Of a stretch of DNA of 57,306 nt, positions 1-57,306 are shown one piece after another. The position numbers were made by a program, and so were the translations under genes. Within the stretch, counting starts at the first letter, position 1; the number at the start of each line of letters is the position of its first letter. The DNA lies in the NCBI GenBank assembly GCA_027484915.1, contig JAIXSA010000055.1:1-57306 (forward strand). Direction: 5' to 3'. The DNA is from Paracoccaceae bacterium (lineage in GTDB: Bacteria; Pseudomonadota; Alphaproteobacteria; Rhodobacterales; Rhodobacteraceae). Below the pieces are notes generated by a model, which saw only the letters and a list, made by a program, of their open reading frames with translations, had not been told where the DNA came from and searched no databases.

Positions 1-63
1 CATATAGGCGGCGAGTTGGTCGAAGTTTTCGATAAGGCCGCCGCCAGACTGTGGGATGGACAT
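1..63 (-). CDS. gshA: Glutamate--cysteine ligase, N-terminal fragment (partial)
   Basis: Only the first 21 codons lie in the window, reading leftwards from an ATG at 61-63; the gene continues past base 1. The peptide starts MSIPQSGGGLIENFDQLAAY, which matches from memory the start of the alphaproteobacterial/plant-type (class II) glutamate-cysteine ligase, the first enzyme of glutathione synthesis (ATP-dependent joining of glutamate and cysteine in the cytosol). The position also fits: in Rhodobacterales gshA commonly follows rsmE and a small membrane gene on the same strand. A 185-bp gap separates it from the upstream gene. No catalytic residue is visible in this fragment, so the call rests on the N-terminal sequence and the context. 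Confidence 0.8.
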   Translation of the reverse strand, partial: MSIPQSGGGLIENFDQLAAYM

Positions 64-248
64 GGGGAGGGGCTCCGGGTCTTCGCTGGTTCGGCCTGTT
101 CCGGCATCGCGACCGGAGGCAAAGTGGTGTCAAGCGGCGGCACCCAAGTCAAGGGGTGGCAATGGGTCGAGACTGGCAAACCGGTAAAAAAATCTTGCCA
201 ATTTCCAGCTCCTCTGCCGAAAACGGGCATGCTGAAGCTTGCTTTGCA

Positions 249-800
249 TCAACGCACAACCACCCCTGCACCCTTGCGCGCCCAGATCAGGCGGTCGACT
301 TCGGCCAGCGCGACCACGCGGCTGTCGGACGCCGGGGCGTCGGTGCCAAGTGCTGCGACAAGGGCGGCCATGTCGATGCCAGGCAGCGTGGCGAAGGCGT
401 CAAACAGCGCCTCGGCCCCGTCGGATTCGACCGGGATGTGCAGAAGCTGGCCATCGCCCTGCTTCAGCTTCCAGATCCGGCGGCCGCGCAGGGTAAGAAG
501 GCGGAGTTCGGACAATTCAGGCAGACCCACGAAACCACCGACGCGGGGGCCGAAGTAGGCAATCTGCGCTTCCGTCACGCGGACGATTCCGGGGGCCTCG
601 CCGTCCTGCTGAAAGCGCAAGCGGCGCCAGGCGGTCAGCGCCCAGGCAGCACCCAGTGCGACAAGCGCGAGGCCGAGGGGGGCCAAGAGATAGCCGCCGC
701 GCGTCGCGGTCCACAGGCCAAGTGCCGCAAGCGCCGCGCCCGCGATCACCTCGCGCCAGCGGTGGGCGGCGGACAAAAGCTCGGGGCGGACGAAGCTCAT
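249..800 (-). CDS. Conserved hypothetical membrane protein
   Basis: This encodes 183 residues. Two adjacent hydrophobic segments (about residues 15-35 and 36-58) form a membrane hairpin, followed by a soluble basic/mixed C-terminal part of about 120 residues with no motif I recognise. The ATG (798-800) overlaps the stop codon of rsmE by four bases (ATGA), so translation is coupled to rsmE and the start is well supported. It sits between rsmE and gshA, a conserved neighbourhood in Rhodobacteraceae. The fold of the soluble part (short beta-rich stretches, 'RRIWKLKQGDGQLLHIPVES') suggests a small PH-like domain, but that is a guess. Function unknown. Confidence 0.85.
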   Translation of the reverse strand: MSFVRPELLSAAHRWREVIAGAALAALGLWTATRGGYLLAPLGLALVALGAAWALTAWRRLRFQQDGEAPGIVRVTEAQIAYFGPRVGGFVGLPELSELRLLTLRGRRIWKLKQGDGQLLHIPVESDGAEALFDAFATLPGIDMAALVAALGTDAPASDSRVVALAEVDRLIWARKGAGVVVR

Positions 801-1516
801 CGCCAATCTCCGCAGGCGGCCTGCCACAGGGTCAGCGCGGCGACGGCGGCGGTGTCGGCGCGCAGGATGCGGGGGCCGAGAGAGAGGGGTGTGACGTTCG
901 GGCGGGCGCGGAGTTTGGCGGCCTCGTCGGCGGAGAACCCACCCTCGGGGCCGATCAGGATGGCGGCGGGGCCTGTCGTTTCGGCAATCGAGGCGGGCTG
1001 GCCGAGGGCGGTCTCGTCGCACCAGTAAAGGCGGCGGTCGTCGGGCCATTTGGCCAGCAGTTTGTCGAGGTGCTGGAGGTCCGTCACCTCGGGCACATAG
1101 GTCGCGCCGCATTGTTCGGCGGCCTCAAGCGCGTGGGCCTGCAGGCGGTCCTGACGGATGCGGTCGGAATTGGTGTGGCGGGTCTGGACAGGCAGGATGC
1201 GGGAAGCACCGAGTTCCACTGCCTTTTCGACGATGAAATCGGTGCGGGCCTTCTTGATCGGCGCAAAGAGAAGCCAGAGGTCGGGCGGAAGGCGCAGGGG
1301 GCGGGTCGGCGTGTCACAGACGGCGATGGCATTGCGCTTGCCGGCCTGGGCCAGGGTCGCGCGCCATTCGCCGTCCTTCCCGTTGAAGAGAAGGATGGCC
1401 GCCCCTTCGGCCAGCCGCATGACCCCGGTCAGGTAATGCGCCTGGTCCTGCGACAGGGCCACGGCTTGCCCCGCCCCAAGCGGCTGATCTACATAGAGCC
1501 TGATCTTCGCATCCAT
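797..1516 (-). CDS. rsmE: 16S rRNA (uracil(1498)-N3)-methyltransferase
   Basis: This 239-residue SPOUT-family methyltransferase transfers a methyl group from SAM to N3 of U1498 in 16S rRNA of the 30S subunit. The N-terminal PUA-like part covers roughly residues 1-70. The C-terminal SPOUT knot holds the family signatures GPEGGFS (SAM loop) and LGPRILRADTA. The family more often has ILR-x-ETA, so the Asp is a conservative variant. The length matches the family (about 240). The ATG at 1514-1516 is the first start that gives the MDAKIRLYV N-terminus; longer readings run into ubiA. It is divergent from ubiA with only 12 bp between start codons, and is coupled by ATGA to the downstream membrane gene. 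Confidence 0.95.
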   Translation of the reverse strand: MDAKIRLYVDQPLGAGQAVALSQDQAHYLTGVMRLAEGAAILLFNGKDGEWRATLAQAGKRNAIAVCDTPTRPLRLPPDLWLLFAPIKKARTDFIVEKAVELGASRILPVQTRHTNSDRIRQDRLQAHALEAAEQCGATYVPEVTDLQHLDKLLAKWPDDRRLYWCDETALGQPASIAETTGPAAILIGPEGGFSADEAAKLRARPNVTPLSLGPRILRADTAAVAALTLWQAACGDWR

Positions 1517-1528
1517 GAGCCCGAAACT

Positions 1529-2518
1529 ATGACCCAAGCGCCGGAATTGCCAGAGGCGGAGCCAGTGTCCGAGACGGTTCCGGGCCGCGTGGCAGATGCG
1601 CCGCGCGCGAATTGGGTGGATCGCTACGCTCCGGGTCCGGCGCGGCCCTACCTGCGGCTTTCCCGGGCGGACCGTCCCATCGGGACCTGGCTGCTGCTGA
1701 TCCCCTGCCTTTGGGCGATTGCGCTGGCGGGGGGAGTCGGCGGCTTTCGGGGGTGGGACGTCTGGCTGGCCCTGTCCTGCGGGGTCGGCGCATTCCTGAT
1801 GCGGGGGGCCGGGTGCACCTGGAACGACATCACCGACCGGGACATCGACGCGCAAGTGGCGCGGACGCGGTCGCGGCCCTTGCCAAGTGGCCAGGTGACG
1901 GTGCAGGGCGCGTTGGTCTGGATGGTGGTGCAGGCGCTGTTGGCGGCAGGGATCCTTTTTACCTACAACTGGCTGGCGGTGGGGCTGGGGGTCGCATCGC
2001 TGGCGCTGGTGGCGATCTATCCCTTTGCCAAGCGGTTCACCTGGTGGCCGCAGGTCTTCCTGGGGCTGGCGTTCAACTGGGGTGCCCTGCTGGCCTGGGC
2101 GGCCCATGCCGGAACCGTGCCCGCGGCGGCAGCGGCGCTTTATGCGGCGGGGATCGCCTGGACGCTGTACTACGACACGATCTACGCCCATCAGGACCGT
2201 GAGGACGACGCGCTGATCGGGGTGAAATCCACCGCGAGGCTGTTCGGGGACAAGAGCCGCACCTGGCTTTGGGGCTTTGCCGCGCTGACGCTGGTCCTGT
2301 TCGGCGCGGCGGTGGTGCTGGCCCATGCGGGTGCACACCGGCCGCTGGCCTTCGTCGTGGCTCTGGGGGGCGTCTGGGCGATGGGCTGGCATCTGGGCTG
2401 GCAGATGCGGCGGCTGGACCTCGATGACCCGGCCTCCTGCCTGCAGGTGTTCCGGGCGAACCGGGACGCAGGGCTGATCCCCCTGCCGTTTCTTGCCGCC
2501 GCAGCATGGCTTGGTTGA
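1529..2518 (+). CDS. ubiA: 4-hydroxybenzoate polyprenyltransferase
   Basis: This 329-residue integral membrane prenyltransferase attaches the polyprenyl tail to 4-hydroxybenzoate, the first membrane step of ubiquinone synthesis. The first Asp-rich motif NDITDRDID and the second, DREDDALIG, coordinate Mg-diphosphate. The intramembrane consensus DRPIGTWLLLIPCLW and about eight hydrophobic helices are present. The chosen ATG (1529) gives MTQAPELPEAEP with a hydrophilic leader of about 45 residues before the first helix. Earlier in-frame codons lie inside the divergent rsmE gene. Length is slightly above the E. coli enzyme (290) because of that leader. It is transcribed away from rsmE, so both promoters must overlap the opposite coding starts. 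Confidence 0.95.
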   Translation: MTQAPELPEAEPVSETVPGRVADAPRANWVDRYAPGPARPYLRLSRADRPIGTWLLLIPCLWAIALAGGVGGFRGWDVWLALSCGVGAFLMRGAGCTWNDITDRDIDAQVARTRSRPLPSGQVTVQGALVWMVVQALLAAGILFTYNWLAVGLGVASLALVAIYPFAKRFTWWPQVFLGLAFNWGALLAWAAHAGTVPAAAAALYAAGIAWTLYYDTIYAHQDREDDALIGVKSTARLFGDKSRTWLWGFAALTLVLFGAAVVLAHAGAHRPLAFVVALGGVWAMGWHLGWQMRRLDLDDPASCLQVFRANRDAGLIPLPFLAAAAWLG

Positions 2519-2574
2519 ACAGGCGCGCCCAAACCCCTAGGAAGCGGGGGACGTGAGTCTTCCGGAAGATCCAT

Positions 2575-4644
2575 TTGCCGTCGCGCCTCGCCAAGCTGTC
2601 CTCTGCCACCCTCGCGCTGCTGGCTTATGTGCTGGCGGCGGGCGTCATGGTCTCGGTCGCCTACGGGGCGGCGCTGGTCATCGAATCGCGCACGCAGAAG
2701 GTGGTGACGGCCAAGCTGGCCGAGGCCGGGTTCGACTGGATCACGGTCGACACCGACGGTCTGCAGGTCCGGCTGACCGGAACCGCCCCGCGCGAGGCCG
2801 ACCGCTTCCGTGCGGTCAACATGGTCGGTGCGCTGATCGACACCTCGCGCATCCGCGACGGCCTGGACGTAACTCCGGCCTCGGCCATCGAGGCACCGAA
2901 GTTCAGCGTCGAGATGCTGCGCACCGAGGATGAGGTCCAGCTTTCCGGGCTGATCCCGGAAAACCCAGGTGAGGGCGGGCTGAGCGAAGTGGCGCTTTCG
3001 GAAGCGGCGGCGGCGCTGGCGCCCGGGACAGAGCTGCCGGACATGCTGGAGACAGCGGACTATCCCGCGCCCGCGACCTGGAACGAGGCGCTTGCGTTCG
3101 GGCTTGAAGCGCTGAAGCGGCTGGAGCTTTCCAAGGTCTCGGTTGCGGCAGACCGGGTCGAAGTGAAGGCCATTGCCGAGAGCGACGCCGAAAAGCGCCG
3201 GATGGAGACGGAACTCCGTGGGCTGGCACCGGCCAAGGTTCAGCTGGTGCTGGACATCTCGGCCCCACGTCCGGTGATCACGCCCTTCACGCTGCGTTTC
3301 GTCAAGGATGCCGAGGGCGCGCGGTTCGACAGCTGTTCGGCAGATACCGACCGGGCACGGGCGCAAATCCTGCGGACCGCAGCGACGGCAGGGGTCGAGG
3401 GCTCTCCGGTCTGTCAGGTCGGGCTGGGCGTGCCGACCCCCCGCTGGGCCGAGGCCGTGGGACTGGGTATCCTGGCGGTAAGCGAACTTGGATCGGGGTC
3501 GGTCACCTTCTCGGACGCCGATGTCACGCTTCTGGCGGGCAGCGACGTGCCCCAGTCCGCCTTCGACAAGGTGGTGGGCGAGTTGGAGACCGGTCTGCCG
3601 GACGTCTTCTCGCTGACGTCGACGCTGGAGAAGAAGGAAAGTGCTACGCAGGGACCGGCGGAGTTCACCGCGACGGCCAGCGAGGACGGCAAGGTCGAGT
3701 TGCGCGGGCGGCTGACGGACGAGATGCAGCGCCAGGCCGTGGACGCCTTTGCGCGCTCGGCCTTTGAGGGGGCCGAGGTGCTGACCGCAACGCGCCTGGA
3801 TGACACCCTGCCCGATGGCTGGCCCGTCCGGGTGCTGGCAGGGCTGAAGGCGCTGGCCGAGGTCGAGCATGGCAAGCTTCTGGTCCGCGCCGACCTGGTC
3901 GAGGTGACGGGCGTCACCGGTTCCACCGCCACGCGGGGGCGGATCACACAGATCCTGTCCGAAGAGCTGGGCCAGGGCCAGACCTTCAAGGTCAATGTGC
4001 GGTATGACGAGGCGCTGGACCCGCTGGCGGCGGTGCCCACCCCCGAGGAATGCGTGGCCGATGTGAATGCCGTCATCGCGCGGACGAAGATAACCTTCAC
4101 GCCCTCGTCGGCAGAGATCGCCACCACGGCCCGACCCGTGCTGGACGAGCTGGCGGGTATTCTGGTCAACTGCCCGCCCATATGGATGGAGATCGGCGGC
4201 CATACCGATGCCCAGGGGTCCGAAGGCGGCAACCAGGCGCTCTCGCAGGCGCGGGCTGAAGCGGTGCTTTTGGCGCTTCAGGGCCGGCGGGTCGATGTCT
4301 CGGGCATGACTGCGGTCGGCTATGGTGAGACGAAACCGATTGCCGACAACGACAGCGAAGAGGGCCGCGAGGCCAACCGTCGGATCGAATTCGTGCTTCA
4401 AAGCGCGACGGCCCCCGTCGCGGGAGCGGCGGCCGAGGCTCCGGCGGAGGGTACGGCGGCTGCAGCGGCCCCGACAGTCGCAGCAGCCCCGGCAGAGGCA
4501 GCGGAGGATGAGGCGGCCGAGGACGCGGCGGCTGCATCGACTGCAGGTCCGGATTTTTCGGATGACACAAGCCCGTCCGTGGCACCGACCGAAAAGACCA
4601 TTGTGCCGAAACCGCGCCCCGAGGGGCTGAAGGCTGAAGAATGA
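2575..4644 (+). CDS. OmpA-family envelope protein with N-terminal membrane anchor
   Basis: This 689-residue protein appears to link the cell envelope to peptidoglycan. An N-terminal hydrophobic segment (about residues 10-35) acts as an uncleaved anchor or signal. A long alpha/beta periplasmic region follows, then a C-terminal OmpA-like peptidoglycan-binding domain (about residues 490-610) with the typical I-x-FTPSSAEI, IGGHTDAQGS, LSQARAEAV and NRRIEFVL elements. The last 70 residues are an Ala/Glu/Pro-rich tail. The start is TTG at 2575: the in-frame codon at 2554 is a stop, no ATG follows before the hydrophobic segment, and a GGAAG Shine-Dalgarno lies 7-8 bases upstream. The stop overlaps the next gene (ATGA). 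Confidence 0.85.
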   Translation: MPSRLAKLSSATLALLAYVLAAGVMVSVAYGAALVIESRTQKVVTAKLAEAGFDWITVDTDGLQVRLTGTAPREADRFRAVNMVGALIDTSRIRDGLDVTPASAIEAPKFSVEMLRTEDEVQLSGLIPENPGEGGLSEVALSEAAAALAPGTELPDMLETADYPAPATWNEALAFGLEALKRLELSKVSVAADRVEVKAIAESDAEKRRMETELRGLAPAKVQLVLDISAPRPVITPFTLRFVKDAEGARFDSCSADTDRARAQILRTAATAGVEGSPVCQVGLGVPTPRWAEAVGLGILAVSELGSGSVTFSDADVTLLAGSDVPQSAFDKVVGELETGLPDVFSLTSTLEKKESATQGPAEFTATASEDGKVELRGRLTDEMQRQAVDAFARSAFEGAEVLTATRLDDTLPDGWPVRVLAGLKALAEVEHGKLLVRADLVEVTGVTGSTATRGRITQILSEELGQGQTFKVNVRYDEALDPLAAVPTPEECVADVNAVIARTKITFTPSSAEIATTARPVLDELAGILVNCPPIWMEIGGHTDAQGSEGGNQALSQARAEAVLLALQGRRVDVSGMTAVGYGETKPIADNDSEEGREANRRIEFVLQSATAPVAGAAAEAPAEGTAAAAAPTVAAAPAEAAEDEAAEDAAAASTAGPDFSDDTSPSVAPTEKTIVPKPRPEGLKAEE

Positions 4645-4970
4645 ACCGCACCGAATTTGTCGTCGCCACCGCCATCATCCTGCTGGTCGCCTTCGCGATG
4701 GGCTGGTTCACACATTGGCTTCTGCACCGCTTCACCCGGGTCCAGGGCGGCGACATGGCCGAAATGGACAAGCTTGCCCAGTCGCTGCACGAAGCCGAGG
4801 AGTTGCGCGATCAGGCGTTGGCCTATCTCGAGCAGCGTGAGGCCGAGTTGATGAACCACATCAGCCAGTCCGAGGCCGAGCTCAAGGCCGCGATGGAGGG
4901 CTTGCGCGACGCCCGCCATGAGGCCGAGGAGATGCGCGCCTATATCGAGCGAATGCATGCGAACGGGTAA
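4641..4970 (+). CDS. Small membrane-anchored coiled-coil protein
   Basis: This encodes 109 residues. One N-terminal transmembrane helix (about residues 7-28) is followed by a charged heptad-like helix (about 38-107) rich in Glu, Ala and Leu, predicted to form a coiled coil in the cytoplasm or periplasm. The ATG overlaps the stop of the OmpA-like gene by four bases, so the two are translationally coupled and probably act together at the envelope. I recognise no named family. A tail-like partner of the OmpA protein, or a small scaffold, is possible but is inference only. Confidence 0.85.
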   Translation: MNRTEFVVATAIILLVAFAMGWFTHWLLHRFTRVQGGDMAEMDKLAQSLHEAEELRDQALAYLEQREAELMNHISQSEAELKAAMEGLRDARHEAEEMRAYIERMHANG

Positions 4971-4975
4971 GACTG

Positions 4976-5029
4976 GCGCCCATTTCCTGCGGAAATCGGT
5001 CCGGAAATCGTTCATTTTCCGGTGGGCGC
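4976..5029 (+). other. Three-way-junction inverted repeats upstream of gabD
   Basis: Three nested complementary pairs are seen. An outer GCGCCCA (4976-4982) pairs with TGGGCGC (5023-5029). Inside lie hairpin TTTCC/GGAAA (4983-4987 with 4991-4995, loop TGC) and hairpin CCGGAAA/TTTCCGG (5001-5007 with 5016-5022). The fold starts 5 bases after the stop of the coiled-coil gene and ends 120 bases before gabD. It could be an end-of-transcript structure (no U-tract follows) or part of a gabD leader. Confidence 0.5.
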
Positions 5030-5149
5030 GCGGGAACAAGTCCAGCTTGTCGGGGATTTGATCAAACCTTGGCCTGACGCGCGCCTTGCAACTGGACATA
5101 CCGCTCCCTGCGTGGCACCTGTCGCATAAAGCATAAGGAGGGCCCACAC

Positions 5150-6628
5150 ATGCTCGATTCCGTGACCGACCTTGCGTCGCTTCTGAAAGACCCCTCGCTT
5201 CTGGTGACCAAGTCCTACGTGGCCGGTGAATGGATCGCGGCCGAAGATGGGTCGACCTTCCCCGTGACGAACCCCGCCCGGGGTGACGTGATCTGCCACC
5301 TGCCGAATCTTGGCCGGGCCGAGGCCGCCCGCGCGATCACCGCGGCGCACACCGCGCACCGCGAATGGGCCAAGCGCACCGGGAAAGAGCGCGCCCAAGT
5401 GCTGCGCAAGTGGTTCGACCTCTGCATGGCGAACCAGGATGACCTGGCGACGATCCTGACGGCCGAGATGGGCAAGCCGCTTGCCGAAGCCAAGGGCGAG
5501 ATCGCCTATGGCTCGTCCTACATCGAGTTTTATGGCGAGGAAGCCAAGCGCACCTATGGCGACATCATCCCAGGTCACCAGCGCGACAAGCGCATTCATG
5601 TGCTGAAACAGCCTATCGGGGTTGCGGCCTCGATCACGCCCTGGAACTTCCCGAACGCGATGATCGCGCGGAAGGTAGCCCCTGCCCTTGCGGCAGGCTG
5701 CGGTTTCGTGGCGCGCCCGGCGGCGGAGACGCCCCTTTCGGCCCTTGCGCTGGCGGTGCTGGCGGAACGGGCTGGCGTGCCGAGCGGCCTCTTCTCGGTG
5801 ATCACCTCGAAGCGGTCCTCAGACATCGGGAAGGAATTCTGCGAGAACCCGCTGATCCGGAAGCTGACCTTCACCGGGTCCACGGAAGTCGGTCGCATCC
5901 TGCTGAAGCAGGCGGCGGATCAGATCCTGAAATGCAGCATGGAACTGGGCGGGAATGCGCCCTTCATCGTCTTCGACGACGCCGATCTGGATGCCGCCGT
6001 GGAAGGCGCGATGATCTCCAAGTTCCGCAACAACGGCCAGACATGCGTCTGCGCGAACCGGATCTACGTGCAGGCTGGGGTCTATGACGCCTTCGCCAGG
6101 AAGCTGGCTGCGGCGGTCGAGAAACTGGCCATCGGCGACGGGCTGAAGCCAGGCGTCACCACCGGCCCGCTGATCAACGCAGCCGCCGTGGACAAGGTCG
6201 AGGAGCATATCGCCGACGTCCTCGCCGGCGGCGGCAAGATCGTCACCGGGGGCAAGCGGCATGAACTGGGCGGGACCTTCTTCCAGCCGACCGTGGTGAC
6301 CGGCGTGAAACCGGACATGAAGGTCGCACAGGAAGAGACCTTCGGGCCGCTCGCGCCCTTGTTCAAGTTCGAGACCGAGGAAGAGGTGATCGAACTGGCC
6401 AACGCCACGATCTTCGGCCTCGCCTCTTACTTCTATGCCCGCGACATCGGGCGGATCACCCGGGTGCAGGAAGCACTGGAATACGGGATGGTCGGGGTGA
6501 ACACCGGCCTCATCTCGAACGAGATGGCGCCCTTCGGGGGCGTCAAGCAGTCGGGTCTGGGCCGTGAAGGCAGCCGCCACGGGATCGACGACTATATGGA
6601 ACTGAAATACGTCTGCCTGTCGGTCTGA
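5150..6628 (+). CDS. gabD: NAD(P)-dependent succinate-semialdehyde dehydrogenase
   Basis: This 492-residue cytosolic aldehyde dehydrogenase oxidises succinate semialdehyde to succinate at the end of GABA or related degradation. Catalytic Cys299 lies in NNGQTCVCANR and the general base Glu265 in MELGGNAP. The FTGSTEVG glycine motif and the C-terminal MAPFGGVKQSGLGREGS are typical of GabD. In the cofactor-binding strand the usual KPA is RPA (FVARPAAETP), a change that could affect NAD/NADP preference. Length matches the family (480-490). A strong AAGGAGGG ribosome site precedes the ATG. No gabT or gabP is nearby, so another aldehyde substrate such as glutarate semialdehyde cannot be excluded. 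Confidence 0.92.
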   Translation: MLDSVTDLASLLKDPSLLVTKSYVAGEWIAAEDGSTFPVTNPARGDVICHLPNLGRAEAARAITAAHTAHREWAKRTGKERAQVLRKWFDLCMANQDDLATILTAEMGKPLAEAKGEIAYGSSYIEFYGEEAKRTYGDIIPGHQRDKRIHVLKQPIGVAASITPWNFPNAMIARKVAPALAAGCGFVARPAAETPLSALALAVLAERAGVPSGLFSVITSKRSSDIGKEFCENPLIRKLTFTGSTEVGRILLKQAADQILKCSMELGGNAPFIVFDDADLDAAVEGAMISKFRNNGQTCVCANRIYVQAGVYDAFARKLAAAVEKLAIGDGLKPGVTTGPLINAAAVDKVEEHIADVLAGGGKIVTGGKRHELGGTFFQPTVVTGVKPDMKVAQEETFGPLAPLFKFETEEEVIELANATIFGLASYFYARDIGRITRVQEALEYGMVGVNTGLISNEMAPFGGVKQSGLGREGSRHGIDDYMELKYVCLSV

Positions 6629-6642
6629 CGGCTTGGACAGAG

Positions 6643-6675
6643 GACAAGGGGTGGTCCGCAGGGCCGCCCCTTGTC
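6643..6675 (+). terminator. Hairpin, probable terminator of gabD
   Basis: GACAAGGGG (6643-6651) pairs with CCCCTTGTC (6667-6675), and the stem can be extended by three more pairs. It begins 14 bases after the gabD stop. The U-tract is weak (ATTCC), so termination may be partial or Rho-assisted. Confidence 0.5.
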
Positions 6676-6784
6676 ATTCCACCTGTGCATTTCGGCAGGG
6701 ATGTCCCGCCGTTTCGCGCCTCTGGTGCAGGCCGGCCCAAAGCACTAGCTTTCTTCTTCGATCCGCAATCGAAGGGCACCCCGC

Positions 6785-7630
6785 ATGTCGAACGACTACA
6801 CCCCGCCGAAGGTCTGGAAATGGGAGCAGCCCTCGGGCGGCACCTTCGCCTCGATCAACCGCCCCATCGCGGGTGCGACGCATGACAAGGTGCTTCCGGT
6901 GGGCGAGCATCCGTTGCAGCTGTATTCCCTGGCGACGCCGAACGGGATCAAGGTGACGATCCTGCTGGAAGAGCTTCTGCAGGCGGGCCATGACGCGGAA
7001 TACGACGCCTGGCTGATCGACATCGGCAAGGGCGACCAGTTCGGTTCGGGATTTGTGGAGATCAACCCGAACTCGAAGATCCCGGCGCTGAAGGATCATT
7101 CCAACGGCCAGCGGGTGTTCGAAAGCGCCTCGATCATGCTGTACCTGGCCGAGAAGTTCGGCGGCGCGTTCATCCCGAAGGATGCGTCGAAACGGACCGA
7201 GATGTTTTCCTGGCTTTTCTGGCAGATGGGCTCCGCGCCCTTCGTCGGCGGCGGCTTCGGGCATTTCTACGCCTATGCCCCCGTGAAGATCGAATACGCG
7301 ATCAACCGCTATGCGATGGAGACGAAGCGGCAGTTGGATGTGCTGGACCAGCACCTGGCGAAGAACGAATGGATGGCCGGGGAGTATTCGCTGGCCGACA
7401 TGGCGATCTATGCCTGGTACGGGAACCTGGTGCTGGGCCGGGCCTACAACTCGGCCGAGTTCCTGGATGTGGAGAGCTACAAGAATGTGCTCGCCTGGGC
7501 GAAACGCATCGATGCGCGGCCGGGTGTGGTCCGGGGCCGGAAGGTCAACCGGTCCTGGGGCGAGGACTGGGAGAAGTTGCCCGAGCGGCACTCGGCGGCG
7601 GATTTCGACAAGCTTCCCAAGGCACCCTGA
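6785..7630 (+). CDS. yghU: YghU-type glutathione transferase / disulfide-bond oxidoreductase
   Basis: This 281-residue cytosolic protein of the Nu-class GST family reduces disulfides using glutathione and shows peroxidase activity in characterised members. A thioredoxin-fold N-terminal half (about residues 45-135) carries TPNGIKVTILLEE and NPNSKIPAL plus ESASIMLYLAEKFG for glutathione binding. An all-helical C-terminal half follows, with the conserved GGGFGHFYAYAP stretch. Length is close to E. coli YghU (288). The ATG at 6785 follows GAAGGG; part of that site can pair with an upstream CTTCGAT/ATCGAAG hairpin (6756-6774). A terminator follows, so it is probably monocistronic. Confidence 0.9.
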   Translation: MSNDYTPPKVWKWEQPSGGTFASINRPIAGATHDKVLPVGEHPLQLYSLATPNGIKVTILLEELLQAGHDAEYDAWLIDIGKGDQFGSGFVEINPNSKIPALKDHSNGQRVFESASIMLYLAEKFGGAFIPKDASKRTEMFSWLFWQMGSAPFVGGGFGHFYAYAPVKIEYAINRYAMETKRQLDVLDQHLAKNEWMAGEYSLADMAIYAWYGNLVLGRAYNSAEFLDVESYKNVLAWAKRIDARPGVVRGRKVNRSWGEDWEKLPERHSAADFDKLPKAP

Positions 7631-7650
7631 GGTAGGCTCGGGACGGATTG

Positions 7651-7684
7651 AGCCAGCCTTGGGCTTCGCCTAGGCTGGCTTTTC
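7651..7684 (+). terminator. Rho-independent terminator after yghU
   Basis: AGCCAGCCT (7651-7659) pairs perfectly with AGGCTGGCT (7672-7680), with inner G/C pairs around a TTC loop, followed by TTTT(CC). It begins 20 bases after the yghU stop. Confidence 0.85.
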
Positions 7685-7703
7685 CATATCCAGGGAGCCC
7701 CAT

Positions 7704-8435
7704 ATGTCCAACCGCATCGCCGTCGTCACCGGAGCCGCAGGGGGGCTGGGCCGGGCCTTCGTGGACAGGTTGTTGGCCGATGGCCTGACGGTGGTGGGGG
7801 TGGACATCGACGGCGCTGCCCTGCTGACGATGGCGGCGGACCGTGAGGGGTTCGTGGCGGAAGCCGTGGACCTGACGGATGCCGATGCGATTGCCGACCT
7901 CTTCGACCGGCTGAGTGCCCGTTTTGGGGGCGTGGACGCGCTGGTGAACAACGCCGGGACCTGCTTCATGTCGGACTTCCCGGACATTCCGGCCAGCGAG
8001 CTTGACCGGCAGATGGCGATCAACTTCTCCTCGGCCTTCCATTGCTGCCAGGGGGCGGTAAAGGCGATGCTGGGGCGGCCGGGGGTGCGGAAGATCGTGA
8101 ACATCTCGTCGAACGGCGCCTACAACTTCGACGTCTTCGACCCGCCGCATTACCGGGCGTCCAAGGCGGCGATGGACACGCTGACCAAAGACCTCGCCCG
8201 GCGATATGCGCGAGAGAGGATCGCGGTGAACTCCATCGCGCCGGCGATGACCGAGACGCCCTTGTTCAATGTGCTGACCGAAGAGGTGCTGGCCAAGGCA
8301 ATCAGCGCAATGCCGCACGGGCGGGCAATGCAGCCGGACGAGATCGCGAACTGGGTGGGGTTCCTGATCTCGCCCGCGGGGGATGTGTCGTCGGGGAATG
8401 TCATCATCCTGAACCAGGGGCGCGACGTGCGGTAG
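7704..8435 (+). CDS. Short-chain dehydrogenase/reductase (SDR)
   Basis: This 243-residue classical SDR carries out NAD(P)-dependent alcohol/ketone oxidoreduction in the cytosol. The cofactor motif TGAAGGLG lies near residue 10. An Asp at the end of beta-2 (VGVDID) favours NAD(H). NNAG is near residue 88. The catalytic Ser sits in NISSNGAY and the YRASK motif supplies Tyr and Lys. The N/S/Y/K tetrad is complete. Substrate cannot be told from the sequence. AGGGAG precedes the ATG. A tandem-palindrome element separates it from the aminotransferase gene 75 bp downstream, so co-transcription is possible with modulation at that element. Confidence 0.88.
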   Translation: MSNRIAVVTGAAGGLGRAFVDRLLADGLTVVGVDIDGAALLTMAADREGFVAEAVDLTDADAIADLFDRLSARFGGVDALVNNAGTCFMSDFPDIPASELDRQMAINFSSAFHCCQGAVKAMLGRPGVRKIVNISSNGAYNFDVFDPPHYRASKAAMDTLTKDLARRYARERIAVNSIAPAMTETPLFNVLTEEVLAKAISAMPHGRAMQPDEIANWVGFLISPAGDVSSGNVIILNQGRDVR

Positions 8436-8442
8436 CTGGGAC

Positions 8443-8491
8443 CAAATTCCTTAAGTAAGGAATTTGACAAGAATTTTACTTAAAATTCTTG
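8443..8491. repeat. Tandem palindrome pair, copy 1
   Basis: Two 24-nt palindromes sit side by side, 8443-8466 and 8468-8491. Each has 11-bp perfectly complementary arms (arm 1 CAAATTCCTTA, arm 2 CAAGAATTTTA) around a 2-nt centre. They lie between the SDR stop and the aminotransferase start, just before its ribosome site. Related pairs occur at 40249-40292, 44220-44263 and 56233-56277. Confidence 0.9.
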
Positions 8492-8510
8492 GGGTTGCGC
8501 GAGGGGGCAC

Positions 8511-9632
8511 ATGAAGGTCACCATTCACAAGCTGTTCGATTACCTGCTGGAGACGACCTCCCAGGACCCGCCGGAGTGCTTCATCGGGTTCTCGCTGGCG
8601 CAGTCGCCCCGACTGAAGGATTTCCTGCCCGATCTCGACCCCGAGCTGTCGCTGGACTGGAACGGGAAGAGCTTCCTCGGGCTTCCCTCGCTGCGGCACC
8701 GGGTGCTGGACCAGGCGGGGCTCCACCTGCCGCTCGACAGCGTCCTGATCACGGCGGGGGCGGCGGAGGCGAACTATCTCCTGTTCCGCCAACTGGTGAG
8801 TGCCGGGGACGAGATCGTCACCGAAGCGCCGGGCTGGCCGCAGGCGGGGGTGATGGCGAAGGCTATCGGGGCGCGGCTGGTCGAGGTGGCACGGGACGAG
8901 GCGCGGGGGTGGTGGCTGGACCCGGAGGCGGTCGCCAAGGCGATCACGCCCCGGACGCGGATGATCTTTCTGACCAATCCGAATAACCCCACCGGACGGC
9001 TGATCCCCGAGGCCGACCTTCGCGCCTTGGCCGACCTGGCCGACCAGTACGGCATCTGGCTGGTGGTGGACGAGGTCTACGCGGGGCTGGAATGGGCGGG
9101 GCCGCGGCCCCCATCCATTGCCTGGATGACACGCTTCGGGATCACCACGGGATCGGTGTCGAAGGCGCTGGGGCTGCAGGGGCTGCGGACGGGCTGGATG
9201 ATCTGCCAGTCGCCCGAAGTGATCCGCGACGCGATGATCCTGCGCGAGAACGGCTCCGAGATCATGAACGTCCTGGGCGAGCACATCGCCGAAGTCGCGC
9301 TGCGGCCGGATCGGCTTGCCGAGGCGCTTGGCCGGGCGCGGGCCGAGGGGGTGGAGACGCTGGACCGGCTGGAGCGGTTCGTGGCTGGTGAGCCGCGTCT
9401 GAGCTGGCACCGGCCTGAAGCCGGCCTGATCGGTTTGGCGCGGGTGGACGGCACCGACGGCGAATCGCTGGCGCGGGCGCTGCTGAAGGACCCGTATCGG
9501 ACATTCCTGCTGCCAGGATCGGCCTACGGGTTGCCACGGCACATCCGCATCGGGGCAGGCGGCGGCCCGGAAGCGCGGTTGGAGGAAGGTTTAGGGCGGC
9601 TTTCGGCCCTGTTGCGCAGCGGGCGGATTTGA
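8511..9632 (+). CDS. PLP-dependent class I/II aminotransferase
   Basis: This 373-residue fold-type I PLP enzyme is probably a cytosolic aminotransferase. The visible family elements are ITAGAAEAN (phosphate-binding loop region), NPNNPTGRLIP, VVDEVYAGLEW (Asp contacting the pyridine nitrogen), and SVSKALGLQGLRTGW, where the Lys forms the Schiff base. The C-terminal substrate-binding Arg lies in RHIRIGAG. Substrate is not assigned; the overall pattern recalls aminotransferases annotated as putative aspartate/capreomycidine-type enzymes. GAGGGGG lies 6 bases ahead of the ATG. A hairpin terminator follows. Confidence 0.88.
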   Translation: MKVTIHKLFDYLLETTSQDPPECFIGFSLAQSPRLKDFLPDLDPELSLDWNGKSFLGLPSLRHRVLDQAGLHLPLDSVLITAGAAEANYLLFRQLVSAGDEIVTEAPGWPQAGVMAKAIGARLVEVARDEARGWWLDPEAVAKAITPRTRMIFLTNPNNPTGRLIPEADLRALADLADQYGIWLVVDEVYAGLEWAGPRPPSIAWMTRFGITTGSVSKALGLQGLRTGWMICQSPEVIRDAMILRENGSEIMNVLGEHIAEVALRPDRLAEALGRARAEGVETLDRLERFVAGEPRLSWHRPEAGLIGLARVDGTDGESLARALLKDPYRTFLLPGSAYGLPRHIRIGAGGGPEARLEEGLGRLSALLRSGRI

Positions 9633-9668
9633 CCCAACCCACTGATCATAAAGGCGTTATCCGATAAC

Positions 9669-9703
9669 ACCGCCGCGTTTTCCCCTAGCGCGGCGGTGAT
9701 TTT
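9669..9703 (+). terminator. Rho-independent terminator after the aminotransferase
   Basis: CACCGCCGCG pairs with CGCGGCGGTG across an 11-nt loop and is followed by ATTTTG. It starts about 37 bases after the stop codon. Confidence 0.7.
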
Positions 9704-9780
9704 GCCTAGCGTGGCCCCGGTGCCCATAACCAGAGGCATCGAACCCCGGACTGCCCGGGGCATCCACGAAAGGACACGAC

Positions 9781-10263
9781 ATGCTGCTCTCTGTGATGAA
9801 CGCGAAGACGACCCTGATCGCCGGCCTGGCCGCGCTGTCCATCGCCGCCGTTCCCGCCACCCCTGCGCTGGCCTGGGGCGAGAAGGAACAGGGCTTTGTC
9901 GCCGGTGTCGCCACGGCGGTGATCGTCGACGAGCTTCTGAAGAACCGCCGGGCCCGGATGGGTGCCCCGGTCTACGTTGCCCCGGCCCCGACCTATGTCG
10001 AGCCGCGCACCGTTTATGTCGAGCCGCGTCACACCACCTCGGTCTACGCGACCCCGGCGGGCCGTGCCTTCCAGAGCTATTCGGCCAGCGAGCGCAAGGC
10101 GATCCAGCGCAAGCTCCGCGCCTGGGGCTACTATCGCGGCGGCATCGACGGCGCCTTCGGCCCCAGCACCTACAACGCGGTTGCCGCCTATGCCCGGGAC
10201 GAGGGTACCTCGCTTGCGACCTCGGCCAATGCCTACGGCGTCTACGACGGACTGCTCTACTGA
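9781..10263 (+). CDS. Secreted peptidoglycan-binding-domain protein
   Basis: This 160-residue exported protein has an N-terminal signal peptide (positively charged start, hydrophobic stretch about residues 10-27, ALA-WG cleavage-like site). A low-complexity middle repeats Y(V)xP and TYVEPRTVYVEPR units. The C-terminal part (about 100-150) matches the PG_binding_1 three-helix fold: ERKAIQRKLRAWGYYRGGIDG followed by FGPSTYNAVAAY. It probably binds the murein stem and acts in the periplasm or outer envelope. AAAGGA precedes the ATG at good distance. No catalytic domain is attached. Confidence 0.85.
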   Translation: MLLSVMNAKTTLIAGLAALSIAAVPATPALAWGEKEQGFVAGVATAVIVDELLKNRRARMGAPVYVAPAPTYVEPRTVYVEPRHTTSVYATPAGRAFQSYSASERKAIQRKLRAWGYYRGGIDGAFGPSTYNAVAAYARDEGTSLATSANAYGVYDGLLY

Positions 10264-10284
10264 TCCCCAAGCGTCCGTCGCCTG

Positions 10285-10318
10285 CTCCGGCCCGGGGGTC
10301 CCCAACTCCGGGCCGGAG
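10285..10318. terminator. Bidirectional hairpin between convergent genes
   Basis: CTCCGGCCCGG (10285-10295) pairs perfectly with CCGGGCCGGAG (10308-10318) across a 12-nt loop. It lies between the ends of the converging peptidoglycan-binding and DUF3857 genes and probably ends both transcripts, though there is no strong U-tract. Confidence 0.6.
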
Positions 10319-10320
10319 GT

Positions 10321-12252
10321 CTACTCGGGGCTGAGGTCCCACGAGAACCAGGTCGCGTCGCGCACCGCCGCGACATCCGCCATGATTGCTTCGGCCTGAG
10401 GGACAGAGACGGCGCGGATCTTTGGCGCGTAGCGCCAGCGCAGGGTCATGTTGCCGCCGTCGCTGACTTCGGTCGCAAGGCTGAAATCGAAGGCAGGGTT
10501 GCTGATCGTCACCGGATCGGGCGCAATGAACTCGATCGGGGCGTTGCGGATGCGCACCTCGTGCGAGGTGACCCAGGGACCGCCGACGTAAAGCGGCAGG
10601 CGGCGCGGAGGCGTGAGGCGGTCGGGGAAGGCTTCGGTCAGCCCTTCGCGGGCAAAGGCGAAGTCCTGGCGGAGGCCGTTGCGGTCCAAGGCAGGCGCGG
10701 GCAGGAAGTAGCTTTCGGTGACCGTCACCAGGTTCGCCTCGGGGTCGTCCTGCATCCGGGGCGGCGCAGTCATCGTCAGGCCGGGATAGCGGCTTTCGTA
10801 GTAATCAAGGAAGTCGCGCCCGATCTGCGAGACGGGGGTGGTCGCCCAGCGGGCCCGCGCCCCATCGGCCGAGCCGCGGCGGTGGCGGGTTTCGACAGTC
10901 AGGGTCACGCCGAACATCGAGAAGACATAGTCTTCGCGCACGTCCTGAACCCAGGTGCCGTCCTGGGACACCTCCATCCGCTCCAGCGCGGCGGGACCGT
11001 CGGTGACGGCAAGCGCATAACCATAGTCGGGCTGGGTCGCCGTGCCAAGGCCGCCTGCCTGGTGCGAGCCGGTCGGGTCCATCCAGACTGCGCGGCCGTC
11101 CAGCGTGGCACGCAGGATCATATGATCAAAGACGTAAGGCGTGGGCAGTTCCTCGGGCAGGCCATATCCGGCGTCAAGGTCCGTCAGCGCGACGGCGGCC
11201 GCTATCCCCAGGCGATTGAGGATGACGCGGAGGAGAAGCGACTTGTCCTTGCAGTCACCGAAGCCTGCCGCGATCACCTCCTCAGGCGTCCGGGCGAAAT
11301 AGCCGCCCGCCCCCACCGAAAGTGAGACATAGCGCAGTTCGTCCTGCACCAGGCGCAGCGCGGCGAAGGCGCGGGCGTCGGGCGTGGCGTAGTCGCGGGC
11401 GATGGCATCGACCCTGGCCTCCCAGTCAGGCGGGAGCGGGTAGTCGCGGGTATAATGCGGCGCGAGGGCCTGGGTCAGGGGCGTCCAGTCGCGGGTGTCC
11501 GAAAAGCGGAGGAGCGCGTCCGGGATCACCTCGAAGGGGACGCCCTCTTCTTCCGGCGGCGGGACGTGATCTTCCCGCCGCCATTCGTGACGGAGCGTGC
11601 CGTCGCCAAGATCGGTCGTGGTATAGGTCACCCGGTCGGGCAACGGGCCAAGCTCCAGCGGGCGATCCTTGGGCCAGGTCAGTAGCGTGCGGGACAGGAC
11701 GACCGGGGTGGACCATTCCAGCCAGGAGGACCCGCTGTGTTCGGGCCCGCCGACGACGGGGCGGCTTTCCAGAAGCGTGGCCTGGTCCAGCACGTCGCCC
11801 ACCCGCAGGTCGGGGACCTGCACCACGGCGGTCAGCGTGCCGTCGATGATCCCTTCCTCCAGCCGGGTCTCGCGGCGGTAGATCTGGGGGCTGACGCTGT
11901 CCTTCAGGTCGATCACCTGATCGCCACGGTGAATCTGCAGGCGGGTCAGGCTGACGGTTTCATGCGACGGGTCGAAGTCTAGCCGGATCGTCGCCAGTTC
12001 CTCCAGCCCGGCGCGGTCGGTCACCTCCGCGACAACGCGGTTCCAGGAGTGCTTGACCTCACCCTCCCAGCGCAGCTGGTGGTCCGACAGAAGGTAGAAC
12101 TGCCCGCCCTCGACCTCGGCCCTTAGCGCGGGGGTGCCCTCGGGGATCGGTACAAGGTCGACCCAGGCCGGGTCTTTGGTCAGGGAAAGGGTCTGCGCGC
12201 CAAGGGGGAGGACGGAAAGGCAGACGGCCAGAACCAGGGAAAAGAGGCGCAT
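10321..12252 (-). CDS. Exported DUF3857 / transglutaminase-like protein
   Basis: This encodes 643 residues. A signal peptide covers residues 1-20 (MRLFSLVLAVCLSVLPLGA). A DUF3857-type beta-rich domain follows (about 40-220), then a transglutaminase-like cysteine fold (about 270-420). That domain holds GFGDCKDKS with the candidate catalytic Cys, FDHMILRATLDG with the His, and MDPTGSHQ with the Asp. A C-terminal beta region (about 430-640) completes the protein. It is predicted to act in the periplasm; the substrate is unknown. The ATG at 12250-12252 was chosen because it gives the signal peptide; its ribosome site is weak. It is divergent from the ECF sigma factor gene, which may hint at an envelope-stress link. 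Confidence 0.85.
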   Translation of the reverse strand: MRLFSLVLAVCLSVLPLGAQTLSLTKDPAWVDLVPIPEGTPALRAEVEGGQFYLLSDHQLRWEGEVKHSWNRVVAEVTDRAGLEELATIRLDFDPSHETVSLTRLQIHRGDQVIDLKDSVSPQIYRRETRLEEGIIDGTLTAVVQVPDLRVGDVLDQATLLESRPVVGGPEHSGSSWLEWSTPVVLSRTLLTWPKDRPLELGPLPDRVTYTTTDLGDGTLRHEWRREDHVPPPEEEGVPFEVIPDALLRFSDTRDWTPLTQALAPHYTRDYPLPPDWEARVDAIARDYATPDARAFAALRLVQDELRYVSLSVGAGGYFARTPEEVIAAGFGDCKDKSLLLRVILNRLGIAAAVALTDLDAGYGLPEELPTPYVFDHMILRATLDGRAVWMDPTGSHQAGGLGTATQPDYGYALAVTDGPAALERMEVSQDGTWVQDVREDYVFSMFGVTLTVETRHRRGSADGARARWATTPVSQIGRDFLDYYESRYPGLTMTAPPRMQDDPEANLVTVTESYFLPAPALDRNGLRQDFAFAREGLTEAFPDRLTPPRRLPLYVGGPWVTSHEVRIRNAPIEFIAPDPVTISNPAFDFSLATEVSDGGNMTLRWRYAPKIRAVSVPQAEAIMADVAAVRDATWFSWDLSPE

Positions 12253-12378
12253 GGGGAACCCGGACGAATGGATTTCCGGCAGGCTAGCCGCCGGGGGCAA
12301 ACCTGCAAGCGAATTCCCGACACAGGATTTCCCGACCCTCCCCAAGGATTGCCGCCTGGCCTGCGTCTTGTGTAAGTG

Positions 12379-12921
12379 ATGCTGATGGACACGCCCGACG
12401 AGATGCTTGCGACGGCGGCTGCCGCGGGGGACCGGACGGCCTTTGCCACGCTGGTCGGGCGGCATTACGCCCGCATTCATGGGCTGGCCTGGCGCCTGAC
12501 CGGCGCGCGGGATCAGGCCGAGGATCTGACGCAGGACATCTGTGCAGCGCTCCCGTCCAAGCTGCGGAACTGGCGGGGCGAGGCGAAGTTCACGACCTGG
12601 CTTTACCGCGTGGTGGTGAATGCGGCGCATGACCTGCGGCGCCGGCAGGCGACGCGCGCGAAGGCCAGCCAGGGCTGGGGCGACTGGGAGATTGCGCGGC
12701 AGGACGAGATCGCCGTGCAGGCCGAGGCGGCGGATTGGCTGGCGCAGGCGATGTCCGCGCTAAGTCCCGAGTTGCGCGATACGGTGGCGCTGGTGCTTGG
12801 GGAGGAAATGACCCAGGCCGAGGCGGGGGTTGTGCTGGGTGTCTCGGAGGGGACCATCGCCTGGCGGATGAGCGAAGTGAAGAAACGCCTGCGGGCCAAG
12901 GCCAGGGAGGACGCGAAATGA
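12379..12921 (+). CDS. ECF-type RNA polymerase sigma factor
   Basis: This is a sigma-70 family, group 4 (ECF) factor of about 180 residues. Region 2 (about residues 15-85) contains FATLVGRHYARIHGLAWR, the DQAEDLTQDIC core-binding motif and KFTTWLYRVVVNAAHDLRRR for -10 recognition. Region 4 (about 120-175) contains LSPELRDTVAL, MTQAEAGVVLGVSEGTIAWR and the helix-turn-helix for -35 binding. GTG at 12376, ATG at 12379 and ATG at 12385 are all possible starts and no upstream Shine-Dalgarno is decisive. Its stop overlaps the ATG of the membrane VWA gene, the usual layout of a sigma/anti-sigma pair. Confidence 0.9.
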   Translation: MLMDTPDEMLATAAAAGDRTAFATLVGRHYARIHGLAWRLTGARDQAEDLTQDICAALPSKLRNWRGEAKFTTWLYRVVVNAAHDLRRRQATRAKASQGWGDWEIARQDEIAVQAEAADWLAQAMSALSPELRDTVALVLGEEMTQAEAGVVLGVSEGTIAWRMSEVKKRLRAKAREDAK

Positions 12922-15005
12922 CCGACGATCTCGACGACCTCCGCCGGGCGCTGAAGGCGGCTCCGGTGCCGGATGGCGAGGCCAAGGCCCGGGCGATGGC
13001 CCTGGCAATGGAAAATTTCGACCGGCTCCAAGGATCGACCGAGGCGTCCCGTTCCAGTGGGAACCGCACCAACGCGGCCCCCCTGAACGGAGTACGTCGC
13101 ATGTTCCACTACCTGACCTCTCGCCCTGCCCTTGCCGCCACCACCTCGGTCGCGGCGCTGGTGATCGGTGTCGCGGTGATCCTGCCGGTGGCCGACCTAC
13201 GCATCGGCCAGCCGACCATCGTGGACGCCCCAGAGGCGACCCCGGTGGCGAAGAAGGCCGAACCGGCTGTCGCTCCTGCACCCGCACAGGAACCCGAGGC
13301 TGTGGTTGTCGAGGCTCCGGTGGCCGAGGATGTGGCGCGGGCTGCCGGGGCGGCGCAGCCGGGGGCGGAAGCGGATCCGATAGTCGCGGCGGATGCTTTG
13401 GCGCAAAGCGAGGAGAGCGACATCGCCTCCTCTGCCGTCGTGGCCGAGCCCGTGCCGGAAGCCCTTGCCGAGGAGCCGATGGCCGAGAGGGAGGCCGCCC
13501 CTGCGGCCCCCGCCGAGGCGCTGGCCGATACCGAGATGCGGCTGCGGGCAGAGGCCCCGCTGGACGGGACGCTGGGTTATGTGACGGTCCCGGACGTCAC
13601 GTTCGCCCCGGTGGAAAACACCGAGGCCTATGCCAACGAAGCCCCGAACCCGGTGAAGGTGACAGCGGAGGAACCCGTCTCGACCTTCTCGATCGACGTC
13701 GATACCGCGTCCTATGCGGTGGTGCGGTCCTCCTTGACCGGGGGCTATCTGCCGACGCCCGATCAGGTGCGGATCGAGGAGATGGTGAACTATTTCCCCT
13801 ATGCCTATGCGGTGCCCGAGGGGGATCAGGCCTTTGCCTCGACCATCTCTGTGATGCCCACCCCTTGGAACCCAGGCACGCGGCTGGTGACAATCGGCAT
13901 CCAGGGGGCGTTGCCTGCGGTGGCGGAACGGCCGCCCCTGAACCTGGTGTTCCTGATCGACACTTCGGGGTCGATGGAGGACGCGAACAAGCTGCCGCTG
14001 CTGAAGCAGTCGCTGTCCTTGATGCTGTCGGAACTCCGGCCCGAGGATCAGGTAGCCATCGTCACCTATGCCGGATCGGCGGGCGAAGTGCTGCCGCCGA
14101 CCGCTGCCGGGGACCGGGCGGCGATCCTTGCGTCGCTGGACAACCTGATGGCGGGCGGGTCCACGGCGGGGGCCGAGGGACTGGAACTGGCCTATCAGGT
14201 GGCCGAAAGGATGAAGGCGGACGGTGAGGTCACGCGGATCCTTCTGGCCACCGACGGCGACTTCAACGTGGGCGTCAGCGACCCGGAGGGGCTGGAGGCT
14301 TACGTGGCCAAGAAGCGCGAAACGGGGACCTATCTGTCGGTCCTGGGCTTCGGTCGCGGCAACCTGGACGACGCGGTGATGCAGTCCCTGGCGCAGAACG
14401 GGAACGGGACGGCGGCCTATATCGACACGCTGAACGAGGCGCGGAAGGTGCTGGTGGACCAGTTGACCGGGGCGCTTTTCCCCATCGCGGATGACGTGAA
14501 GATCCAGATCGAATGGAACCCCTCCCAGGTCGCGGAATACCGGCTGATCGGCTACGAAACGCGCGCTTTGCGGCGCGAAGACTTCAACAACGATTCAGTG
14601 GACGCGGGCGAGATAGGCGCTGGCACGCAGGTAACGGCGATCTACGAGGTGACGGCGCCGGGGTCGGACGCGCTGCTCAACGACCCGCTCCGTTATGGGG
14701 CAGCCCCGGTCGAAGGCACCGCAGGGGAGCTTGGCTTCCTGCGACTTCGCTGGAAGGCGCCGGGGAAGGATCAGTCAACGCTGGTGGAAACGCCGATCAC
14801 CGGGACCGAAGCGGCCACGGCAGAGACGCGCTTTGCCGCCGCCATCGCGGGGTTCGGGCAGCTTCTGCAGGGGTCCGTCTACGTGCGGGATTGGGGCTGG
14901 GATCAGGCCATCACGCTGGCGGTGCAGAACCGGGGCGAGGACCCGTTCGGCTATCGGATAGAAGCGGTGAACCTGATGCGACTGGCGCAAAGCCTGTCGC
15001 AGTAG
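12918..15005 (+). CDS. Membrane VWA-domain protein, candidate anti-sigma factor
   Basis: This 695-residue protein has a cytoplasmic N-terminus of about 65 residues (MTDDLDDLRRALKAAP...), one transmembrane helix (about 70-94), an Ala/Pro/Glu-rich linker (about 100-210), and an extracytoplasmic YfbK-like region. That region includes a von Willebrand A domain with the metal-ion motif DTSGSM (Asp348) and LLATDGDFN, then a C-terminal DUF3520-type part. It is coupled by ATGA to the ECF sigma gene. What is seen: domain layout and coupling. What is inferred: the short N-terminus binds and holds the sigma factor while the VWA part senses or assembles in the periplasm. The N-terminus lacks a HxxxCxxC zinc anti-sigma signature, so this is unproven. 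Confidence 0.85.
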   Translation: MTDDLDDLRRALKAAPVPDGEAKARAMALAMENFDRLQGSTEASRSSGNRTNAAPLNGVRRMFHYLTSRPALAATTSVAALVIGVAVILPVADLRIGQPTIVDAPEATPVAKKAEPAVAPAPAQEPEAVVVEAPVAEDVARAAGAAQPGAEADPIVAADALAQSEESDIASSAVVAEPVPEALAEEPMAEREAAPAAPAEALADTEMRLRAEAPLDGTLGYVTVPDVTFAPVENTEAYANEAPNPVKVTAEEPVSTFSIDVDTASYAVVRSSLTGGYLPTPDQVRIEEMVNYFPYAYAVPEGDQAFASTISVMPTPWNPGTRLVTIGIQGALPAVAERPPLNLVFLIDTSGSMEDANKLPLLKQSLSLMLSELRPEDQVAIVTYAGSAGEVLPPTAAGDRAAILASLDNLMAGGSTAGAEGLELAYQVAERMKADGEVTRILLATDGDFNVGVSDPEGLEAYVAKKRETGTYLSVLGFGRGNLDDAVMQSLAQNGNGTAAYIDTLNEARKVLVDQLTGALFPIADDVKIQIEWNPSQVAEYRLIGYETRALRREDFNNDSVDAGEIGAGTQVTAIYEVTAPGSDALLNDPLRYGAAPVEGTAGELGFLRLRWKAPGKDQSTLVETPITGTEAATAETRFAAAIAGFGQLLQGSVYVRDWGWDQAITLAVQNRGEDPFGYRIEAVNLMRLAQSLSQ

Positions 15006-15026
15006 GGGCTGCCCGGGACGGCTCCT

Positions 15027-15092
15027 CGTGCGGCATCGCCTTCTCGTCGCAGAGGCGCGCCACAGCGAGGAGTGACGAAGTCATCGACGAGC
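15027..15092. repeat. Intergenic hairpin repeat family B, copy 1
   Basis: The last 30 bases (15063-15092) are identical to 43782-43811. The preceding 35 bases carry a CTCCTCGT...CTCGTCG stretch that recurs more loosely upstream of that second copy. It lies between the VWA gene and the hsp20 terminator. A reverse-oriented relative is at 55006-55061 and a more diverged one at 24219-24279. Confidence 0.8.
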
Positions 15093-15097
15093 AGACG

Positions 15098-15134
15098 AAA
15101 AAGAAAAACGGCGCGCCCCGGTCAGGGACGCGCC
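15098..15134 (-). terminator. Rho-independent terminator of hsp20
   Basis: On the minus strand a GGCGCG/CGCGCC stem (15129-15134 with 15110-15115) with three inner C/G pairs is followed by GTTTTTCTTTTT. It begins 22 bases after the hsp20 stop and is a textbook intrinsic terminator. Confidence 0.88.
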
Positions 15135-15156
15135 CAACCTCGTCAATCGGAACGGA

Positions 15157-15624
15157 TCAGTTGACGGTTTCGGCCTTCGCCTCAAGCACCGGCGTCGCGG
15201 CGCTGCGCGCGATCTCGATCCGGCGGGGCTTCATCGCCTCGGGCACTTCGCGGACGAGGTCGATGTGCAGCATCCCATGCTCATGTACGGCACCCGCGAC
15301 GCGGACATGGTCGGCCAGGGCAAAGCGGCGCTCGAAGGCGCGGGTGGCGATGCCGCGGTGCAGGTAGGTGCGCTCGGTTTCCTCAGCTGCTTTGCGGGCG
15401 GTGACGAACAGCGAGCCGTCCTTCACTTCGACCGACAGTTCGTCGGGCGTGAACCCGGCGACGGCGATCGAGATGCGATAGGCATCCTCGGCGGTCTTCT
15501 CGATATTGTAGGGCGGATAGGTCGGCTGGGCCACGTCAGTGGACAGCACGCGATCCATCAGGTCGGCAATGCGGTCGAAGCCGACGGTGGCTCGGTAAAG
15601 CGGCGCGAAATCAAGATTGCGCAT
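15157..15624 (-). CDS. ibpA: Small heat-shock protein, IbpA type (Hsp20/alpha-crystallin)
   Basis: This 155-residue ATP-independent chaperone binds unfolding proteins in the cytosol. A short N-terminal arm MRNLDFAPLYRATVGFDRI is characteristic of IbpA-class proteins. The alpha-crystallin domain spans about residues 33-130, with NIEKTAEDAYRISIAVAGF, the FERRFALADHV strand and the A-x-x-x-G-M-L motif (AVHEHGMLHIDL). An I-x-I-like tail (RRIEIA) follows. The ATG at 15622-15624 is preferred over the in-frame ATG at 15628-15630: AGGAGG at 15631-15636 directly abuts the latter but is ideally 6 bases from the former. The leader carries a thermometer-like hairpin and a heat-shock-like promoter. Confidence 0.93.
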   Translation of the reverse strand: MRNLDFAPLYRATVGFDRIADLMDRVLSTDVAQPTYPPYNIEKTAEDAYRISIAVAGFTPDELSVEVKDGSLFVTARKAAEETERTYLHRGIATRAFERRFALADHVRVAGAVHEHGMLHIDLVREVPEAMKPRRIEIARSAATPVLEAKAETVN

Positions 15625-15660
15625 GGTCATCCTCCTAAGGAAGCGATGTCAGGGGCCCTC
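15625..15660 (-). ncRNA. ROSE-like RNA thermometer in the hsp20 leader
   Basis: Immediately upstream of the start codon the minus strand reads U-C-G-C-U-U-C-C-U-U-A-G-G-A-G-G-A-U. A UYGCU element (complement of 15641-15645) pairs with the AGGAGG Shine-Dalgarno through a tiny loop, which is the signature of ROSE thermometers placed before small heat-shock genes in alphaproteobacteria. Heat would open the weak hairpin and allow translation. The 5' part of the leader (to about 15709) contains further GC-rich complementary stretches, but I did not fold it fully. Confidence 0.65.
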
Positions 15661-15716
15661 TCCTTGCGGGGCAGGGCGGGTAGCACCGGGCCCGTCATGG
15701 CACCCGGATGTCCCTC

Positions 15717-15745
15717 AGGTAGGTAACGCGAAACCGGGTTTCAAG
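15717..15745 (-). promoter_or_regulatory. RpoH (sigma-32)-like promoter of hsp20
   Basis: On the minus strand CTTGAA (complement of 15740-15745) is followed after exactly 17 bases by CTACCT (complement of 15717-15722). This resembles the alphaproteobacterial heat-shock consensus CTTG(AA)-N17-C-T/C-AT-x-T. Transcription would start near 15709, giving a leader of about 85 nt, a suitable length for a ROSE element. Confidence 0.55.
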
Positions 15746-15749
15746 ACGG

Positions 15750-16592
15750 TTAGGGCGACAGGAACTTGGCCCCGCCCGACCCACCGGACCCCAAGGTGAT
15801 GCGCTTGGGTGGTTTGCCGGGCATCCCGGTGACACCGGTGCCGACGCCGCTGTCGGCTGGGGCGGCAGCCTCGCTGGTGGCCTTCCCGCTGCGCAGCGCG
15901 GCCTTCAGGCGGTCGACCTGCTCGGGCAGTTCCATCCCGAACGAAACGGTCTGCCCGTCCCATTCGCCCCCAGCCGAGATGATCGACACGATCTTTGCCC
16001 GGTAGCCTGACCGATCCAGCACCGGCGCGCCCGAGGAGCCGTGCGTCACGTCGCAGTCGACCGCGATCTGGCGCTCCTCGCGCCCGATCACCTTGCAGAC
16101 CCGCTGCCAGGACAGCGCCTCCTCCCGGCCCTCGGCATAGGAGACGACGCTGACCTCGTCGCCGTTGGCGGGCCGGGCCACGGCAAAGGGCGAGATCAGC
16201 GCGCTTGGGATCGGCTCGGCCAGTTGGAGAAGTGCCACGTCGAGGTCGATCATCTCGACCGGCACCGGATCGAGGTTGCGGTAGGCCGGGTCCACGATGG
16301 TCCGGACCACGGCCGCCTCGACCAGCGCGGTGCCATAGGCAAGCCCGGCGCGGAAGGTGATCCTGTCGGCGGCCACCGGCACGCCATCCCGGTCCAGCAC
16401 GCAATGCCCCGCCGTCAGCACCAGGTCCGGGGCAATGAGGGCGCCAGTACAAAAGCCGCCGTCCGCGATGTCCACCCGGCCCACGGGTTCAAAGCCCCGC
16501 AGCTCTTCGCGGGTGACCAGTTCGACAAGGCCGGAGTTCTCTTGGGCCGTGGCCATGCCGGCCAGCAGAAGAAGGAGAGCAAGGGACTTCAT
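15750..16592 (-). CDS. Secreted trypsin-like serine protease (S1), second of a tandem pair
   Basis: This 280-residue protein has a signal peptide (MKSLALLLLLAGMATA, about 16 residues). A chymotrypsin-fold domain follows with a complete triad: His63 in LTAGHC, Asp118 in DLDVALLQL and Ser187 in GSSGAPV (family consensus GDSGGP). The C-terminal 50 residues are Gly/Ser/Ala-rich and end in GGAKFLSP. It probably acts in the periplasm or outside the cell. Its ATG overlaps the stop of the upstream protease gene (ATGA). The two are similar in order and motifs and look like an ancient duplication. The hsp20 heat-shock promoter lies directly behind its stop codon. Confidence 0.88.
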   Translation of the reverse strand: MKSLALLLLLAGMATAQENSGLVELVTREELRGFEPVGRVDIADGGFCTGALIAPDLVLTAGHCVLDRDGVPVAADRITFRAGLAYGTALVEAAVVRTIVDPAYRNLDPVPVEMIDLDVALLQLAEPIPSALISPFAVARPANGDEVSVVSYAEGREEALSWQRVCKVIGREERQIAVDCDVTHGSSGAPVLDRSGYRAKIVSIISAGGEWDGQTVSFGMELPEQVDRLKAALRSGKATSEAAAPADSGVGTGVTGMPGKPPKRITLGSGGSGGAKFLSP

Positions 16593-17404
16593 GGCCGGAC
16601 AAACTTGGCACCGGCCCCGGTGCCGCCAGAGATGACGCTGACCGCCCTGGCACCGCCGGACGATCCGGCCCGGCTGTCTTCAAGCGCGGCACGCAGGGCG
16701 ACCAGCGGTTCGGCCAGAGGCACGGCGATGGCGACCTTGCGTCCGTCAACCTCGGCCTTGGCCGAGATGACCGAGACGACCCTGGCCACCCCGTCCTCGA
16801 ACGTGAAGACCGGTGCGCCGGACGATCCGAAATCGACGTTGCAGGTCAGGATCAGCGCCTTGCGTTCATCGGCCAGAACCTCGCAAGCCTCCTGGATCGT
16901 CGGGGCCTCTTCGCGGTATTGCGCATAAGAGACGACGTCGACGGGGTCGCCCCTGACGGGTGCGGCGCCGGTCTGGAAGGGCTCCAGCGACGGCAGGCGG
17001 ATCGGCTGGCTCAGCTCCAGCAGTGCCAGATCGCCGCTGACGCGGTCCAGCTTGTCGTTCGCACCGTAGCGATAGTCGGGATGGGTGACGGCGCGGCTGA
17101 CGCTGCGGTACGCCACAGCACGGCCGTTGCGGAACCCGGCCTGGAACTCGATCTCCTCGGGGCGCATCTGGACGCCAGTGGTCTTGTCGTACAGGCAATG
17201 CGCGGCGGTCAGGACGAGTTGCGGGCCGATCAGCGCACCAGTGCAGAAGCCGTGCTTGCCCATGACCAGCTTGCCGACCGCATCCCAGCCGCGCGCGTCG
17301 TCCGCCGTTTCCAGCTTGACCATGCCTTCGTCCAAGGTCTGCGCGGGGGCCATGCCCGCCAGAGCCAGCCCCATCGCCAGTATTCCTGGGAACAGGTGAC
17401 GCAT
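16589..17404 (-). CDS. Secreted trypsin-like serine protease (S1), first of a tandem pair
   Basis: This 271-residue protein has a signal peptide (about residues 1-21, ending APAQ) and then an S1 peptidase domain. The triad is His69 (LTAAHC), Asp125 (SGDLALLEL) and Ser195 (DFGSSGAPV). It shares with the downstream copy the FCTGALI strand, the VVSYA stretch, the GSSGAPV nucleophile loop, and a Gly-rich tail ending GAKFVRP. It is translationally coupled to the second protease. Substrate is unknown; the replaced GDSGGP motif (no Asp before Ser) is common in bacterial V8/trypsin-like members. The start was chosen for the signal peptide; GGGAAGGTT lies just upstream. Confidence 0.88.
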   Translation of the reverse strand: MRHLFPGILAMGLALAGMAPAQTLDEGMVKLETADDARGWDAVGKLVMGKHGFCTGALIGPQLVLTAAHCLYDKTTGVQMRPEEIEFQAGFRNGRAVAYRSVSRAVTHPDYRYGANDKLDRVSGDLALLELSQPIRLPSLEPFQTGAAPVRGDPVDVVSYAQYREEAPTIQEACEVLADERKALILTCNVDFGSSGAPVFTFEDGVARVVSVISAKAEVDGRKVAIAVPLAEPLVALRAALEDSRAGSSGGARAVSVISGGTGAGAKFVRP

Positions 17405-17520
17405 GGAACCTTCCCCTCTTCCGCGCTGTCAGGGCTTTACAAGGAGAGTTTGGCGGATTTGGGGCGTCCTGCGCAAGCGCCGGTTCGGCCCTGGTTGCCA
17501 CTTTTGATCTACCGGTTCAT

Positions 17521-17556
17521 GAAACAAAGAGACGCAGTGAAGTGATCCACTGCGTC
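17521..17556 (-). terminator. Probable terminator of the small exported protein gene
   Basis: GACGCAGTG (17531-17539) pairs with CACTGCGTC (17548-17556) over an 8-nt loop. On the minus strand it is followed by TCTTTGTTTC. It lies about 130 bases beyond the stop of the 17685-18095 gene and upstream of the protease pair, so it insulates the two. The rest of 17405-17684 is AT-rich with no recognisable gene. Confidence 0.6.
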
Positions 17557-17684
17557 CAATCGGCGCTTAGATTAAAGCATCACTGCTATCTATCAAAGAC
17601 TGCTTCTGCGAAGCTAGCCTTCAAACGCGGGTTAACGTGTGGCACTTAATTTTTCTCAACTAAGGACACACAGCATTCCATGAG

Positions 17685-18095
17685 TTAGTGAGCAGCGTCC
17701 ATGTCAACGCGCGTATTCTCGCCAGCCTGCACGACACCAGCGATAGAGCTGCTGAACACGAAGCTGTCACCCGACGGAGCCACGAAGATGTTGAAGGCCG
17801 CGCCCGACGCGTAGGTAACGGTACCCGAGCAATCGGCATTCACGACATAGGTGGCGGTATCCTGTTCGACTGCTCCGCTTCCCGAAACGCTGACCCAGCT
17901 CTTCACATTGCCAGCGCCGTCATAGGTCTCCTGACCGACCTCCGCGTAAGGTTTTCCAGCCTCATCAGCGCCCTGCAGCCAGTAGGTATAGTGGCCCGTC
18001 AGCGAAGCCACCGAACATTCAGACGCGATTGCTGCATTGACCGACAGCATGCTGACCACAGACGCGCCAACCAAGGCGGCGAACTTATTGATCAT
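17685..18095 (-). CDS. Small exported protein of unknown function
   Basis: This 136-residue protein has a signal peptide (about residues 1-25, ending AAIAS) and a mature domain that begins ECSVASLTGHYTYW. Two Cys residues (in ECS and NADCSG) could form a disulfide. The repeated Tyr/Thr/Ser/Gly beta-strand pattern and the YVVNADCSGTVTY stretch resemble a widespread family of small extracellular beta-barrel-like proteins without assigned function. The ATG at 18093-18095 follows GGGGAA. Both flanks (17500-17690 and 18100-18250) are visibly AT-richer than the rest of the window, which suggests recent acquisition. Role unknown. Confidence 0.75.
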   Translation of the reverse strand: MINKFAALVGASVVSMLSVNAAIASECSVASLTGHYTYWLQGADEAGKPYAEVGQETYDGAGNVKSWVSVSGSGAVEQDTATYVVNADCSGTVTYASGAAFNIFVAPSGDSFVFSSSIAGVVQAGENTRVDMDAAH

Positions 18096-18283
18096 TGGTA
18101 TTCCCCATATTTTCAAGTTGATGGTCGGATCCACTTATCGATCTCGACGATCCGGCTCATAGCATAGAGCCAATTTCCAAATCCAACACCACCCAACATA
18201 TGAATAGAGAGATGAAAAGAACTGATGAGAAAATTACTTCAATCTTTGGGTCACTTCTTCTCTTTGGATTTCAGGAACAGCCC

Positions 18284-19573
18284 TTAGCCGATCAACGCGC
18301 GCGGCTGTGGCCCGCCGGTCGCCCAGTCGAGAAGTTCGACGGTGTGGACGACGGGAATGCCGGTGCCCGAGCCGATCTGCATCATGCAGCCGATGTTGCC
18401 CGCTGCAATCACCTGGGGGGCCCTCGCCTCCAGCGTCCGGACCTTGCGGGCCTTCAGCTCGGCGCTGATTTCGGGCTGGAGGAGGTTGTAGGTCCCCGCG
18501 CTGCCGCAGCAGAGGTGGCTGTCGGCGGGTTCCACCACCTCGAACCCGGCGCGTTTCAGCAGGTCCTTCGGAGCGGACTTGATCTGCTGGCCGTGTTGCA
18601 GACTGCAGGCGGCATGATAGGCCACCCTTAGGCCTTTGGGCACACCCGGCGGCAGGCCGATCCGGGTCAGCACTTCGCTGATATCCTTGGCCAATCCGGC
18701 GACCGTGGCGGCATCCTTGGCCAAGACAGGGTCGGTGCGGAACATGTGGCCGTAATCCTTTACCGTCGTCCCGCATCCGGAGGTGTTGATGACGATGGCA
18801 TCCAGTCCCCCCGCCTGCTTCTCGGCCATGAAGGCGCGAATGTTCGCGGCGGCGTGGGTATGGCTCAGGTCCTCTTTGCCCATGTGATGGGTCAGCGCCC
18901 CACAGCAGCCCTGGCCCTTGGCGATGACGACCTCACAGCCCAGACGGCGCAGAAGCCGGATCGTTGCGTCGTTGATGTCGGTGTTCAGCGCCTTTTGCGC
19001 GCAGCCGGTCATCAGCGCGACGCGCAGCCGCCGCTCGCCTTGTACGGGGAAGACCTGCGGGTCGTCGTTGCGGCTGACGGGCGGGATGGTCTTCGGGGCC
19101 ATCGCAAGCATGGCCTGCACCCGTGCGTCGGGGATCAACCAGGCGAAAGGCTTGCCGATCTTCGCGGCCAGTAGTGCCACGCGGAAACGGCCGGGATAGG
19201 GGATGATACGGGCCAGCACCGCCCGAAGCAGTCGGTCCATGAAGGGTCGCTTGTAGGTCTTTTCCACATGCGCGCGGGCATGGTCGATCAGGTGCATGTA
19301 GTGCACGCCGCTCGGGCAGGTCGTCATGCAGGCGAGGCAGGAGAGGCAACGGTCGATGTGCTTGACCGTCTTCTCATCCGCAGGCCGCCCGGCCTCCAGC
19401 ATATCCTTGATCAGGTAGATGCGGCCCCGAGGGCTGTCGAGTTCGTCGCCCAGTACCTGATAGGTCGGACATGTCGCCGTGCAGAACCCGCAATGGACGC
19501 AGGACCGAAGGATCTCGTTCGCCCGCGCGGTGCCGGGGTCCTTCAGCTGGTCGGGAGTAAACGTCGTCTGCAT
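18284..19573 (-). CDS. glcF: Glycolate oxidase iron-sulfur subunit
   Basis: This 429-residue subunit passes electrons from the GlcD/GlcE flavin subunits during glycolate to glyoxylate oxidation at the membrane. Two [4Fe-4S] cluster motifs are near the N-terminus: CVHCGFCTATCP and CLSCLACMTTCP. Two CCG domains follow, marked by GCAQKALN, GQGCCGALTHH and HAACSLQHGQ, with SHLCCGSAGTYN. Length and motif order match GlcF. The stop of glcE and the ATG of glcF share one base (TGATG), so the operon order is glcD-glcE-glcF, all on the minus strand. Confidence 0.94.
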   Translation of the reverse strand: MQTTFTPDQLKDPGTARANEILRSCVHCGFCTATCPTYQVLGDELDSPRGRIYLIKDMLEAGRPADEKTVKHIDRCLSCLACMTTCPSGVHYMHLIDHARAHVEKTYKRPFMDRLLRAVLARIIPYPGRFRVALLAAKIGKPFAWLIPDARVQAMLAMAPKTIPPVSRNDDPQVFPVQGERRLRVALMTGCAQKALNTDINDATIRLLRRLGCEVVIAKGQGCCGALTHHMGKEDLSHTHAAANIRAFMAEKQAGGLDAIVINTSGCGTTVKDYGHMFRTDPVLAKDAATVAGLAKDISEVLTRIGLPPGVPKGLRVAYHAACSLQHGQQIKSAPKDLLKRAGFEVVEPADSHLCCGSAGTYNLLQPEISAELKARKVRTLEARAPQVIAAGNIGCMMQIGSGTGIPVVHTVELLDWATGGPQPRALIG

Positions 19574-20655
19574 CAGCCCATCATCCCGGCATTGAGAATT
19601 CCACGCGGGTCGAACTTGGCCCGCAATCCGGCCGCAAGGGCCGCCACCTCGGGCGCCTCGGTCGAGAAGACCGGCCCGCCCTGCCCTTTGACCAGCGTCG
19701 CATGGCCCCGGCCCGCGACCGCCGCCGCAACCTCGGCCCCCCGGCCTGGCGGCAGCAAAAGCCAGATCAGCCCGCAGCCCCAGTCCCAGACCGCCTCTCC
19801 CTCCAGCCGCGCAACGACTTCGGCGGCCACCGTGGGCAGCGTGGACACCCGCCACACCTCGCCCGCCTTGCGCTGCAAGGGCACCACGTCCCGCACCTCG
19901 CGCCAGAGCGCGGCCGAGGCCGCCCCCTCGGCCACCGTCACGTCGCCGCCCAACCGCGCGGTCAGTTCCCGCACCCGATAGGCGACTGACCCGGTCATCC
20001 CCTCGACCCGCACCAGCGACCGCCCCGAATACCGCGCCGCGCCCGAGACGTCGAAGGGCGACCCAAGCGCCGAGCGCAAAGCGGCCAGCCCCGCCTCGTC
20101 GCCCAGGCCTTCGATGACCAGCGTCGCCTCGGCTTCCGGCACCGCCTGGACCTTGAAACTGACCTCGGACAACACGCCCAACACGCCCCGGCTGCCCGCC
20201 AGAAGCTTCACCAGGTCATAGCCGGTGACGTTCTTCATCACCCGCCCGCCGTTCTGGACCACGGTCCCCGATCCATCGACGAACCGCACCCCAATACAGG
20301 CGTCCCGACAGGCCCCGACCTGCACCCGCCGCGGACCCGAGGCATTCGCGGCCACCACCCCGCCGATGGTCGACACGCCCTCGCGACCCAGAAGTCCCCG
20401 CATATCCGGCACCTCGAAGGCCAGCCGCTGCCGCTCGCCCGCCAGCACGCGCTGCACCTCCGCCACCGGCGTCCCCGCCCGCACCACCAGCGTCAGCGCG
20501 CCCGGCTCGTACAGCTCCACCCCCGACAGGCCCCCGGTCTCCAGCACCTCGCCCACCGCATGGCCCAGCGTCCGCGTGCCCCCGCCCCGCACCAGCAGGG
20601 GACCCGAGGTCCCCGCCACCGCTTCCGCCAGTTCCGCTTCTGTCACAGGCCGCAT
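19573..20655 (-). CDS. glcE: Glycolate oxidase FAD-binding subunit
   Basis: This 360-residue FAD-binding PCMH-type subunit works with GlcD and GlcF. Visible features are the N-terminal PLLVRGGGTRTLG flavin loop, the GREGVSTIGGVVAANASGPRR segment (pyrophosphate binding) and VMKNVTGYDLVKLLAGSRG, which is typical of GlcE. The C-terminus ends FDPRGILNAGMMG, as in other glycolate/lactate flavoproteins. It lacks the full substrate domain seen in GlcD. A G-rich hairpin repeat fills the 64-bp gap to glcD. One-base overlap with glcF. Confidence 0.93.
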   Translation of the reverse strand: MRPVTEAELAEAVAGTSGPLLVRGGGTRTLGHAVGEVLETGGLSGVELYEPGALTLVVRAGTPVAEVQRVLAGERQRLAFEVPDMRGLLGREGVSTIGGVVAANASGPRRVQVGACRDACIGVRFVDGSGTVVQNGGRVMKNVTGYDLVKLLAGSRGVLGVLSEVSFKVQAVPEAEATLVIEGLGDEAGLAALRSALGSPFDVSGAARYSGRSLVRVEGMTGSVAYRVRELTARLGGDVTVAEGAASAALWREVRDVVPLQRKAGEVWRVSTLPTVAAEVVARLEGEAVWDWGCGLIWLLLPPGRGAEVAAAVAGRGHATLVKGQGGPVFSTEAPEVAALAAGLRAKFDPRGILNAGMMG

Positions 20656-20674
20656 CGCGCTCTCATTCTATGTC

Positions 20675-20720
20675 CACAAATATCCTGCGGGGGTCCGGGG
20701 GTGCAAAACCCCCGGGGGCT
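20675..20720. repeat. G-rich hairpin repeat family C, copy 1
   Basis: The element reads CACAAATATCC, then GGGGGTCCGGGGG, a 7-nt loop and CCCCCGG; the stem is CCGGGGG (20695-20701) with CCCCCGG (20709-20715). It lies inside the glc operon between glcD and glcE. A close relative is at 50946-50996 and the start of a third at 57271-57306. Confidence 0.85.
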
Positions 20721-22153
20721 CACCCCTCGCGACGCCCGGCACTTGCGCCCAACGGAAACACCTTCGCCGGGTTCAACAGCCACTTCGGGTCGAACACATC
20801 CTTCACCCGCATCTGCGCCTCCATGTCCTGGGGCGCGAACTGCACCGCCATCAGGTCGCGCTTCTCGATCCCCACGCCATGCTCGCCGGTCAGACACCCA
20901 CCCACCTCGACGCAAAGCTTCAGAATCTCGGCCCCGAAGGCCTCACAGCGCTCCAGATCACCGGGCTTGTTCGCGTTGAACAGGATCAACGGGTGCATGT
21001 TGCCGTCACCCGCGTGGAAGACGTTGCCGACGTCGAGGCCAAACTCCTGGCTCATCTCGCCGATCCGCTTCAGTACGAAAGGCAGCGAGGACACCGGGAT
21101 CGTCCCGTCGAGGCACATGTAGTCGTTGATTTGCCCCATCGCACCGAAGGCCGACTTCCGCCCCAGCCAGATGCGCTTGGCCTGGTCCTCGTCGGCGGCC
21201 TCGCGGAACTCCACGGGATCGTGGGCCAGCGCGATCTGCTTGATCCGACCGAGTTGTTCGGCGATCTCGGCGTCAGAGCCTTCCACCTCGATAATCAGCA
21301 AAGCCTCGCAGTCCGGGTAGCCTGCTTTGGCGAAGGCTTCCGTCGCGCGGATGCAGGGGCGGTCCATGAATTCGATGGCGACGGGCAGGATACCCGCCTT
21401 GATGATGTCGCTGACGCAGGCCCCCGCCACCTCGTTCGAGTTGAAGCCGACCAGCACCGGCCGCGCGCCTTCGGGCTTCGGCAGGATCCGCAGCCAGGCC
21501 TCGGTCACGACGCCGAGCTGCCCCTCGGACCCGCAGACGACGCCCAGAAGGTCCAGCCCGGACGGCTCTCCCCACGGCCCGCCCAACGTCAGCACGGTCC
21601 CGTCCATCTTGACCAGCGTCACACCCAGAAGGTTGTTCGTCGTCACTCCATACTTCAGGCAGTGCGCACCACCGGAGTTCATCGCGATGTTCCCGGCAAT
21701 GGCGCAGGCCAGCTGGCTGGAGGGGTCGGGGGCGTAGAAGAACCCCTCTGCCTCTACCGCGCCGGAGACCGAAAGGTTCGTCCGCCCAGACTGAACCCGG
21801 ATGAAGCGGTTTTCATAATCCGTCTCGATCACCGCATTCATCCGCGCGACGCCCAGAATCACGCTGTCCGCGGTCGGCATCGCCCCACCAGCAAGCGAGG
21901 TCCCCGACCCGCGCGGCACGACCGGGACGCCCTCTTCCCAGCAGACCCGCAGCACGGCCGAGACCTCGGCGGTCGTCCGTGGCAGCACGGCGGCCAATGG
22001 CGGGCAGCGGTAGGCGGTCAGCGCGTCGCACTCGTAGGCGCGCAACTCCTCCAGCGCGTCGATCACTGCGTCTGGTGGCAGGACCGCGCGCAGTCGCGCC
22101 ACGATCCGGGCCTTGCGGGCAATCACCCCCAGGTCGGGCGCTGGCATGTCCAT
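20720..22153 (-). CDS. glcD: Glycolate oxidase subunit GlcD
   Basis: This 477-residue FAD-linked oxidase carries the catalytic site for glycolate (or D-lactate) oxidation. The PCMH FAD domain has VVPRGSGTSLAGGAMP and PDPSSQLACAIAGNIAMNSGG with NNLLGVTLV. The C-terminal domain has NVFHAGDGNMHPLI, CLTGEHGVGIEK (metal/substrate ligands) and FDPKWLLNPAKVFP. The ATG at 22151-22153 follows GGAGGATCGCCA, an ideal ribosome site; further upstream in-frame codons lie in the promoter. It heads the glcDEF operon. A symmetric site overlapping the -10 element suggests repression. Confidence 0.94.
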   Translation of the reverse strand: MDMPAPDLGVIARKARIVARLRAVLPPDAVIDALEELRAYECDALTAYRCPPLAAVLPRTTAEVSAVLRVCWEEGVPVVPRGSGTSLAGGAMPTADSVILGVARMNAVIETDYENRFIRVQSGRTNLSVSGAVEAEGFFYAPDPSSQLACAIAGNIAMNSGGAHCLKYGVTTNNLLGVTLVKMDGTVLTLGGPWGEPSGLDLLGVVCGSEGQLGVVTEAWLRILPKPEGARPVLVGFNSNEVAGACVSDIIKAGILPVAIEFMDRPCIRATEAFAKAGYPDCEALLIIEVEGSDAEIAEQLGRIKQIALAHDPVEFREAADEDQAKRIWLGRKSAFGAMGQINDYMCLDGTIPVSSLPFVLKRIGEMSQEFGLDVGNVFHAGDGNMHPLILFNANKPGDLERCEAFGAEILKLCVEVGGCLTGEHGVGIEKRDLMAVQFAPQDMEAQMRVKDVFDPKWLLNPAKVFPLGASAGRREG

Positions 22154-22177
22154 TGGCGATCCTCCGCTGACTGGTAA

Positions 22178-22207
22178 GAAATTATAACCAATTTCACCTG
22201 CTGACAA
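22178..22207 (-). promoter_or_regulatory. glcDEF promoter with overlapping symmetric operator
   Basis: On the minus strand TTGTCA (complement of 22202-22207) and a perfect TATAAT (complement of 22181-22186) are 15 bases apart. The -10 lies inside the inverted repeat GAAATT-N6-AATTTC (22178-22195), and a wider TTGGT...ACCA symmetry is also present. This fits a repressor site, for example a GntR/FadR-family GlcC-like regulator; no such gene is in the window. Confidence 0.55.
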
Positions 22208-22235
22208 GGGAAAACCCCAGACCTAGTCTCTGCGG

Positions 22236-22922
22236 ATGACGATGGACCTTGGCAGCCTTGCGACGCTTGACCTCCTTCTCCTGGCAGGGCTCGTGCTGTG
22301 CTGGCTTGTCTCGGGCTGGCTCAGCGAGCATCCGCCGCAAAGCCTGCCCTCGGTGTCGCTCCTGATGGAGGACTACCGGCGCGACTGGATGCGGACTTTC
22401 GTCACCCGCCAGCCGCGCATCTTCGACGCCACGCTGATCGACTCATTGCGTCAGGGGACGGCCTTTTTCGCCAGTGCCTGCATGATCGCCATCGGCGGCG
22501 GGGTGGCGCTGATCGGCAATGCGGCGGCGGTCCAGCGGCTGACGGAAGAGCTGCCCATCGGCGCGGGGCCGGATGTCGCGCTGAAGATGCTGCCGGTGAT
22601 CGGGTTCCTGGCCAACGCACTCTTGAAATTCGTCTGGGCGCATCGGCTGTTCGGCTACTGCTCGATCCTGATGGCGGCCGTTCCGAACGATCCGGCGGAC
22701 CCGCTGGCCTTCCACCGTGCCGGACAGGCGGCCGAGATCAACATTACCGCCGCTCGCAGTTTCAATCGCGGACTGAAGTCGATCTATTTCGCGCTTGCGG
22801 CCCTGGGTTGGCTGCTTGGCCCCTGGGGACTTTTGGCGGGCACGGTGCTGGCGACCGGCATCCTTCTGCGACGCGAGTTTGCCAGCCATTCACGCCGGGT
22901 CATACTCGCGCGTGAGCCGTAG
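22236..22922 (+). CDS. DUF599-family membrane protein
   Basis: This 228-residue integral membrane protein matches the DUF599 pattern: an N-terminal helix (about residues 10-30), the conserved MEDYRRDWMRTFVTRQPRIFDATLI stretch, and further helices at about 72-92, 110-135, 175-200 and 203-220. A NRGLKSIYFALAALGWLLGP segment is conserved near the end. Function unknown. It is divergent from glcD, with the start codon about 82 bp from the glcD start. Its 3' end overlaps the converging amine oxidase gene by 33 bp. The ATG at 22236 or the in-frame ATG at 22242 could be used. Confidence 0.85.
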   Translation: MTMDLGSLATLDLLLLAGLVLCWLVSGWLSEHPPQSLPSVSLLMEDYRRDWMRTFVTRQPRIFDATLIDSLRQGTAFFASACMIAIGGGVALIGNAAAVQRLTEELPIGAGPDVALKMLPVIGFLANALLKFVWAHRLFGYCSILMAAVPNDPADPLAFHRAGQAAEINITAARSFNRGLKSIYFALAALGWLLGPWGLLAGTVLATGILLRREFASHSRRVILAREP

Positions 22923-24140
22923 GGCCACCTGCCCCGCCACCGCCTCGCCCGAGAGCCGTGCCCCGGCGGCGGTCTGCTTCAAACCCCCGGCCAGCGCCTC
23001 GCCTGCGAACCAGATGCGGTCGCCGACCGGGTCCTTCAGCAGCTCGCGGGCATGGGCCTTGCCGGGACGCGCGGCGGCGTAGCCGCCCCGGACATGACGC
23101 TCGGCCGACCAGTTGGTCATCGTGCCGTGGGTCACGGCGCGGCGCACGTCCGAGCCGAAGATGTCCACCAGCCGGTCGGTGACGAAGTCCACCGCCGTCG
23201 CACGACCCGCCGCCTCCATCTCCCAGGCGAAGTCGCCGCCGACGAAGCCGACCATCAGGTCAAGATCGAAGGGGAAGGCAAGGAAATACAGGTCATGGCG
23301 CGCGTGGCGTTCAATCAGCACGTCGTCGAAGGGTTTCAAGCCCAGGCGCGTGCCTTCGATCCGGACCGGGATCTTGGTCAGAAGCCCCATCGGCAGATCG
23401 CAGATCGCTTCCAGATGGCTGTCCGGCAGGTCGGGAGTGAAGGTGATGTCCTCGAAGGCCAGGACCCCGGTCGAGACGGTGACGATCACGCATTTCGCCC
23501 GGATCGTGCCTTGCGGCGTTTCCACCTCGACCCCCGGTCCGTCCCAGCGGATGCGCTTCACCGGGGTCCCCAGGGTGACCGGCACGTCGGCACCCCAGCG
23601 GTGGATCAGCGCGCCGAACCCTTCCCTGGTGAAGTAGTTCGGGTCCAGGTCCGCCGCCGCGCGGTAGTCGGTCACGCTGATCTCGTCATCATCCGCGCCA
23701 AAGTCCATCGGCCCGGCAAAGGTGGCGCTGACCCGCAGGCCGTGGCAGGCCTCGACCAGGGTCGACAGCCGGTCGCTAGAGCCTTTGTGGCGTTCGATGC
23801 AGACGGCAAGCTCGGCCTCGGCGCGCTTTTCACGGTCCATCTCGGCGGCGCTGGCCTTGCGGCGGCCGAACCAGAGGTGATCAAGTCCCATGTCGTGGTG
23901 CTGCAGGGTCCAGCCGGCCGCAACGGCCTCGGGGAAGAAGGGGTTGCGGTCGGCGGCGTGAAGCCAGGCGCAGCCGATGTCGAAGGGCACGCCGAAGTCG
24001 GTCGTGGTGGTCCAGGCGCGACCGCCGATCCGGTCCATCGCCTCCACCACCCGGAAGGTCAGCCCGGCCGTCCTGAGCCGTTTGGCCGCAGCCAGACCGG
24101 CACAACCTGCGCCCACGATGACGACATCAACATCCGACAT
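22890..24140 (-). CDS. FAD-dependent amine oxidase family protein
   Basis: This 416-residue flavoprotein is of the monoamine/polyamine oxidase superfamily. The Rossmann dinucleotide motif IVGAGCAGLAAAKRL lies at residues 8-22, followed by RIGGRAWT. The C-terminal FAD-binding block has GGYAAARPG and IWFAGEA. Substrate side residues are not diagnostic; polyamines or aromatic amines are possible. It is probably cytosolic as there is no signal peptide. Its last 33 bases overlap the end of the DUF599 gene on the other strand. Confidence 0.85.
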   Translation of the reverse strand: MSDVDVVIVGAGCAGLAAAKRLRTAGLTFRVVEAMDRIGGRAWTTTTDFGVPFDIGCAWLHAADRNPFFPEAVAAGWTLQHHDMGLDHLWFGRRKASAAEMDREKRAEAELAVCIERHKGSSDRLSTLVEACHGLRVSATFAGPMDFGADDDEISVTDYRAAADLDPNYFTREGFGALIHRWGADVPVTLGTPVKRIRWDGPGVEVETPQGTIRAKCVIVTVSTGVLAFEDITFTPDLPDSHLEAICDLPMGLLTKIPVRIEGTRLGLKPFDDVLIERHARHDLYFLAFPFDLDLMVGFVGGDFAWEMEAAGRATAVDFVTDRLVDIFGSDVRRAVTHGTMTNWSAERHVRGGYAAARPGKAHARELLKDPVGDRIWFAGEALAGGLKQTAAGARLSGEAVAGQVALRLTREYDPA

Positions 24141-24218
24141 TCCGAAATCCCTCCGCGCTCAAATGCGGACAGGATGACCAAGCGGCCGATTCGCGCCAAG
24201 GCCGGGCTCTGCAGGCAC

Positions 24219-24279
24219 CGCTCATCGCTTCCTGCGGTCGCTCTTCGCTGCGCGGGCCGACCGAAGGGAGAGATGAGCG
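24219..24279. repeat. Intergenic hairpin repeat family B, diverged copy
   Basis: Two 22-nt arms, 24219-24240 and 24258-24279, are complementary except for a few mismatches; the outer CGCTCATC/GATGAGCG and inner CGGTCG/CGACCG pairs are perfect. The loop is 17 nt. The left arm plus loop resembles the complement of the 30-bp core at 15063-15092. It lies just beyond the stop of the VWA-like gene at 24285 and may also end that transcript. Confidence 0.75.
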
Positions 24280-24284
24280 TTTGG

Positions 24285-26354
24285 TCAGGCGGCCTTTGCG
24301 CCCTTGCGGCCCTCGACAAGCCAGGCGACCACCGCCAGTCCGGCCGCAATCAACAGCCAGGCCCAGGCGGGCAGGAAGGGCACCACGTTCACCTCGGTCG
24401 TGAGGTAAGCCTCGCGCGGGGTGATGCCGATCCAGCCGCGCCCCACCGCAACGCGGCCCTCGGCCACGGTGCGGATGTCCGGATTTCCCGGCTCCAGCCG
24501 AGTGACGCCGCCGCGTGTCGCCTCGGCCAGGGGGGCAAGGTCGGCACCCGAAGCGATGGTTTCGACGAACTCACGCGGGGTGGCAGGGCCAACGGCGATG
24601 ACGCGGGTCAGGTCGCCCTGTTCCAGCCGGTAAAGGCCCAGGACCGGGGCCTGGTAGACCGCCTCATATCGGCCCGGCGCGGCCATCGGCATGGCGAGAT
24701 CCACCGTTGCCCCGTCCGGGCCGGTGATCTTGACCGGACCCGGCTCCCCTTCGGCCAGGGTCCGGCGGGTGATGGTCATCTCCTCGCCCTTGACCTCGGC
24801 GGTCAGGGTTTCTTCCTCCAGCTCCGGCTCTTTCAGCATCCAGTGCGCCAGGCGGCGGAGCAGTTCCAGCTGCGGCCCCCCGCCCTCATATCCCCGGCCC
24901 CAGAGCCAGGCCTGGTCCGAGGCCAGCACCGCGACGCGGCCCTGATCGACCCGGTTCAGCACCAGAAGCGGCCGGTCGCCGGGGCCGGACATCAGCACCT
25001 GGCCCGCGACCTGCTCGACCTCGATCAGGCGGAACCAGCGGCCCCAGCCGCCCTCGGGCGCCTCGGCTTCAAGCCCTTCGGTCACCGGATGGCGGCGGCC
25101 AAGGTCGGTCAGCGCCGGGCGGAAGCCTTCCTCGATCACCTGGGCCGTCGGGGCCACGGGAAGGATTTCCGCAAGGGGCGAGCGGTAGAGGCTGTCCACA
25201 GCGCCGAATTCCGGACCCGCGGCCACCAGCACGGTGCCGCCGCCCCGGACATAGGTCACGATGTTCTCGATATAGGACATCGGCAGGATGCCCCGCATCC
25301 GGTACCGGTCGAAGATGATCAGGTCGAATTCCTCGATCTTCTCGACAAACAGCTCGCGCGTCGGGAAGGCGATCAGGGAAAGCTCATCCACCGGCACGCC
25401 GTCCTGCTTCTCCGGCGGCCGCAGGATGGTGAAATGTACAAGGTCCACCGCCGCGTCAGATTTCAGAAGGTTGCGCCAGACCCGTTCGCCAGCATGCGGC
25501 TCGCCCGAGATCAGCAGCACCCGCAGCCGGTCGCGGACGCCGTTGATCTGCACGGCCATCGCATTGTTGCGGTCGGTAATCTCGCCCTCGACCGGCTTCA
25601 CGCTGAACTGAAGCACGTTCGCGCCCCCGTGCGGCAGGGTCACAGGCAATTCCAGGTCCTGGTTGAGGGGCACGGTGTAGGTCGCGGGTTCCTCGGTATC
25701 GATGGCGATGGTCAGCTCGACTTCGGCGCCCAAGGGCGGGGGGGTGCCCACGTCCTCGATGCGCAGTTCCAGCTTGAACTCTTCGCCGATGATGGCGAAG
25801 GCGGGGGCGTTCTTCACGACGATGCGGCGGTCCCAATCGGCCTCCCTGCCGGTCAGAAGGACCTGCAGCGGCGCGGGCAGGTTCGGGACAACGCCAAGGT
25901 CGTGAACGCGCCCGTCGGTGATCAGGATCGCGCCCGCCACCCGTGCGCGCGGCTCTTCGGCCAGCGCTTCGGACAGCGCGGTCAGCGCCAAGGTCCCGGC
26001 ATCCTCGTCGCCGTCGCCGACGCGGTGGATGCGAAGCTCGGTGTTCGGCATCTGCGCGATCTCGGCCTGGACCGAGGCGATGGCGGCATCGGTCTGTGCC
26101 TGCCGGTCGCCAAGCGACTGGCTGGCGCTTTCGTCGACGATCAGGATCACGATGTCGGAGAGGTTCTGACGTTCCTCCTCCTGCAACGCCGGGTTCGCCA
26201 GGGCCAAAACCACGGCGGCCAGCGCCAGCGCACGCAGCCACCAACCGGAAAGCCCGCGCCAAAGGGCGAAAGCGACCATGACGGCGGCCGCTGCGGCCAG
26301 GGCATAGACCAGCCAGAGCGAGACCAGCGGGGCGAAGATCACGGAAGCGGTCAT
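24285..26354 (-). CDS. Membrane protein with VWA-like and GATase-like domains
   Basis: This encodes 689 residues. Two N-terminal helices (about residues 8-30 and 38-55) are followed by a VWA-like domain with VDESAS in the metal-ion position and ILITDGRVHD. A beta-rich part comes next, then a class I glutamine amidotransferase-like fold (about 285-470: LRVLLISGEPHAGERVWRNLL, FDLIIFDRYR, GGGTVLVAAGPEFG). A final helix (about 655-680) precedes a basic tail. No catalytic Cys is evident, so enzymatic activity is unlikely. It is the last gene of the MoxR operon and its ATG overlaps the stop of the DUF4159 gene. It probably resides in the inner membrane with its domains in the periplasm. Confidence 0.85.
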   Translation of the reverse strand: MTASVIFAPLVSLWLVYALAAAAAVMVAFALWRGLSGWWLRALALAAVVLALANPALQEEERQNLSDIVILIVDESASQSLGDRQAQTDAAIASVQAEIAQMPNTELRIHRVGDGDEDAGTLALTALSEALAEEPRARVAGAILITDGRVHDLGVVPNLPAPLQVLLTGREADWDRRIVVKNAPAFAIIGEEFKLELRIEDVGTPPPLGAEVELTIAIDTEEPATYTVPLNQDLELPVTLPHGGANVLQFSVKPVEGEITDRNNAMAVQINGVRDRLRVLLISGEPHAGERVWRNLLKSDAAVDLVHFTILRPPEKQDGVPVDELSLIAFPTRELFVEKIEEFDLIIFDRYRMRGILPMSYIENIVTYVRGGGTVLVAAGPEFGAVDSLYRSPLAEILPVAPTAQVIEEGFRPALTDLGRRHPVTEGLEAEAPEGGWGRWFRLIEVEQVAGQVLMSGPGDRPLLVLNRVDQGRVAVLASDQAWLWGRGYEGGGPQLELLRRLAHWMLKEPELEEETLTAEVKGEEMTITRRTLAEGEPGPVKITGPDGATVDLAMPMAAPGRYEAVYQAPVLGLYRLEQGDLTRVIAVGPATPREFVETIASGADLAPLAEATRGGVTRLEPGNPDIRTVAEGRVAVGRGWIGITPREAYLTTEVNVVPFLPAWAWLLIAAGLAVVAWLVEGRKGAKAA

Positions 26355-29137
26355 TGGCCCAGCCTTTCCAGAAGCGCGGGCACATGGACCTGGTCGGATT
26401 TGTAGTTGCCGGTCAGCACATGCATGATCAGGTTGATGCCGAAGCGATAGGCCATCTCGCGCTGCTGTTCGCCCGCAAAGCCGCGCCCGATGGGCACCAG
26501 CGGCACCCCCATGTCATCCACGGCCCAGGCGCTGGCCCAGTCGTTGCCGCCGATCACCACCGGCGTCACCCCGTCGTTGAGGTTGCGGAACGGCATCCCC
26601 TCTTCGGCCTCGGCAGCGGCGTCCGGGGCTGCCTCGACCCAGACCTGCCCGCCCTGGTACCGCCCTGGAAAGTCCTGCAGCAGGTAGAATGTCCGGGTCA
26701 GCACATGGTCAAGCGGGATCTGCTCCAACGGCGGGATGTCGAGCCCGGAAGCGATCACCTGCAGCGCCTGCCCCTCGGGCGTTGTACTGCCGCCGAACGC
26801 GGCCAGGTCGGCATCGCGGGTGTCGAAAAGGATCATCCCGCCTGTCCGCAAATATTGGTTCAGCTTGGCATAGGCGGCGTCCGAGGGCTGGACGGCCCCG
26901 GCAGTGACGGGCCAGTAGAGGAACGGGAAGAAGGCGAGTTCGTCCGTCTCGATATCGACAGCCATCGGCATCATCGGCTCGATCGAGGTGCGCTGCCACA
27001 GCTTGTCGGACAGGCCCAAAAGGCCCTGCCGGGACAGTTCGTCCACCTGCGGATCACCGGTCTGGACATAGGCAAGGACGACCGACGAGGTCGCCTGGAT
27101 GGCGAAATCGTCGCCGGCTGCCGGGACGTCCTGCGCTTGGGACGGGCCGGGCATGGTGGACAGAAGCGCCACCGCCAGCACTGCCACCCCGCCGCGCGCA
27201 AGCCCGCGGAGCCGCCCCGCCAGCCACAGCGCGGCCAGCACGTCCAGCAGCAGCAGGACCGTCGCGAAGGTCAGGAAGTCGCCCTTCAACGCCTGAACTG
27301 CCCGCGCCTCCAGCCGGTCGACCGGCACGCCTTGCGGCCAGACGGCGGGTTCAAGCGTGGTCTCATCCCCCATGACGTTCAGCGCCACCCGCCGATCCGC
27401 ACCGGCATAAAGACCAGGCTGGAAGGCCTGGCTTGGCCCCGCCGCGATGGCTGCGGCCAAAGCCTCCCCTTCGACCCCCGGCAGTTCACCCGCATCCGAG
27501 GTCGCGCCATAGGCGTCCAGAACGACCTGGGGCGACCAGGTCTGGCCCGACAGGTCCGCCGCCTCGGGCTGGGCGGGCTTGGTGGATACGGCCAGCCGTT
27601 CCAGCATCTGCACGAACAGCCCCGACAGCGGCAGCGAAGACCATTCGGCATTGGCGGTGACATGGACCAGCACGACCTGCCCGCCGCCGATCACCTTGCG
27701 TGTCATCAGGGGGGTACCGTCGTCCAATGCGGCGATGGTCCGTTCGGTCAGGTCGGGGTCGGGCTGGGCCAGAACCTGTTCGCGCACCACGACGTCCGAA
27801 GGGGCGGTCAGGCCAAAGAAGGGCGAGCCTTCGGGGAACGGCGCCAACGCCTTCGGCTCGCCCCAGCTCATCGCGCCGCCGACCGTACGGCCACCTTCGC
27901 GCAGGCGGACGGGCATCAGCGGGTCTTCATCCACCCGGCTGACATCGCTGGCGGCCATTACCGGCCCGGCGAAACGCACAAGAAGGCCACCCTTCCCGAC
28001 CCACTCCAGCAGCGCATCGCGTTCCGGCCCGGCAATCTCGGCCACGTCGGCCAGGATCACCACATCGGGGTTGGCCAGCAGGGTGTCCTTCAGGTTGCCT
28101 TCGATGATGTCCGCCGTGGGGGCCAGCGCCTGCCGCAGGTAGTGGAGCGGCGACAGAAGCTGCAGGGTCTCTTCGTCCGCGCCGCTTTGGATCAGCGCGA
28201 TCTTCCGGCGCTTGAGGCTGTCGTCGGCCAGGCTGACCGCCCCCGCCGTCCGCTGGCCTTCCAGGACAAAGCGGGTGATCCGGTTGCGCAGTTCAGGCGG
28301 CAGGTCCATCGCCGCCTCGGCCGTGGCCGCGCCCCCTTCGAAGGCAAGGGTGACCCTGCCCAGGTCACGTTCGACGCCCGAGGGGTCGGGCCCCTGCGCC
28401 ACCACCTCGACCGAGCCCGCCTCGCCCGCAGGCATCCGGCTGGCCGAAACCACGACCTTGCCATCCTGAAACCGTGGCGGGTGGAGGCCATAGACGGCGC
28501 GGGTGTTCTCGATGACCCGCACCTCGCCTCGCGACTGCAGGGCCGACAGAAGCTCATCCCGACCCTCGTGCGCCAGGCCGTCCGACAGCCACGTCGTCTC
28601 GAAGTTTCCTGCGGGCAGCGCCTCGGCCCAGTCGGCGAAACCTGCCGGTGCCCAGGCCTGCGGCTCCAGCCCTGCAGCCCGGCCGGCCCAGGCTTCGGAC
28701 GTCTGGAAGTCTGCAACGCCCGGCGTGTCGGTCAGTCGGATCAGCGCCACGGGCCGCCCCTGGACCCCGGCCTCGGCCACCAGCGCCGCGACCTTTTCCT
28801 GCCGCTGCGGCCAGTCGCGCGCATCGGCCCAGCCGCCGTCTAAGACGATGAGCATCGGCCCGGTTCCCGGCGCACGGTCGTCGGGGTTCAGGACCGGCCC
28901 GGCAAAGCCGATGATCACGGCCGCAATTGCCAGCGTGCGAAGAAGAAGCAGCCACCACGGTGTCTTGTCGGTCTCGGCCTCTTCATCCTTCAGGCCCAGA
29001 AGCAGCGCCACGCCCGGGAAGCGCCGACGGATCGGGGCGGGCGGCACGGCACGCAGAAGAAGCCAAAGGATCGGCAGCGCGATCAGTGCCAGCAGCAGCC
29101 AGGGGGCCGCAAAGCCGATGGGGCCAAGTGTGAACAT
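26351..29137 (-). CDS. BatA-like / DUF4159 membrane protein
   Basis: This encodes 928 residues. The N-terminal BatA-like module has two helices (about 8-30 and 62-82) flanking RRRFPGVALLLGLKDEEAETDK. A long VWA/GATase-like region follows (about 90-620). A further helix pair is near 625-670, and then the C-terminal DUF4159 domain (about 700-925), with YWPVTAGAVQPSDAAYAKLN, GGMILFDTRDAD and the end FGINLIMHVLTGNYKSDQVH. It probably scaffolds a MoxR-assisted envelope complex. Its ATG directly abuts the stop of the DUF58 gene. Function is not established; similarity to the Bat/aerotolerance and methanol-dehydrogenase maturation systems is by architecture. Confidence 0.9.
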   Translation of the reverse strand: MFTLGPIGFAAPWLLLALIALPILWLLLRAVPPAPIRRRFPGVALLLGLKDEEAETDKTPWWLLLLRTLAIAAVIIGFAGPVLNPDDRAPGTGPMLIVLDGGWADARDWPQRQEKVAALVAEAGVQGRPVALIRLTDTPGVADFQTSEAWAGRAAGLEPQAWAPAGFADWAEALPAGNFETTWLSDGLAHEGRDELLSALQSRGEVRVIENTRAVYGLHPPRFQDGKVVVSASRMPAGEAGSVEVVAQGPDPSGVERDLGRVTLAFEGGAATAEAAMDLPPELRNRITRFVLEGQRTAGAVSLADDSLKRRKIALIQSGADEETLQLLSPLHYLRQALAPTADIIEGNLKDTLLANPDVVILADVAEIAGPERDALLEWVGKGGLLVRFAGPVMAASDVSRVDEDPLMPVRLREGGRTVGGAMSWGEPKALAPFPEGSPFFGLTAPSDVVVREQVLAQPDPDLTERTIAALDDGTPLMTRKVIGGGQVVLVHVTANAEWSSLPLSGLFVQMLERLAVSTKPAQPEAADLSGQTWSPQVVLDAYGATSDAGELPGVEGEALAAAIAAGPSQAFQPGLYAGADRRVALNVMGDETTLEPAVWPQGVPVDRLEARAVQALKGDFLTFATVLLLLDVLAALWLAGRLRGLARGGVAVLAVALLSTMPGPSQAQDVPAAGDDFAIQATSSVVLAYVQTGDPQVDELSRQGLLGLSDKLWQRTSIEPMMPMAVDIETDELAFFPFLYWPVTAGAVQPSDAAYAKLNQYLRTGGMILFDTRDADLAAFGGSTTPEGQALQVIASGLDIPPLEQIPLDHVLTRTFYLLQDFPGRYQGGQVWVEAAPDAAAEAEEGMPFRNLNDGVTPVVIGGNDWASAWAVDDMGVPLVPIGRGFAGEQQREMAYRFGINLIMHVLTGNYKSDQVHVPALLERLGQ

Positions 29138-30006
29138 CTACCGCCCCCCTTGCAGGGCGAGATAGGCCCAAAGCAGCGCCGATTGCGCGGGTGCGCCGGT
29201 GTGATGCGTGGTGAAATGCCAGCCCACAGAGCGGGCGAGTTGTGCGAGGCGGTCCTTCCGTTCCGCCAACCGCGCCAGATAGCGGGTGCGAAGCTCGCCG
29301 GCCTGCTGGGTCTCGTGCCGCATGGTGCCGCCCATCGATTCAAAGATCGTGCGACCGTCGAAGGGAAATTCCTCCTCGGCCGGGTCGAGGATCTGGATCA
29401 GGACACCCTTCACCCCCCGGTCGGCAGCGCGGGCCAATCCCGCCTCGATCCCCGACAGATCGCCCAGGAAGTCCGACAGGAAGACGCCACGCCCGTGGCT
29501 GACCATGCCTTCGGTCTGAGGCGCGCCATAGTCCTCGCCCGCATCCTCGCCCGACAGGCGCGCGGCCAGCCGCAGAAGCTGCGTCCGACCCGCTCGGGGC
29601 GCGGCAAGCCCGGCCAACCCCACCCTTTCGCCCCCACGCAACAGAAGGACAGCCAGCGCCAGCCCAAGAAGCTTGGCACGGTCCGACTTTGGCGGACGGG
29701 ACTTGTCGCCGGTGAAGGCCATCGATTTCGACGGATCGACCCAGATCGTCACCGACTGCGCCGCCTGCCATTCGCGTTCGCGCACGAAATGCGCATCCGA
29801 CCGGGCGCTGCGCCGCCAGTCGATCATCCGCGCCGAATCGCCCTGGTGCGCCGGGCGGTACTGCCAGAACTCATCCCCCAAGCCCGCGCGCCTGCGCCCA
29901 TGCTCGCCCATCATCACAGTCGAGGCCAGCATCTCGGCCTCGGCCAGCAGGGGCGGCAGGGTCTGCCCCAGCGCCTCGGCGCGGGACCGCAGGTCGGGGG
30001 CTATGC

Positions 30007-30010
<4 letters not shown>
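29138..30010 (-). CDS. DUF58-domain protein
   Basis: This encodes 290 residues of the DUF58 family, the usual partner of MoxR ATPases. The hallmark block GDSARMIDWRRSARSDAHFVRE is present near residue 60, followed by VTIWVDPSKSMAF, a VWA-like metal-site sequence (DPSKS). No transmembrane helix is clear, so it is probably cytoplasmic or peripheral. Its ATG overlaps the moxR stop by four bases. Inferred role: adaptor between the ATPase and the membrane VWA proteins encoded downstream. Confidence 0.92.
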
Positions 30011-31011
<1,001 letters not shown>

Positions 31012-31043
31012 GCCTTCAGCTCCCTTCAGGGTCCATCCCCGCC

Positions 31044-31072
31044 AGTAAAGCGAAGTATCCCGGTCGGCACAA
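31044..31072 (-). promoter_or_regulatory. Candidate promoter of the moxR operon
   Basis: On the minus strand TTGTGC (complement of 31067-31072) and TTTACT (complement of 31044-31049) are separated by exactly 17 bases. Transcription would begin about 25 bases before the moxR ATG. The -35 overlaps one of two direct repeats G(G/A)CACAAATG (31066-31075 and 31090-31099). Confidence 0.4.
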
Positions 31073-31234
31073 ATGGCAAAAGGCGACTTGACACAAATGA
31101 TCGTGAGAGAGGCGTCAGCGGCAATCGGGAACGCCAAAATGGCACGGCAGGTCAGCCCCGCCCAATGACAGTGGCGATTGCGGGCCTTTCGTGACATAAT
31201 CCAGGGGCGCTTCCCGGACCCCTAGGGTCTCGCC

Positions 31235-32806
31235 ATGGGTTACGACTACGTTATCGTTGGAGCGGGCTCGGCTGGCTGTGTGCTGGCGCATCGCCTTTCC
31301 GCGGATCCAGCCTGCCGGGTGGTTGTGATTGAAGCCGGTGACGAGCCGGATACGACCCTTGCGGCGGTTCCCGGCGGGGCCATGTACCTTTGGGGATCGA
31401 AGCTTGACTGGTCCTACAGCACGACCCCGCAGAAGCAGATGTTCGGTCGACGGATCGCCTATGCCCGCGGTCGGGCCGTCGGAGGAAGCAGCGTTCTGAA
31501 CCTTCTGATGTATGTCAGGGGCAACCGGGCAGACTATGACCGTTGGCAAGCGATGGGAAATCCCGGTTGGGGCTACGAGGATGTCCTGCCTTACTTTCGC
31601 CGTTCAGAAGGAAATGCGGACTTATCGGACATGTATCACGGAAACGACGGGCCGCTTGGCGTCGCGCTCAACCCGTACCGCCACCCCTTGTGCGACGACT
31701 TCCTGAGTGCGGCGCAGTCCATCGGCATTCCCTTCAACCCCGACTTCAACGGAGCGGAGCAGGCGGGATGCGGCTTCTTTCAGGCGACGCTGAAGAGCGG
31801 CCGCAGGTGTGGCAGCAAGGAAGCCTTCATCGACCCGATCCGCGGCCGCCACAACCTGACCCTGATGCGAAATGCACTTGTGCACAGGATCATCATGTCA
31901 GGGGGTCGCGCGCGAGGCGTCGAAGTCTTTTGCGGCGGGCAGGTGCAGCGGATCGAAGCCGGTGCCGAGGTCATCCTGGCAGCCGGTGCCATCGGCTCGC
32001 CACACCTCCTGATGTTGTCCGGTATCGGCCCGGCCGACCATCTGGCCGCGCACGGCATCCCTGTCGTTGCTGACCTTCCGGGCGTCGGGCAGGACCTGCA
32101 GGATCATGTGGGCGGCGGTCCAGTCAGTGCCGTCCTGAGGGAGCCGCTGGACCCGGGCAGTTCGCGGACCGATTTCGATGGAGCGCTGGCCGAGTTCGAC
32201 CAGACCGGTGGCGGTCCGCTTGCCTCGCTTCATCTTGATGCCGGAGCCTTCCTGCGGCTCGACCCCAGCGACAGCGATCCGGACTTCGAGGCCGTCTTCA
32301 CGCCAGGCCATGCAGAGTTCTACCGTTCGGAGGGCCGTTCTGACCTGACACGCATCTACCTTGGCGGCTGGATCAGCCGGCCGCAAAGCCGCGGCTCCGT
32401 GACGCTGGCCTCGGCCAATCCGCTCGACCGTCCCCTGATCGACCCCAACTATTTCGACGATCCGCGCGACCTGCGTCTTACCATGGAAGGTGTGCGGAGG
32501 CGCGCAGAGATACTCAACGCCGGCCCGTTCGATGCCATACGACTGGGAGAGGCGGACCCCATGAACCTGGACGACGCGGCCCTTGAACTGCGTGTCCGTC
32601 GGACCGCGAGCACGATCTGGCACCCGACGAGCACGTGCCGGATGGGGCCGGACTCACGTGCCGTCGTGGACGCCAACCTGCGCGTCCACGGTATCGGCAC
32701 TCTCAGGGTTTGCGACGCCTCGGTGATCCCTGCGATGATCAGTGCCAACATCAATGCGACGGTCGTGATGATCGGCGAGAAGGCGAGCGACCTGATCAGG
32801 CAATAG
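31235..32806 (+). CDS. GMC-family FAD oxidoreductase (choline/alcohol dehydrogenase-like)
   Basis: This 523-residue flavoprotein oxidises an alcohol substrate. The N-terminal GAGSAGCVLAHRLS binds FAD ADP, followed by ARGRAVGGSSVLNLLMYVRGN (GMC signature 1). The second signature is near GAIGSPHLLMLSGIGP. The active-site His is in TIWHPTSTCRMG, and the closing block is ISANINATVVMIGEKASDLI. Substrate could be choline, a polyethylene glycol or an aliphatic alcohol. No betaine genes are adjacent. It sits between the moxR operon and DUF1285 with no partner gene, which suggests an inserted single gene. Confidence 0.88.
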   Translation: MGYDYVIVGAGSAGCVLAHRLSADPACRVVVIEAGDEPDTTLAAVPGGAMYLWGSKLDWSYSTTPQKQMFGRRIAYARGRAVGGSSVLNLLMYVRGNRADYDRWQAMGNPGWGYEDVLPYFRRSEGNADLSDMYHGNDGPLGVALNPYRHPLCDDFLSAAQSIGIPFNPDFNGAEQAGCGFFQATLKSGRRCGSKEAFIDPIRGRHNLTLMRNALVHRIIMSGGRARGVEVFCGGQVQRIEAGAEVILAAGAIGSPHLLMLSGIGPADHLAAHGIPVVADLPGVGQDLQDHVGGGPVSAVLREPLDPGSSRTDFDGALAEFDQTGGGPLASLHLDAGAFLRLDPSDSDPDFEAVFTPGHAEFYRSEGRSDLTRIYLGGWISRPQSRGSVTLASANPLDRPLIDPNYFDDPRDLRLTMEGVRRRAEILNAGPFDAIRLGEADPMNLDDAALELRVRRTASTIWHPTSTCRMGPDSRAVVDANLRVHGIGTLRVCDASVIPAMISANINATVVMIGEKASDLIRQ

Positions 32807-32869
32807 CGTTCTGTACACGCCTTCCGGTTTGGCGGTTGCACCGGCTTCCCAGCCAATTACATTGACCCC

Positions 32870-33439
32870 ATGAAACCCGATGCCGACACGCTTGCCGCCG
32901 CCGCAAAGGCTGCGGGAACCAAGGGCCCACCCCCTATCCATCTGTGGAACCCGCCCTTCTGCGGCGACATCGACATGCGCATCGCGCGGGATGGCACCTG
33001 GTTCTACCTTGGCACGCCCATCGGCCGCGCGCCCCTGGTCAAGCTCTTCTCCTCGATCCTGAAGCGCGAGGGCGACGCCTACTTCCTTGTCACCCCGGTC
33101 GAGAAGGTCGGGATCACCGTCGACGACGCGCCGCTCCTGGCGACGGACTTCGACGTGACGGGTGAGGGTCGCAGCCAGGTGCTGACCTTCACCACCAAGA
33201 CCGAGGACGTGGCGCCGCTTGGCCCCGACCATCCCCTGCGGGTCGAACGGGATGTCAAAAGCGGTGAACCCTCGCCCTACATCCTGATCCGCAGCAATCT
33301 TTGGGCGTTGATCGACCGGAAATCCTTCTACCGGCTGATCGATCTGGGTTGCCATGAGGTGCATGACGGGCATAAGTGGTTCGGAATTTGGTCCTCGGGG
33401 CAATTCTTCCCGGTCATCCCATCGTCGGAATTGCCCTGA
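32870..33439 (+). CDS. DUF1285-family protein
   Basis: This encodes 189 residues. The family start PPIHLWNPPFCGDIDMRIARDG and the GTPIGRAPLVKLFSSILKRE block are clearly recognisable as DUF1285. The fold is a two-domain beta-rich soluble protein. Function unknown. It lies 63 bp after the GMC gene and only 5 bp before the hydroxypyruvate isomerase gene, so it is probably co-transcribed with the latter. In many Rhodobacterales DUF1285 is near moxR, which fits the location here. Confidence 0.9.
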   Translation: MKPDADTLAAAAKAAGTKGPPPIHLWNPPFCGDIDMRIARDGTWFYLGTPIGRAPLVKLFSSILKREGDAYFLVTPVEKVGITVDDAPLLATDFDVTGEGRSQVLTFTTKTEDVAPLGPDHPLRVERDVKSGEPSPYILIRSNLWALIDRKSFYRLIDLGCHEVHDGHKWFGIWSSGQFFPVIPSSELP

Positions 33440-33444
33440 ACACC

Positions 33445-34227
33445 ATGCCCCGCTTCGCCGCGAACCTGACGTTCCTCTTCACCGAAGTCCCGATGCTCGA
33501 CCGCCCCGACTGGGCGGCACGATGCGGCTTCGACGGGGTGGAAGTGCTCTTCCCCTATGACGTGCCGATGGCCGATTGGGAGCGGGCGCTGGCCGGGGTT
33601 CCGCTGGCCTTGATCAACACGCCCCCCGGCGACTGGGCCAGCGGGGATCGCGGATTTGCCGCCGTGCCGGGAATGGAACTGCGCTTCCGCGACAGTTTCC
33701 TGCGCGCCGCCGAATATGCCACGCGGCTGAAAGCCGACCGGGTGCACGTGATGGCCGGGGTCGCCAAGGGCCCCCAGGCCGAACAGTGCTATATGGAGAA
33801 CCTGACCTGGGCCCTGGCCGAGACGCCGGACCTGACCCTTTGCGTCGAGCCGCTGAATCCCGACGACATGCCCGGCTATTTCCTGAACGACTACGACGAC
33901 GCCGCCCGCATCCTGGACGACATTGCCAACCCCAGGATCGGCATCCAGTTCGACGTCTGGCATGCCGCGCGCCTGCACGGCGATGCCGGCGCGGTCTGGG
34001 ACAGCCACCGCCACCGCATCAACCACGTGCAGATCGCCGGTTTCCCCGCCCGGAATGAGCCTGGCGGTGGGGGCTTCTCGCTTCCCGACCTGTGCGATGC
34101 CATCGACGCGGGTGGTCCAGCTGTCTGGATCTCGGGCGAATACCGCCCGGCGAAGGGGACCGCACAGGGCCTGGGCTGGCTGACAGCGCTCAAATCCCGT
34201 GGCGCGTTGATCGGCGGTCAGGCCTGA
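33445..34227 (+). CDS. hyi: Hydroxypyruvate isomerase family protein
   Basis: This 260-residue TIM-barrel enzyme of the xylose-isomerase-like superfamily interconverts hydroxypyruvate and tartronate semialdehyde in glyoxylate/C3 acid metabolism. Seen are the start [16 protein letters not shown], metal-binding [15 protein letters not shown] and [24 protein letters not shown], and the final ISGEYRPA. Glu and His ligands are in the expected order. Length matches Hyi (about 258). No glyoxylate carboligase or reductase is adjacent, but AllA and GlcDEF in this window both yield glyoxylate. The related OtnI family (sugar-acid isomerase) is an alternative. Confidence 0.85.
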
Positions 34228-34235
34228 CCCCATTC

Positions 34236-34263
34236 GTAGGGTGGGCGATACCGCCCACCCTAC
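34236..34263. repeat. Perfect 12-bp hairpin after hyi
   Basis: GTAGGGTGGGCG (34236-34247) pairs perfectly with CGCCCACCCTAC (34252-34263) across a 4-nt loop. GTAGGGTGGGC-type hairpins occur as dispersed repeats in many proteobacteria. Here it may end the DUF1285-hyi transcript, although no U-tract follows. Confidence 0.65.
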
Positions 34264-34327
34264 CCACCCTCTTGTGCCCGGCCCCCCTCGCCCGCTAAAA
34301 GCCCTTCAGCAACACGAGGACCCCGAC

Positions 34328-34513
34328 ATGCCCATCGCAGCTCCCGAGACCCAGACCGTCACCACCTGGAAAGTGGCCTGCGACGGTGGCGAGGGCGCAC
34401 TGGGGCACCCCCGGGTCTGGCTGACGATCCCGCAGGACATCGGCTGGGTCGAATGCGGCTACTGCGACAAGCGCTACGTCATCGACCGCGACCACGCCCA
34501 CGACGACCACTGA
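34328..34513 (+). CDS. Small zinc-finger protein (zf-CHCC)
   Basis: This encodes 61 residues. The ligand pattern is C[17 protein letters not shown] followed by [11 protein letters not shown], i.e. one Cys, one His and two Cys as in the zf-CHCC family, which is related to the mitochondrial complex I subunit NDUFS6. It probably binds one zinc ion. The ATG at 34328 follows AACACGAGGA. Function in bacteria is not firmly known; a link to complex I has been proposed for alphaproteobacterial members. Confidence 0.9.
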
Positions 34514-34516
34514 CCG

Positions 34517-34972
34517 TCATTCCGCCGCAAAGCGCGGCTCCATCGCCTGGATCCCCAGCGCCCGCCAGGCCAGGGACGAGCTGTCCAGCGCGGGCTTTGT
34601 ACTGACAGTCACCCCCTCGCACCCAGCATCGGCGGCAATCTCCCGTGCCGCCGCCAGCAGTGCCTGCCCGATCCCACGCCCCCGGTCGGGCTCTTGCACG
34701 TAAAGCTGCTCGACGAACCCCCAATCCGCCCCCGCCACCATGTTCCGCTCGACCAGCATCAGCGCGAAGCCCACCGGGTGGCGCTGCGGGCTGTCAGTCC
34801 GGTGCGCGACCAGAAGGCGCGCAGCCGGGCCGTCCAGAGCGATCCGGGCCAGAATGCGGGGGGTGATCGTCGCGGTCTGCCCGGCCAGCGCGGCCAGCGC
34901 GATCAGCATCCGGTGGGTTTCGGGAAGGTCGGCCTCGGTCGCAAGGCGGACGGTGACAGTGGGGGTCGACAT
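34517..34972 (-). CDS. GNAT-family N-acetyltransferase
   Basis: This encodes 151 residues. The acetyl-CoA pyrophosphate loop RGRGIGQALL lies near residue 98, preceded by WGFVEQLYVQEPD (motif A strand). The N-terminal RLATEADLPETHRML is typical of GNAT. Acceptor unknown. The ATG at 34970-34972 is chosen because it is the first that yields a normal GNAT start; upstream in-frame sequence has no family character. It converges tail to tail with the zf-CHCC gene with 3 bp between them. Confidence 0.85.
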   Translation of the reverse strand: MSTPTVTVRLATEADLPETHRMLIALAALAGQTATITPRILARIALDGPAARLLVAHRTDSPQRHPVGFALMLVERNMVAGADWGFVEQLYVQEPDRGRGIGQALLAAAREIAADAGCEGVTVSTKPALDSSSLAWRALGIQAMEPRFAAE

Positions 34973-35448
34973 CTTCGGTTTCCTTCGCTGGGGGGCCCGG
35001 CGAGGGGGAACCTGTGGACCTTCGGCCGACCCTCGCGGGGCGGCTATCAGGGGGTTGCTTCGATTGTGAAACGCTGCCCGGCCGCCTATGTGGCGTAGGT
35101 CCAATAAAACGACTGGTAGGGCGTCAGGGTCAGCATGTGCGGGACGATGCTCTGCCGAACGTGCTGCGTCAAGCCCCTTGCCGAAGGACCTGCTCAAGCA
35201 GAAGCCCAAGTCCCGGCCTGGACGCGGCACTGACTGGCAGCTCGAGGAGGCTCACGCCAATGAGGTGCGGCCTATGCGGATCGACAGCCGCGGTCACCGC
35301 CAGCCCCAATGCTGAAGAGCACAACAGCCGCATCCGATCCTAGCGGACCTTTCCAACAATTCCTTTGTGCGTTCGCCTGGACGACTACTTGGCTTCGACG
35401 GGGTCGACCCTCAGAGCACACCCTGCCAAGTCCCGCCGTTCCCTGTCA
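34973..35448. other. Gene-poor stretch between a GNAT gene and a small membrane protein
   Basis: This is 476 bp without a convincing gene. It contains several short open frames on both strands, none with a recognisable domain; the most protein-like is listed separately at 35169-35333. No tRNA, strong hairpin or repeat of the families found elsewhere was seen. It could be a decayed gene or a regulatory region. Confidence 0.5.
35169..35333 (-). CDS. Possible small protein or gene remnant (low confidence)
   Basis: This 54-codon frame reads MRLLCSSALGLAVTAAVDPH and continues with a Leu-rich stretch (GVSLLELPVSAAS, LGLLLEQVLRQG). AGGATCGG lies just ahead of the ATG. The hydrophobic start could be a signal-like segment. 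I know of no homologue; chance openness in GC-rich DNA is quite possible. Confidence 0.2.
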   Translation of the reverse strand: MRLLCSSALGLAVTAAVDPHRPHLIGVSLLELPVSAASRPGLGLLLEQVLRQGA

Positions 35449-35655
35449 TCATCGGTTGGTGCCAACAAAAAGCCCGATCACAGCACCGATCACGCCCCCG
35501 ATGATCGCGGCGGGGATCAGCAGAGCGGGCAAGGCAACCCAGGCAAGCCCGGCTTCACTGTCGGGTGCGATGACCTCGGCAAGAAGAAAGACTAGCAGGG
35601 ACAAGGCTCCGGGAAGAGCAAGAATGCCGACAAGAATCCAGCCGCCAACAGTCAT
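35449..35655 (-). CDS. Small two-helix membrane protein, hypothetical
   Basis: This encodes 68 residues if translation starts at the ATG 35653-35655 (MTVGGWILVGILALPG). Two hydrophobic helices are clear (about residues 3-25 and 38-63), the second Gly/Ile-rich (ALLIPAAIIGGVIGAVIGLFVG). A GGGGA site lies upstream. The frame stays open to 35835, so a 128-residue protein with a soluble N-terminal part is possible, but the extra part looks non-coding. No known family. The 269 bp between it and polA contain only promoter-sized sequence for divergent transcription. Confidence 0.55.
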   Translation of the reverse strand: MTVGGWILVGILALPGALSLLVFLLAEVIAPDSEAGLAWVALPALLIPAAIIGGVIGAVIGLFVGTNR

Positions 35656-35924
35656 GCGGTCCCCATCAGGACTCAGCGAAATGTCCCACACCGTTACGTT
35701 AAGGTCAGTCTGCACTGGCACCAAGGCATTTCCTTCTGCACACGGCCGCTTCCACCTCTTCCGCACCTGCAACGAGACCTTGCGCGCCTCGGGCATCCCA
35801 TTAGGCCTCTGGACGCCGGCCAACTGGTCCGTCACCCTGTCCCTTCACCGCTTCACCGGCCAAACCGGGTAGCCCTTCCCCGCGCCTTCTGCCAATCTCT
35901 CCGCCTAGACTCGGGAGACGACGC

Positions 35925-38762
35925 ATGACCTTCGGCAAAGGCCACCACCTGCACCTCATCGACGGCTCGGCCTACATCTTCCGCGCTTACCACGCGCTGC
36001 CGCCCCTGACCCGCAAGTCCGACGGCCTGCCCGTCGGCGCTGTCGCGGGCTTCTGCAACATCCTGTGGAACGAGCTTTCCCGCGCCGCCTCGAACGGCAA
36101 AGCCGCGACGCATCTGGCCGTGGTCTTCGACTACTCCGCCGACACCTTCCGCAACACGATCTACCCCGAGTACAAGGCCAACCGCCCCGACCTGCCCGAG
36201 GACCTGCGTCCGCAGTTCCCGCTCACCCGCGAAGCCACCCGCGCCTTCAACGTCGCCTGCCTGGAGACGGAAGGGTACGAGGCCGACGACATCATCGCCA
36301 CCCTCGCCTGCCGGGCCGTGGAGGCCGGGGGGACCTGCACCATCATTTCCTCCGACAAGGACCTGATGCAGTTGATCCGCCCCGGCGTCGACATGTTCGA
36401 CCCGATGAAGGCTCGCGCCATCGGCCCCGACGAGGTGATGGAAAAGTTCGGCGTGCCCCCGGAACGGGTGATCGACGTGCAGTCGCTTGCCGGAGACAGC
36501 GTCGACAACGTCCCCGGCGCGCCGGGGATCGGGCTGAAGACGGCGGCGCTTCTGATCAACGAATACGGCGACCTCGACACGCTGCTGGCCCGCGCGCATG
36601 AGATCAAGCAGCCGAAACGCCGCGAGGCGCTGGTGGACAACGCCGAACAGATCCGCATCTCGCGCCAGCTCGTCACTCTGACCTGCGACATGCCGATGGA
36701 CACCACGCTGGACGAACTGGAAATCCGCCTGCCGGAAGCCGGGACCATCATGGACTTCCTCACCCGGATGGAGTTCCGCACACTGACCAAACGCGTCGCC
36801 GACAAGCTCGGCATCGCCGCCCCCGCCATGCCGGAAATCAGCCAGCTGCAGGTCGCCCCCCGCGAGGAGAAGCCGCAGGCGCAAGACGCGCCACAGGTTG
36901 CCTTCGACCTATCCGCCTACGAATGCGTCCGCACCCGCGCGGCACTCGACCGCTGGATCGCCCATATCACCGACATCGGCCATGTTGCCGTCGACACCGA
37001 AACCACCAGCCTTGACGAGATGCAGGCCGATCTCGTCGGCATCTCCCTTTCCGTCGACGCGGGCAAGGCCTGCTACATTCCCGTCGGCCACACCACTGGC
37101 GGCGGTGACCTGTTCGGGGCCACAGCATTGGCACCCGACCAGCTGCCGATGGCCGAGGTGCTGGCCGCGCTGAAGCCGATCCTTGAGGACCCCGCGATCC
37201 TCAAAATCGGGCAGAACATGAAATACGACTGGAAGATCTTCGCCCGCCACGGGATCAGGATCACCCCGTTCGACGACACCCTGCTGATGAGCTACGCGAT
37301 GCACGCCGGCATCCACAACCACGGCATGGACGAGCTTTCCGACCGCTACCTCGGCTACCAGCCGATCTCGATCAAGACGCTCCTAGGGTCCGGCAAATCC
37401 CAGATCACCTTCGACAAGGTCGCCATAGACGATGCGGTGAAGTACGCCGCCGAAGACGCGGACGTCACCCTCCGCCTCTGGCAGACCTTCAAGCCCCGCC
37501 TGCACCGCGCGAAGGTGACGACCGTCTACGAGACCCTCGAACGCCCCCTCGTCCCGGTCCTCGCCGACATGGAGATGGCGGGCATCCAGGTGGACCGTGA
37601 CGTCCTCCGGGGCATGTCCAACGTCTTCGCGCAAAAGCTGGTGCAGCTGGAGGAGGAGATCCAGGACATCGCTGGCGAGAAGTTCAACGTGGGCTCCCCG
37701 AAACAGCTGGGCGAGGTGCTGTTCGACCGCCTCCAGGTCCCCGGCGGCGAGAAGGGCAAGACCGGCGCCTACGGCACCGGCGCCGACATCCTGGAGGACA
37801 TCACCACGCTGGAAGACAGCCACCCGCAGGGCGCGAAACTGGCTGCGCGCATCCTCGACTGGCGCCAGATCGCCAAACTGAAGTCCACCTACACCGACGC
37901 CTTGCAAGAGGCGATCAACCCTGACACCGGCCGCGTCCACACCTCCTACTCCATCGCAGGCGCGAACACCGGCCGCCTCGCCTCCACCGACCCGAACCTG
38001 CAGAACATCCCCGTCCGCACTGAAGAAGGCCGCCGCATCCGTGAGGCTTTCGTGGCCCCCCCGGGCCGCATCCTCGTCAGTCTCGACTACTCCCAGATCG
38101 AGTTGCGCATCCTCGCCCACATCGCCGACATCCCTGAACTGCGCAAAGCGTTTGAGGAGGGCATCGACATCCACGCCCTCACCGCCTCCGAGATGTTCAA
38201 TGTGCCGCTCGACCAGATGACCAGCGACATCCGCCGCAAGGCCAAGGCGATCAACTTCGGCGTCATCTACGGAATCTCGGGCTTTGGGCTTGCGAGAAAC
38301 CTCCGCATCCCGCGGGCCGAGGCGCAGGGCTTCATCGACCGCTACTTCGAGCGTTTCCCGGGCATCAAGGGCTACATGTCCGATACTGTCAAATTCGCGC
38401 AGTCAAACGGCTATGTTCAGACCCTGTTTGGTCGGAAAATCAACACTCCCGAGATCAACGCCAAAGGCCCCGGCGCCGGTTTCGCCAAACGCGCCGCGAT
38501 CAACGCGCCGATCCAAGGGACAGCCGCCGACGTCATCCGCCGCGCGATGATCCGGATGCCTGCCGCGATCAAGGGCCTCGACGCGAGGATGCTCCTCCAG
38601 GTCCACGACGAACTTCTGTTTGAGGTGGCCGAGGCCGACGCCGACCGCCTGATCCCCATCGCCAAAGAGGTGATGGAAGGCTCCTCCGCCCCCGCCGTCT
38701 CTCTGAACGTCCACCTGGCAGTCGAGGCCGGAAAGGGCAAGAACTGGGCCGAGGCACATTGA
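35925..38762 (+). CDS. polA: DNA polymerase I
   Basis: This 945-residue enzyme fills gaps and removes primers in replication and repair. The 5'-3' exonuclease domain (about 1-290) contains FDYSADTFRNTIYPEYKANR and the metal-site Asp cluster with GYEADD. The 3'-5' exonuclease domain (about 335-520) has an intact DTETT motif (Asp357, Glu359) and NMKYDWKIFARHG with later YAAEDAD, so proofreading is expected. The polymerase domain (about 560-945) has motif A DYSQIELR (Asp721), motif B RRKAKAINFGVIYG, and motif C QVHDE (Asp895). Length matches the family. Its stop overlaps the next ATG (TGATG). Confidence 0.97.
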   Translation: MTFGKGHHLHLIDGSAYIFRAYHALPPLTRKSDGLPVGAVAGFCNILWNELSRAASNGKAATHLAVVFDYSADTFRNTIYPEYKANRPDLPEDLRPQFPLTREATRAFNVACLETEGYEADDIIATLACRAVEAGGTCTIISSDKDLMQLIRPGVDMFDPMKARAIGPDEVMEKFGVPPERVIDVQSLAGDSVDNVPGAPGIGLKTAALLINEYGDLDTLLARAHEIKQPKRREALVDNAEQIRISRQLVTLTCDMPMDTTLDELEIRLPEAGTIMDFLTRMEFRTLTKRVADKLGIAAPAMPEISQLQVAPREEKPQAQDAPQVAFDLSAYECVRTRAALDRWIAHITDIGHVAVDTETTSLDEMQADLVGISLSVDAGKACYIPVGHTTGGGDLFGATALAPDQLPMAEVLAALKPILEDPAILKIGQNMKYDWKIFARHGIRITPFDDTLLMSYAMHAGIHNHGMDELSDRYLGYQPISIKTLLGSGKSQITFDKVAIDDAVKYAAEDADVTLRLWQTFKPRLHRAKVTTVYETLERPLVPVLADMEMAGIQVDRDVLRGMSNVFAQKLVQLEEEIQDIAGEKFNVGSPKQLGEVLFDRLQVPGGEKGKTGAYGTGADILEDITTLEDSHPQGAKLAARILDWRQIAKLKSTYTDALQEAINPDTGRVHTSYSIAGANTGRLASTDPNLQNIPVRTEEGRRIREAFVAPPGRILVSLDYSQIELRILAHIADIPELRKAFEEGIDIHALTASEMFNVPLDQMTSDIRRKAKAINFGVIYGISGFGLARNLRIPRAEAQGFIDRYFERFPGIKGYMSDTVKFAQSNGYVQTLFGRKINTPEINAKGPGAGFAKRAAINAPIQGTAADVIRRAMIRMPAAIKGLDARMLLQVHDELLFEVAEADADRLIPIAKEVMEGSSAPAVSLNVHLAVEAGKGKNWAEAH

Positions 38763-39325
38763 TGCCGGGGGAGCCCCTCCCCTTTGCCACCCCGCAAGAC
38801 TGGCGCGCCTGGCTGGAAACCCACCACGCGACCGCGCCCGAAGCCGTGCTGAAGCTGTACAAAAAGGCCAGCGGCACCCCCTCCATCACCTGGGAAGAGG
38901 CGGTGATCGAAGCTCTCGCCTTCGGCTGGATCGACGGCGTGAAACGCCCCGGCGATGCGGACCACTGGCTGCAACGCTTCACCCCCCGCAAACCCCGCTC
39001 GGGCTGGAGCCAGAAGAACCGCGCCCATGTCGAAAAGCTGATCGCCGAAGGCCGTATGGCTCCCGCCGGCCTGGCGCAGGTTCAGTCCGCCAAGGCTGAC
39101 GGCCGTTGGGATGCCGCCTACGCAGGTGGCAAGGACGCCAAGGTCCTGCAGGATTTCCTCGACGCCCTGACCCCCGCCGCAGCCGCCACCTACGCAACCC
39201 TGAACGCCCAGAACCGCTTCGTCCTCTACTACCGCCTTACTACCGCCAAGCGCCCCGAAACCCGCGCCAAGCGCATGGCCGATTTCATCGCCATGCTGGA
39301 GCGTGGCGAAACGTTCTACCCATGA
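38762..39325 (+). CDS. YdeI/OmpD-associated-family protein
   Basis: This encodes 187 residues. The family start DWRAWLETHHATAPEAVLKLYKK, the IEALAFGWIDGVKR motif and RFTPRKPRSGWSQKNRAHVEKL are diagnostic for the YdeI (Bacteriocin-protection / OmpD-associated) family. The C-terminal TAKRPETRAKRMADFIAMLERG is also typical. It is soluble, with unknown biochemistry. It is translationally coupled to polA (one-base overlap) and to the YjbR gene downstream (ATGA). A TTG at 38759 is an alternative start. Confidence 0.9.
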   Translation: MPGEPLPFATPQDWRAWLETHHATAPEAVLKLYKKASGTPSITWEEAVIEALAFGWIDGVKRPGDADHWLQRFTPRKPRSGWSQKNRAHVEKLIAEGRMAPAGLAQVQSAKADGRWDAAYAGGKDAKVLQDFLDALTPAAAATYATLNAQNRFVLYYRLTTAKRPETRAKRMADFIAMLERGETFYP

Positions 39326-39678
39326 TCCACAGCTGGCCCGATCTGAAGGCTTTCGCCCTCTCGCTCAACCTGCCCGAGGTTACCACCGACTTCCCCTGGG
39401 GCAACGAATGCCTGAAGGCGCATGGAAAGATGTGGTGCTGGTGGTCGCCTTACGTCGACGCCGCCGTCTTCAGGGCCTCCCGCGACGAACGCGAGATGCT
39501 GCTGGCCGCCGACCCCGCGACCTTCACCCTCCACCCACATTACGAACCGCATAACCTGGTCCTCGTCCGTGCGGAGCGGATCGACGAGGGCTGGGCCAAG
39601 GCGCGCCTCCTCCAGCAATGGCGCGACGCCGCCCCGAGGCGCTGGCTGAAAGCCTGGGACGCCCAGCATGGCCACTGA
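39322..39678 (+). CDS. MmcQ/YjbR-family protein
   Basis: This encodes 118 residues of the YjbR fold (CyaY-like), marked by LPEVTTDFPWGNECLKAHGKMW, the Trp-rich centre and HYEPHNLVLVRAERIDEGWA. The family has a double-wing DNA-binding-like fold, but its function is unsettled. It sits between two YdeI-family genes and overlaps both (4 bp with the first, 11 bp with the second), so the three are surely expressed as a unit. Confidence 0.88.
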   Translation: MIHSWPDLKAFALSLNLPEVTTDFPWGNECLKAHGKMWCWWSPYVDAAVFRASRDEREMLLAADPATFTLHPHYEPHNLVLVRAERIDEGWAKARLLQQWRDAAPRRWLKAWDAQHGH

Positions 39679-40243
39679 CGCCCCCATCATCACCGTCCGC
39701 TCCCGCGCCGAGCTGCGCGTCTGGCTGGCTGAGAACCACGCCAGCGCCAAGGCCGTCTGGCTGGCCACCTGGCGCAAGCGACATCCGGACTACCTGGCCC
39801 CCGAAGACCGCATCGAAGAACTCCTCTCCTGGGGCTGGATCGACAGCACGCCCCGCGCGCTGGACGCCGAACGCACGATGATCCTGATCGCCCCGCGCAA
39901 CCCCGCCTCGGCCTGGAGCGCGGTCAACAAGGCGCTGGTCGAAAAGGCCCGCGCGAAGGGCACGATGACCCCGGCGGGCGAGGCGAAGATCGCCGAGGCG
40001 CAAGCCAACGGCATGTGGGATTTCCTGAACGACGTCGACGCTCTGATCGACCCTCATGACCTGACCGAGGCTTTGGCAAGCACCGCAACCGCCAGATTTT
40101 GGGCAGCCCAGCCGCGCACGATCCGCCGCGGCACGCTCGAATGGATCAAGATGGCCAAGACGCCCGAAACCCGCGCAAAACGGATCAAGGACGTCACTGA
40201 CAGCGCCGCGCAGGGCCTGCGTCCCAGCCCGTTCCGGCGGTGA
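39668..40243 (+). CDS. YdeI/OmpD-associated-family protein, second copy
   Basis: This encodes 191 residues. It shares with the gene at 38762 the same order of motifs: RSRAELRVWLAENHASAKAVWL, LLSWGWIDSTPR, IAPRNPASAWSAVNKALVEKA and KTPETRAKRIKDV. Identity appears modest, pointing to an old duplication. It starts 11 bp inside the YjbR gene and is followed by a tandem palindrome and a converging gene. Role unknown; members are annotated as bacteriocin-protection proteins by analogy only. Confidence 0.88.
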   Translation: MATDAPIITVRSRAELRVWLAENHASAKAVWLATWRKRHPDYLAPEDRIEELLSWGWIDSTPRALDAERTMILIAPRNPASAWSAVNKALVEKARAKGTMTPAGEAKIAEAQANGMWDFLNDVDALIDPHDLTEALASTATARFWAAQPRTIRRGTLEWIKMAKTPETRAKRIKDVTDSAAQGLRPSPFRR

Positions 40244-40248
40244 AGGGC

Positions 40249-40292
40249 CAAATTCCTTCGAAGGAATTTGCAAAAGTTTTCGAAAACTTTTG
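40249..40292. repeat. Tandem palindrome pair, copy 2
   Basis: Two 22-nt perfect palindromes abut: 40249-40270 (arm CAAATTCCTTC) and 40271-40292 (arm CAAAAGTTTTC), each centred on TTCGAA-type symmetry. They fill the 54-bp gap between two converging genes and may act as a two-way transcript end. Confidence 0.92.
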
Positions 40293-40297
40293 AGCCC

Positions 40298-40756
40298 CTA
40301 ACCCCGATCGATCCGAACCTGGTAGCAGTTGTTCCGGGCCGATCGCACATGGACATAGGCCACGCGCGGATCGTCCAACAGCGCCTCGGCCCGGGCCGGG
40401 ATCGTCCCCGTCGCCACCACTCCGCCGGTGCCATAGACGATCCGGTCGTCCATCCCATAGCCCCGGACGATGTATTCGGGCGAGGCGAGGACTTCGGGCC
40501 GCTCAGCGCCCCCACCAGCCTCACAGGCATCTGCGCAAAGGAAGATCGGACCCACCTCGGCATAGGGCTGCAGTGCGGGGAACGGGCGGTGCGCGAGGAT
40601 CAGCATCCCCGCCCCTTCCGGGATCATCTTCAGGCAATGCCTGCAGGGATTGCCGCCCCCGTCCGAAACCGCCCGCTCGGGCTGCTGCCCATTGGCATCA
40701 AGACCCCCGGCCTGATAGGCCCGCACCACTTCGGTCGGTATCGCTGCAAATCGCAT
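40298..40756 (-). CDS. DUF1203-family protein
   Basis: This encodes 152 residues. The family pattern is clear: an N-terminal MRFAAIPTEVVRAYQAG, the Cys pair NPCRHCLKMI, PYAEVGPIFLCADAC and the C-terminal YVHVRSARNNCYQV. The conserved Cys/His residues suggest a metal or redox role, not demonstrated. GGAGG is spaced 6 bases before the ATG at 40754-40756. It converges with the YdeI-family gene across a tandem palindrome. Confidence 0.9.
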   Translation of the reverse strand: MRFAAIPTEVVRAYQAGGLDANGQQPERAVSDGGGNPCRHCLKMIPEGAGMLILAHRPFPALQPYAEVGPIFLCADACEAGGGAERPEVLASPEYIVRGYGMDDRIVYGTGGVVATGTIPARAEALLDDPRVAYVHVRSARNNCYQVRIDRG

Positions 40757-40823
40757 GTCATCCTCCGTCTTTCCCCGGAAGATGCCGCCTGCGGGCCGCG
40801 TGGGCGACCCGATCCTTGCGGGT

Positions 40824-41195
40824 TCAGTCCCTCTCGACCAGCCGGCCCAGGACCCGGCCACCCAGGATGTGCAGGTGATAGTGCGGCACCTCCTGCATCC
40901 CGTGCACCCCCGCGTTGGTGATGGCGCGGAACCCCTCGGCCCCGGTCAGGCCCAGGATCGCACAGACCTTGGCCACGGTGCGGTGGAAGTCCACCAGTTC
41001 CTCCGCGGAAGCCTCGGCCGCGAAATGGTCAAGGCTCACGTAAGCCCCCTTGGGGATCGCAAGAACATGGACCGGAGCCTGGGGATGGATGTCGTGGAAC
41101 ACCAGCGTGTGGGGCGTCTCCATCACCGTCTTGTTCGGGATCTCGCCGCGCAGGATGCGGGCGAAGATGTTGGTGGGGTCGTAATTCCAGCTCAT
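40824..41195 (-). CDS. hinT: HIT-family nucleotide hydrolase (HinT-like)
   Basis: This 123-residue histidine-triad protein hydrolyses nucleoside phosphoramidates or acyl-adenylates. The HIT motif HYHLHILGG near the C-terminus carries the catalytic His; FARILRGEIPNKTVMET and HVLAIPKGAYVSL are typical of the HinT/PKCI group. The ATG at 41193-41195 (MSWNYDPTNIFARI) is preferred; a TTG at 41204 would add three residues and overlap the upstream stop. It follows the glycosyltransferase gene by 5 bp and is probably co-transcribed. Confidence 0.92.
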   Translation of the reverse strand: MSWNYDPTNIFARILRGEIPNKTVMETPHTLVFHDIHPQAPVHVLAIPKGAYVSLDHFAAEASAEELVDFHRTVAKVCAILGLTGAEGFRAITNAGVHGMQEVPHYHLHILGGRVLGRLVERD

Positions 41196-41200
41196 GTCGG

Positions 41201-42778
41201 TCAATCCACGAATAGGTATTCGGTTGCAGCAATCTCGCGGGCGCGGTCGGCCGGGATGTCGAGAAAGGCCGCCAGCGCCTGCGTGTTCTCGTCCACGCTG
41301 CCAGCCTGCTTCATCCGGAAATGGCCCGAAAGGTCAAGGTCGCGCAGCCGGTCGCTTTCGAATTTCACATCATACCGGATCGTCGGCAGCAAGAGGTCCA
41401 TCGCCGCCCCCGGCGTATGCGTCCCGGCCAGGCCTACCCGCCGCGCATGTCCCAAGAGGTAGTCGTCCGAAAAGTCGCATTCGATCTCCAGCAGCCGCAT
41501 GCGCGAACGGTCCTGACGGAAGTCCTGGATCAGCTCGATGCTGCCCGGATCGACGCAAAGGACAAGCCGGTCAGTGCCCCAATGCTCGAACAGCATGCGC
41601 ACGAGGGCCCGGCGGTGCCGCATTCGCTTTTCGATGGAACTCTGGATGCCGCCCAGGTCCGGCAGGGCGGTTGCCACTTCGTTGAAGAGGTAATCGACTG
41701 CGGGAAGTCCGGTCTCGGTGCGCACTCGCTCGAGCAGCCGCTTGGCCACGTGCCACTTCTTGCAGGCCACGACCAGCAGGGTCCGGCTGCGCCCAAGGCT
41801 GGTCTCCGTCTCCCAGAAACGTTGTGCAAAGCGCCGCCCCTCCCGCCCGCGCGAGGTCAGGTAGGCGAACTGCCGTCGCCCGTCGTCCGAGATCGCGAAG
41901 TCCCGCCCGGTCTCGGCGTAAAGCGCGCCCAGCCGTTCCTTCAGCCGCCTGGCCTCTGGGCTGATCTTGCGGGCGAAGAGGAAGCCCTGCGCCAGAAGCA
42001 TGTCGAAATGGTCGTCGTAGAATGTCACCGGCATGCCGTAGTCGGTGAACATCAGGAAAGTCAGCGTCCGGGTGCGGATCTCGCGTTCCGGGACCAGATG
42101 GGCAACGAGCGTCTGGAAGAAGGTCTCGTCCGGAATCCAGGTGGTCGAGAAGAACCGCCGCACATCCGGCCTGCGGGCGATGAACTCCAGCACCGCCTCG
42201 ACCGTCCGGCGGCGCAGACACCACCACTGGCTGCCGATGCGGATCTTCAGGTCTTCGGGCACCTTGCGCGCCAGACCCAGCTTCTTCTGCAGTGCAAGCG
42301 AGGCATAGAACAGCCGCTTGCGCTGTCGCTCGTTGAACCAGTGGCGGTAGATCAGACGCTCTTCCTGGATGCCGGTCTTGATCCAGCCCGACCCGTGGAA
42401 GTCGAAGCTTTCGATATGGTCGACCTCCTCGCGTTCCAGGGTGGCATGGATGTGCTCCGCCGTCTTGATCGGCATGCAGTCGCCCGACAGCATGTAGAAA
42501 TGGGTAGCCCCCGGAAACTCCTCGACCGCCGCGTGCAGGGCCTGCAGCGTTGCGGCCACCAGGCTCCATTCGCCCCAGCCGCACTTGACCCGGCGGCGCG
42601 CGAAAGTGACCTTCGGATTTCCCGCCAGGGCGCTGCGGATGCGGGCGAAGTCGGCCTTCTTCGACCGCGCGTCGAAATGGATCGCCACGCAATCGCCCGC
42701 CGCCGTCAGCCGCAAAGTCTGCGCGATGACTCCTTCAGGGTCTTTATGGCAGAGCAGGATGAAGGCGATCTGCGTCAT
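41201..42778 (-). CDS. DUF5928 / core-2 I-branching-type glycosyltransferase
   Basis: This encodes 525 residues. The N-terminal half (about 1-280) resembles the beta-1,6-N-acetylglucosaminyltransferase (GT14) fold: IAFILLCHKDPEGV, CGWGEWSLVAATLQAL, FYMLSGDCMPIKT, GSQWWCLRRRTVEAVLEF and TTWIPDETFFQTL with the likely catalytic Glu. The C-terminal half (about 300-525) matches the DUF5928 extension, with a P-loop-less LLVVACKKWHVAKRLLER start reminiscent of sulfotransferase-like folds. It probably adds a sugar to a surface glycan in the cytoplasm or at the membrane. It is divergent from a sulfotransferase gene, which supports a shared glycan pathway. Confidence 0.85.
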   Translation of the reverse strand: MTQIAFILLCHKDPEGVIAQTLRLTAAGDCVAIHFDARSKKADFARIRSALAGNPKVTFARRRVKCGWGEWSLVAATLQALHAAVEEFPGATHFYMLSGDCMPIKTAEHIHATLEREEVDHIESFDFHGSGWIKTGIQEERLIYRHWFNERQRKRLFYASLALQKKLGLARKVPEDLKIRIGSQWWCLRRRTVEAVLEFIARRPDVRRFFSTTWIPDETFFQTLVAHLVPEREIRTRTLTFLMFTDYGMPVTFYDDHFDMLLAQGFLFARKISPEARRLKERLGALYAETGRDFAISDDGRRQFAYLTSRGREGRRFAQRFWETETSLGRSRTLLVVACKKWHVAKRLLERVRTETGLPAVDYLFNEVATALPDLGGIQSSIEKRMRHRRALVRMLFEHWGTDRLVLCVDPGSIELIQDFRQDRSRMRLLEIECDFSDDYLLGHARRVGLAGTHTPGAAMDLLLPTIRYDVKFESDRLRDLDLSGHFRMKQAGSVDENTQALAAFLDIPADRAREIAATEYLFVD

Positions 42779-42874
42779 GTTGGTCGGGTCATGCGATCTC
42801 TTTTGGCCAGTGCTTCCCTAAACCGGGCCATCGTTCCTTGAAAAGCCCGAATATGTCTGCTTGATTGCCGCAAT

Positions 42875-42904
42875 CAGATATCCCATGTCCAACTGAGATA
42901 TCTG
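42875..42904. promoter_or_regulatory. Inverted repeat in the glycosyltransferase/sulfotransferase divergent region
   Basis: CAGATATC (42875-42882) and GATATCTG (42897-42904) are perfect inverted repeats with centres 22 bp apart, about two helical turns. They lie in the 147-bp region between two divergently transcribed genes and may bind a shared regulator. Confidence 0.45.
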
Positions 42905-42925
42905 GGTCGAGGAGGATATTGCGTA

Positions 42926-43744
42926 ATGGGTTTTCCCGGAACATGGATGACGGAAAGCGAAAGCGTCGTCTACCGGGTCGTGCCGAAATGCGCCTGCTCG
43001 ACCATCGGCCAGATCATGTTCTATTCGGACCACGGCCGCTTCTTTGACGGCGACATCCACGATGCGACGACGGGCCTGCACAAATGGGCGCTCGACACGA
43101 GCCAGCCAGTGATCGAACGCACCGTGCGCGCTCGCCAGGTCTATGCCTTCACCTGCGTCCGCAATCCCTACACCCGCATCCTGTCGTCGTTCTTCGACAA
43201 GATCTGCGGCATCCAGCGCAACGGAAAGCGTTATCGGGGCAACCTGGTGCCGCTGCTGATCCAGAAATACGGGATCGAGGTCGGCGGCGACGAGGGCAAG
43301 GATGAGTTCGACCAGATCGCCAGCTTCCGCCGCTTCCTTCTGTTCGCCCGCGACACCATCCGTTGGAAAAAGCCGATGGAACCCGACATCCACTGGTCGG
43401 CGATGGCGGGGCATATCTCGACCTTCATCGTCAATGGCGGGCGCTACAACCAGATCTTCTTCACCGAGGATTTCAATCCCGGCATGCAGGTCGTGCTGGA
43501 CAATATCCAGACGAAACATCCCGTCGATCTGACGGCAATTCCGCGCTTCAACGAAAGCGAGGGGCACGGGCCGAAGCGGGCGCATCCGGTCGAGGCCTAT
43601 TTCGACGACCTGTCGATGCATCTGATGTGGGAGATCTACAAACGCGATTTCCAACTGTTCCGATACGATTTCGACAATCCGGGGAACAAGATGCCAAAGG
43701 GCCCGGTTGACCTCGATGAGGTTCACGCCAAGCTGGGCGACTGA
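42926..43744 (+). CDS. Sulfotransferase-family protein
   Basis: This 272-residue cytosolic enzyme probably transfers sulfate from PAPS to a glycan. The 5'-phosphosulfate loop is PKCACSTIGQI near residue 20 (in this class P-K-x-x-x-T/S-x-x). The 3'-phosphate motif is FTCVRNPYTRILSSFFDK near residue 75. Both are characteristic of the Golgi-type carbohydrate sulfotransferase family (Sulfotransfer_2). GAGGAGG lies 11 bases before the ATG, rather far; the in-frame ATG at 42947 is a weaker alternative. It is divergent from the DUF5928 glycosyltransferase. Confidence 0.88.
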   Translation: MGFPGTWMTESESVVYRVVPKCACSTIGQIMFYSDHGRFFDGDIHDATTGLHKWALDTSQPVIERTVRARQVYAFTCVRNPYTRILSSFFDKICGIQRNGKRYRGNLVPLLIQKYGIEVGGDEGKDEFDQIASFRRFLLFARDTIRWKKPMEPDIHWSAMAGHISTFIVNGGRYNQIFFTEDFNPGMQVVLDNIQTKHPVDLTAIPRFNESEGHGPKRAHPVEAYFDDLSMHLMWEIYKRDFQLFRYDFDNPGNKMPKGPVDLDEVHAKLGD

Positions 43745-43811
43745 ACCTTCCTCGTTCGCCTTCGGATTCCCGTCGGAAACGCAGCGAGGAGTGACGAAGT
43801 CATCGACGAGC
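43744..43811. repeat. Intergenic hairpin repeat family B, copy 2
   Basis: The right 30 bases (43782-43811) are identical to 15063-15092. The left part carries CTCGTTCGCC...CCGTCGG, comparable with the left part of the first copy. It begins at the sulfotransferase stop and ends 11 bases before the GFA-family gene. Confidence 0.85.
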
Positions 43812-43822
43812 GGGGTCTGAAG

Positions 43823-44215
43823 ATGCAAGAAGTCACCGGCGGCTGCCTTTGCGGTGCGGTCCGCATCACGGCAACGGGCCGGCCCTACCGGGTCGGCATC
43901 TGCCACTGCCTTGACTGCCGCAAGCACCACGGCGCGCCATTCTATGCCTCGGCGATCTTCCCCGAGACCGCCGTCACGGTCGAAGGCGAGACCCGCGTCT
44001 ACCAGGGCCGCCACTTCTGCCCGACCTGCGGCGGATCGGTCTTCGGGCGATCCGGCGATGAGGTCGAAGTCAATCTGGGCGCGCTGGACGAAACCTCACG
44101 GTTCCGCCCGACCTACGAGCTCTGGTCTTTCCGCCGCGAGGATTGGCTGCCCGAGTTCACTGGGATGCAGCACTACGACAAGGATCGCGAAAGCACCAAG
44201 CGCAGCCAAGGTTGA
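43823..44215 (+). CDS. GFA/CENP-V-family zinc protein
   Basis: This 130-residue small zinc-binding protein is of the glutathione-dependent formaldehyde-activating (GFA/Mss4) fold. Zinc ligands are seen in GGCLCGAVR, CHCLDCRKHHG and HFCPTCGGSVF, in the canonical order. Most members lack proven activity; GFA speeds S-hydroxymethylglutathione formation, although that activity has been disputed. The start lies 11 bases after a family-B repeat. It converges with puuD across a tandem palindrome. Confidence 0.92.
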   Translation: MQEVTGGCLCGAVRITATGRPYRVGICHCLDCRKHHGAPFYASAIFPETAVTVEGETRVYQGRHFCPTCGGSVFGRSGDEVEVNLGALDETSRFRPTYELWSFRREDWLPEFTGMQHYDKDRESTKRSQG

Positions 44216-44219
44216 CCCC

Positions 44220-44263
44220 CAAAATCCTTCGAAGGATTTTGCCAAACTTTTCGAAAAGTCTTG
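44220..44263. repeat. Tandem palindrome pair, copy 3
   Basis: The first unit (44220-44241, arm CAAAATCCTTC) is a perfect 22-nt palindrome. The second (44243-44263) has a perfect CTTTTCGAAAAG core but mismatched ends. It lies between the converging GFA and puuD genes. Confidence 0.88.
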
Positions 44264-44271
44264 CCCCCCGG

Positions 44272-45504
44272 TCAGACCGGGTCCTGCGCCCCGGCCTTGC
44301 GAAACCACTCCACGATCGCCGCCCGCTCCTCAGCTTCCATGTAGCTCAGGTTGCCAGGCGGCATCGCATGGGTCACGCCGGCCTGCAGGTAGATCCGCTT
44401 CGCCTCATGCGCGATTTGGGCGGGCGTCTCCAGCACCACGCCCTTCGGCGGCCAGTAAAGCCCCTCCCACCCCGGCTCGGCCGCATGGCACATGCTGCAG
44501 CGACCCTGCACGATGCCCACCACATCGTCGAACCCCTCAGCCGAGGCATAGACCAGTGCTGCGCCCTGCAGTTTTGCGTCACCATCGACCGTGCGCATCG
44601 GCGCGGTCGACAGCCAAGCGATGGCCAGGAACAACAGCACCGTCACGAACCAGGTCCAGTGCGGGTTGCCCTTGCGGGCATGCTGGGTGTTGAACCAGTG
44701 CCGGATCGTCACCCCCATCAGGAACACCAACGACGCGATGACCCAGTTCCACTCCGTCGCGAAGACCAGCGGGTAATGGTTCGACAACATCAGGAAGACG
44801 ACCGGCAGGGTCAGGTAGTTGTTGTGGGTCGACCGCTGCTTGGCGATCTTGCCATACTTCGGATCCGGCTTCCGCCCCGCCTTCAGGTCGGCCACCACGA
44901 TGCGCTGGTTCGGCATGATGACGAAGAACACGTTCCCCGACATGATGCTGGCCGTGAAGGCCCCCAGATGCAGCATCGCCGCGCGTCCGATGAATACCTG
45001 GGTGTAGAACCAGCTCATCCCGACCAGCACCCCGAACAGCGCCACCATCAGCACCGTCTGGTTCGCGTTGACGAAGACCTTGCACAGCGTGTTGTAGGCC
45101 ACCCACCCAAAGGCCAGTGACGCGGGCGAGATCGCCACGGCCTGCCAGACCTCAAGCTCCATCACCGTCGGGTCGATCAGGAAGAGCTCGGCCCCAAGGT
45201 AGTAGACCAGCACCAGCATGGCGAAGCCCGACAGCCAGGTCGCATAGCTTTCCCATTTGAACCAGACCAGGTGGTCCGGCATCGCCGCCGGGGCCACCAG
45301 GTATTTCTGGATATGATAGAACCCGCCGCCGTGGACCTGCCATTCCTCACCGTCCGCGCCACTGGCGAGGTTGCGGTCGCGGTGCAACCCAAGGTCCAGC
45401 GCGATGAAATAGAAGCTTGACCCGATCCAGGCGATGGCGGTGATCACATGCAGCCAGCGTGTTGCCGTTTCCACCCATTCCCACAAGACGACCCAGTCAT
45501 ACAT
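44272..45504 (-). CDS. puuD: Membrane urate hydroxylase (cytochrome c-linked)
   Basis: This 410-residue enzyme oxidises urate to 5-hydroxyisourate in the inner membrane. About eight helices make up residues 10-320, with conserved HVITAIAWIGSSFYFIALD at the start, HNNYLTLPVVFLMLSNHYP and WNWVIASLVFLMGV in the centre. The C-terminal tail is a cytochrome c domain with haem motif CSMCH and a later Met ligand candidate (AMPPGN). Length and the fused cytochrome domain match PuuD. It is divergent from a LysR gene, and the 94-bp gap holds a symmetric site. Confidence 0.95.
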   Translation of the reverse strand: MYDWVVLWEWVETATRWLHVITAIAWIGSSFYFIALDLGLHRDRNLASGADGEEWQVHGGGFYHIQKYLVAPAAMPDHLVWFKWESYATWLSGFAMLVLVYYLGAELFLIDPTVMELEVWQAVAISPASLAFGWVAYNTLCKVFVNANQTVLMVALFGVLVGMSWFYTQVFIGRAAMLHLGAFTASIMSGNVFFVIMPNQRIVVADLKAGRKPDPKYGKIAKQRSTHNNYLTLPVVFLMLSNHYPLVFATEWNWVIASLVFLMGVTIRHWFNTQHARKGNPHWTWFVTVLLFLAIAWLSTAPMRTVDGDAKLQGAALVYASAEGFDDVVGIVQGRCSMCHAAEPGWEGLYWPPKGVVLETPAQIAHEAKRIYLQAGVTHAMPPGNLSYMEAEERAAIVEWFRKAGAQDPV

Positions 45505-45547
45505 GCGCGCCCCTCCAGGTTTGCCGAAACGCTATCCTGCGCAGCAC

Positions 45548-45569
45548 CTTTCTGTTAATCCATAGAAAG
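45548..45569. promoter_or_regulatory. Candidate LysR operator between puuD and lysR
   Basis: CTTTCT (45548-45553) and AGAAAG (45564-45569) are inverted repeats with a 10-bp AT-rich centre, matching the general size of a LysR box. The site is 44 bases before puuD and 30 before the lysR start, suited to autoregulation and puuD control. Confidence 0.5.
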
Positions 45570-45598
45570 TCCGCATCACTTTCAAGTCGTGCCGAAGA

Positions 45599-46513
45599 AT
45601 GTCCTACGTCAACAACATCCGCATGTTCGTCCGCGTCTACGAATTGGGCAGCATGTCCGCCGCTGCCCGCGACCAGCGCACTTCGCCTGCCGTCGCCTCG
45701 GCCCGGATCTCCGAGCTCGAGAAGCACTTGGGCGTCCGCCTTTTCTCTCGCACGACCCGCAGCCTGCAGCCGACCGAGAACGGCCGCATCTTCTATGACG
45801 GCGCGCGCCGCGTGCTTGAGGCGATCGACGACGCCGAAGCTGCCGTGATGGACGTCACGCAGAACCCGCGCGGAACGATCTTCGTCGCGGCCCCCCTTGG
45901 CATCGGCCGCCGCCTCATCGCGCCCCGTGTTCCAGCCTTCAAGGACCAGTACCCCCAGATCGACGTCCGCCTGCGACTGTCGGACCGGGGCATCGACGTG
46001 GTGGCCGAAGGGATCGACGTGGCGTTCCACCTTGGCCTTCTGGAAGACTCCACACTCAAGGTCCGCACCATCGCCGACTGCCCCCGGCTTCTGTGTGCTG
46101 CCCCCGCCTACATCGCCCGTCGCGGCATGCCCGCCGACGGCGCCGCGCTGGTCACCGACCGGCACGACTGCCTGAACCTTCGCTTCCCCGGCGCCAAGGA
46201 GTTCCAGTGGACCCTGCAGACCCCCGATGGACCCCGCAGGTTCGAGATTACCGGGCCGTTCGAAAGCGATGATGGCGACGTCCTGACCGGCTGGGCACTG
46301 GACGGGCGCGGGATCGTGCTGAAACCGGTGTTCGAGGTTGCCGACCACCTGCGCGAGGGCCGCCTTGTCCCCGTCGCCACCGCCTCTCCACCCCTGCCAA
46401 TCCAGCTTTCCGCGCTAAGCCAGCACCGCAGGCTGAAGGACCCCAAGGTCCAGCTTTTCACCGACTACATGGCCGCCCATATCCGCGACGACCTGCGCCG
46501 CGCCACTGCCTGA
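45599..46513 (+). CDS. LysR-family transcriptional regulator
   Basis: This encodes 304 residues. The N-terminal winged helix-turn-helix (about 1-60) has MFVRVYELGSMSAAARDQ and ARISELEKHLGVRLFSRTTR. The C-terminal periplasmic-binding-like domain (about 90-300) has two lobes (GTIFVAAPLGIGRRL, GIDVAFHLG). It is divergent from puuD and close to the other urate genes, so it probably activates or represses urate degradation, with urate or an intermediate as ligand. This is inferred from location. Confidence 0.88.
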   Translation: MSYVNNIRMFVRVYELGSMSAAARDQRTSPAVASARISELEKHLGVRLFSRTTRSLQPTENGRIFYDGARRVLEAIDDAEAAVMDVTQNPRGTIFVAAPLGIGRRLIAPRVPAFKDQYPQIDVRLRLSDRGIDVVAEGIDVAFHLGLLEDSTLKVRTIADCPRLLCAAPAYIARRGMPADGAALVTDRHDCLNLRFPGAKEFQWTLQTPDGPRRFEITGPFESDDGDVLTGWALDGRGIVLKPVFEVADHLREGRLVPVATASPPLPIQLSALSQHRRLKDPKVQLFTDYMAAHIRDDLRRATA

Positions 46514-46537
46514 CGTCTTCCGCCGGCCGAACCAACG

Positions 46538-46564
46538 AAAAAGGGCGAGGCCGCAGCCCCGCCC
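46538..46564 (-). terminator. Rho-independent terminator of the DUF2125 gene
   Basis: On the minus strand GGGCG-x-GGC pairs with GCC-x-CGCCC over a 4-nt loop (46543-46564), followed by TTTTT (complement of 46538-46542). It lies 22 bases beyond the stop codon and may also end the converging lysR transcript. Confidence 0.82.
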
Positions 46565-46586
46565 CCTACCGAACCCGAAGGTCCGA

Positions 46587-48086
46587 TTACATCGGCAGCG
46601 GTTGCCCGTTCACCAGGATCTGCATGCCTTCCTTGGCCTCGATCTTCGAGGTCAGCTCGTCGGCACTCGCACCCGGAACCATGAACATGCCCATCATCAT
46701 CCGGGCGCCCATCGCATCCTCTTCCGCCATCAGGCCCGTTGCGATCAGCCCGTCGATCAGCGCATTCGCGCCGGTCACCGTCACATTCGCCTCACCCAGC
46801 GGCATTGGAATGCCCATCGAGTTGTCGAAGGTGAAGGCCCCCGTCGCCGTCAGTGCCGCGCCTGCGACAGCCGCACCAAGCTCGGTGATGTTCAGGCTTT
46901 CCAAGGCAGGCATGTAGGGCACCCCGGTTTCTTCCGCAGCCACAAGCGCGCCAAGGTCCATCGTCGTCTTGCCCGAAATGTCGATGCCGATCTGCGCCGC
47001 ATCCCGCGGCAGCGCCGCGTTCGGGTCGAACATCGCCCAAGCTTCCTCGTTCAGGCTGAAATCGGCCAGCTTCAGGACAAGCGAATAATCCCCCGCCGCT
47101 TCGGTCGCGATCACCGGCGTCGTCAGGTCGAATTGCATCGGACCCGAGGTCACGTTGACCGGCACCGGTGCAAGTCCCGGAGCCATCTGGATATCCAGAC
47201 CCGAGGCCATCGACTTGATCGAAAGGGTATCCTTGTTGAAGACGACCGACCCCTCGCCTCCGCCGGCCTTCATCGTCAGGTCCATCGGCATGAAGGCGCT
47301 TTCCTGCTTCATCGTGCCGTTCGATTCTCCCTGCTTGGTGGACAGGGTGAACGCCAGCCCTTCGTTCAGCGCCGTGGTGAAATCGGCGGGCGATGCGATG
47401 GCTGCCAGTGCGATGGTCGAGGGCAGCGCGAAGCTCATCGCCACGTCGATACCTTGCGTCTCGCTGGTCGAGGTCTGCTTCATCTCCATGCCCGGATCGT
47501 CCGAGCTGGTGGTGTAGGCCAGTGTGTCGGCCTTCAGCGCCCAGCCGAAGGTCCGGTTTGCACCGGGGGTGTCCGAATAGGTGCCCGACAAGTTCACAAA
47601 GCTTACATCGCCGGACGCAGTGACCTTCGGCGCTTCCGAGCCGTCGAAGGACATGCCGGGATAAGTGCTGGTATAGTCCAGATCGACTTTGGCCGCCGCG
47701 TAGTCATAGGCCATGCCGCCGTCGGCCTCGCGCACGGTGATCGTCAGGCCGTCATGCGTCACCTTGACCGAGCCCTCGGTGTCGCCGGTCATCGTCATGC
47801 CGATGTCCGCACCGGGAGCGATGGTGACCGACCCGTCGGACTCTTCGGACAGCGTCATGTCCGAAATCGTCAGGCCCGGCATGCCTGCGACGCCGATCGA
47901 CACGCCGTTCAGCGTCAGCACGCCGTCTGCAGTGTTCTCGGTCGCAGCCGAGATGGCCAGCCCGACCTGCGAGCCCGCGTCCTTCCAAGACTGCCAGACC
48001 TGATCAGCCGTCAGCGCGGCATGAGCCGTTCCGGTCATCAGAAAAGCAACCGCCGAAGCGGCCATATAAGTCTTCATCCGAAACAT
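46587..48086 (-). CDS. Exported DUF2125-family protein
   Basis: This 499-residue protein has a signal peptide (about residues 1-24, MFRMKTYMAASAVAFLMTGTA) and a long beta-rich domain. Repeated strand patterns (such as GDVSFVNLSGTYS, GAFTFDNSMGIPMP) are typical of DUF2125, an AsmA-like alphaproteobacterial family. It is probably periplasmic or outer-membrane associated. Function unknown. The ATG at 48084-48086 follows AGGGAGAG. It interrupts the urate gene set between lysR and uraH and has its own terminator. Confidence 0.88.
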   Translation of the reverse strand: MFRMKTYMAASAVAFLMTGTAHAALTADQVWQSWKDAGSQVGLAISAATENTADGVLTLNGVSIGVAGMPGLTISDMTLSEESDGSVTIAPGADIGMTMTGDTEGSVKVTHDGLTITVREADGGMAYDYAAAKVDLDYTSTYPGMSFDGSEAPKVTASGDVSFVNLSGTYSDTPGANRTFGWALKADTLAYTTSSDDPGMEMKQTSTSETQGIDVAMSFALPSTIALAAIASPADFTTALNEGLAFTLSTKQGESNGTMKQESAFMPMDLTMKAGGGEGSVVFNKDTLSIKSMASGLDIQMAPGLAPVPVNVTSGPMQFDLTTPVIATEAAGDYSLVLKLADFSLNEEAWAMFDPNAALPRDAAQIGIDISGKTTMDLGALVAAEETGVPYMPALESLNITELGAAVAGAALTATGAFTFDNSMGIPMPLGEANVTVTGANALIDGLIATGLMAEEDAMGARMMMGMFMVPGASADELTSKIEAKEGMQILVNGQPLPM

Positions 48087-48189
48087 CGGGCTCTCCCTGC
48101 ATACGACAAGATTGAGGATCGACATAAACCCTGTATTCGGGAAACCGCAAGTGAAGGTTTCACTACCTTTTTGGCAACCGGCGCGCCGG

Positions 48190-48543
48190 TCAAGAGCCGC
48201 GATAGGTCGAATAACCGAAGGGCGAGATCAGCAGCGGAACATGGTAGTGCTGACCCGCGTCCGGAACACCAAAGCGGATCGGGATTTCGTCAAGAAAAAG
48301 AACGCCTTCACCCGCCTGACCGCTTGCGCGAAGATAGTCACCGGCGCAGAAGACAAGCTCATAAACCCCCGCCTCCAGCGCCCCGCCCTCCAGCAGCGGC
48401 CCATCGGCGCGCCCGTCGGCGTTTGTCACGACCTCTTTCACCTTGCGGTGACTCTGCCCGGAAATGCGGTAGAGCATGATCTTCACCCCCGCCGCGGGCT
48501 TGCCCTTCGCGGTGTCCAGCACATGCGTCGAAAGCCGTCCCAT
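48190..48543 (-). CDS. uraH: 5-hydroxyisourate hydrolase
   Basis: This 117-residue transthyretin-like enzyme opens 5-hydroxyisourate to OHCU, the second step of urate breakdown. The N-terminal RLSTHVLDTAKGKPAAG holds the first active-site His, the centre has VTNADGRADGPLL (Arg), and the protein ends with the diagnostic YRGS tetrapeptide. A further HYHVPLLISPFGYSTY block supplies the second His. It is divergent from puuE, with 146 bp between. Confidence 0.96.
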   Translation of the reverse strand: MGRLSTHVLDTAKGKPAAGVKIMLYRISGQSHRKVKEVVTNADGRADGPLLEGGALEAGVYELVFCAGDYLRASGQAGEGVLFLDEIPIRFGVPDAGQHYHVPLLISPFGYSTYRGS

Positions 48544-48619
48544 TCAGCATCCTCCCTCGTTCCGCCGCACATCTGACCACGAAACCACGCGGCAGGCGAC
48601 CCAGCCTAGTCGGCATATG

Positions 48620-48651
48620 ACTTTCCGCGAAATCCTGAAAATACTTTCCGC
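48620..48651. promoter_or_regulatory. Direct repeat upstream of puuE/uraH
   Basis: ACTTTCCGC occurs at 48620-48628 and again at 48643-48651, 23 bp apart (about two turns), in the intergenic region of the divergent uraH and puuE genes. The ACTTTC half resembles CTTTCT in the puuD/lysR site. Confidence 0.4.
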
Positions 48652-48689
48652 AAAACTCCCCTAGTCTCGGCCCAAGAAGGAGACCCCCC

Positions 48690-50105
48690 GTGAACCGCTA
48701 TCCCCGCGACTTTCGTGGCCACGGCCCAAATCCACCCGACGCCCGCTGGCCTGGCGGCGCGAAGATCGCCGTGTCGATCGTCCTTAACTATGAAGAGGGC
48801 GGCGAGAACAACATCCTGCACGGCGACGCCCAGTCCGAGGCGTTCCTCAGTGACATCGCTGGCGCCGCCCCCTGGCCCGGCCAGCGCCACTGGAACATGG
48901 AGTCGATCTACGACTATGGCGCCCGCGCCGGGTTCTGGCGGCTCCATCGCCTGTTCACCGGGATGGACATCCCCGTCACGATCTACGGCGTGACCTCCGC
49001 CCTCGCCCGCAACCCCGAACAGGTTGCCGCGATGAAGGCTGCGGGATGGGAAATCGCTTCCCACGGGTTGAAATGGGTCGACCACCGCGACATGCCGCCC
49101 GAGGAAGAGGCCCGCCAGATCGCCGAGTCGTTCCGGCTGCACGAGGAAGTCGTCGGCGAACCGCCCCAGGGCTGGTACACCGGCCGCTGCTCGATGAACA
49201 CGGTACGCCTGACAGCGGAAACCCGGAAACTGGCCTGGATTTCTGATACTTACGACGACGACCTGCCCTACTGGCGCGAATACGGCGACCACGACCAGCT
49301 GGTGATCCCCTACACGCTGGAAGCCAACGACATGCGCTTCGCCACAGCACCCGGCTACATCACAGGCGAGCAGTTCTACCAATACCTCAAGGACAGCTTC
49401 GACACCCTCTACGCCGAGGGAGAGGCGGGTGCGGCCAAGATGTTCTCGATCGGCCTGCACTGCCGCCTGATCGGCCGCCCCGGCAAGATTGCGGGCCTGA
49501 AGCGCTTCCTGGACTATGCAAAATCCCACACTGGCGTCTGGTTCCCGCGCAGGATCGACATCGCAGACCACTGGCAAAAAACCTATCCTTACAAGCGGTT
49601 CGAGCGTCCCTCGCAAATGACGCGCGAACGGTTCGTTGAACGGTTCGGTTCCATTTTCGAACATTCCCCCTGGATCGCCGACCGCGCCTTCGACCTGGAG
49701 CTTGGCCCCGCGCATGACTGCGCCACCGGCCTCCACAACGCCCTGACCCGCAACTTCCGGTCAGCCTCTCAGGAGGAACGGCTCAAGGTCCTCAAGGCCC
49801 ACCCCGACCTCGCCGGCAAACTCGCCGCCGCCAAGCGTCTCACGCCCGAATCCACCGCCGAACAGGCCAGCGCCGCCCTGGACGCCCTCACCGACGCCGA
49901 GCGCAGCGACTTCCAGCGGCTGAACGAAGCCTATGTCGCCAAACACGGCTTCCCCTTCATCATCGCCGTCCGCGACAACACCAAGGCCTCGATCCTGCAG
50001 GCCTTCCAGACCCGCATCGCCAACGACACCGCAGCGGAATTCAGCCTCGCCTGCCGCCAGGTGGAACGCATCGCCGAACTCCGCCTGAAGGACCAGCTGC
50101 CATGA
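48690..50105 (+). CDS. puuE: Bifunctional allantoinase (PuuE) / OHCU decarboxylase
   Basis: This is a 471-residue fusion. The N-terminal part (about 1-300) is a polysaccharide-deacetylase-fold allantoinase: YEEGGENNILHGD, WEIASHGLKWVDHRDM and YTGRCSMNT are typical of PuuE. The C-terminal part (about 305-470) is OHCU decarboxylase: FVERFGSIFEHSPWIADRA, LLKAHPDLAGK (here VLKAHPDLAGKLA) and the KHGFPFIIAVRDN motif. It converts OHCU to S-allantoin and then allantoin to allantoate. The start is GTG at 48690, after AGAAGGAG. It overlaps the next gene by four bases. Confidence 0.95.
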   Translation: MNRYPRDFRGHGPNPPDARWPGGAKIAVSIVLNYEEGGENNILHGDAQSEAFLSDIAGAAPWPGQRHWNMESIYDYGARAGFWRLHRLFTGMDIPVTIYGVTSALARNPEQVAAMKAAGWEIASHGLKWVDHRDMPPEEEARQIAESFRLHEEVVGEPPQGWYTGRCSMNTVRLTAETRKLAWISDTYDDDLPYWREYGDHDQLVIPYTLEANDMRFATAPGYITGEQFYQYLKDSFDTLYAEGEAGAAKMFSIGLHCRLIGRPGKIAGLKRFLDYAKSHTGVWFPRRIDIADHWQKTYPYKRFERPSQMTRERFVERFGSIFEHSPWIADRAFDLELGPAHDCATGLHNALTRNFRSASQEERLKVLKAHPDLAGKLAAAKRLTPESTAEQASAALDALTDAERSDFQRLNEAYVAKHGFPFIIAVRDNTKASILQAFQTRIANDTAAEFSLACRQVERIAELRLKDQLP

Positions 50106-50941
50106 GCTACTACACCCCCCCGGGCGGCCTCCCGCCGCAAACCGCCCTGATGACCCAGCGCGCGGTCTTCACCACCGCCTACGCCTTCATCCCCCGGGGC
50201 TGCTTTTCCGACATCGTCACCAGCTTCCTGCCCGGCTGGACCAAGACCAAACTCTGGCTCATCGCCCGCCCGATGTCGGGCTTTGCCGAGACCTTCAGCC
50301 AATACGTGATGGAAGTCGCCCCCGGCGGCGGCTCCGACTCGCCCGACGCTGAAACCGGCGCGGAACACTGGCTTTTCTTCACCGGCGGCCTTGCGACCCT
50401 GACCCTCGACGGCACCGGCTACGAGATGGAGGAAGGCTCTTACGCCTACATCCCCGCTGGCACCCGCTGGACCCTGCTGGCCGAGGGCAGCCAACCCGCC
50501 CGCTTCCACTGGCTGCGCAAGATCTACGAACCGGCACCCGGCACCCCTGCGCCCGAGGCGTTCGTGATCAACGAACGCGACGTCCCCGTCCGCTGGATGC
50601 CCGACACCGGCGAGCGCTGGGGCACCACCCGTTTCGTCGAACCCGACGACCTGCGCCACGACGCGCATGTGAATATCGTCACCTTCCAGCCCGGCGGCGT
50701 GATCCCGTTCGAGGAAACCCACGTCATGGAACACGGGCTCTATGTCCTGGAAGGCAAAGCCGTCTACAAGCTGAACCAGGATTGGGTGGAAGTCGAGGCC
50801 GGCGATTTCATGTGGCTCCGCGCCTACTGCCCGCAGGCCTGCTATGCCGCCGGTCCGGGCCGCTTCCGCTATCTTCTCTACAAGGACGTCAACCGCCACG
50901 CCAAGCTGCGCGGCCCCGGCGCCTTCGGTCCCCTCCGCTGA
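50102..50941 (+). CDS. allE: (S)-ureidoglycine aminohydrolase
   Basis: This 279-residue bicupin removes ammonia from ureidoglycine to give S-ureidoglycolate, using Mn2+. Two cupin repeats are visible: EHWLFFTGGLATLTLDGTGYEMEEGSYAYIPAGTRW (first, about 95-135) and FEETHVMEHGLYVLEGKAVYKLNQDWVEVEAGDFMWL (second, about 202-240), the latter with Glu/His metal ligands. Similar to E. coli YlbA/AllE. It is coupled by ATGA to puuE. A G-rich repeat separates it from allA. Confidence 0.9.
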   Translation: MSYYTPPGGLPPQTALMTQRAVFTTAYAFIPRGCFSDIVTSFLPGWTKTKLWLIARPMSGFAETFSQYVMEVAPGGGSDSPDAETGAEHWLFFTGGLATLTLDGTGYEMEEGSYAYIPAGTRWTLLAEGSQPARFHWLRKIYEPAPGTPAPEAFVINERDVPVRWMPDTGERWGTTRFVEPDDLRHDAHVNIVTFQPGGVIPFEETHVMEHGLYVLEGKAVYKLNQDWVEVEAGDFMWLRAYCPQACYAAGPGRFRYLLYKDVNRHAKLRGPGAFGPLR

Positions 50942-50945
50942 TGGC

Positions 50946-50996
50946 TTGCTCTTTTCACAAATACTCCACGGGGGTCCGGGGGTGTGAAACCCCCGG
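50946..50996. repeat. G-rich hairpin repeat family C, copy 2
   Basis: TTGCTCTTTT (50946-50955), CACAAATACTCC, then GGGGGTCC leading into a CCGGGGG/CCCCCGG stem (50976-50982 with 50990-50996) over a 7-nt loop. It lies between the ureidoglycine aminohydrolase and allA genes of the same operon. It matches 20675-20720 closely and the first part matches 57271-57290. Confidence 0.88.
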
Positions 50997-51017
50997 CGGT
51001 CAGCCAAGGGGCACCCG

Positions 51018-51491
51018 ATGAGAACCCTGCGCCCCGTCCCCCTAACGCCCGAGGCCTTCGCCCCCTTCGGTGACGTCCTCGAGGCGACCGGCGACTTCCG
51101 CCTGATCAACGCAGGCCTCTGCAAACGCCATCACGACCGCGCAACACTCGACTTCGGCGATGCCCGCGCCGGGATCTCGATCTTCCAGGCTGAACCCCGC
51201 GCGCTGCCCTACAGCTTTGACCTGATCGAGCGTCACCCCGAAGGCTCGCAGGCCTTCCTGCCGATGACCGCAGCCCCCTTCCTCGTCATCGTCTCCAAAG
51301 GCCCCGACGCCACGCCGCAGGCCTTCCTCACGACCGGCGCGCAGGGCATCAACCTGCACCGCGGAACCTGGCACGGGGTCCTCACCCCCCTCTCCGCCCC
51401 CGGCCTTTTTGCCGTAGTGGACCGGATCGGGACGACCCCGAACCTTGAAGAATACCGCTTCACCCAACCGTGGACGGTGCTGGCCCCCTGA
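51018..51491 (+). CDS. allA: Ureidoglycolate lyase
   Basis: This 157-residue cupin-like enzyme splits S-ureidoglycolate to glyoxylate and urea. The family motifs are LTPEAFAPFGDVLEA, SIFQAEPRALPYSFDLIERHPEGSQAF and LHRGTWHGVLTPL (metal/substrate His). Length matches AllA (about 160). It follows the aminohydrolase gene by 76 bp containing a G-rich repeat, and precedes the permease by 84 bp. Confidence 0.95.
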   Translation: MRTLRPVPLTPEAFAPFGDVLEATGDFRLINAGLCKRHHDRATLDFGDARAGISIFQAEPRALPYSFDLIERHPEGSQAFLPMTAAPFLVIVSKGPDATPQAFLTTGAQGINLHRGTWHGVLTPLSAPGLFAVVDRIGTTPNLEEYRFTQPWTVLAP

Positions 51492-51575
51492 TGGGCCTCC
51501 TAACCGGAGCACAGGCAGGGGCACTGTGCAGACGGCGCGAATACAACAAGCCCCAAGGGAAAAGGACCGTAACGA

Positions 51576-53060
51576 ATGACCACTACGCATCCCGTGGACG
51601 AGATTCTCGCGCCACCCAAGCTCTTCACGCTTGGCCTCCAGCACGTCCTTGTCATGTATGCCGGCGCCGTCGCCGTGCCCCTGATCGTCGGCCGTGCGCT
51701 GAAACTGGAACCGGCGGACGTCGCCTTCCTGATCTCGGCCGACCTCTTCGTCTGCGGCCTTGTCACCCTGATCCAGAGCCTTGGCGCGACCCAGTGGTTC
51801 GGGATCAAACTGCCCGTCATGATGGGCGTGACCTTCGCCGCCGTCGGCCCGATGGTCGCAATGGCCAATGCCAATGGCGGGTCCGAAGGTGCCCGCGCGA
51901 TCTTCGGCGCGATCATCGCCGCCGGGGTGATCTCGATCATCATCGCGCCTCTCGTCAGCCGGATGCTGCGCTTCTTCCCGCCCGTCGTGACCGGCACGAT
52001 CATCCTGGTCATCGGCGTCAGCCTCATGCGGATCGGCATCAACTGGATCTTCGGCAACCCCGTCGGCCCGACCGCCCCGATGATCGTCGATCCGGCCCAT
52101 GCCGACTGGCTGAAGGCCGTGACCGACGGCGCTGCCGCCGGCACCGTCACCGGGGTCCCTGAACTGCCGCCGAAATTCGCCCCCGCCGCCACAATGATGA
52201 ACGAGGGTTACGCCCCCCTGGGCAACGTCGGCATCTCGGCCATCGTGCTGGTCTCGATCCTGCTGATCGCCCGCTTCGCCAAGGGCTTCGTCGCCAACAT
52301 CTCGGTCCTTCTGGGCATCATCATCGGGGCCGTCATCGCCGTGGCCCTGGGCAAGATGACCTTCGACAAGGTCGGCGAGGCCGCCTGGTTCGGCCTGATC
52401 ACGCCCTTCCACTTCGGCATGCCGACCTTTGACCTGGTGATGATCGTGACCATGACCCTGGTGATGATCGTCGTGATGATCGAATCCACTGGCATGTTCC
52501 TTGCCCTGGGCGACATGACCGGAAAGCCCGTCACGCAACCGATGCTCTCCTCGGGCCTGCGCACCGACGGCCTGGGCACGCTGATTGGCGGCATCTTCAA
52601 CACCTTCCCCTACACCTCCTTCTCCCAGAACGTCGGCCTCGTCGGCGTGACCGGAGTCCGCTCGCGCTTCGTCTGCGTCGCGGGCGGCATTATCCTGATC
52701 GTTCTCGGCCTCGTCCCCAAGATGGGCGCGCTCGTTGAATCCGTCCCCACAATGGTGCTGGGCGGTGCTGGCCTTGTCATGTTCGGCATGGTCGCCGCCA
52801 CCGGCATCCGCATCCTCGCGGGCGTGGACTTCGCCAAGAACCGCAACAACCTCTTCATCGTCGCGGTCTCGATCGGCATGGGGATGATCCCGCTCGTGGC
52901 CCCCAACTTCAAGCAATGGATGCCCCACGACATCCACCCACTGATCGAATCCGGCATTCTCCTCGCCTCGATCACCGCCGTGATGCTCAACGCCTTCTTC
53001 AACGGCACCGACGACCAGACCGAGGCGATCAAGGCCGCCGCGTCCAAGGCCGACCACTGA
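51576..53060 (+). CDS. NCS2-family urate/xanthine:cation symporter
   Basis: This 494-residue inner-membrane permease has about 14 helices of the nucleobase-ascorbate transporter fold. Seen are LGLQHVLVMYAGAVAVPLIVG at the start, VMIESTGMFLALGDMTGKP in the eighth-helix region, the QNVGLVGVTGVRSRF signature and NFKQWMPHDIHPLIESGI near the end. Position at the end of the urate genes suggests urate (or xanthine) import with H+ or Na+. A CCGTAACGA-linked ribosome site is weak (AAAGGACCG). A hairpin terminator follows. Confidence 0.93.
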   Translation: MTTTHPVDEILAPPKLFTLGLQHVLVMYAGAVAVPLIVGRALKLEPADVAFLISADLFVCGLVTLIQSLGATQWFGIKLPVMMGVTFAAVGPMVAMANANGGSEGARAIFGAIIAAGVISIIIAPLVSRMLRFFPPVVTGTIILVIGVSLMRIGINWIFGNPVGPTAPMIVDPAHADWLKAVTDGAAAGTVTGVPELPPKFAPAATMMNEGYAPLGNVGISAIVLVSILLIARFAKGFVANISVLLGIIIGAVIAVALGKMTFDKVGEAAWFGLITPFHFGMPTFDLVMIVTMTLVMIVVMIESTGMFLALGDMTGKPVTQPMLSSGLRTDGLGTLIGGIFNTFPYTSFSQNVGLVGVTGVRSRFVCVAGGIILIVLGLVPKMGALVESVPTMVLGGAGLVMFGMVAATGIRILAGVDFAKNRNNLFIVAVSIGMGMIPLVAPNFKQWMPHDIHPLIESGILLASITAVMLNAFFNGTDDQTEAIKAAASKADH

Positions 53061-53069
53061 CCAGACCGT

Positions 53070-53097
53070 GGCCGGGGGAAACCTCCCGGCCCGTTTC
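53070..53097 (+). terminator. Terminator after the NCS2 permease
   Basis: GGCCGGG (53070-53076) pairs with CCCGGCC (53085-53091) over an 8-nt loop, followed by GTTTCC. It starts 9 bases after the stop codon. Confidence 0.7.
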
Positions 53098-53156
53098 CCC
53101 CCTGACAGCCCGCGTCGCGGCGGCTAAGCTTCCGCGATGCGCCCTGCAGGACACCG

Positions 53157-53933
53157 ATGACCGAGACCAGCTTCCGCTCCCGCCTCCGGACGCTTTACGA
53201 AGGCGCAGGCCCGACCGGGGACCGCTTTCGCTATGCGCTGCTGGCCTTCGACATGCTCACCGTCACCTGGCTCATTGCGTCGACCTTCATCGAGCGCGGG
53301 CCCCACCACATCCGGATCGACGTGGCCATCGGCCTGGTCTTCCTGGCTGATTTCATGGCCCGGCTCTTCATATCGCGCCGTCCGGTCAATGACCTGTTCA
53401 GCTTCTGGGGCATCGCCGACGTGCTGGTGATCCTCTCGCTACTTGCCCCGATCTGGGGCGAGGGGCTGGCGTTCCTGCGCGTCCTCAGGCTCTACCGTGT
53501 CTTCCACTCACCGCAGACACTGGACCAGCTGCGCACCGACGTCACGGGCTTTCGGCGGCACGAGACCACCATCCGCGCCGCGCTGAACCTCCTGATCTTC
53601 ATCTTCGCGATGACCTCGCTCGTCTACCAGACCCAGGCCCCGGTCAACGACAAGATCACCAACTACGTCGACGCGCTGTACTTCACCGTGACCACGCTTT
53701 CGACGACCGGCTTCGGAGACGTCACGCTTGTCGGAAATTCCGGCAAGCTGCTGTCCGTCGCCATCATGATCTTCGGCATCAGCCTGTTCCTGCGGCTGGT
53801 GCAGGTCGTCCTGCGTCCGCCCAAGGCGCATTTCCCCTGCCCGGTTTGCGGGCTTCGCCGCCACGACCACGACGCCGTCCACTGCAAGGCCTGCGGGACC
53901 GTGCTGAACATCCCCGACGACGGGCTGGACTGA
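53157..53933 (+). CDS. Voltage-gated K+ channel-like protein with C-terminal zinc ribbon
   Basis: This encodes 258 residues. Six helices are visible (about 25-45, 55-72, 80-98, an S4-like FLRVLRLYRVF near 105, 140-160 and 195-220). The pore loop TLSTTGFGDVT has a GFGD selectivity filter instead of the usual GYGD. After the last helix a short soluble tail holds a zinc ribbon: CPVC at residue 224 and CKAC near 243. It is monomeric in sequence but expected to form tetramers. It is only 2 bp from the converging cupin gene. Regulation by zinc or redox is possible but speculative. Confidence 0.85.
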   Translation: MTETSFRSRLRTLYEGAGPTGDRFRYALLAFDMLTVTWLIASTFIERGPHHIRIDVAIGLVFLADFMARLFISRRPVNDLFSFWGIADVLVILSLLAPIWGEGLAFLRVLRLYRVFHSPQTLDQLRTDVTGFRRHETTIRAALNLLIFIFAMTSLVYQTQAPVNDKITNYVDALYFTVTTLSTTGFGDVTLVGNSGKLLSVAIMIFGISLFLRLVQVVLRPPKAHFPCPVCGLRRHDHDAVHCKACGTVLNIPDDGLD

Positions 53934-53934
53934 C

Positions 53935-54288
53935 CTACTTCAACTTGATGCAGAAGTGCTTGCGGACAGGCGCCTCGATCTTCCACGTCCCCTTGAACGT
54001 AGGCTCGACCACGAAGGCATCGCCTGGCCGCAGCGTGACCGGCTGGCCGCCGTCCGGGGTGATGGTGATCTGCCCCTCGATCAGGTGGACGAATTCGTAG
54101 AACTTGTAGGAGGCATGCCACGACCCGACCGTCGCCTCCCAGGTCCCGCTGATCACGCTGCCGTCCGCGCTGGTATGCTGGACCCAGGTCTTCATCGATG
54201 GTGTGCCTTCGGTCTTCACCCAGCCTTCCAGGTCGGTGACCATCGGCTCGGGTCCGGGGGCGGGGAAGCGGAAAACGGTGTCGGTCAT
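53935..54288 (-). CDS. Cupin-domain protein (DUF861)
   Basis: This encodes 117 residues. A single cupin barrel of the DUF861/Cupin_3 type is seen: SGTWEATVGSWHASYKFYEFVHLIEGQ, PDGGQPVTLRPGDAFVVEP and FKGTWKIEAPVRKHF. Members bind small ligands; some relate to ureidoglycolate-type enzymes, though this one lacks a full metal site. AGGGAGAG is well spaced before the ATG at 54286-54288. It converges with the channel gene. Confidence 0.9.
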   Translation of the reverse strand: MTDTVFRFPAPGPEPMVTDLEGWVKTEGTPSMKTWVQHTSADGSVISGTWEATVGSWHASYKFYEFVHLIEGQITITPDGGQPVTLRPGDAFVVEPTFKGTWKIEAPVRKHFCIKLK

Positions 54289-54427
54289 GGCAGCTCTCCC
54301 TGGCTTTGCCCCTTGGTAGGACCGTGCCGCCCCCCGCGCAAGGCCGGGACGCGCCATTTCCGGTCGGTTTCCGCCTTGCAAGGCAAAGCCCGCTCTGCTT
54401 CACCCAAGGCAAGACAGGAGGACACCG

Positions 54428-55000
54428 ATGCTGATCCGCGATGCCCGCGCTTCCGACACCGACCATCTCGTGCGCTTCATCAACATGGCCGCCGACGACC
54501 TGCCGCTGCACTTCTGGAAGAAGTCCGTCGGCCCGGACGGCGACCCAATGGCCTTGGGCCGCGAACGCGCCGCGCGCGACACCGGCAACTTCTCCTACCG
54601 CAACGCCTGGCTGGCCGAGGTTGACGGCGAGGTCGCGGCCTGCCTTCTTGGCTACCCCGCCGCGCTGGAGCCCGAGGTGATCGCGCCCGACACCCAGCCC
54701 TTGTTCGTGCCGCTTCTGGAGCTTGAGAACATGGCTCCCGGCTCCTGGTATCTGAACGTGCTGGCGACCTACCCGCAGCATCGCGGCAAGGGGTTGGGCT
54801 CGGCGCTTCTGGCCAAGGCCGAGGCGGTGACCCGCGACCTTGGCCGTTCCACCATCAGCCTGATCGCCGAGGATACGCACGCCGACGCCCTCCGCCTATA
54901 CCGCGCGAAAGGCTTCACCGAGGTCGCCCGCCGCCCCTTGGTGAAAGAGGACTGGCCGGTCGATGCGTCCGAGTGGATTTTGTTTACCAAGTCTCTCTGA
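54428..55000 (+). CDS. GNAT-family N-acetyltransferase
   Basis: This encodes 190 residues. The motif A block is WYLNVLATYPQHRGKGLGSALL near residue 105-125, with the acetyl-CoA loop QHRGKG. Motif B ISLIAEDTHADALRLYRAKGF follows. The N-terminal 70 residues carry an acceptor-side region not seen in the shorter GNAT at 34517. Acceptor unknown. CAGGAGG precedes the ATG. A hairpin repeat begins 6 bases after the stop. Confidence 0.9.
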   Translation: MLIRDARASDTDHLVRFINMAADDLPLHFWKKSVGPDGDPMALGRERAARDTGNFSYRNAWLAEVDGEVAACLLGYPAALEPEVIAPDTQPLFVPLLELENMAPGSWYLNVLATYPQHRGKGLGSALLAKAEAVTRDLGRSTISLIAEDTHADALRLYRAKGFTEVARRPLVKEDWPVDASEWILFTKSL

Positions 55001-55005
55001 CCACC

Positions 55006-55061
55006 GCTCGTCGTCGACTTCGTCGCTCCTCGCCGGGACACTCCGACGAGGAGACGAAGTC
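55006..55061. repeat. Intergenic hairpin repeat family B, copy 3 (reverse)
   Basis: The first 28 bases (55006-55033) read as the complement of the 15063-15092 core with 25 of 28 matches. GACTTCGTC (55016-55024) pairs with GACGAAGTC (55053-55061) and TCCTCG with CGAGGA inside it, making a long hairpin. It follows the GNAT stop. Further right, 55152-55165 is a 14-nt perfect palindrome (GTCCACGCGTGGAC). Confidence 0.82.
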
Positions 55062-55167
55062 GAACGTGGAGGGTTTCGGGCCCGAGGACAATCCTTGCCA
55101 AATCCCTAATGCCCGCAAGCAAGTTCTTGAAATCATTCAAGCGGAAGAACTGTCCACGCGTGGACGC

Positions 55168-56142
55168 TCATCCCATCCGCGCGGCCATGTCCAGCATCCG
55201 GTTCGAAAACCCCCACTCGTTGTCATACCACCCGAAGACGCGCAGCATCCCCCCGTTGGAGAGCTTCGTCTCCGGGCAGGCCATCACCACCGACTCCGCC
55301 CGCGCCCGTAGATCGGTGGACACGAGCGGCCGGTCCGTCGCCCCGATCACCCCCCCAGCCGCCCGAAACGCCGCGTTGACTTCCTCGACCGAGGGACGCC
55401 TTTCCGTGACCAGATGGAAGTCCACGCAGGACACGCTGGCAACCGGCACCCGCACCGCCTGCGCCACGATCCGCCCCGCGATTTCAGGCAGCACCCCGTC
55501 CAGAAGCCGCGCCGCCGAGGTCGTCGTCGGCACCATCGACAAAGCCGCTGCCCGACTGCGAGGATAGTCGGCGGCGGGCGCGTCCACCGTCGGCTGGCTG
55601 CCGGTGTAGCAGTGGACCGTCGTCATCGACCCGGTGACGATCCCCCAGTTCCGATGGATCAACCGCGCGAGTGGGGCCAGCGCGTTGGTCGTGCAGGACG
55701 CATTCGAGACGATCCGCTGGTCACTCAACACGCCATCGTTGGCCCCCAGGACGACGGTGACATCCGCCGCCCCGGACGGACCCGAGACCAGCACTCGCAC
55801 CGCCCCAGCCCGCAAGCCCCGCTCCGCCACCTCCCGCGCGTCGGCCCGCCCAGTGCATTCCATAACCAGGTCCACGCCGGTCAGATCAAGGGTCGAGAGG
55901 TCTGCAGTCCGGTGCAGCAGCACCCGCCGTCCATCCACGACAAGCGCGCCGCCGTCCAGGGCAACCGACCCGCGCCACGGCCCAAAGACGCTGTCATACT
56001 CGAACAGGTAGGCGCACATTTCTGGCGCCGCGATGTCGTTGATCCCGGCGATCTCCAGCTCCGGCCAGGTTTCCGGCGACAACAGATAGGCCCGCAGGAC
56101 CGACCGACCGATCCGCCCGAACCCGTTGATGAAGACCCGCAT
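55168..56142 (-). CDS. Type I glyceraldehyde-3-phosphate dehydrogenase family protein
   Basis: This 324-residue NAD-binding enzyme forms acyl-phosphate from an aldehyde phosphate. The N-terminal FINGFGRIGRS binds NAD. The catalytic Cys is in SNASCTTNALAPL and the His in TTVHCYTG; PTTTSAAR is the phosphate site. The C-terminal WYDNEWGFSNRMLDMAARM recalls erythrose-4-phosphate dehydrogenase more than classical GapA (usually NEWGYS-RV). It is a little shorter than GapA (about 333). The ATG at 56140-56142 follows GGAGG by 6 bases; the ATG at 56178 would add 12 residues of non-family sequence. It may be a second, biosynthetic paralogue. Confidence 0.85.
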   Translation of the reverse strand: MRVFINGFGRIGRSVLRAYLLSPETWPELEIAGINDIAAPEMCAYLFEYDSVFGPWRGSVALDGGALVVDGRRVLLHRTADLSTLDLTGVDLVMECTGRADAREVAERGLRAGAVRVLVSGPSGAADVTVVLGANDGVLSDQRIVSNASCTTNALAPLARLIHRNWGIVTGSMTTVHCYTGSQPTVDAPAADYPRSRAAALSMVPTTTSAARLLDGVLPEIAGRIVAQAVRVPVASVSCVDFHLVTERRPSVEEVNAAFRAAGGVIGATDRPLVSTDLRARAESVVMACPETKLSNGGMLRVFGWYDNEWGFSNRMLDMAARMG

Positions 56143-56232
56143 CCCGCCCCTCCGAACCGTCCGGCGCAGTCTCACCATGGGCCGGGAGGCGCTTCAACGG
56201 CCATCTTGTTCCCCGCACAATTCGCCGGGGCG

Positions 56233-56277
56233 CCGGAGTTTTCGAAAACTCCGGTCCGATTTCTTCGAAGAAATCGG
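56233..56277. repeat. Tandem palindrome pair, copy 4 (GC-clamped)
   Basis: Two 22-nt perfect palindromes: 56233-56254 (arm CCGGAGTTTTC) and 56256-56277 (arm CCGATTTCTTC), each with the TTCGAA centre and one base between. It lies between the ornithine cyclodeaminase stop and the GAPDH-like start, both on the minus strand. Confidence 0.92.
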
Positions 56278-56281
56278 TGCC

Positions 56282-57241
56282 TCAAACCCCGACTTCGATC
56301 CCGAGACCCCGCTCGCGTGCGCGCTGCACCGCAACCGCCGCGACTGCCAGATCCTGAAGCCCGACCCCCGTCCCGTCGAACAACGTGATTTCCTCGGCAG
56401 TCCGCCGACCGGGATGCTTGCCGATCAGCACATCCCCCAGGGGCACGATGGCCGAGGCATCCAGCATTCCCGTCCCCACGGCATGCTGTGCTTCGCCGAT
56501 GGTCACCGACTGTGCGACCTCGTCCGTGAAGACCGAGGCACCCGCCACCAGCGCAGGCTCAACTTCCTGCTTGCCCTTGGTGTCGGTGCCCATGCAAGAC
56601 AGGTGCGTTCCGGGCGAGACATGCTTTGCCAGAAGGCTTGCCGCCGGAGAGGAAGTGATCGTCACGATCACCTCCGCCTCACGCATCCGGGGCAGGTCCA
56701 CCGCCTCGAACGGCAGGCCCAGTTCCGCCGCCACGGCGCCAAGTTTCGGCAGCATCTCGGGGTGCAGGTTCCAGGCGATCACCCGCTCGAACCGCCGCAC
56801 CCTTGCCGCGGCCCGCAACTGGAAGCCAGCCTGATGCCCCGCACCGACAATTCCCAGCACATGCGCTTGCGGAACCGCCAGCCGGTCGATGGCGATGGCC
56901 GAAGCCGCCGCTGTCCGCAGCGCGGTCAGAAGGTTGCCGCCCACCATCGCGACGGGCCGCCCGGTCTCTGGATCAAACAGGAAGACCGAGGACTGGTGGT
57001 TGATCATCCCCTTCGCGGCGTTGCCCGGGAAATACCCCCCCGCCTTCACGCCCAGCTGCCTGCCCGCCCGGTCAAGCCCTGACTTGAACCCGTACTGCCG
57101 CCCCTCGCCCAAGGCCTCACGCACTACGGGGAAGTTGTAGGCGTCCCCCCGTGCCATCGCGGCGAAACAGGCCTCGACCGCGCGGAACGCGTCTTCAGGG
57201 GTGACGAGCGAGGCGATCAGGGCCTCGGGGACGATCAGCAT
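56282..57241 (-). CDS. Ornithine cyclodeaminase / mu-crystallin family protein
   Basis: This 319-residue Rossmann-fold NAD(P)-dependent enzyme is related to ornithine cyclodeaminase, ketimine reductase and alanine dehydrogenase of the mu-crystallin family. NAD-binding VLGIVGAGHQAGFQLRAA lies near residue 130. The substrate-side QYGFKSGLDRAGRQLGVKAGGYFPGN and the region GTHLSCMGTDTKGKQEVEP are typical. The true substrate cannot be told. It lies upstream of the GAPDH-like gene on the same strand, separated by a tandem palindrome. Confidence 0.88.
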   Translation of the reverse strand: MLIVPEALIASLVTPEDAFRAVEACFAAMARGDAYNFPVVREALGEGRQYGFKSGLDRAGRQLGVKAGGYFPGNAAKGMINHQSSVFLFDPETGRPVAMVGGNLLTALRTAAASAIAIDRLAVPQAHVLGIVGAGHQAGFQLRAAARVRRFERVIAWNLHPEMLPKLGAVAAELGLPFEAVDLPRMREAEVIVTITSSPAASLLAKHVSPGTHLSCMGTDTKGKQEVEPALVAGASVFTDEVAQSVTIGEAQHAVGTGMLDASAIVPLGDVLIGKHPGRRTAEEITLFDGTGVGLQDLAVAAVAVQRARERGLGIEVGV

Positions 57242-57270
57242 GACGGCCTTCCCAGGGACCTCGCCCTGAT

Positions 57271-57306
57271 TTGCTCTTTTAGGAAATACTCCCGCCGGAG
57301 GCTCCG
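57271..57306. repeat. G-rich repeat family C, copy 3, cut by the window end
   Basis: TTGCTCTTTT (57271-57280) followed by AAATACTCC (57284-57292) matches the left part of the copy at 50946, and then CCGGAGGCTCCG begins a different G/C-rich arm. The rest lies outside the window. Confidence 0.55.

Follow-up and report, generated by a model that had tools for sequence, protein, structure and literature searches.

Four intergenic sites in the window, the whole 57,306-nt stretch of DNA analyzed here, each carry two adjacent palindromic units (Table 1). The sequences and coordinates that a sequence-only reading had given for these sites were confirmed by re-reading the window, as was its statement that 7 of the 8 units have fully complementary arms, the exception being the unit at 44243-44263. 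All four sites begin 4-7 nt past a stop codon, and this is also true of the site that had been described as lying before a start codon, a description that stands with this context added. Each of the four elements is predicted to fold into two hairpins on both strands, with energies of -9.8 to -23.8 kcal/mol.

Table 1. Palindromic units at the four window sites and their neighboring genes
Feature	Coordinates	Strand	Description
Short-chain dehydrogenase	7704..8435	+	PF13561/PF00106; host gene of 8443 element
Type B element, unit 1	8443..8466	+	arm CAAATTCCTTA, loop AG; 7 nt past stop at 8435
Type B element, unit 2	8468..8491	+	arm CAAGAATTTTA, loop CT
Class I/II aminotransferase	8511..9632	+	PF00155; gene after 8443 element
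YdeI/OmdA-like	39668..40243	+	PF13376; host gene of 40249 element
Type A element, unit 1	40249..40270	.	CAAATTCC-TTCGAA-GGAATTTG; 5 nt past stop at 40243
Type A element, unit 2	40271..40292	.	CAAAAGTT-TTCGAA-AACTTTTG; 5 nt from opposing gene's stop at 40298
DUF1203	40298..40861	-	PF06718; opposing host gene of 40249 element
GFA family	43823..44215	+	PF04828; host gene of 44220 element
Type A element, unit 1	44220..44241	.	CAAAATCC-TTCGAA-GGATTTTG; 4 nt past stop at 44215
Type A element, unit 2	44243..44263	.	imperfect, 21 nt
Urate oxidase N-terminal domain protein	44272..45504	-	PF06181; host gene of 44220 element
GAPDH family	55168..56178	-	PF02800/PF00044; gene after 56233 element
Type C element	56233..56254	-	CCGGAGTT-TTCGAA-AACTCCGG; second unit in upstream-gene sense
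Type C element	56256..56277	-	CCGATTTC-TTCGAA-GAAATCGG; first unit in sense; 4 nt past stop at 56282
Ornithine cyclodeaminase/mu-crystallin	56282..57241	-	PF02423; host gene of 56233 element

The elements fall into three types, whose units open with CAA or with CCG/CGG. Type A consists of two palindromes centered on TTCGAA with arms of the form CAA..TTG, 44-46 nt in length. Type B has arms similar to those of type A, a one-base linker, and a length of 49 nt. Type C is built of CCG/CGG hairpins, often three of them over about 70 nt, of which the window site has two. The type A centers are symmetric, and the type B loops read RAGN and then NCTY, the pattern by which they were selected. Among 111 type B copies, the loop of unit 1 is AG in 95, CT in 5, and something else in 11, while that of unit 2 is CT in 99, AG in 3, and something else in 9, an orientation that the search pattern itself favored. 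Single hairpins are weak, with median energies of -8.3 and -8.2 kcal/mol.

The window has 9 perfect hairpins whose arms reach 10 bp or more, versus 0-5 in 20 shuffles. In an own-genome sample of 406,929 bases, comprising the window and three whole contigs, a strict tandem finder that misses the 44220 pair returned 8 groups, whereas eight shuffles, two of each contig, gave none. With a family-filtered finder, these four contigs gave 9 hits versus 0 in five shuffles, and the 249 sequences to which it was applied gave none when shuffled three times. A looser finder does pick up chance hits, with 91 in 1,012,528 bases of mostly preselected loci versus 21 after one shuffle. In the own-genome sample, each of the 11 TTCGAA-centered palindromes flanked by 6 or more perfect pairs has an adjoining mate, which is imperfect for three of them. 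Two TTCGAA motifs separated by 12-18 nt occur at 27 places in the own genome versus 1 with the reversed pattern, and wider spacings give 30 versus 5. Paired copies are therefore not confined to the four sites at which they had been noticed, and many more are present in the own genome and its congeners.

The type B pattern gave 379 strand matches (200 forward and 179 reverse, where one place may match on both strands) spread over 27 of 32 congeneric genomes, and a reversed control gave none. For type A, a loose TTCGAA-pair pattern has at least one match in 52 of 61 genomes, but chance matches to it arise in other families too, with up to 15 in controls. A stricter pattern yields at least 80 loci, and among those listed all but four (L051, L098, L115, and L129) carry Rhodobacterales-type names. 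The genera among the listed loci include Rhodobacter, Tabrizicola, Pseudorhodobacter, Salipiger, Leisingera, Pseudooceanicola, and Maritimibacter, all of which we take to belong to the Rhodobacterales. When genomes were drawn evenly over the family, this stricter pattern was found in 27 of 295, with at least 7 copies in five of the 295, two of these being the window's genome and a congener. The element has multiplied in some lineages, and many others lack it, or at least lack this form of it. Plasmid records with matches come from Leisingera only (1 record in one scan and 13 in another). Records labeled Enemella evansiae TN21-6 (L098) and Exiguobacterium profundum SSD5 (L129) hold these Rhodobacteraceae elements and are probably mislabeled or contaminated; the flanks of L098 are 88% identical to Fuscovulum blasticum L085, and the genome behind it (G072) has the same places listed as G033, a genome of the same family.

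With genes taken from a simple gene caller, the 150 distinct elements, orthologs included, divide into 57 between convergent genes, 70 between co-directional genes, 7 between divergent genes, 15 inside a called gene, and 1 of unknown context. Compared with gene pairs of the own-genome sample, convergent gaps are enriched and divergent gaps depleted, in a count where orthologs were not collapsed and cases are not independent. Elements usually begin about 5-7 nt past the stop codon, with median stop-to-element distances of 6.5 nt for the 70 co-directional and 5 nt for the 57 convergent elements, and 97 of these 127 lie at most 15 nt from a stop. The next start is a median of 28.5 nt away from co-directional elements, and in 56 of the 70 (orthologs included and therefore not independent) the upstream stop is closer than that start. 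Once orthologs are joined, there remain 62 independent sites no more than 25 nt from a stop, split evenly between convergent and co-directional (31 each); type B accounts for 10 convergent and 1 co-directional of the independent sites and type A for 18 and 26 (Fisher p 0.005). Among own-genome gaps of 25-600 nt, the strict pattern occurs in 4 of the 36 between convergent genes, 4 of the 140 between co-directional genes, and none of the 55 between divergent genes, and simple U-tract terminators occur in 2, 5, and 0, respectively. Since few gaps hold an element, most gene ends do without one. Nine cases from an earlier set that were scored as inside a gene are mostly in implausible antisense-like ORFs, and the L115 element overlaps the C-terminus of a gene. 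The element at L059 (6729-6773) overlaps the start of a substrate-binding-protein-like gene, which probably begins at a GTG in the center of the second palindrome.

Variable arm positions in 105 distinct type B copies pair far above shuffles, as in pair 5 of unit 1, which is paired in 102 of the 105 against a shuffle mean of 52.0 and maximum of 68. For the 44220 address, 14 congeners supply nine distinct type A rows, which have 97.9% of cells paired and top all 500 shuffles in cells paired, in cells changed on both sides, and in covariation score, scores that are inflated by relatedness. Pairs changed on both sides were matched by 22 of the 500 shuffles and pair types by 172, and slid versions of the alignment all scored lower. 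The arms do not vary free of complementarity, and this strong both-sided change, also seen at one orthologous address, indicates that pairing is maintained. The sequence-only reading had gone further and ascribed the pattern to selection on the pairing; maintenance stands, while selection as its cause is not proven, given that A-C mismatches are as frequent as G-U and that several pairs show double transversions with hardly any single-step intermediates, the outcome that template-switch correction of the arms would give. Read in the sense of the upstream gene, 64 co-directional elements contain 5 G-U, 5 A-C, and 5 other mismatches in 1024 pairs, 52 convergent elements contain 5, 9, and 5, and the type B list contains 19, 20, and 19. 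This balance speaks against a constraint on the sense RNA only.

The two units of an element do not share their arms. One arm used in both units was seen in 0 of 150 elements, against a permuted mean of 10.3 and a minimum of 2 in 2000 permutations, and in 0 of the 111 type B copies. This avoidance is consistent with a requirement for two separate hairpins or with the loss by slippage of identical neighbors. Kissing loops, an idea prompted by the TTAAGTAA/TTACTTAA and UUCGAA/UUCGAA loops of the window and by a few orthologs, were rejected, as loop 1 and loop 2 show no association at two variable position pairs in the 111 type B copies (p 0.48 and 0.63). A covarying outer stem, which would form a three-way junction, was likewise rejected, since matched flanks of 129 elements score no better than permuted ones (-4.88 versus -5.23 +/- 0.20). 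The flanks are GG/CC-biased and their innermost position is complementary in 62 of 129 versus an expected 0.38, and the hairpins may be extended by one pair or enclosed by a short, invariant GG/CC stem. Neither a polarity of unit order (I-II 18:7 in a first count) nor one of the linker (A in 13 and T in 1 of the co-directional elements) is significant at independent sites.

Comparison of orthologous addresses showed that the type of element changes while its place is retained. The 8443 address has 10 B, 8 A, 6 C, and 2 decayed elements among 26 loci, all between the stop and the start of the next gene (four further loci were left out as partial or not orthologous). At the 44220 address, 30 loci comprise 14 A, 6 B, 3 C, and 7 with none. 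Another 30 loci at the 56233 address comprise 7 C, 4 B, and 19 with none, with no A and more empty or decayed cases. Where the neighboring gene matches by BLAST in the locus, occupancy is 24 of 25 at 8443, 21 of 22 at 44220, and 11 of 20 at 56233, counts that include a single hairpin (L227) and a decayed hairpin (L232). Where that gene gives no BLAST match, occupancy is 0 of 1, 2 of 8, and 0 of 10, which is expected because the junction itself is gone. The exceptions L183 and L187 (8443) and L267 (44220) resemble remnants. The element persists at 8443 and 44220 and, in part, at 56233. The 40249 address holds no A, B, or C element in any of the 4 congeners that have the upstream gene (only four have it), and these carry a different GC-rich hairpin sequence after the stop codon. 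A CAAATATCCCGGGG.. sequence that resembles the window's hairpin elements at 20695-20715 and 50976-50996 follows the stop at this address in L200 and L202 and is less close in L201 and L203.

On trees of the flanking genes, which are quick trees with many weak forks and give only rough counts, there are at least 12 type changes at 8443 (26 rows), 10 at 44220 (30 rows), and 15 at 56233 (30 rows). Sister pairs unlike in type include L255 with A and L257 with B, L265 with A and L271 with C, and L229 with B and L231 with C (SH-aLRT 98, 96, and 97, respectively); L255 has lost the neighboring gene. Composite sites, in which a CAA pair and a CCG pair lie in the same intergenic region about 100 nt apart (L077, L093, and L100) or adjacent (L078), may be intermediates of type exchange. 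Retention of an element at conserved junctions while its type changes is better evidence for function than arm covariation, the 40249 address excepted. Because related species often hold such a stretch at one spot with a different sequence type, the comparison suggests that the folded shape, rather than the letters, is what the cell keeps.

The elements resemble the REP, BIME, and REPIN sequences of E. coli and Pseudomonas, which are interspersed extragenic palindromic units, paired in inverted orientation, found at gene 3' ends and rarely between divergent genes; the type B loops, selected by their pattern, may likewise be paired in inverted orientation, and the type A centers are symmetric. 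REP hairpins have a GTAG-type tetranucleotide at their 5' foot. Unlike REP, the present elements have no 5' GTAG and their flank composition lacks GTAG columns, their arms are near-perfect, and three sequence-unrelated types are exchangeable at one address. A profile of the RAYT transposase (Y1, PF01797, one Pfam family) gave no match over the Pfam cut-off in 32 genomes and a weak sub-threshold match in 2 of them, and was positive in 5 of 14 control genomes, E. coli among them.

The observed anatomy, abundance, and place of the elements, their arm covariation and unit non-identity, and the exchange of three types at three addresses lead us to a function that we propose tentatively and at somewhat less than even probability, namely that this is a Rhodobacteraceae family of REP-like, RAYT-less hairpin barriers at 3' ends with exchangeable cassettes. 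Transcription would run through the hairpin pair, and RNA polymerase, having passed the gene, would then be released (e.g., by Rho) or the transcript would be cut. Trimming by 3'-to-5' exonucleases would proceed back to the hairpin pair, which would set and stabilize the mRNA end, and between convergent genes a single palindromic pair would serve both mRNAs. The only need would be for two hairpins that fold independently close to the stop, which would make A, B, and C interchangeable and would let arms drift while both sides change together, within the limit that the units must not turn identical and cross-pair. This proposed mode of action would be like that of protective 3' or intercistronic stem-loops. 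Excerpts of a study of R. sphaeroides PNPase describe some 3' ends where its authors suppose that stable structures halt degradation (PMC7866481), and excerpts of another describe E. coli operon decay as shaped by protective structures (PMC5927463). Those are individual structures, in the excerpts of the latter mostly inside coding regions, whereas here the family is dispersed, standardized, and extragenic. Counting against a barrier are the balanced mismatches, the lack of significant polarity, the weak single hairpins, the 11 of 20 occupancy at 56233, the 0 of 4 at the 40249 address, the many gene ends without an element, and the presence of type A with this arm form in only 27 of 295 sampled family genomes. 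It is also conceivable, and we hold it with more doubt, that the three sequence-unrelated but shape-equivalent cassettes swap at fixed junctions via a RAYT-independent exchange, with selection keeping fold and address and not sequence.

A rather unlikely but serious alternative is a selfish or neutral interspersed repeat that tends to insert behind stops and whose arms stay complementary through template switching at replication (quasipalindrome correction). High copy number, patchy taxonomic spread, mismatches without strand bias, the composite A and C sites, and a 40249 address without A, B, or C in 4 of 4 congeners would all be natural for such a repeat. Pair 5 of unit 1 in type B points the same way, as its states (A-T 55, T-A 47, A-A 2, and T-G 1) imply double transversions almost without intermediates. 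Template switching is reported in excerpts of PMC8604942 to homogenize the arms of inverted repeats, and since it does so and intermediates are few at A-T/T-A positions, it is a serious partner or rival; template-switch repair without selection on pairing could lie behind the arm symmetry. Transition pairs, however, do show single-step intermediates, as at pair 4 of unit 2 (A-T 58, G-C 34, G-T 8, and A-C 3 in the pattern's reading direction). Neutral gain and loss would not be expected to leave two addresses nearly full while their types change, the type B loop orientation is kept (as the search pattern favored) where spacer inversion would scramble it, and the 32 genomes searched yielded no Y1/RAYT mobilizer.

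We consider it unlikely that the elements are intrinsic terminators lacking a U-tract, i.e., hairpin clusters that act bidirectionally between convergent genes. Placement at gene ends and the convergent enrichment would fit, and as in the hairpin clusters included among intrinsic terminators in excerpts of PMC8355165, hairpins lie near stop codons and are often two; Gupta and Pal claim there that such clusters terminate and that poly-U is unnecessary. In contrast to intrinsic terminators, the elements have A/U-rich, weak stems and several stand immediately before the start of the next gene. A U-tract is nearly absent, the 9 nt downstream containing 4 T or more in 3 of 116 elements and 5 T or more in none of them, and the short median distance to the next co-directional start leaves little room for a promoter. 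Excerpts of PMC4824070 furthermore describe an E. coli terminator a few bp behind a gene as almost completely repressed. A DNA-level site, in which a protein binds the dyad or the dyad extrudes as a cruciform, has perfect dyads, the TTCGAA core of type A, and the lack of strand bias in its favor but is very improbable, since a fixed dimer site would not tolerate arms that vary this widely or the replacement in type B of the 6-bp core by an asymmetric 8-bp one at the same addresses, and placement is tied to stop codons with divergent gaps depleted.

The sequence-only reading knew of no named element of this form, and this holds against Rfam 15 and the literature searched. Rfam 15 gave no match over the gathering score in the window or in 10 loci; one match below it, M23 at L257 1206-1266, is apart from the L257 element (1441-1489). 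The titles and abstract openings covered by a literature search include none describing this family, and an older description may exist in subscription papers. Term searches found no "Rhodobacter" in the text of RepRanger (PMC12306157) or of a 2008 stem-loop survey (PMC2267715), and excerpts of a structured-RNA survey describe other Rhodobacterales motifs, HRC-8-4 and uORFC-8-2 (PMC8632094).

In the common view, most bacterial 3' ends are made by U-tract terminators or are products of Rho. Sister species that swap the type while keeping place and fold would amount to a large set of natural replicates for learning what an mRNA end requires. An additional question is what machinery swaps cassettes of 44-70 nt so precisely without a RAYT.

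Other repeats were met nearby. G033 and G072 contain another recurrent TTCGAA family with GC-rich arms (e.g., C16:50429-50458), about a dozen copies of which were listed, often with a third TTCGAA midway (TTCGAAGCCGCTTTCGAAAGGCCCTTCGAA and similar). In the window, near-identical hairpins at 20695-20715 and 50976-50996 (CCGGGGGTGCAAAACCCCCGG and CCGGGGGTGTGAAACCCCCGG), each following CACAAATA and GGGGGT, are apparently another dispersed intergenic element. The window also contains a perfect palindrome with 12-bp arms at 34236-34263 (GTAGGGTGGGCG..CGCCCACCCTAC).
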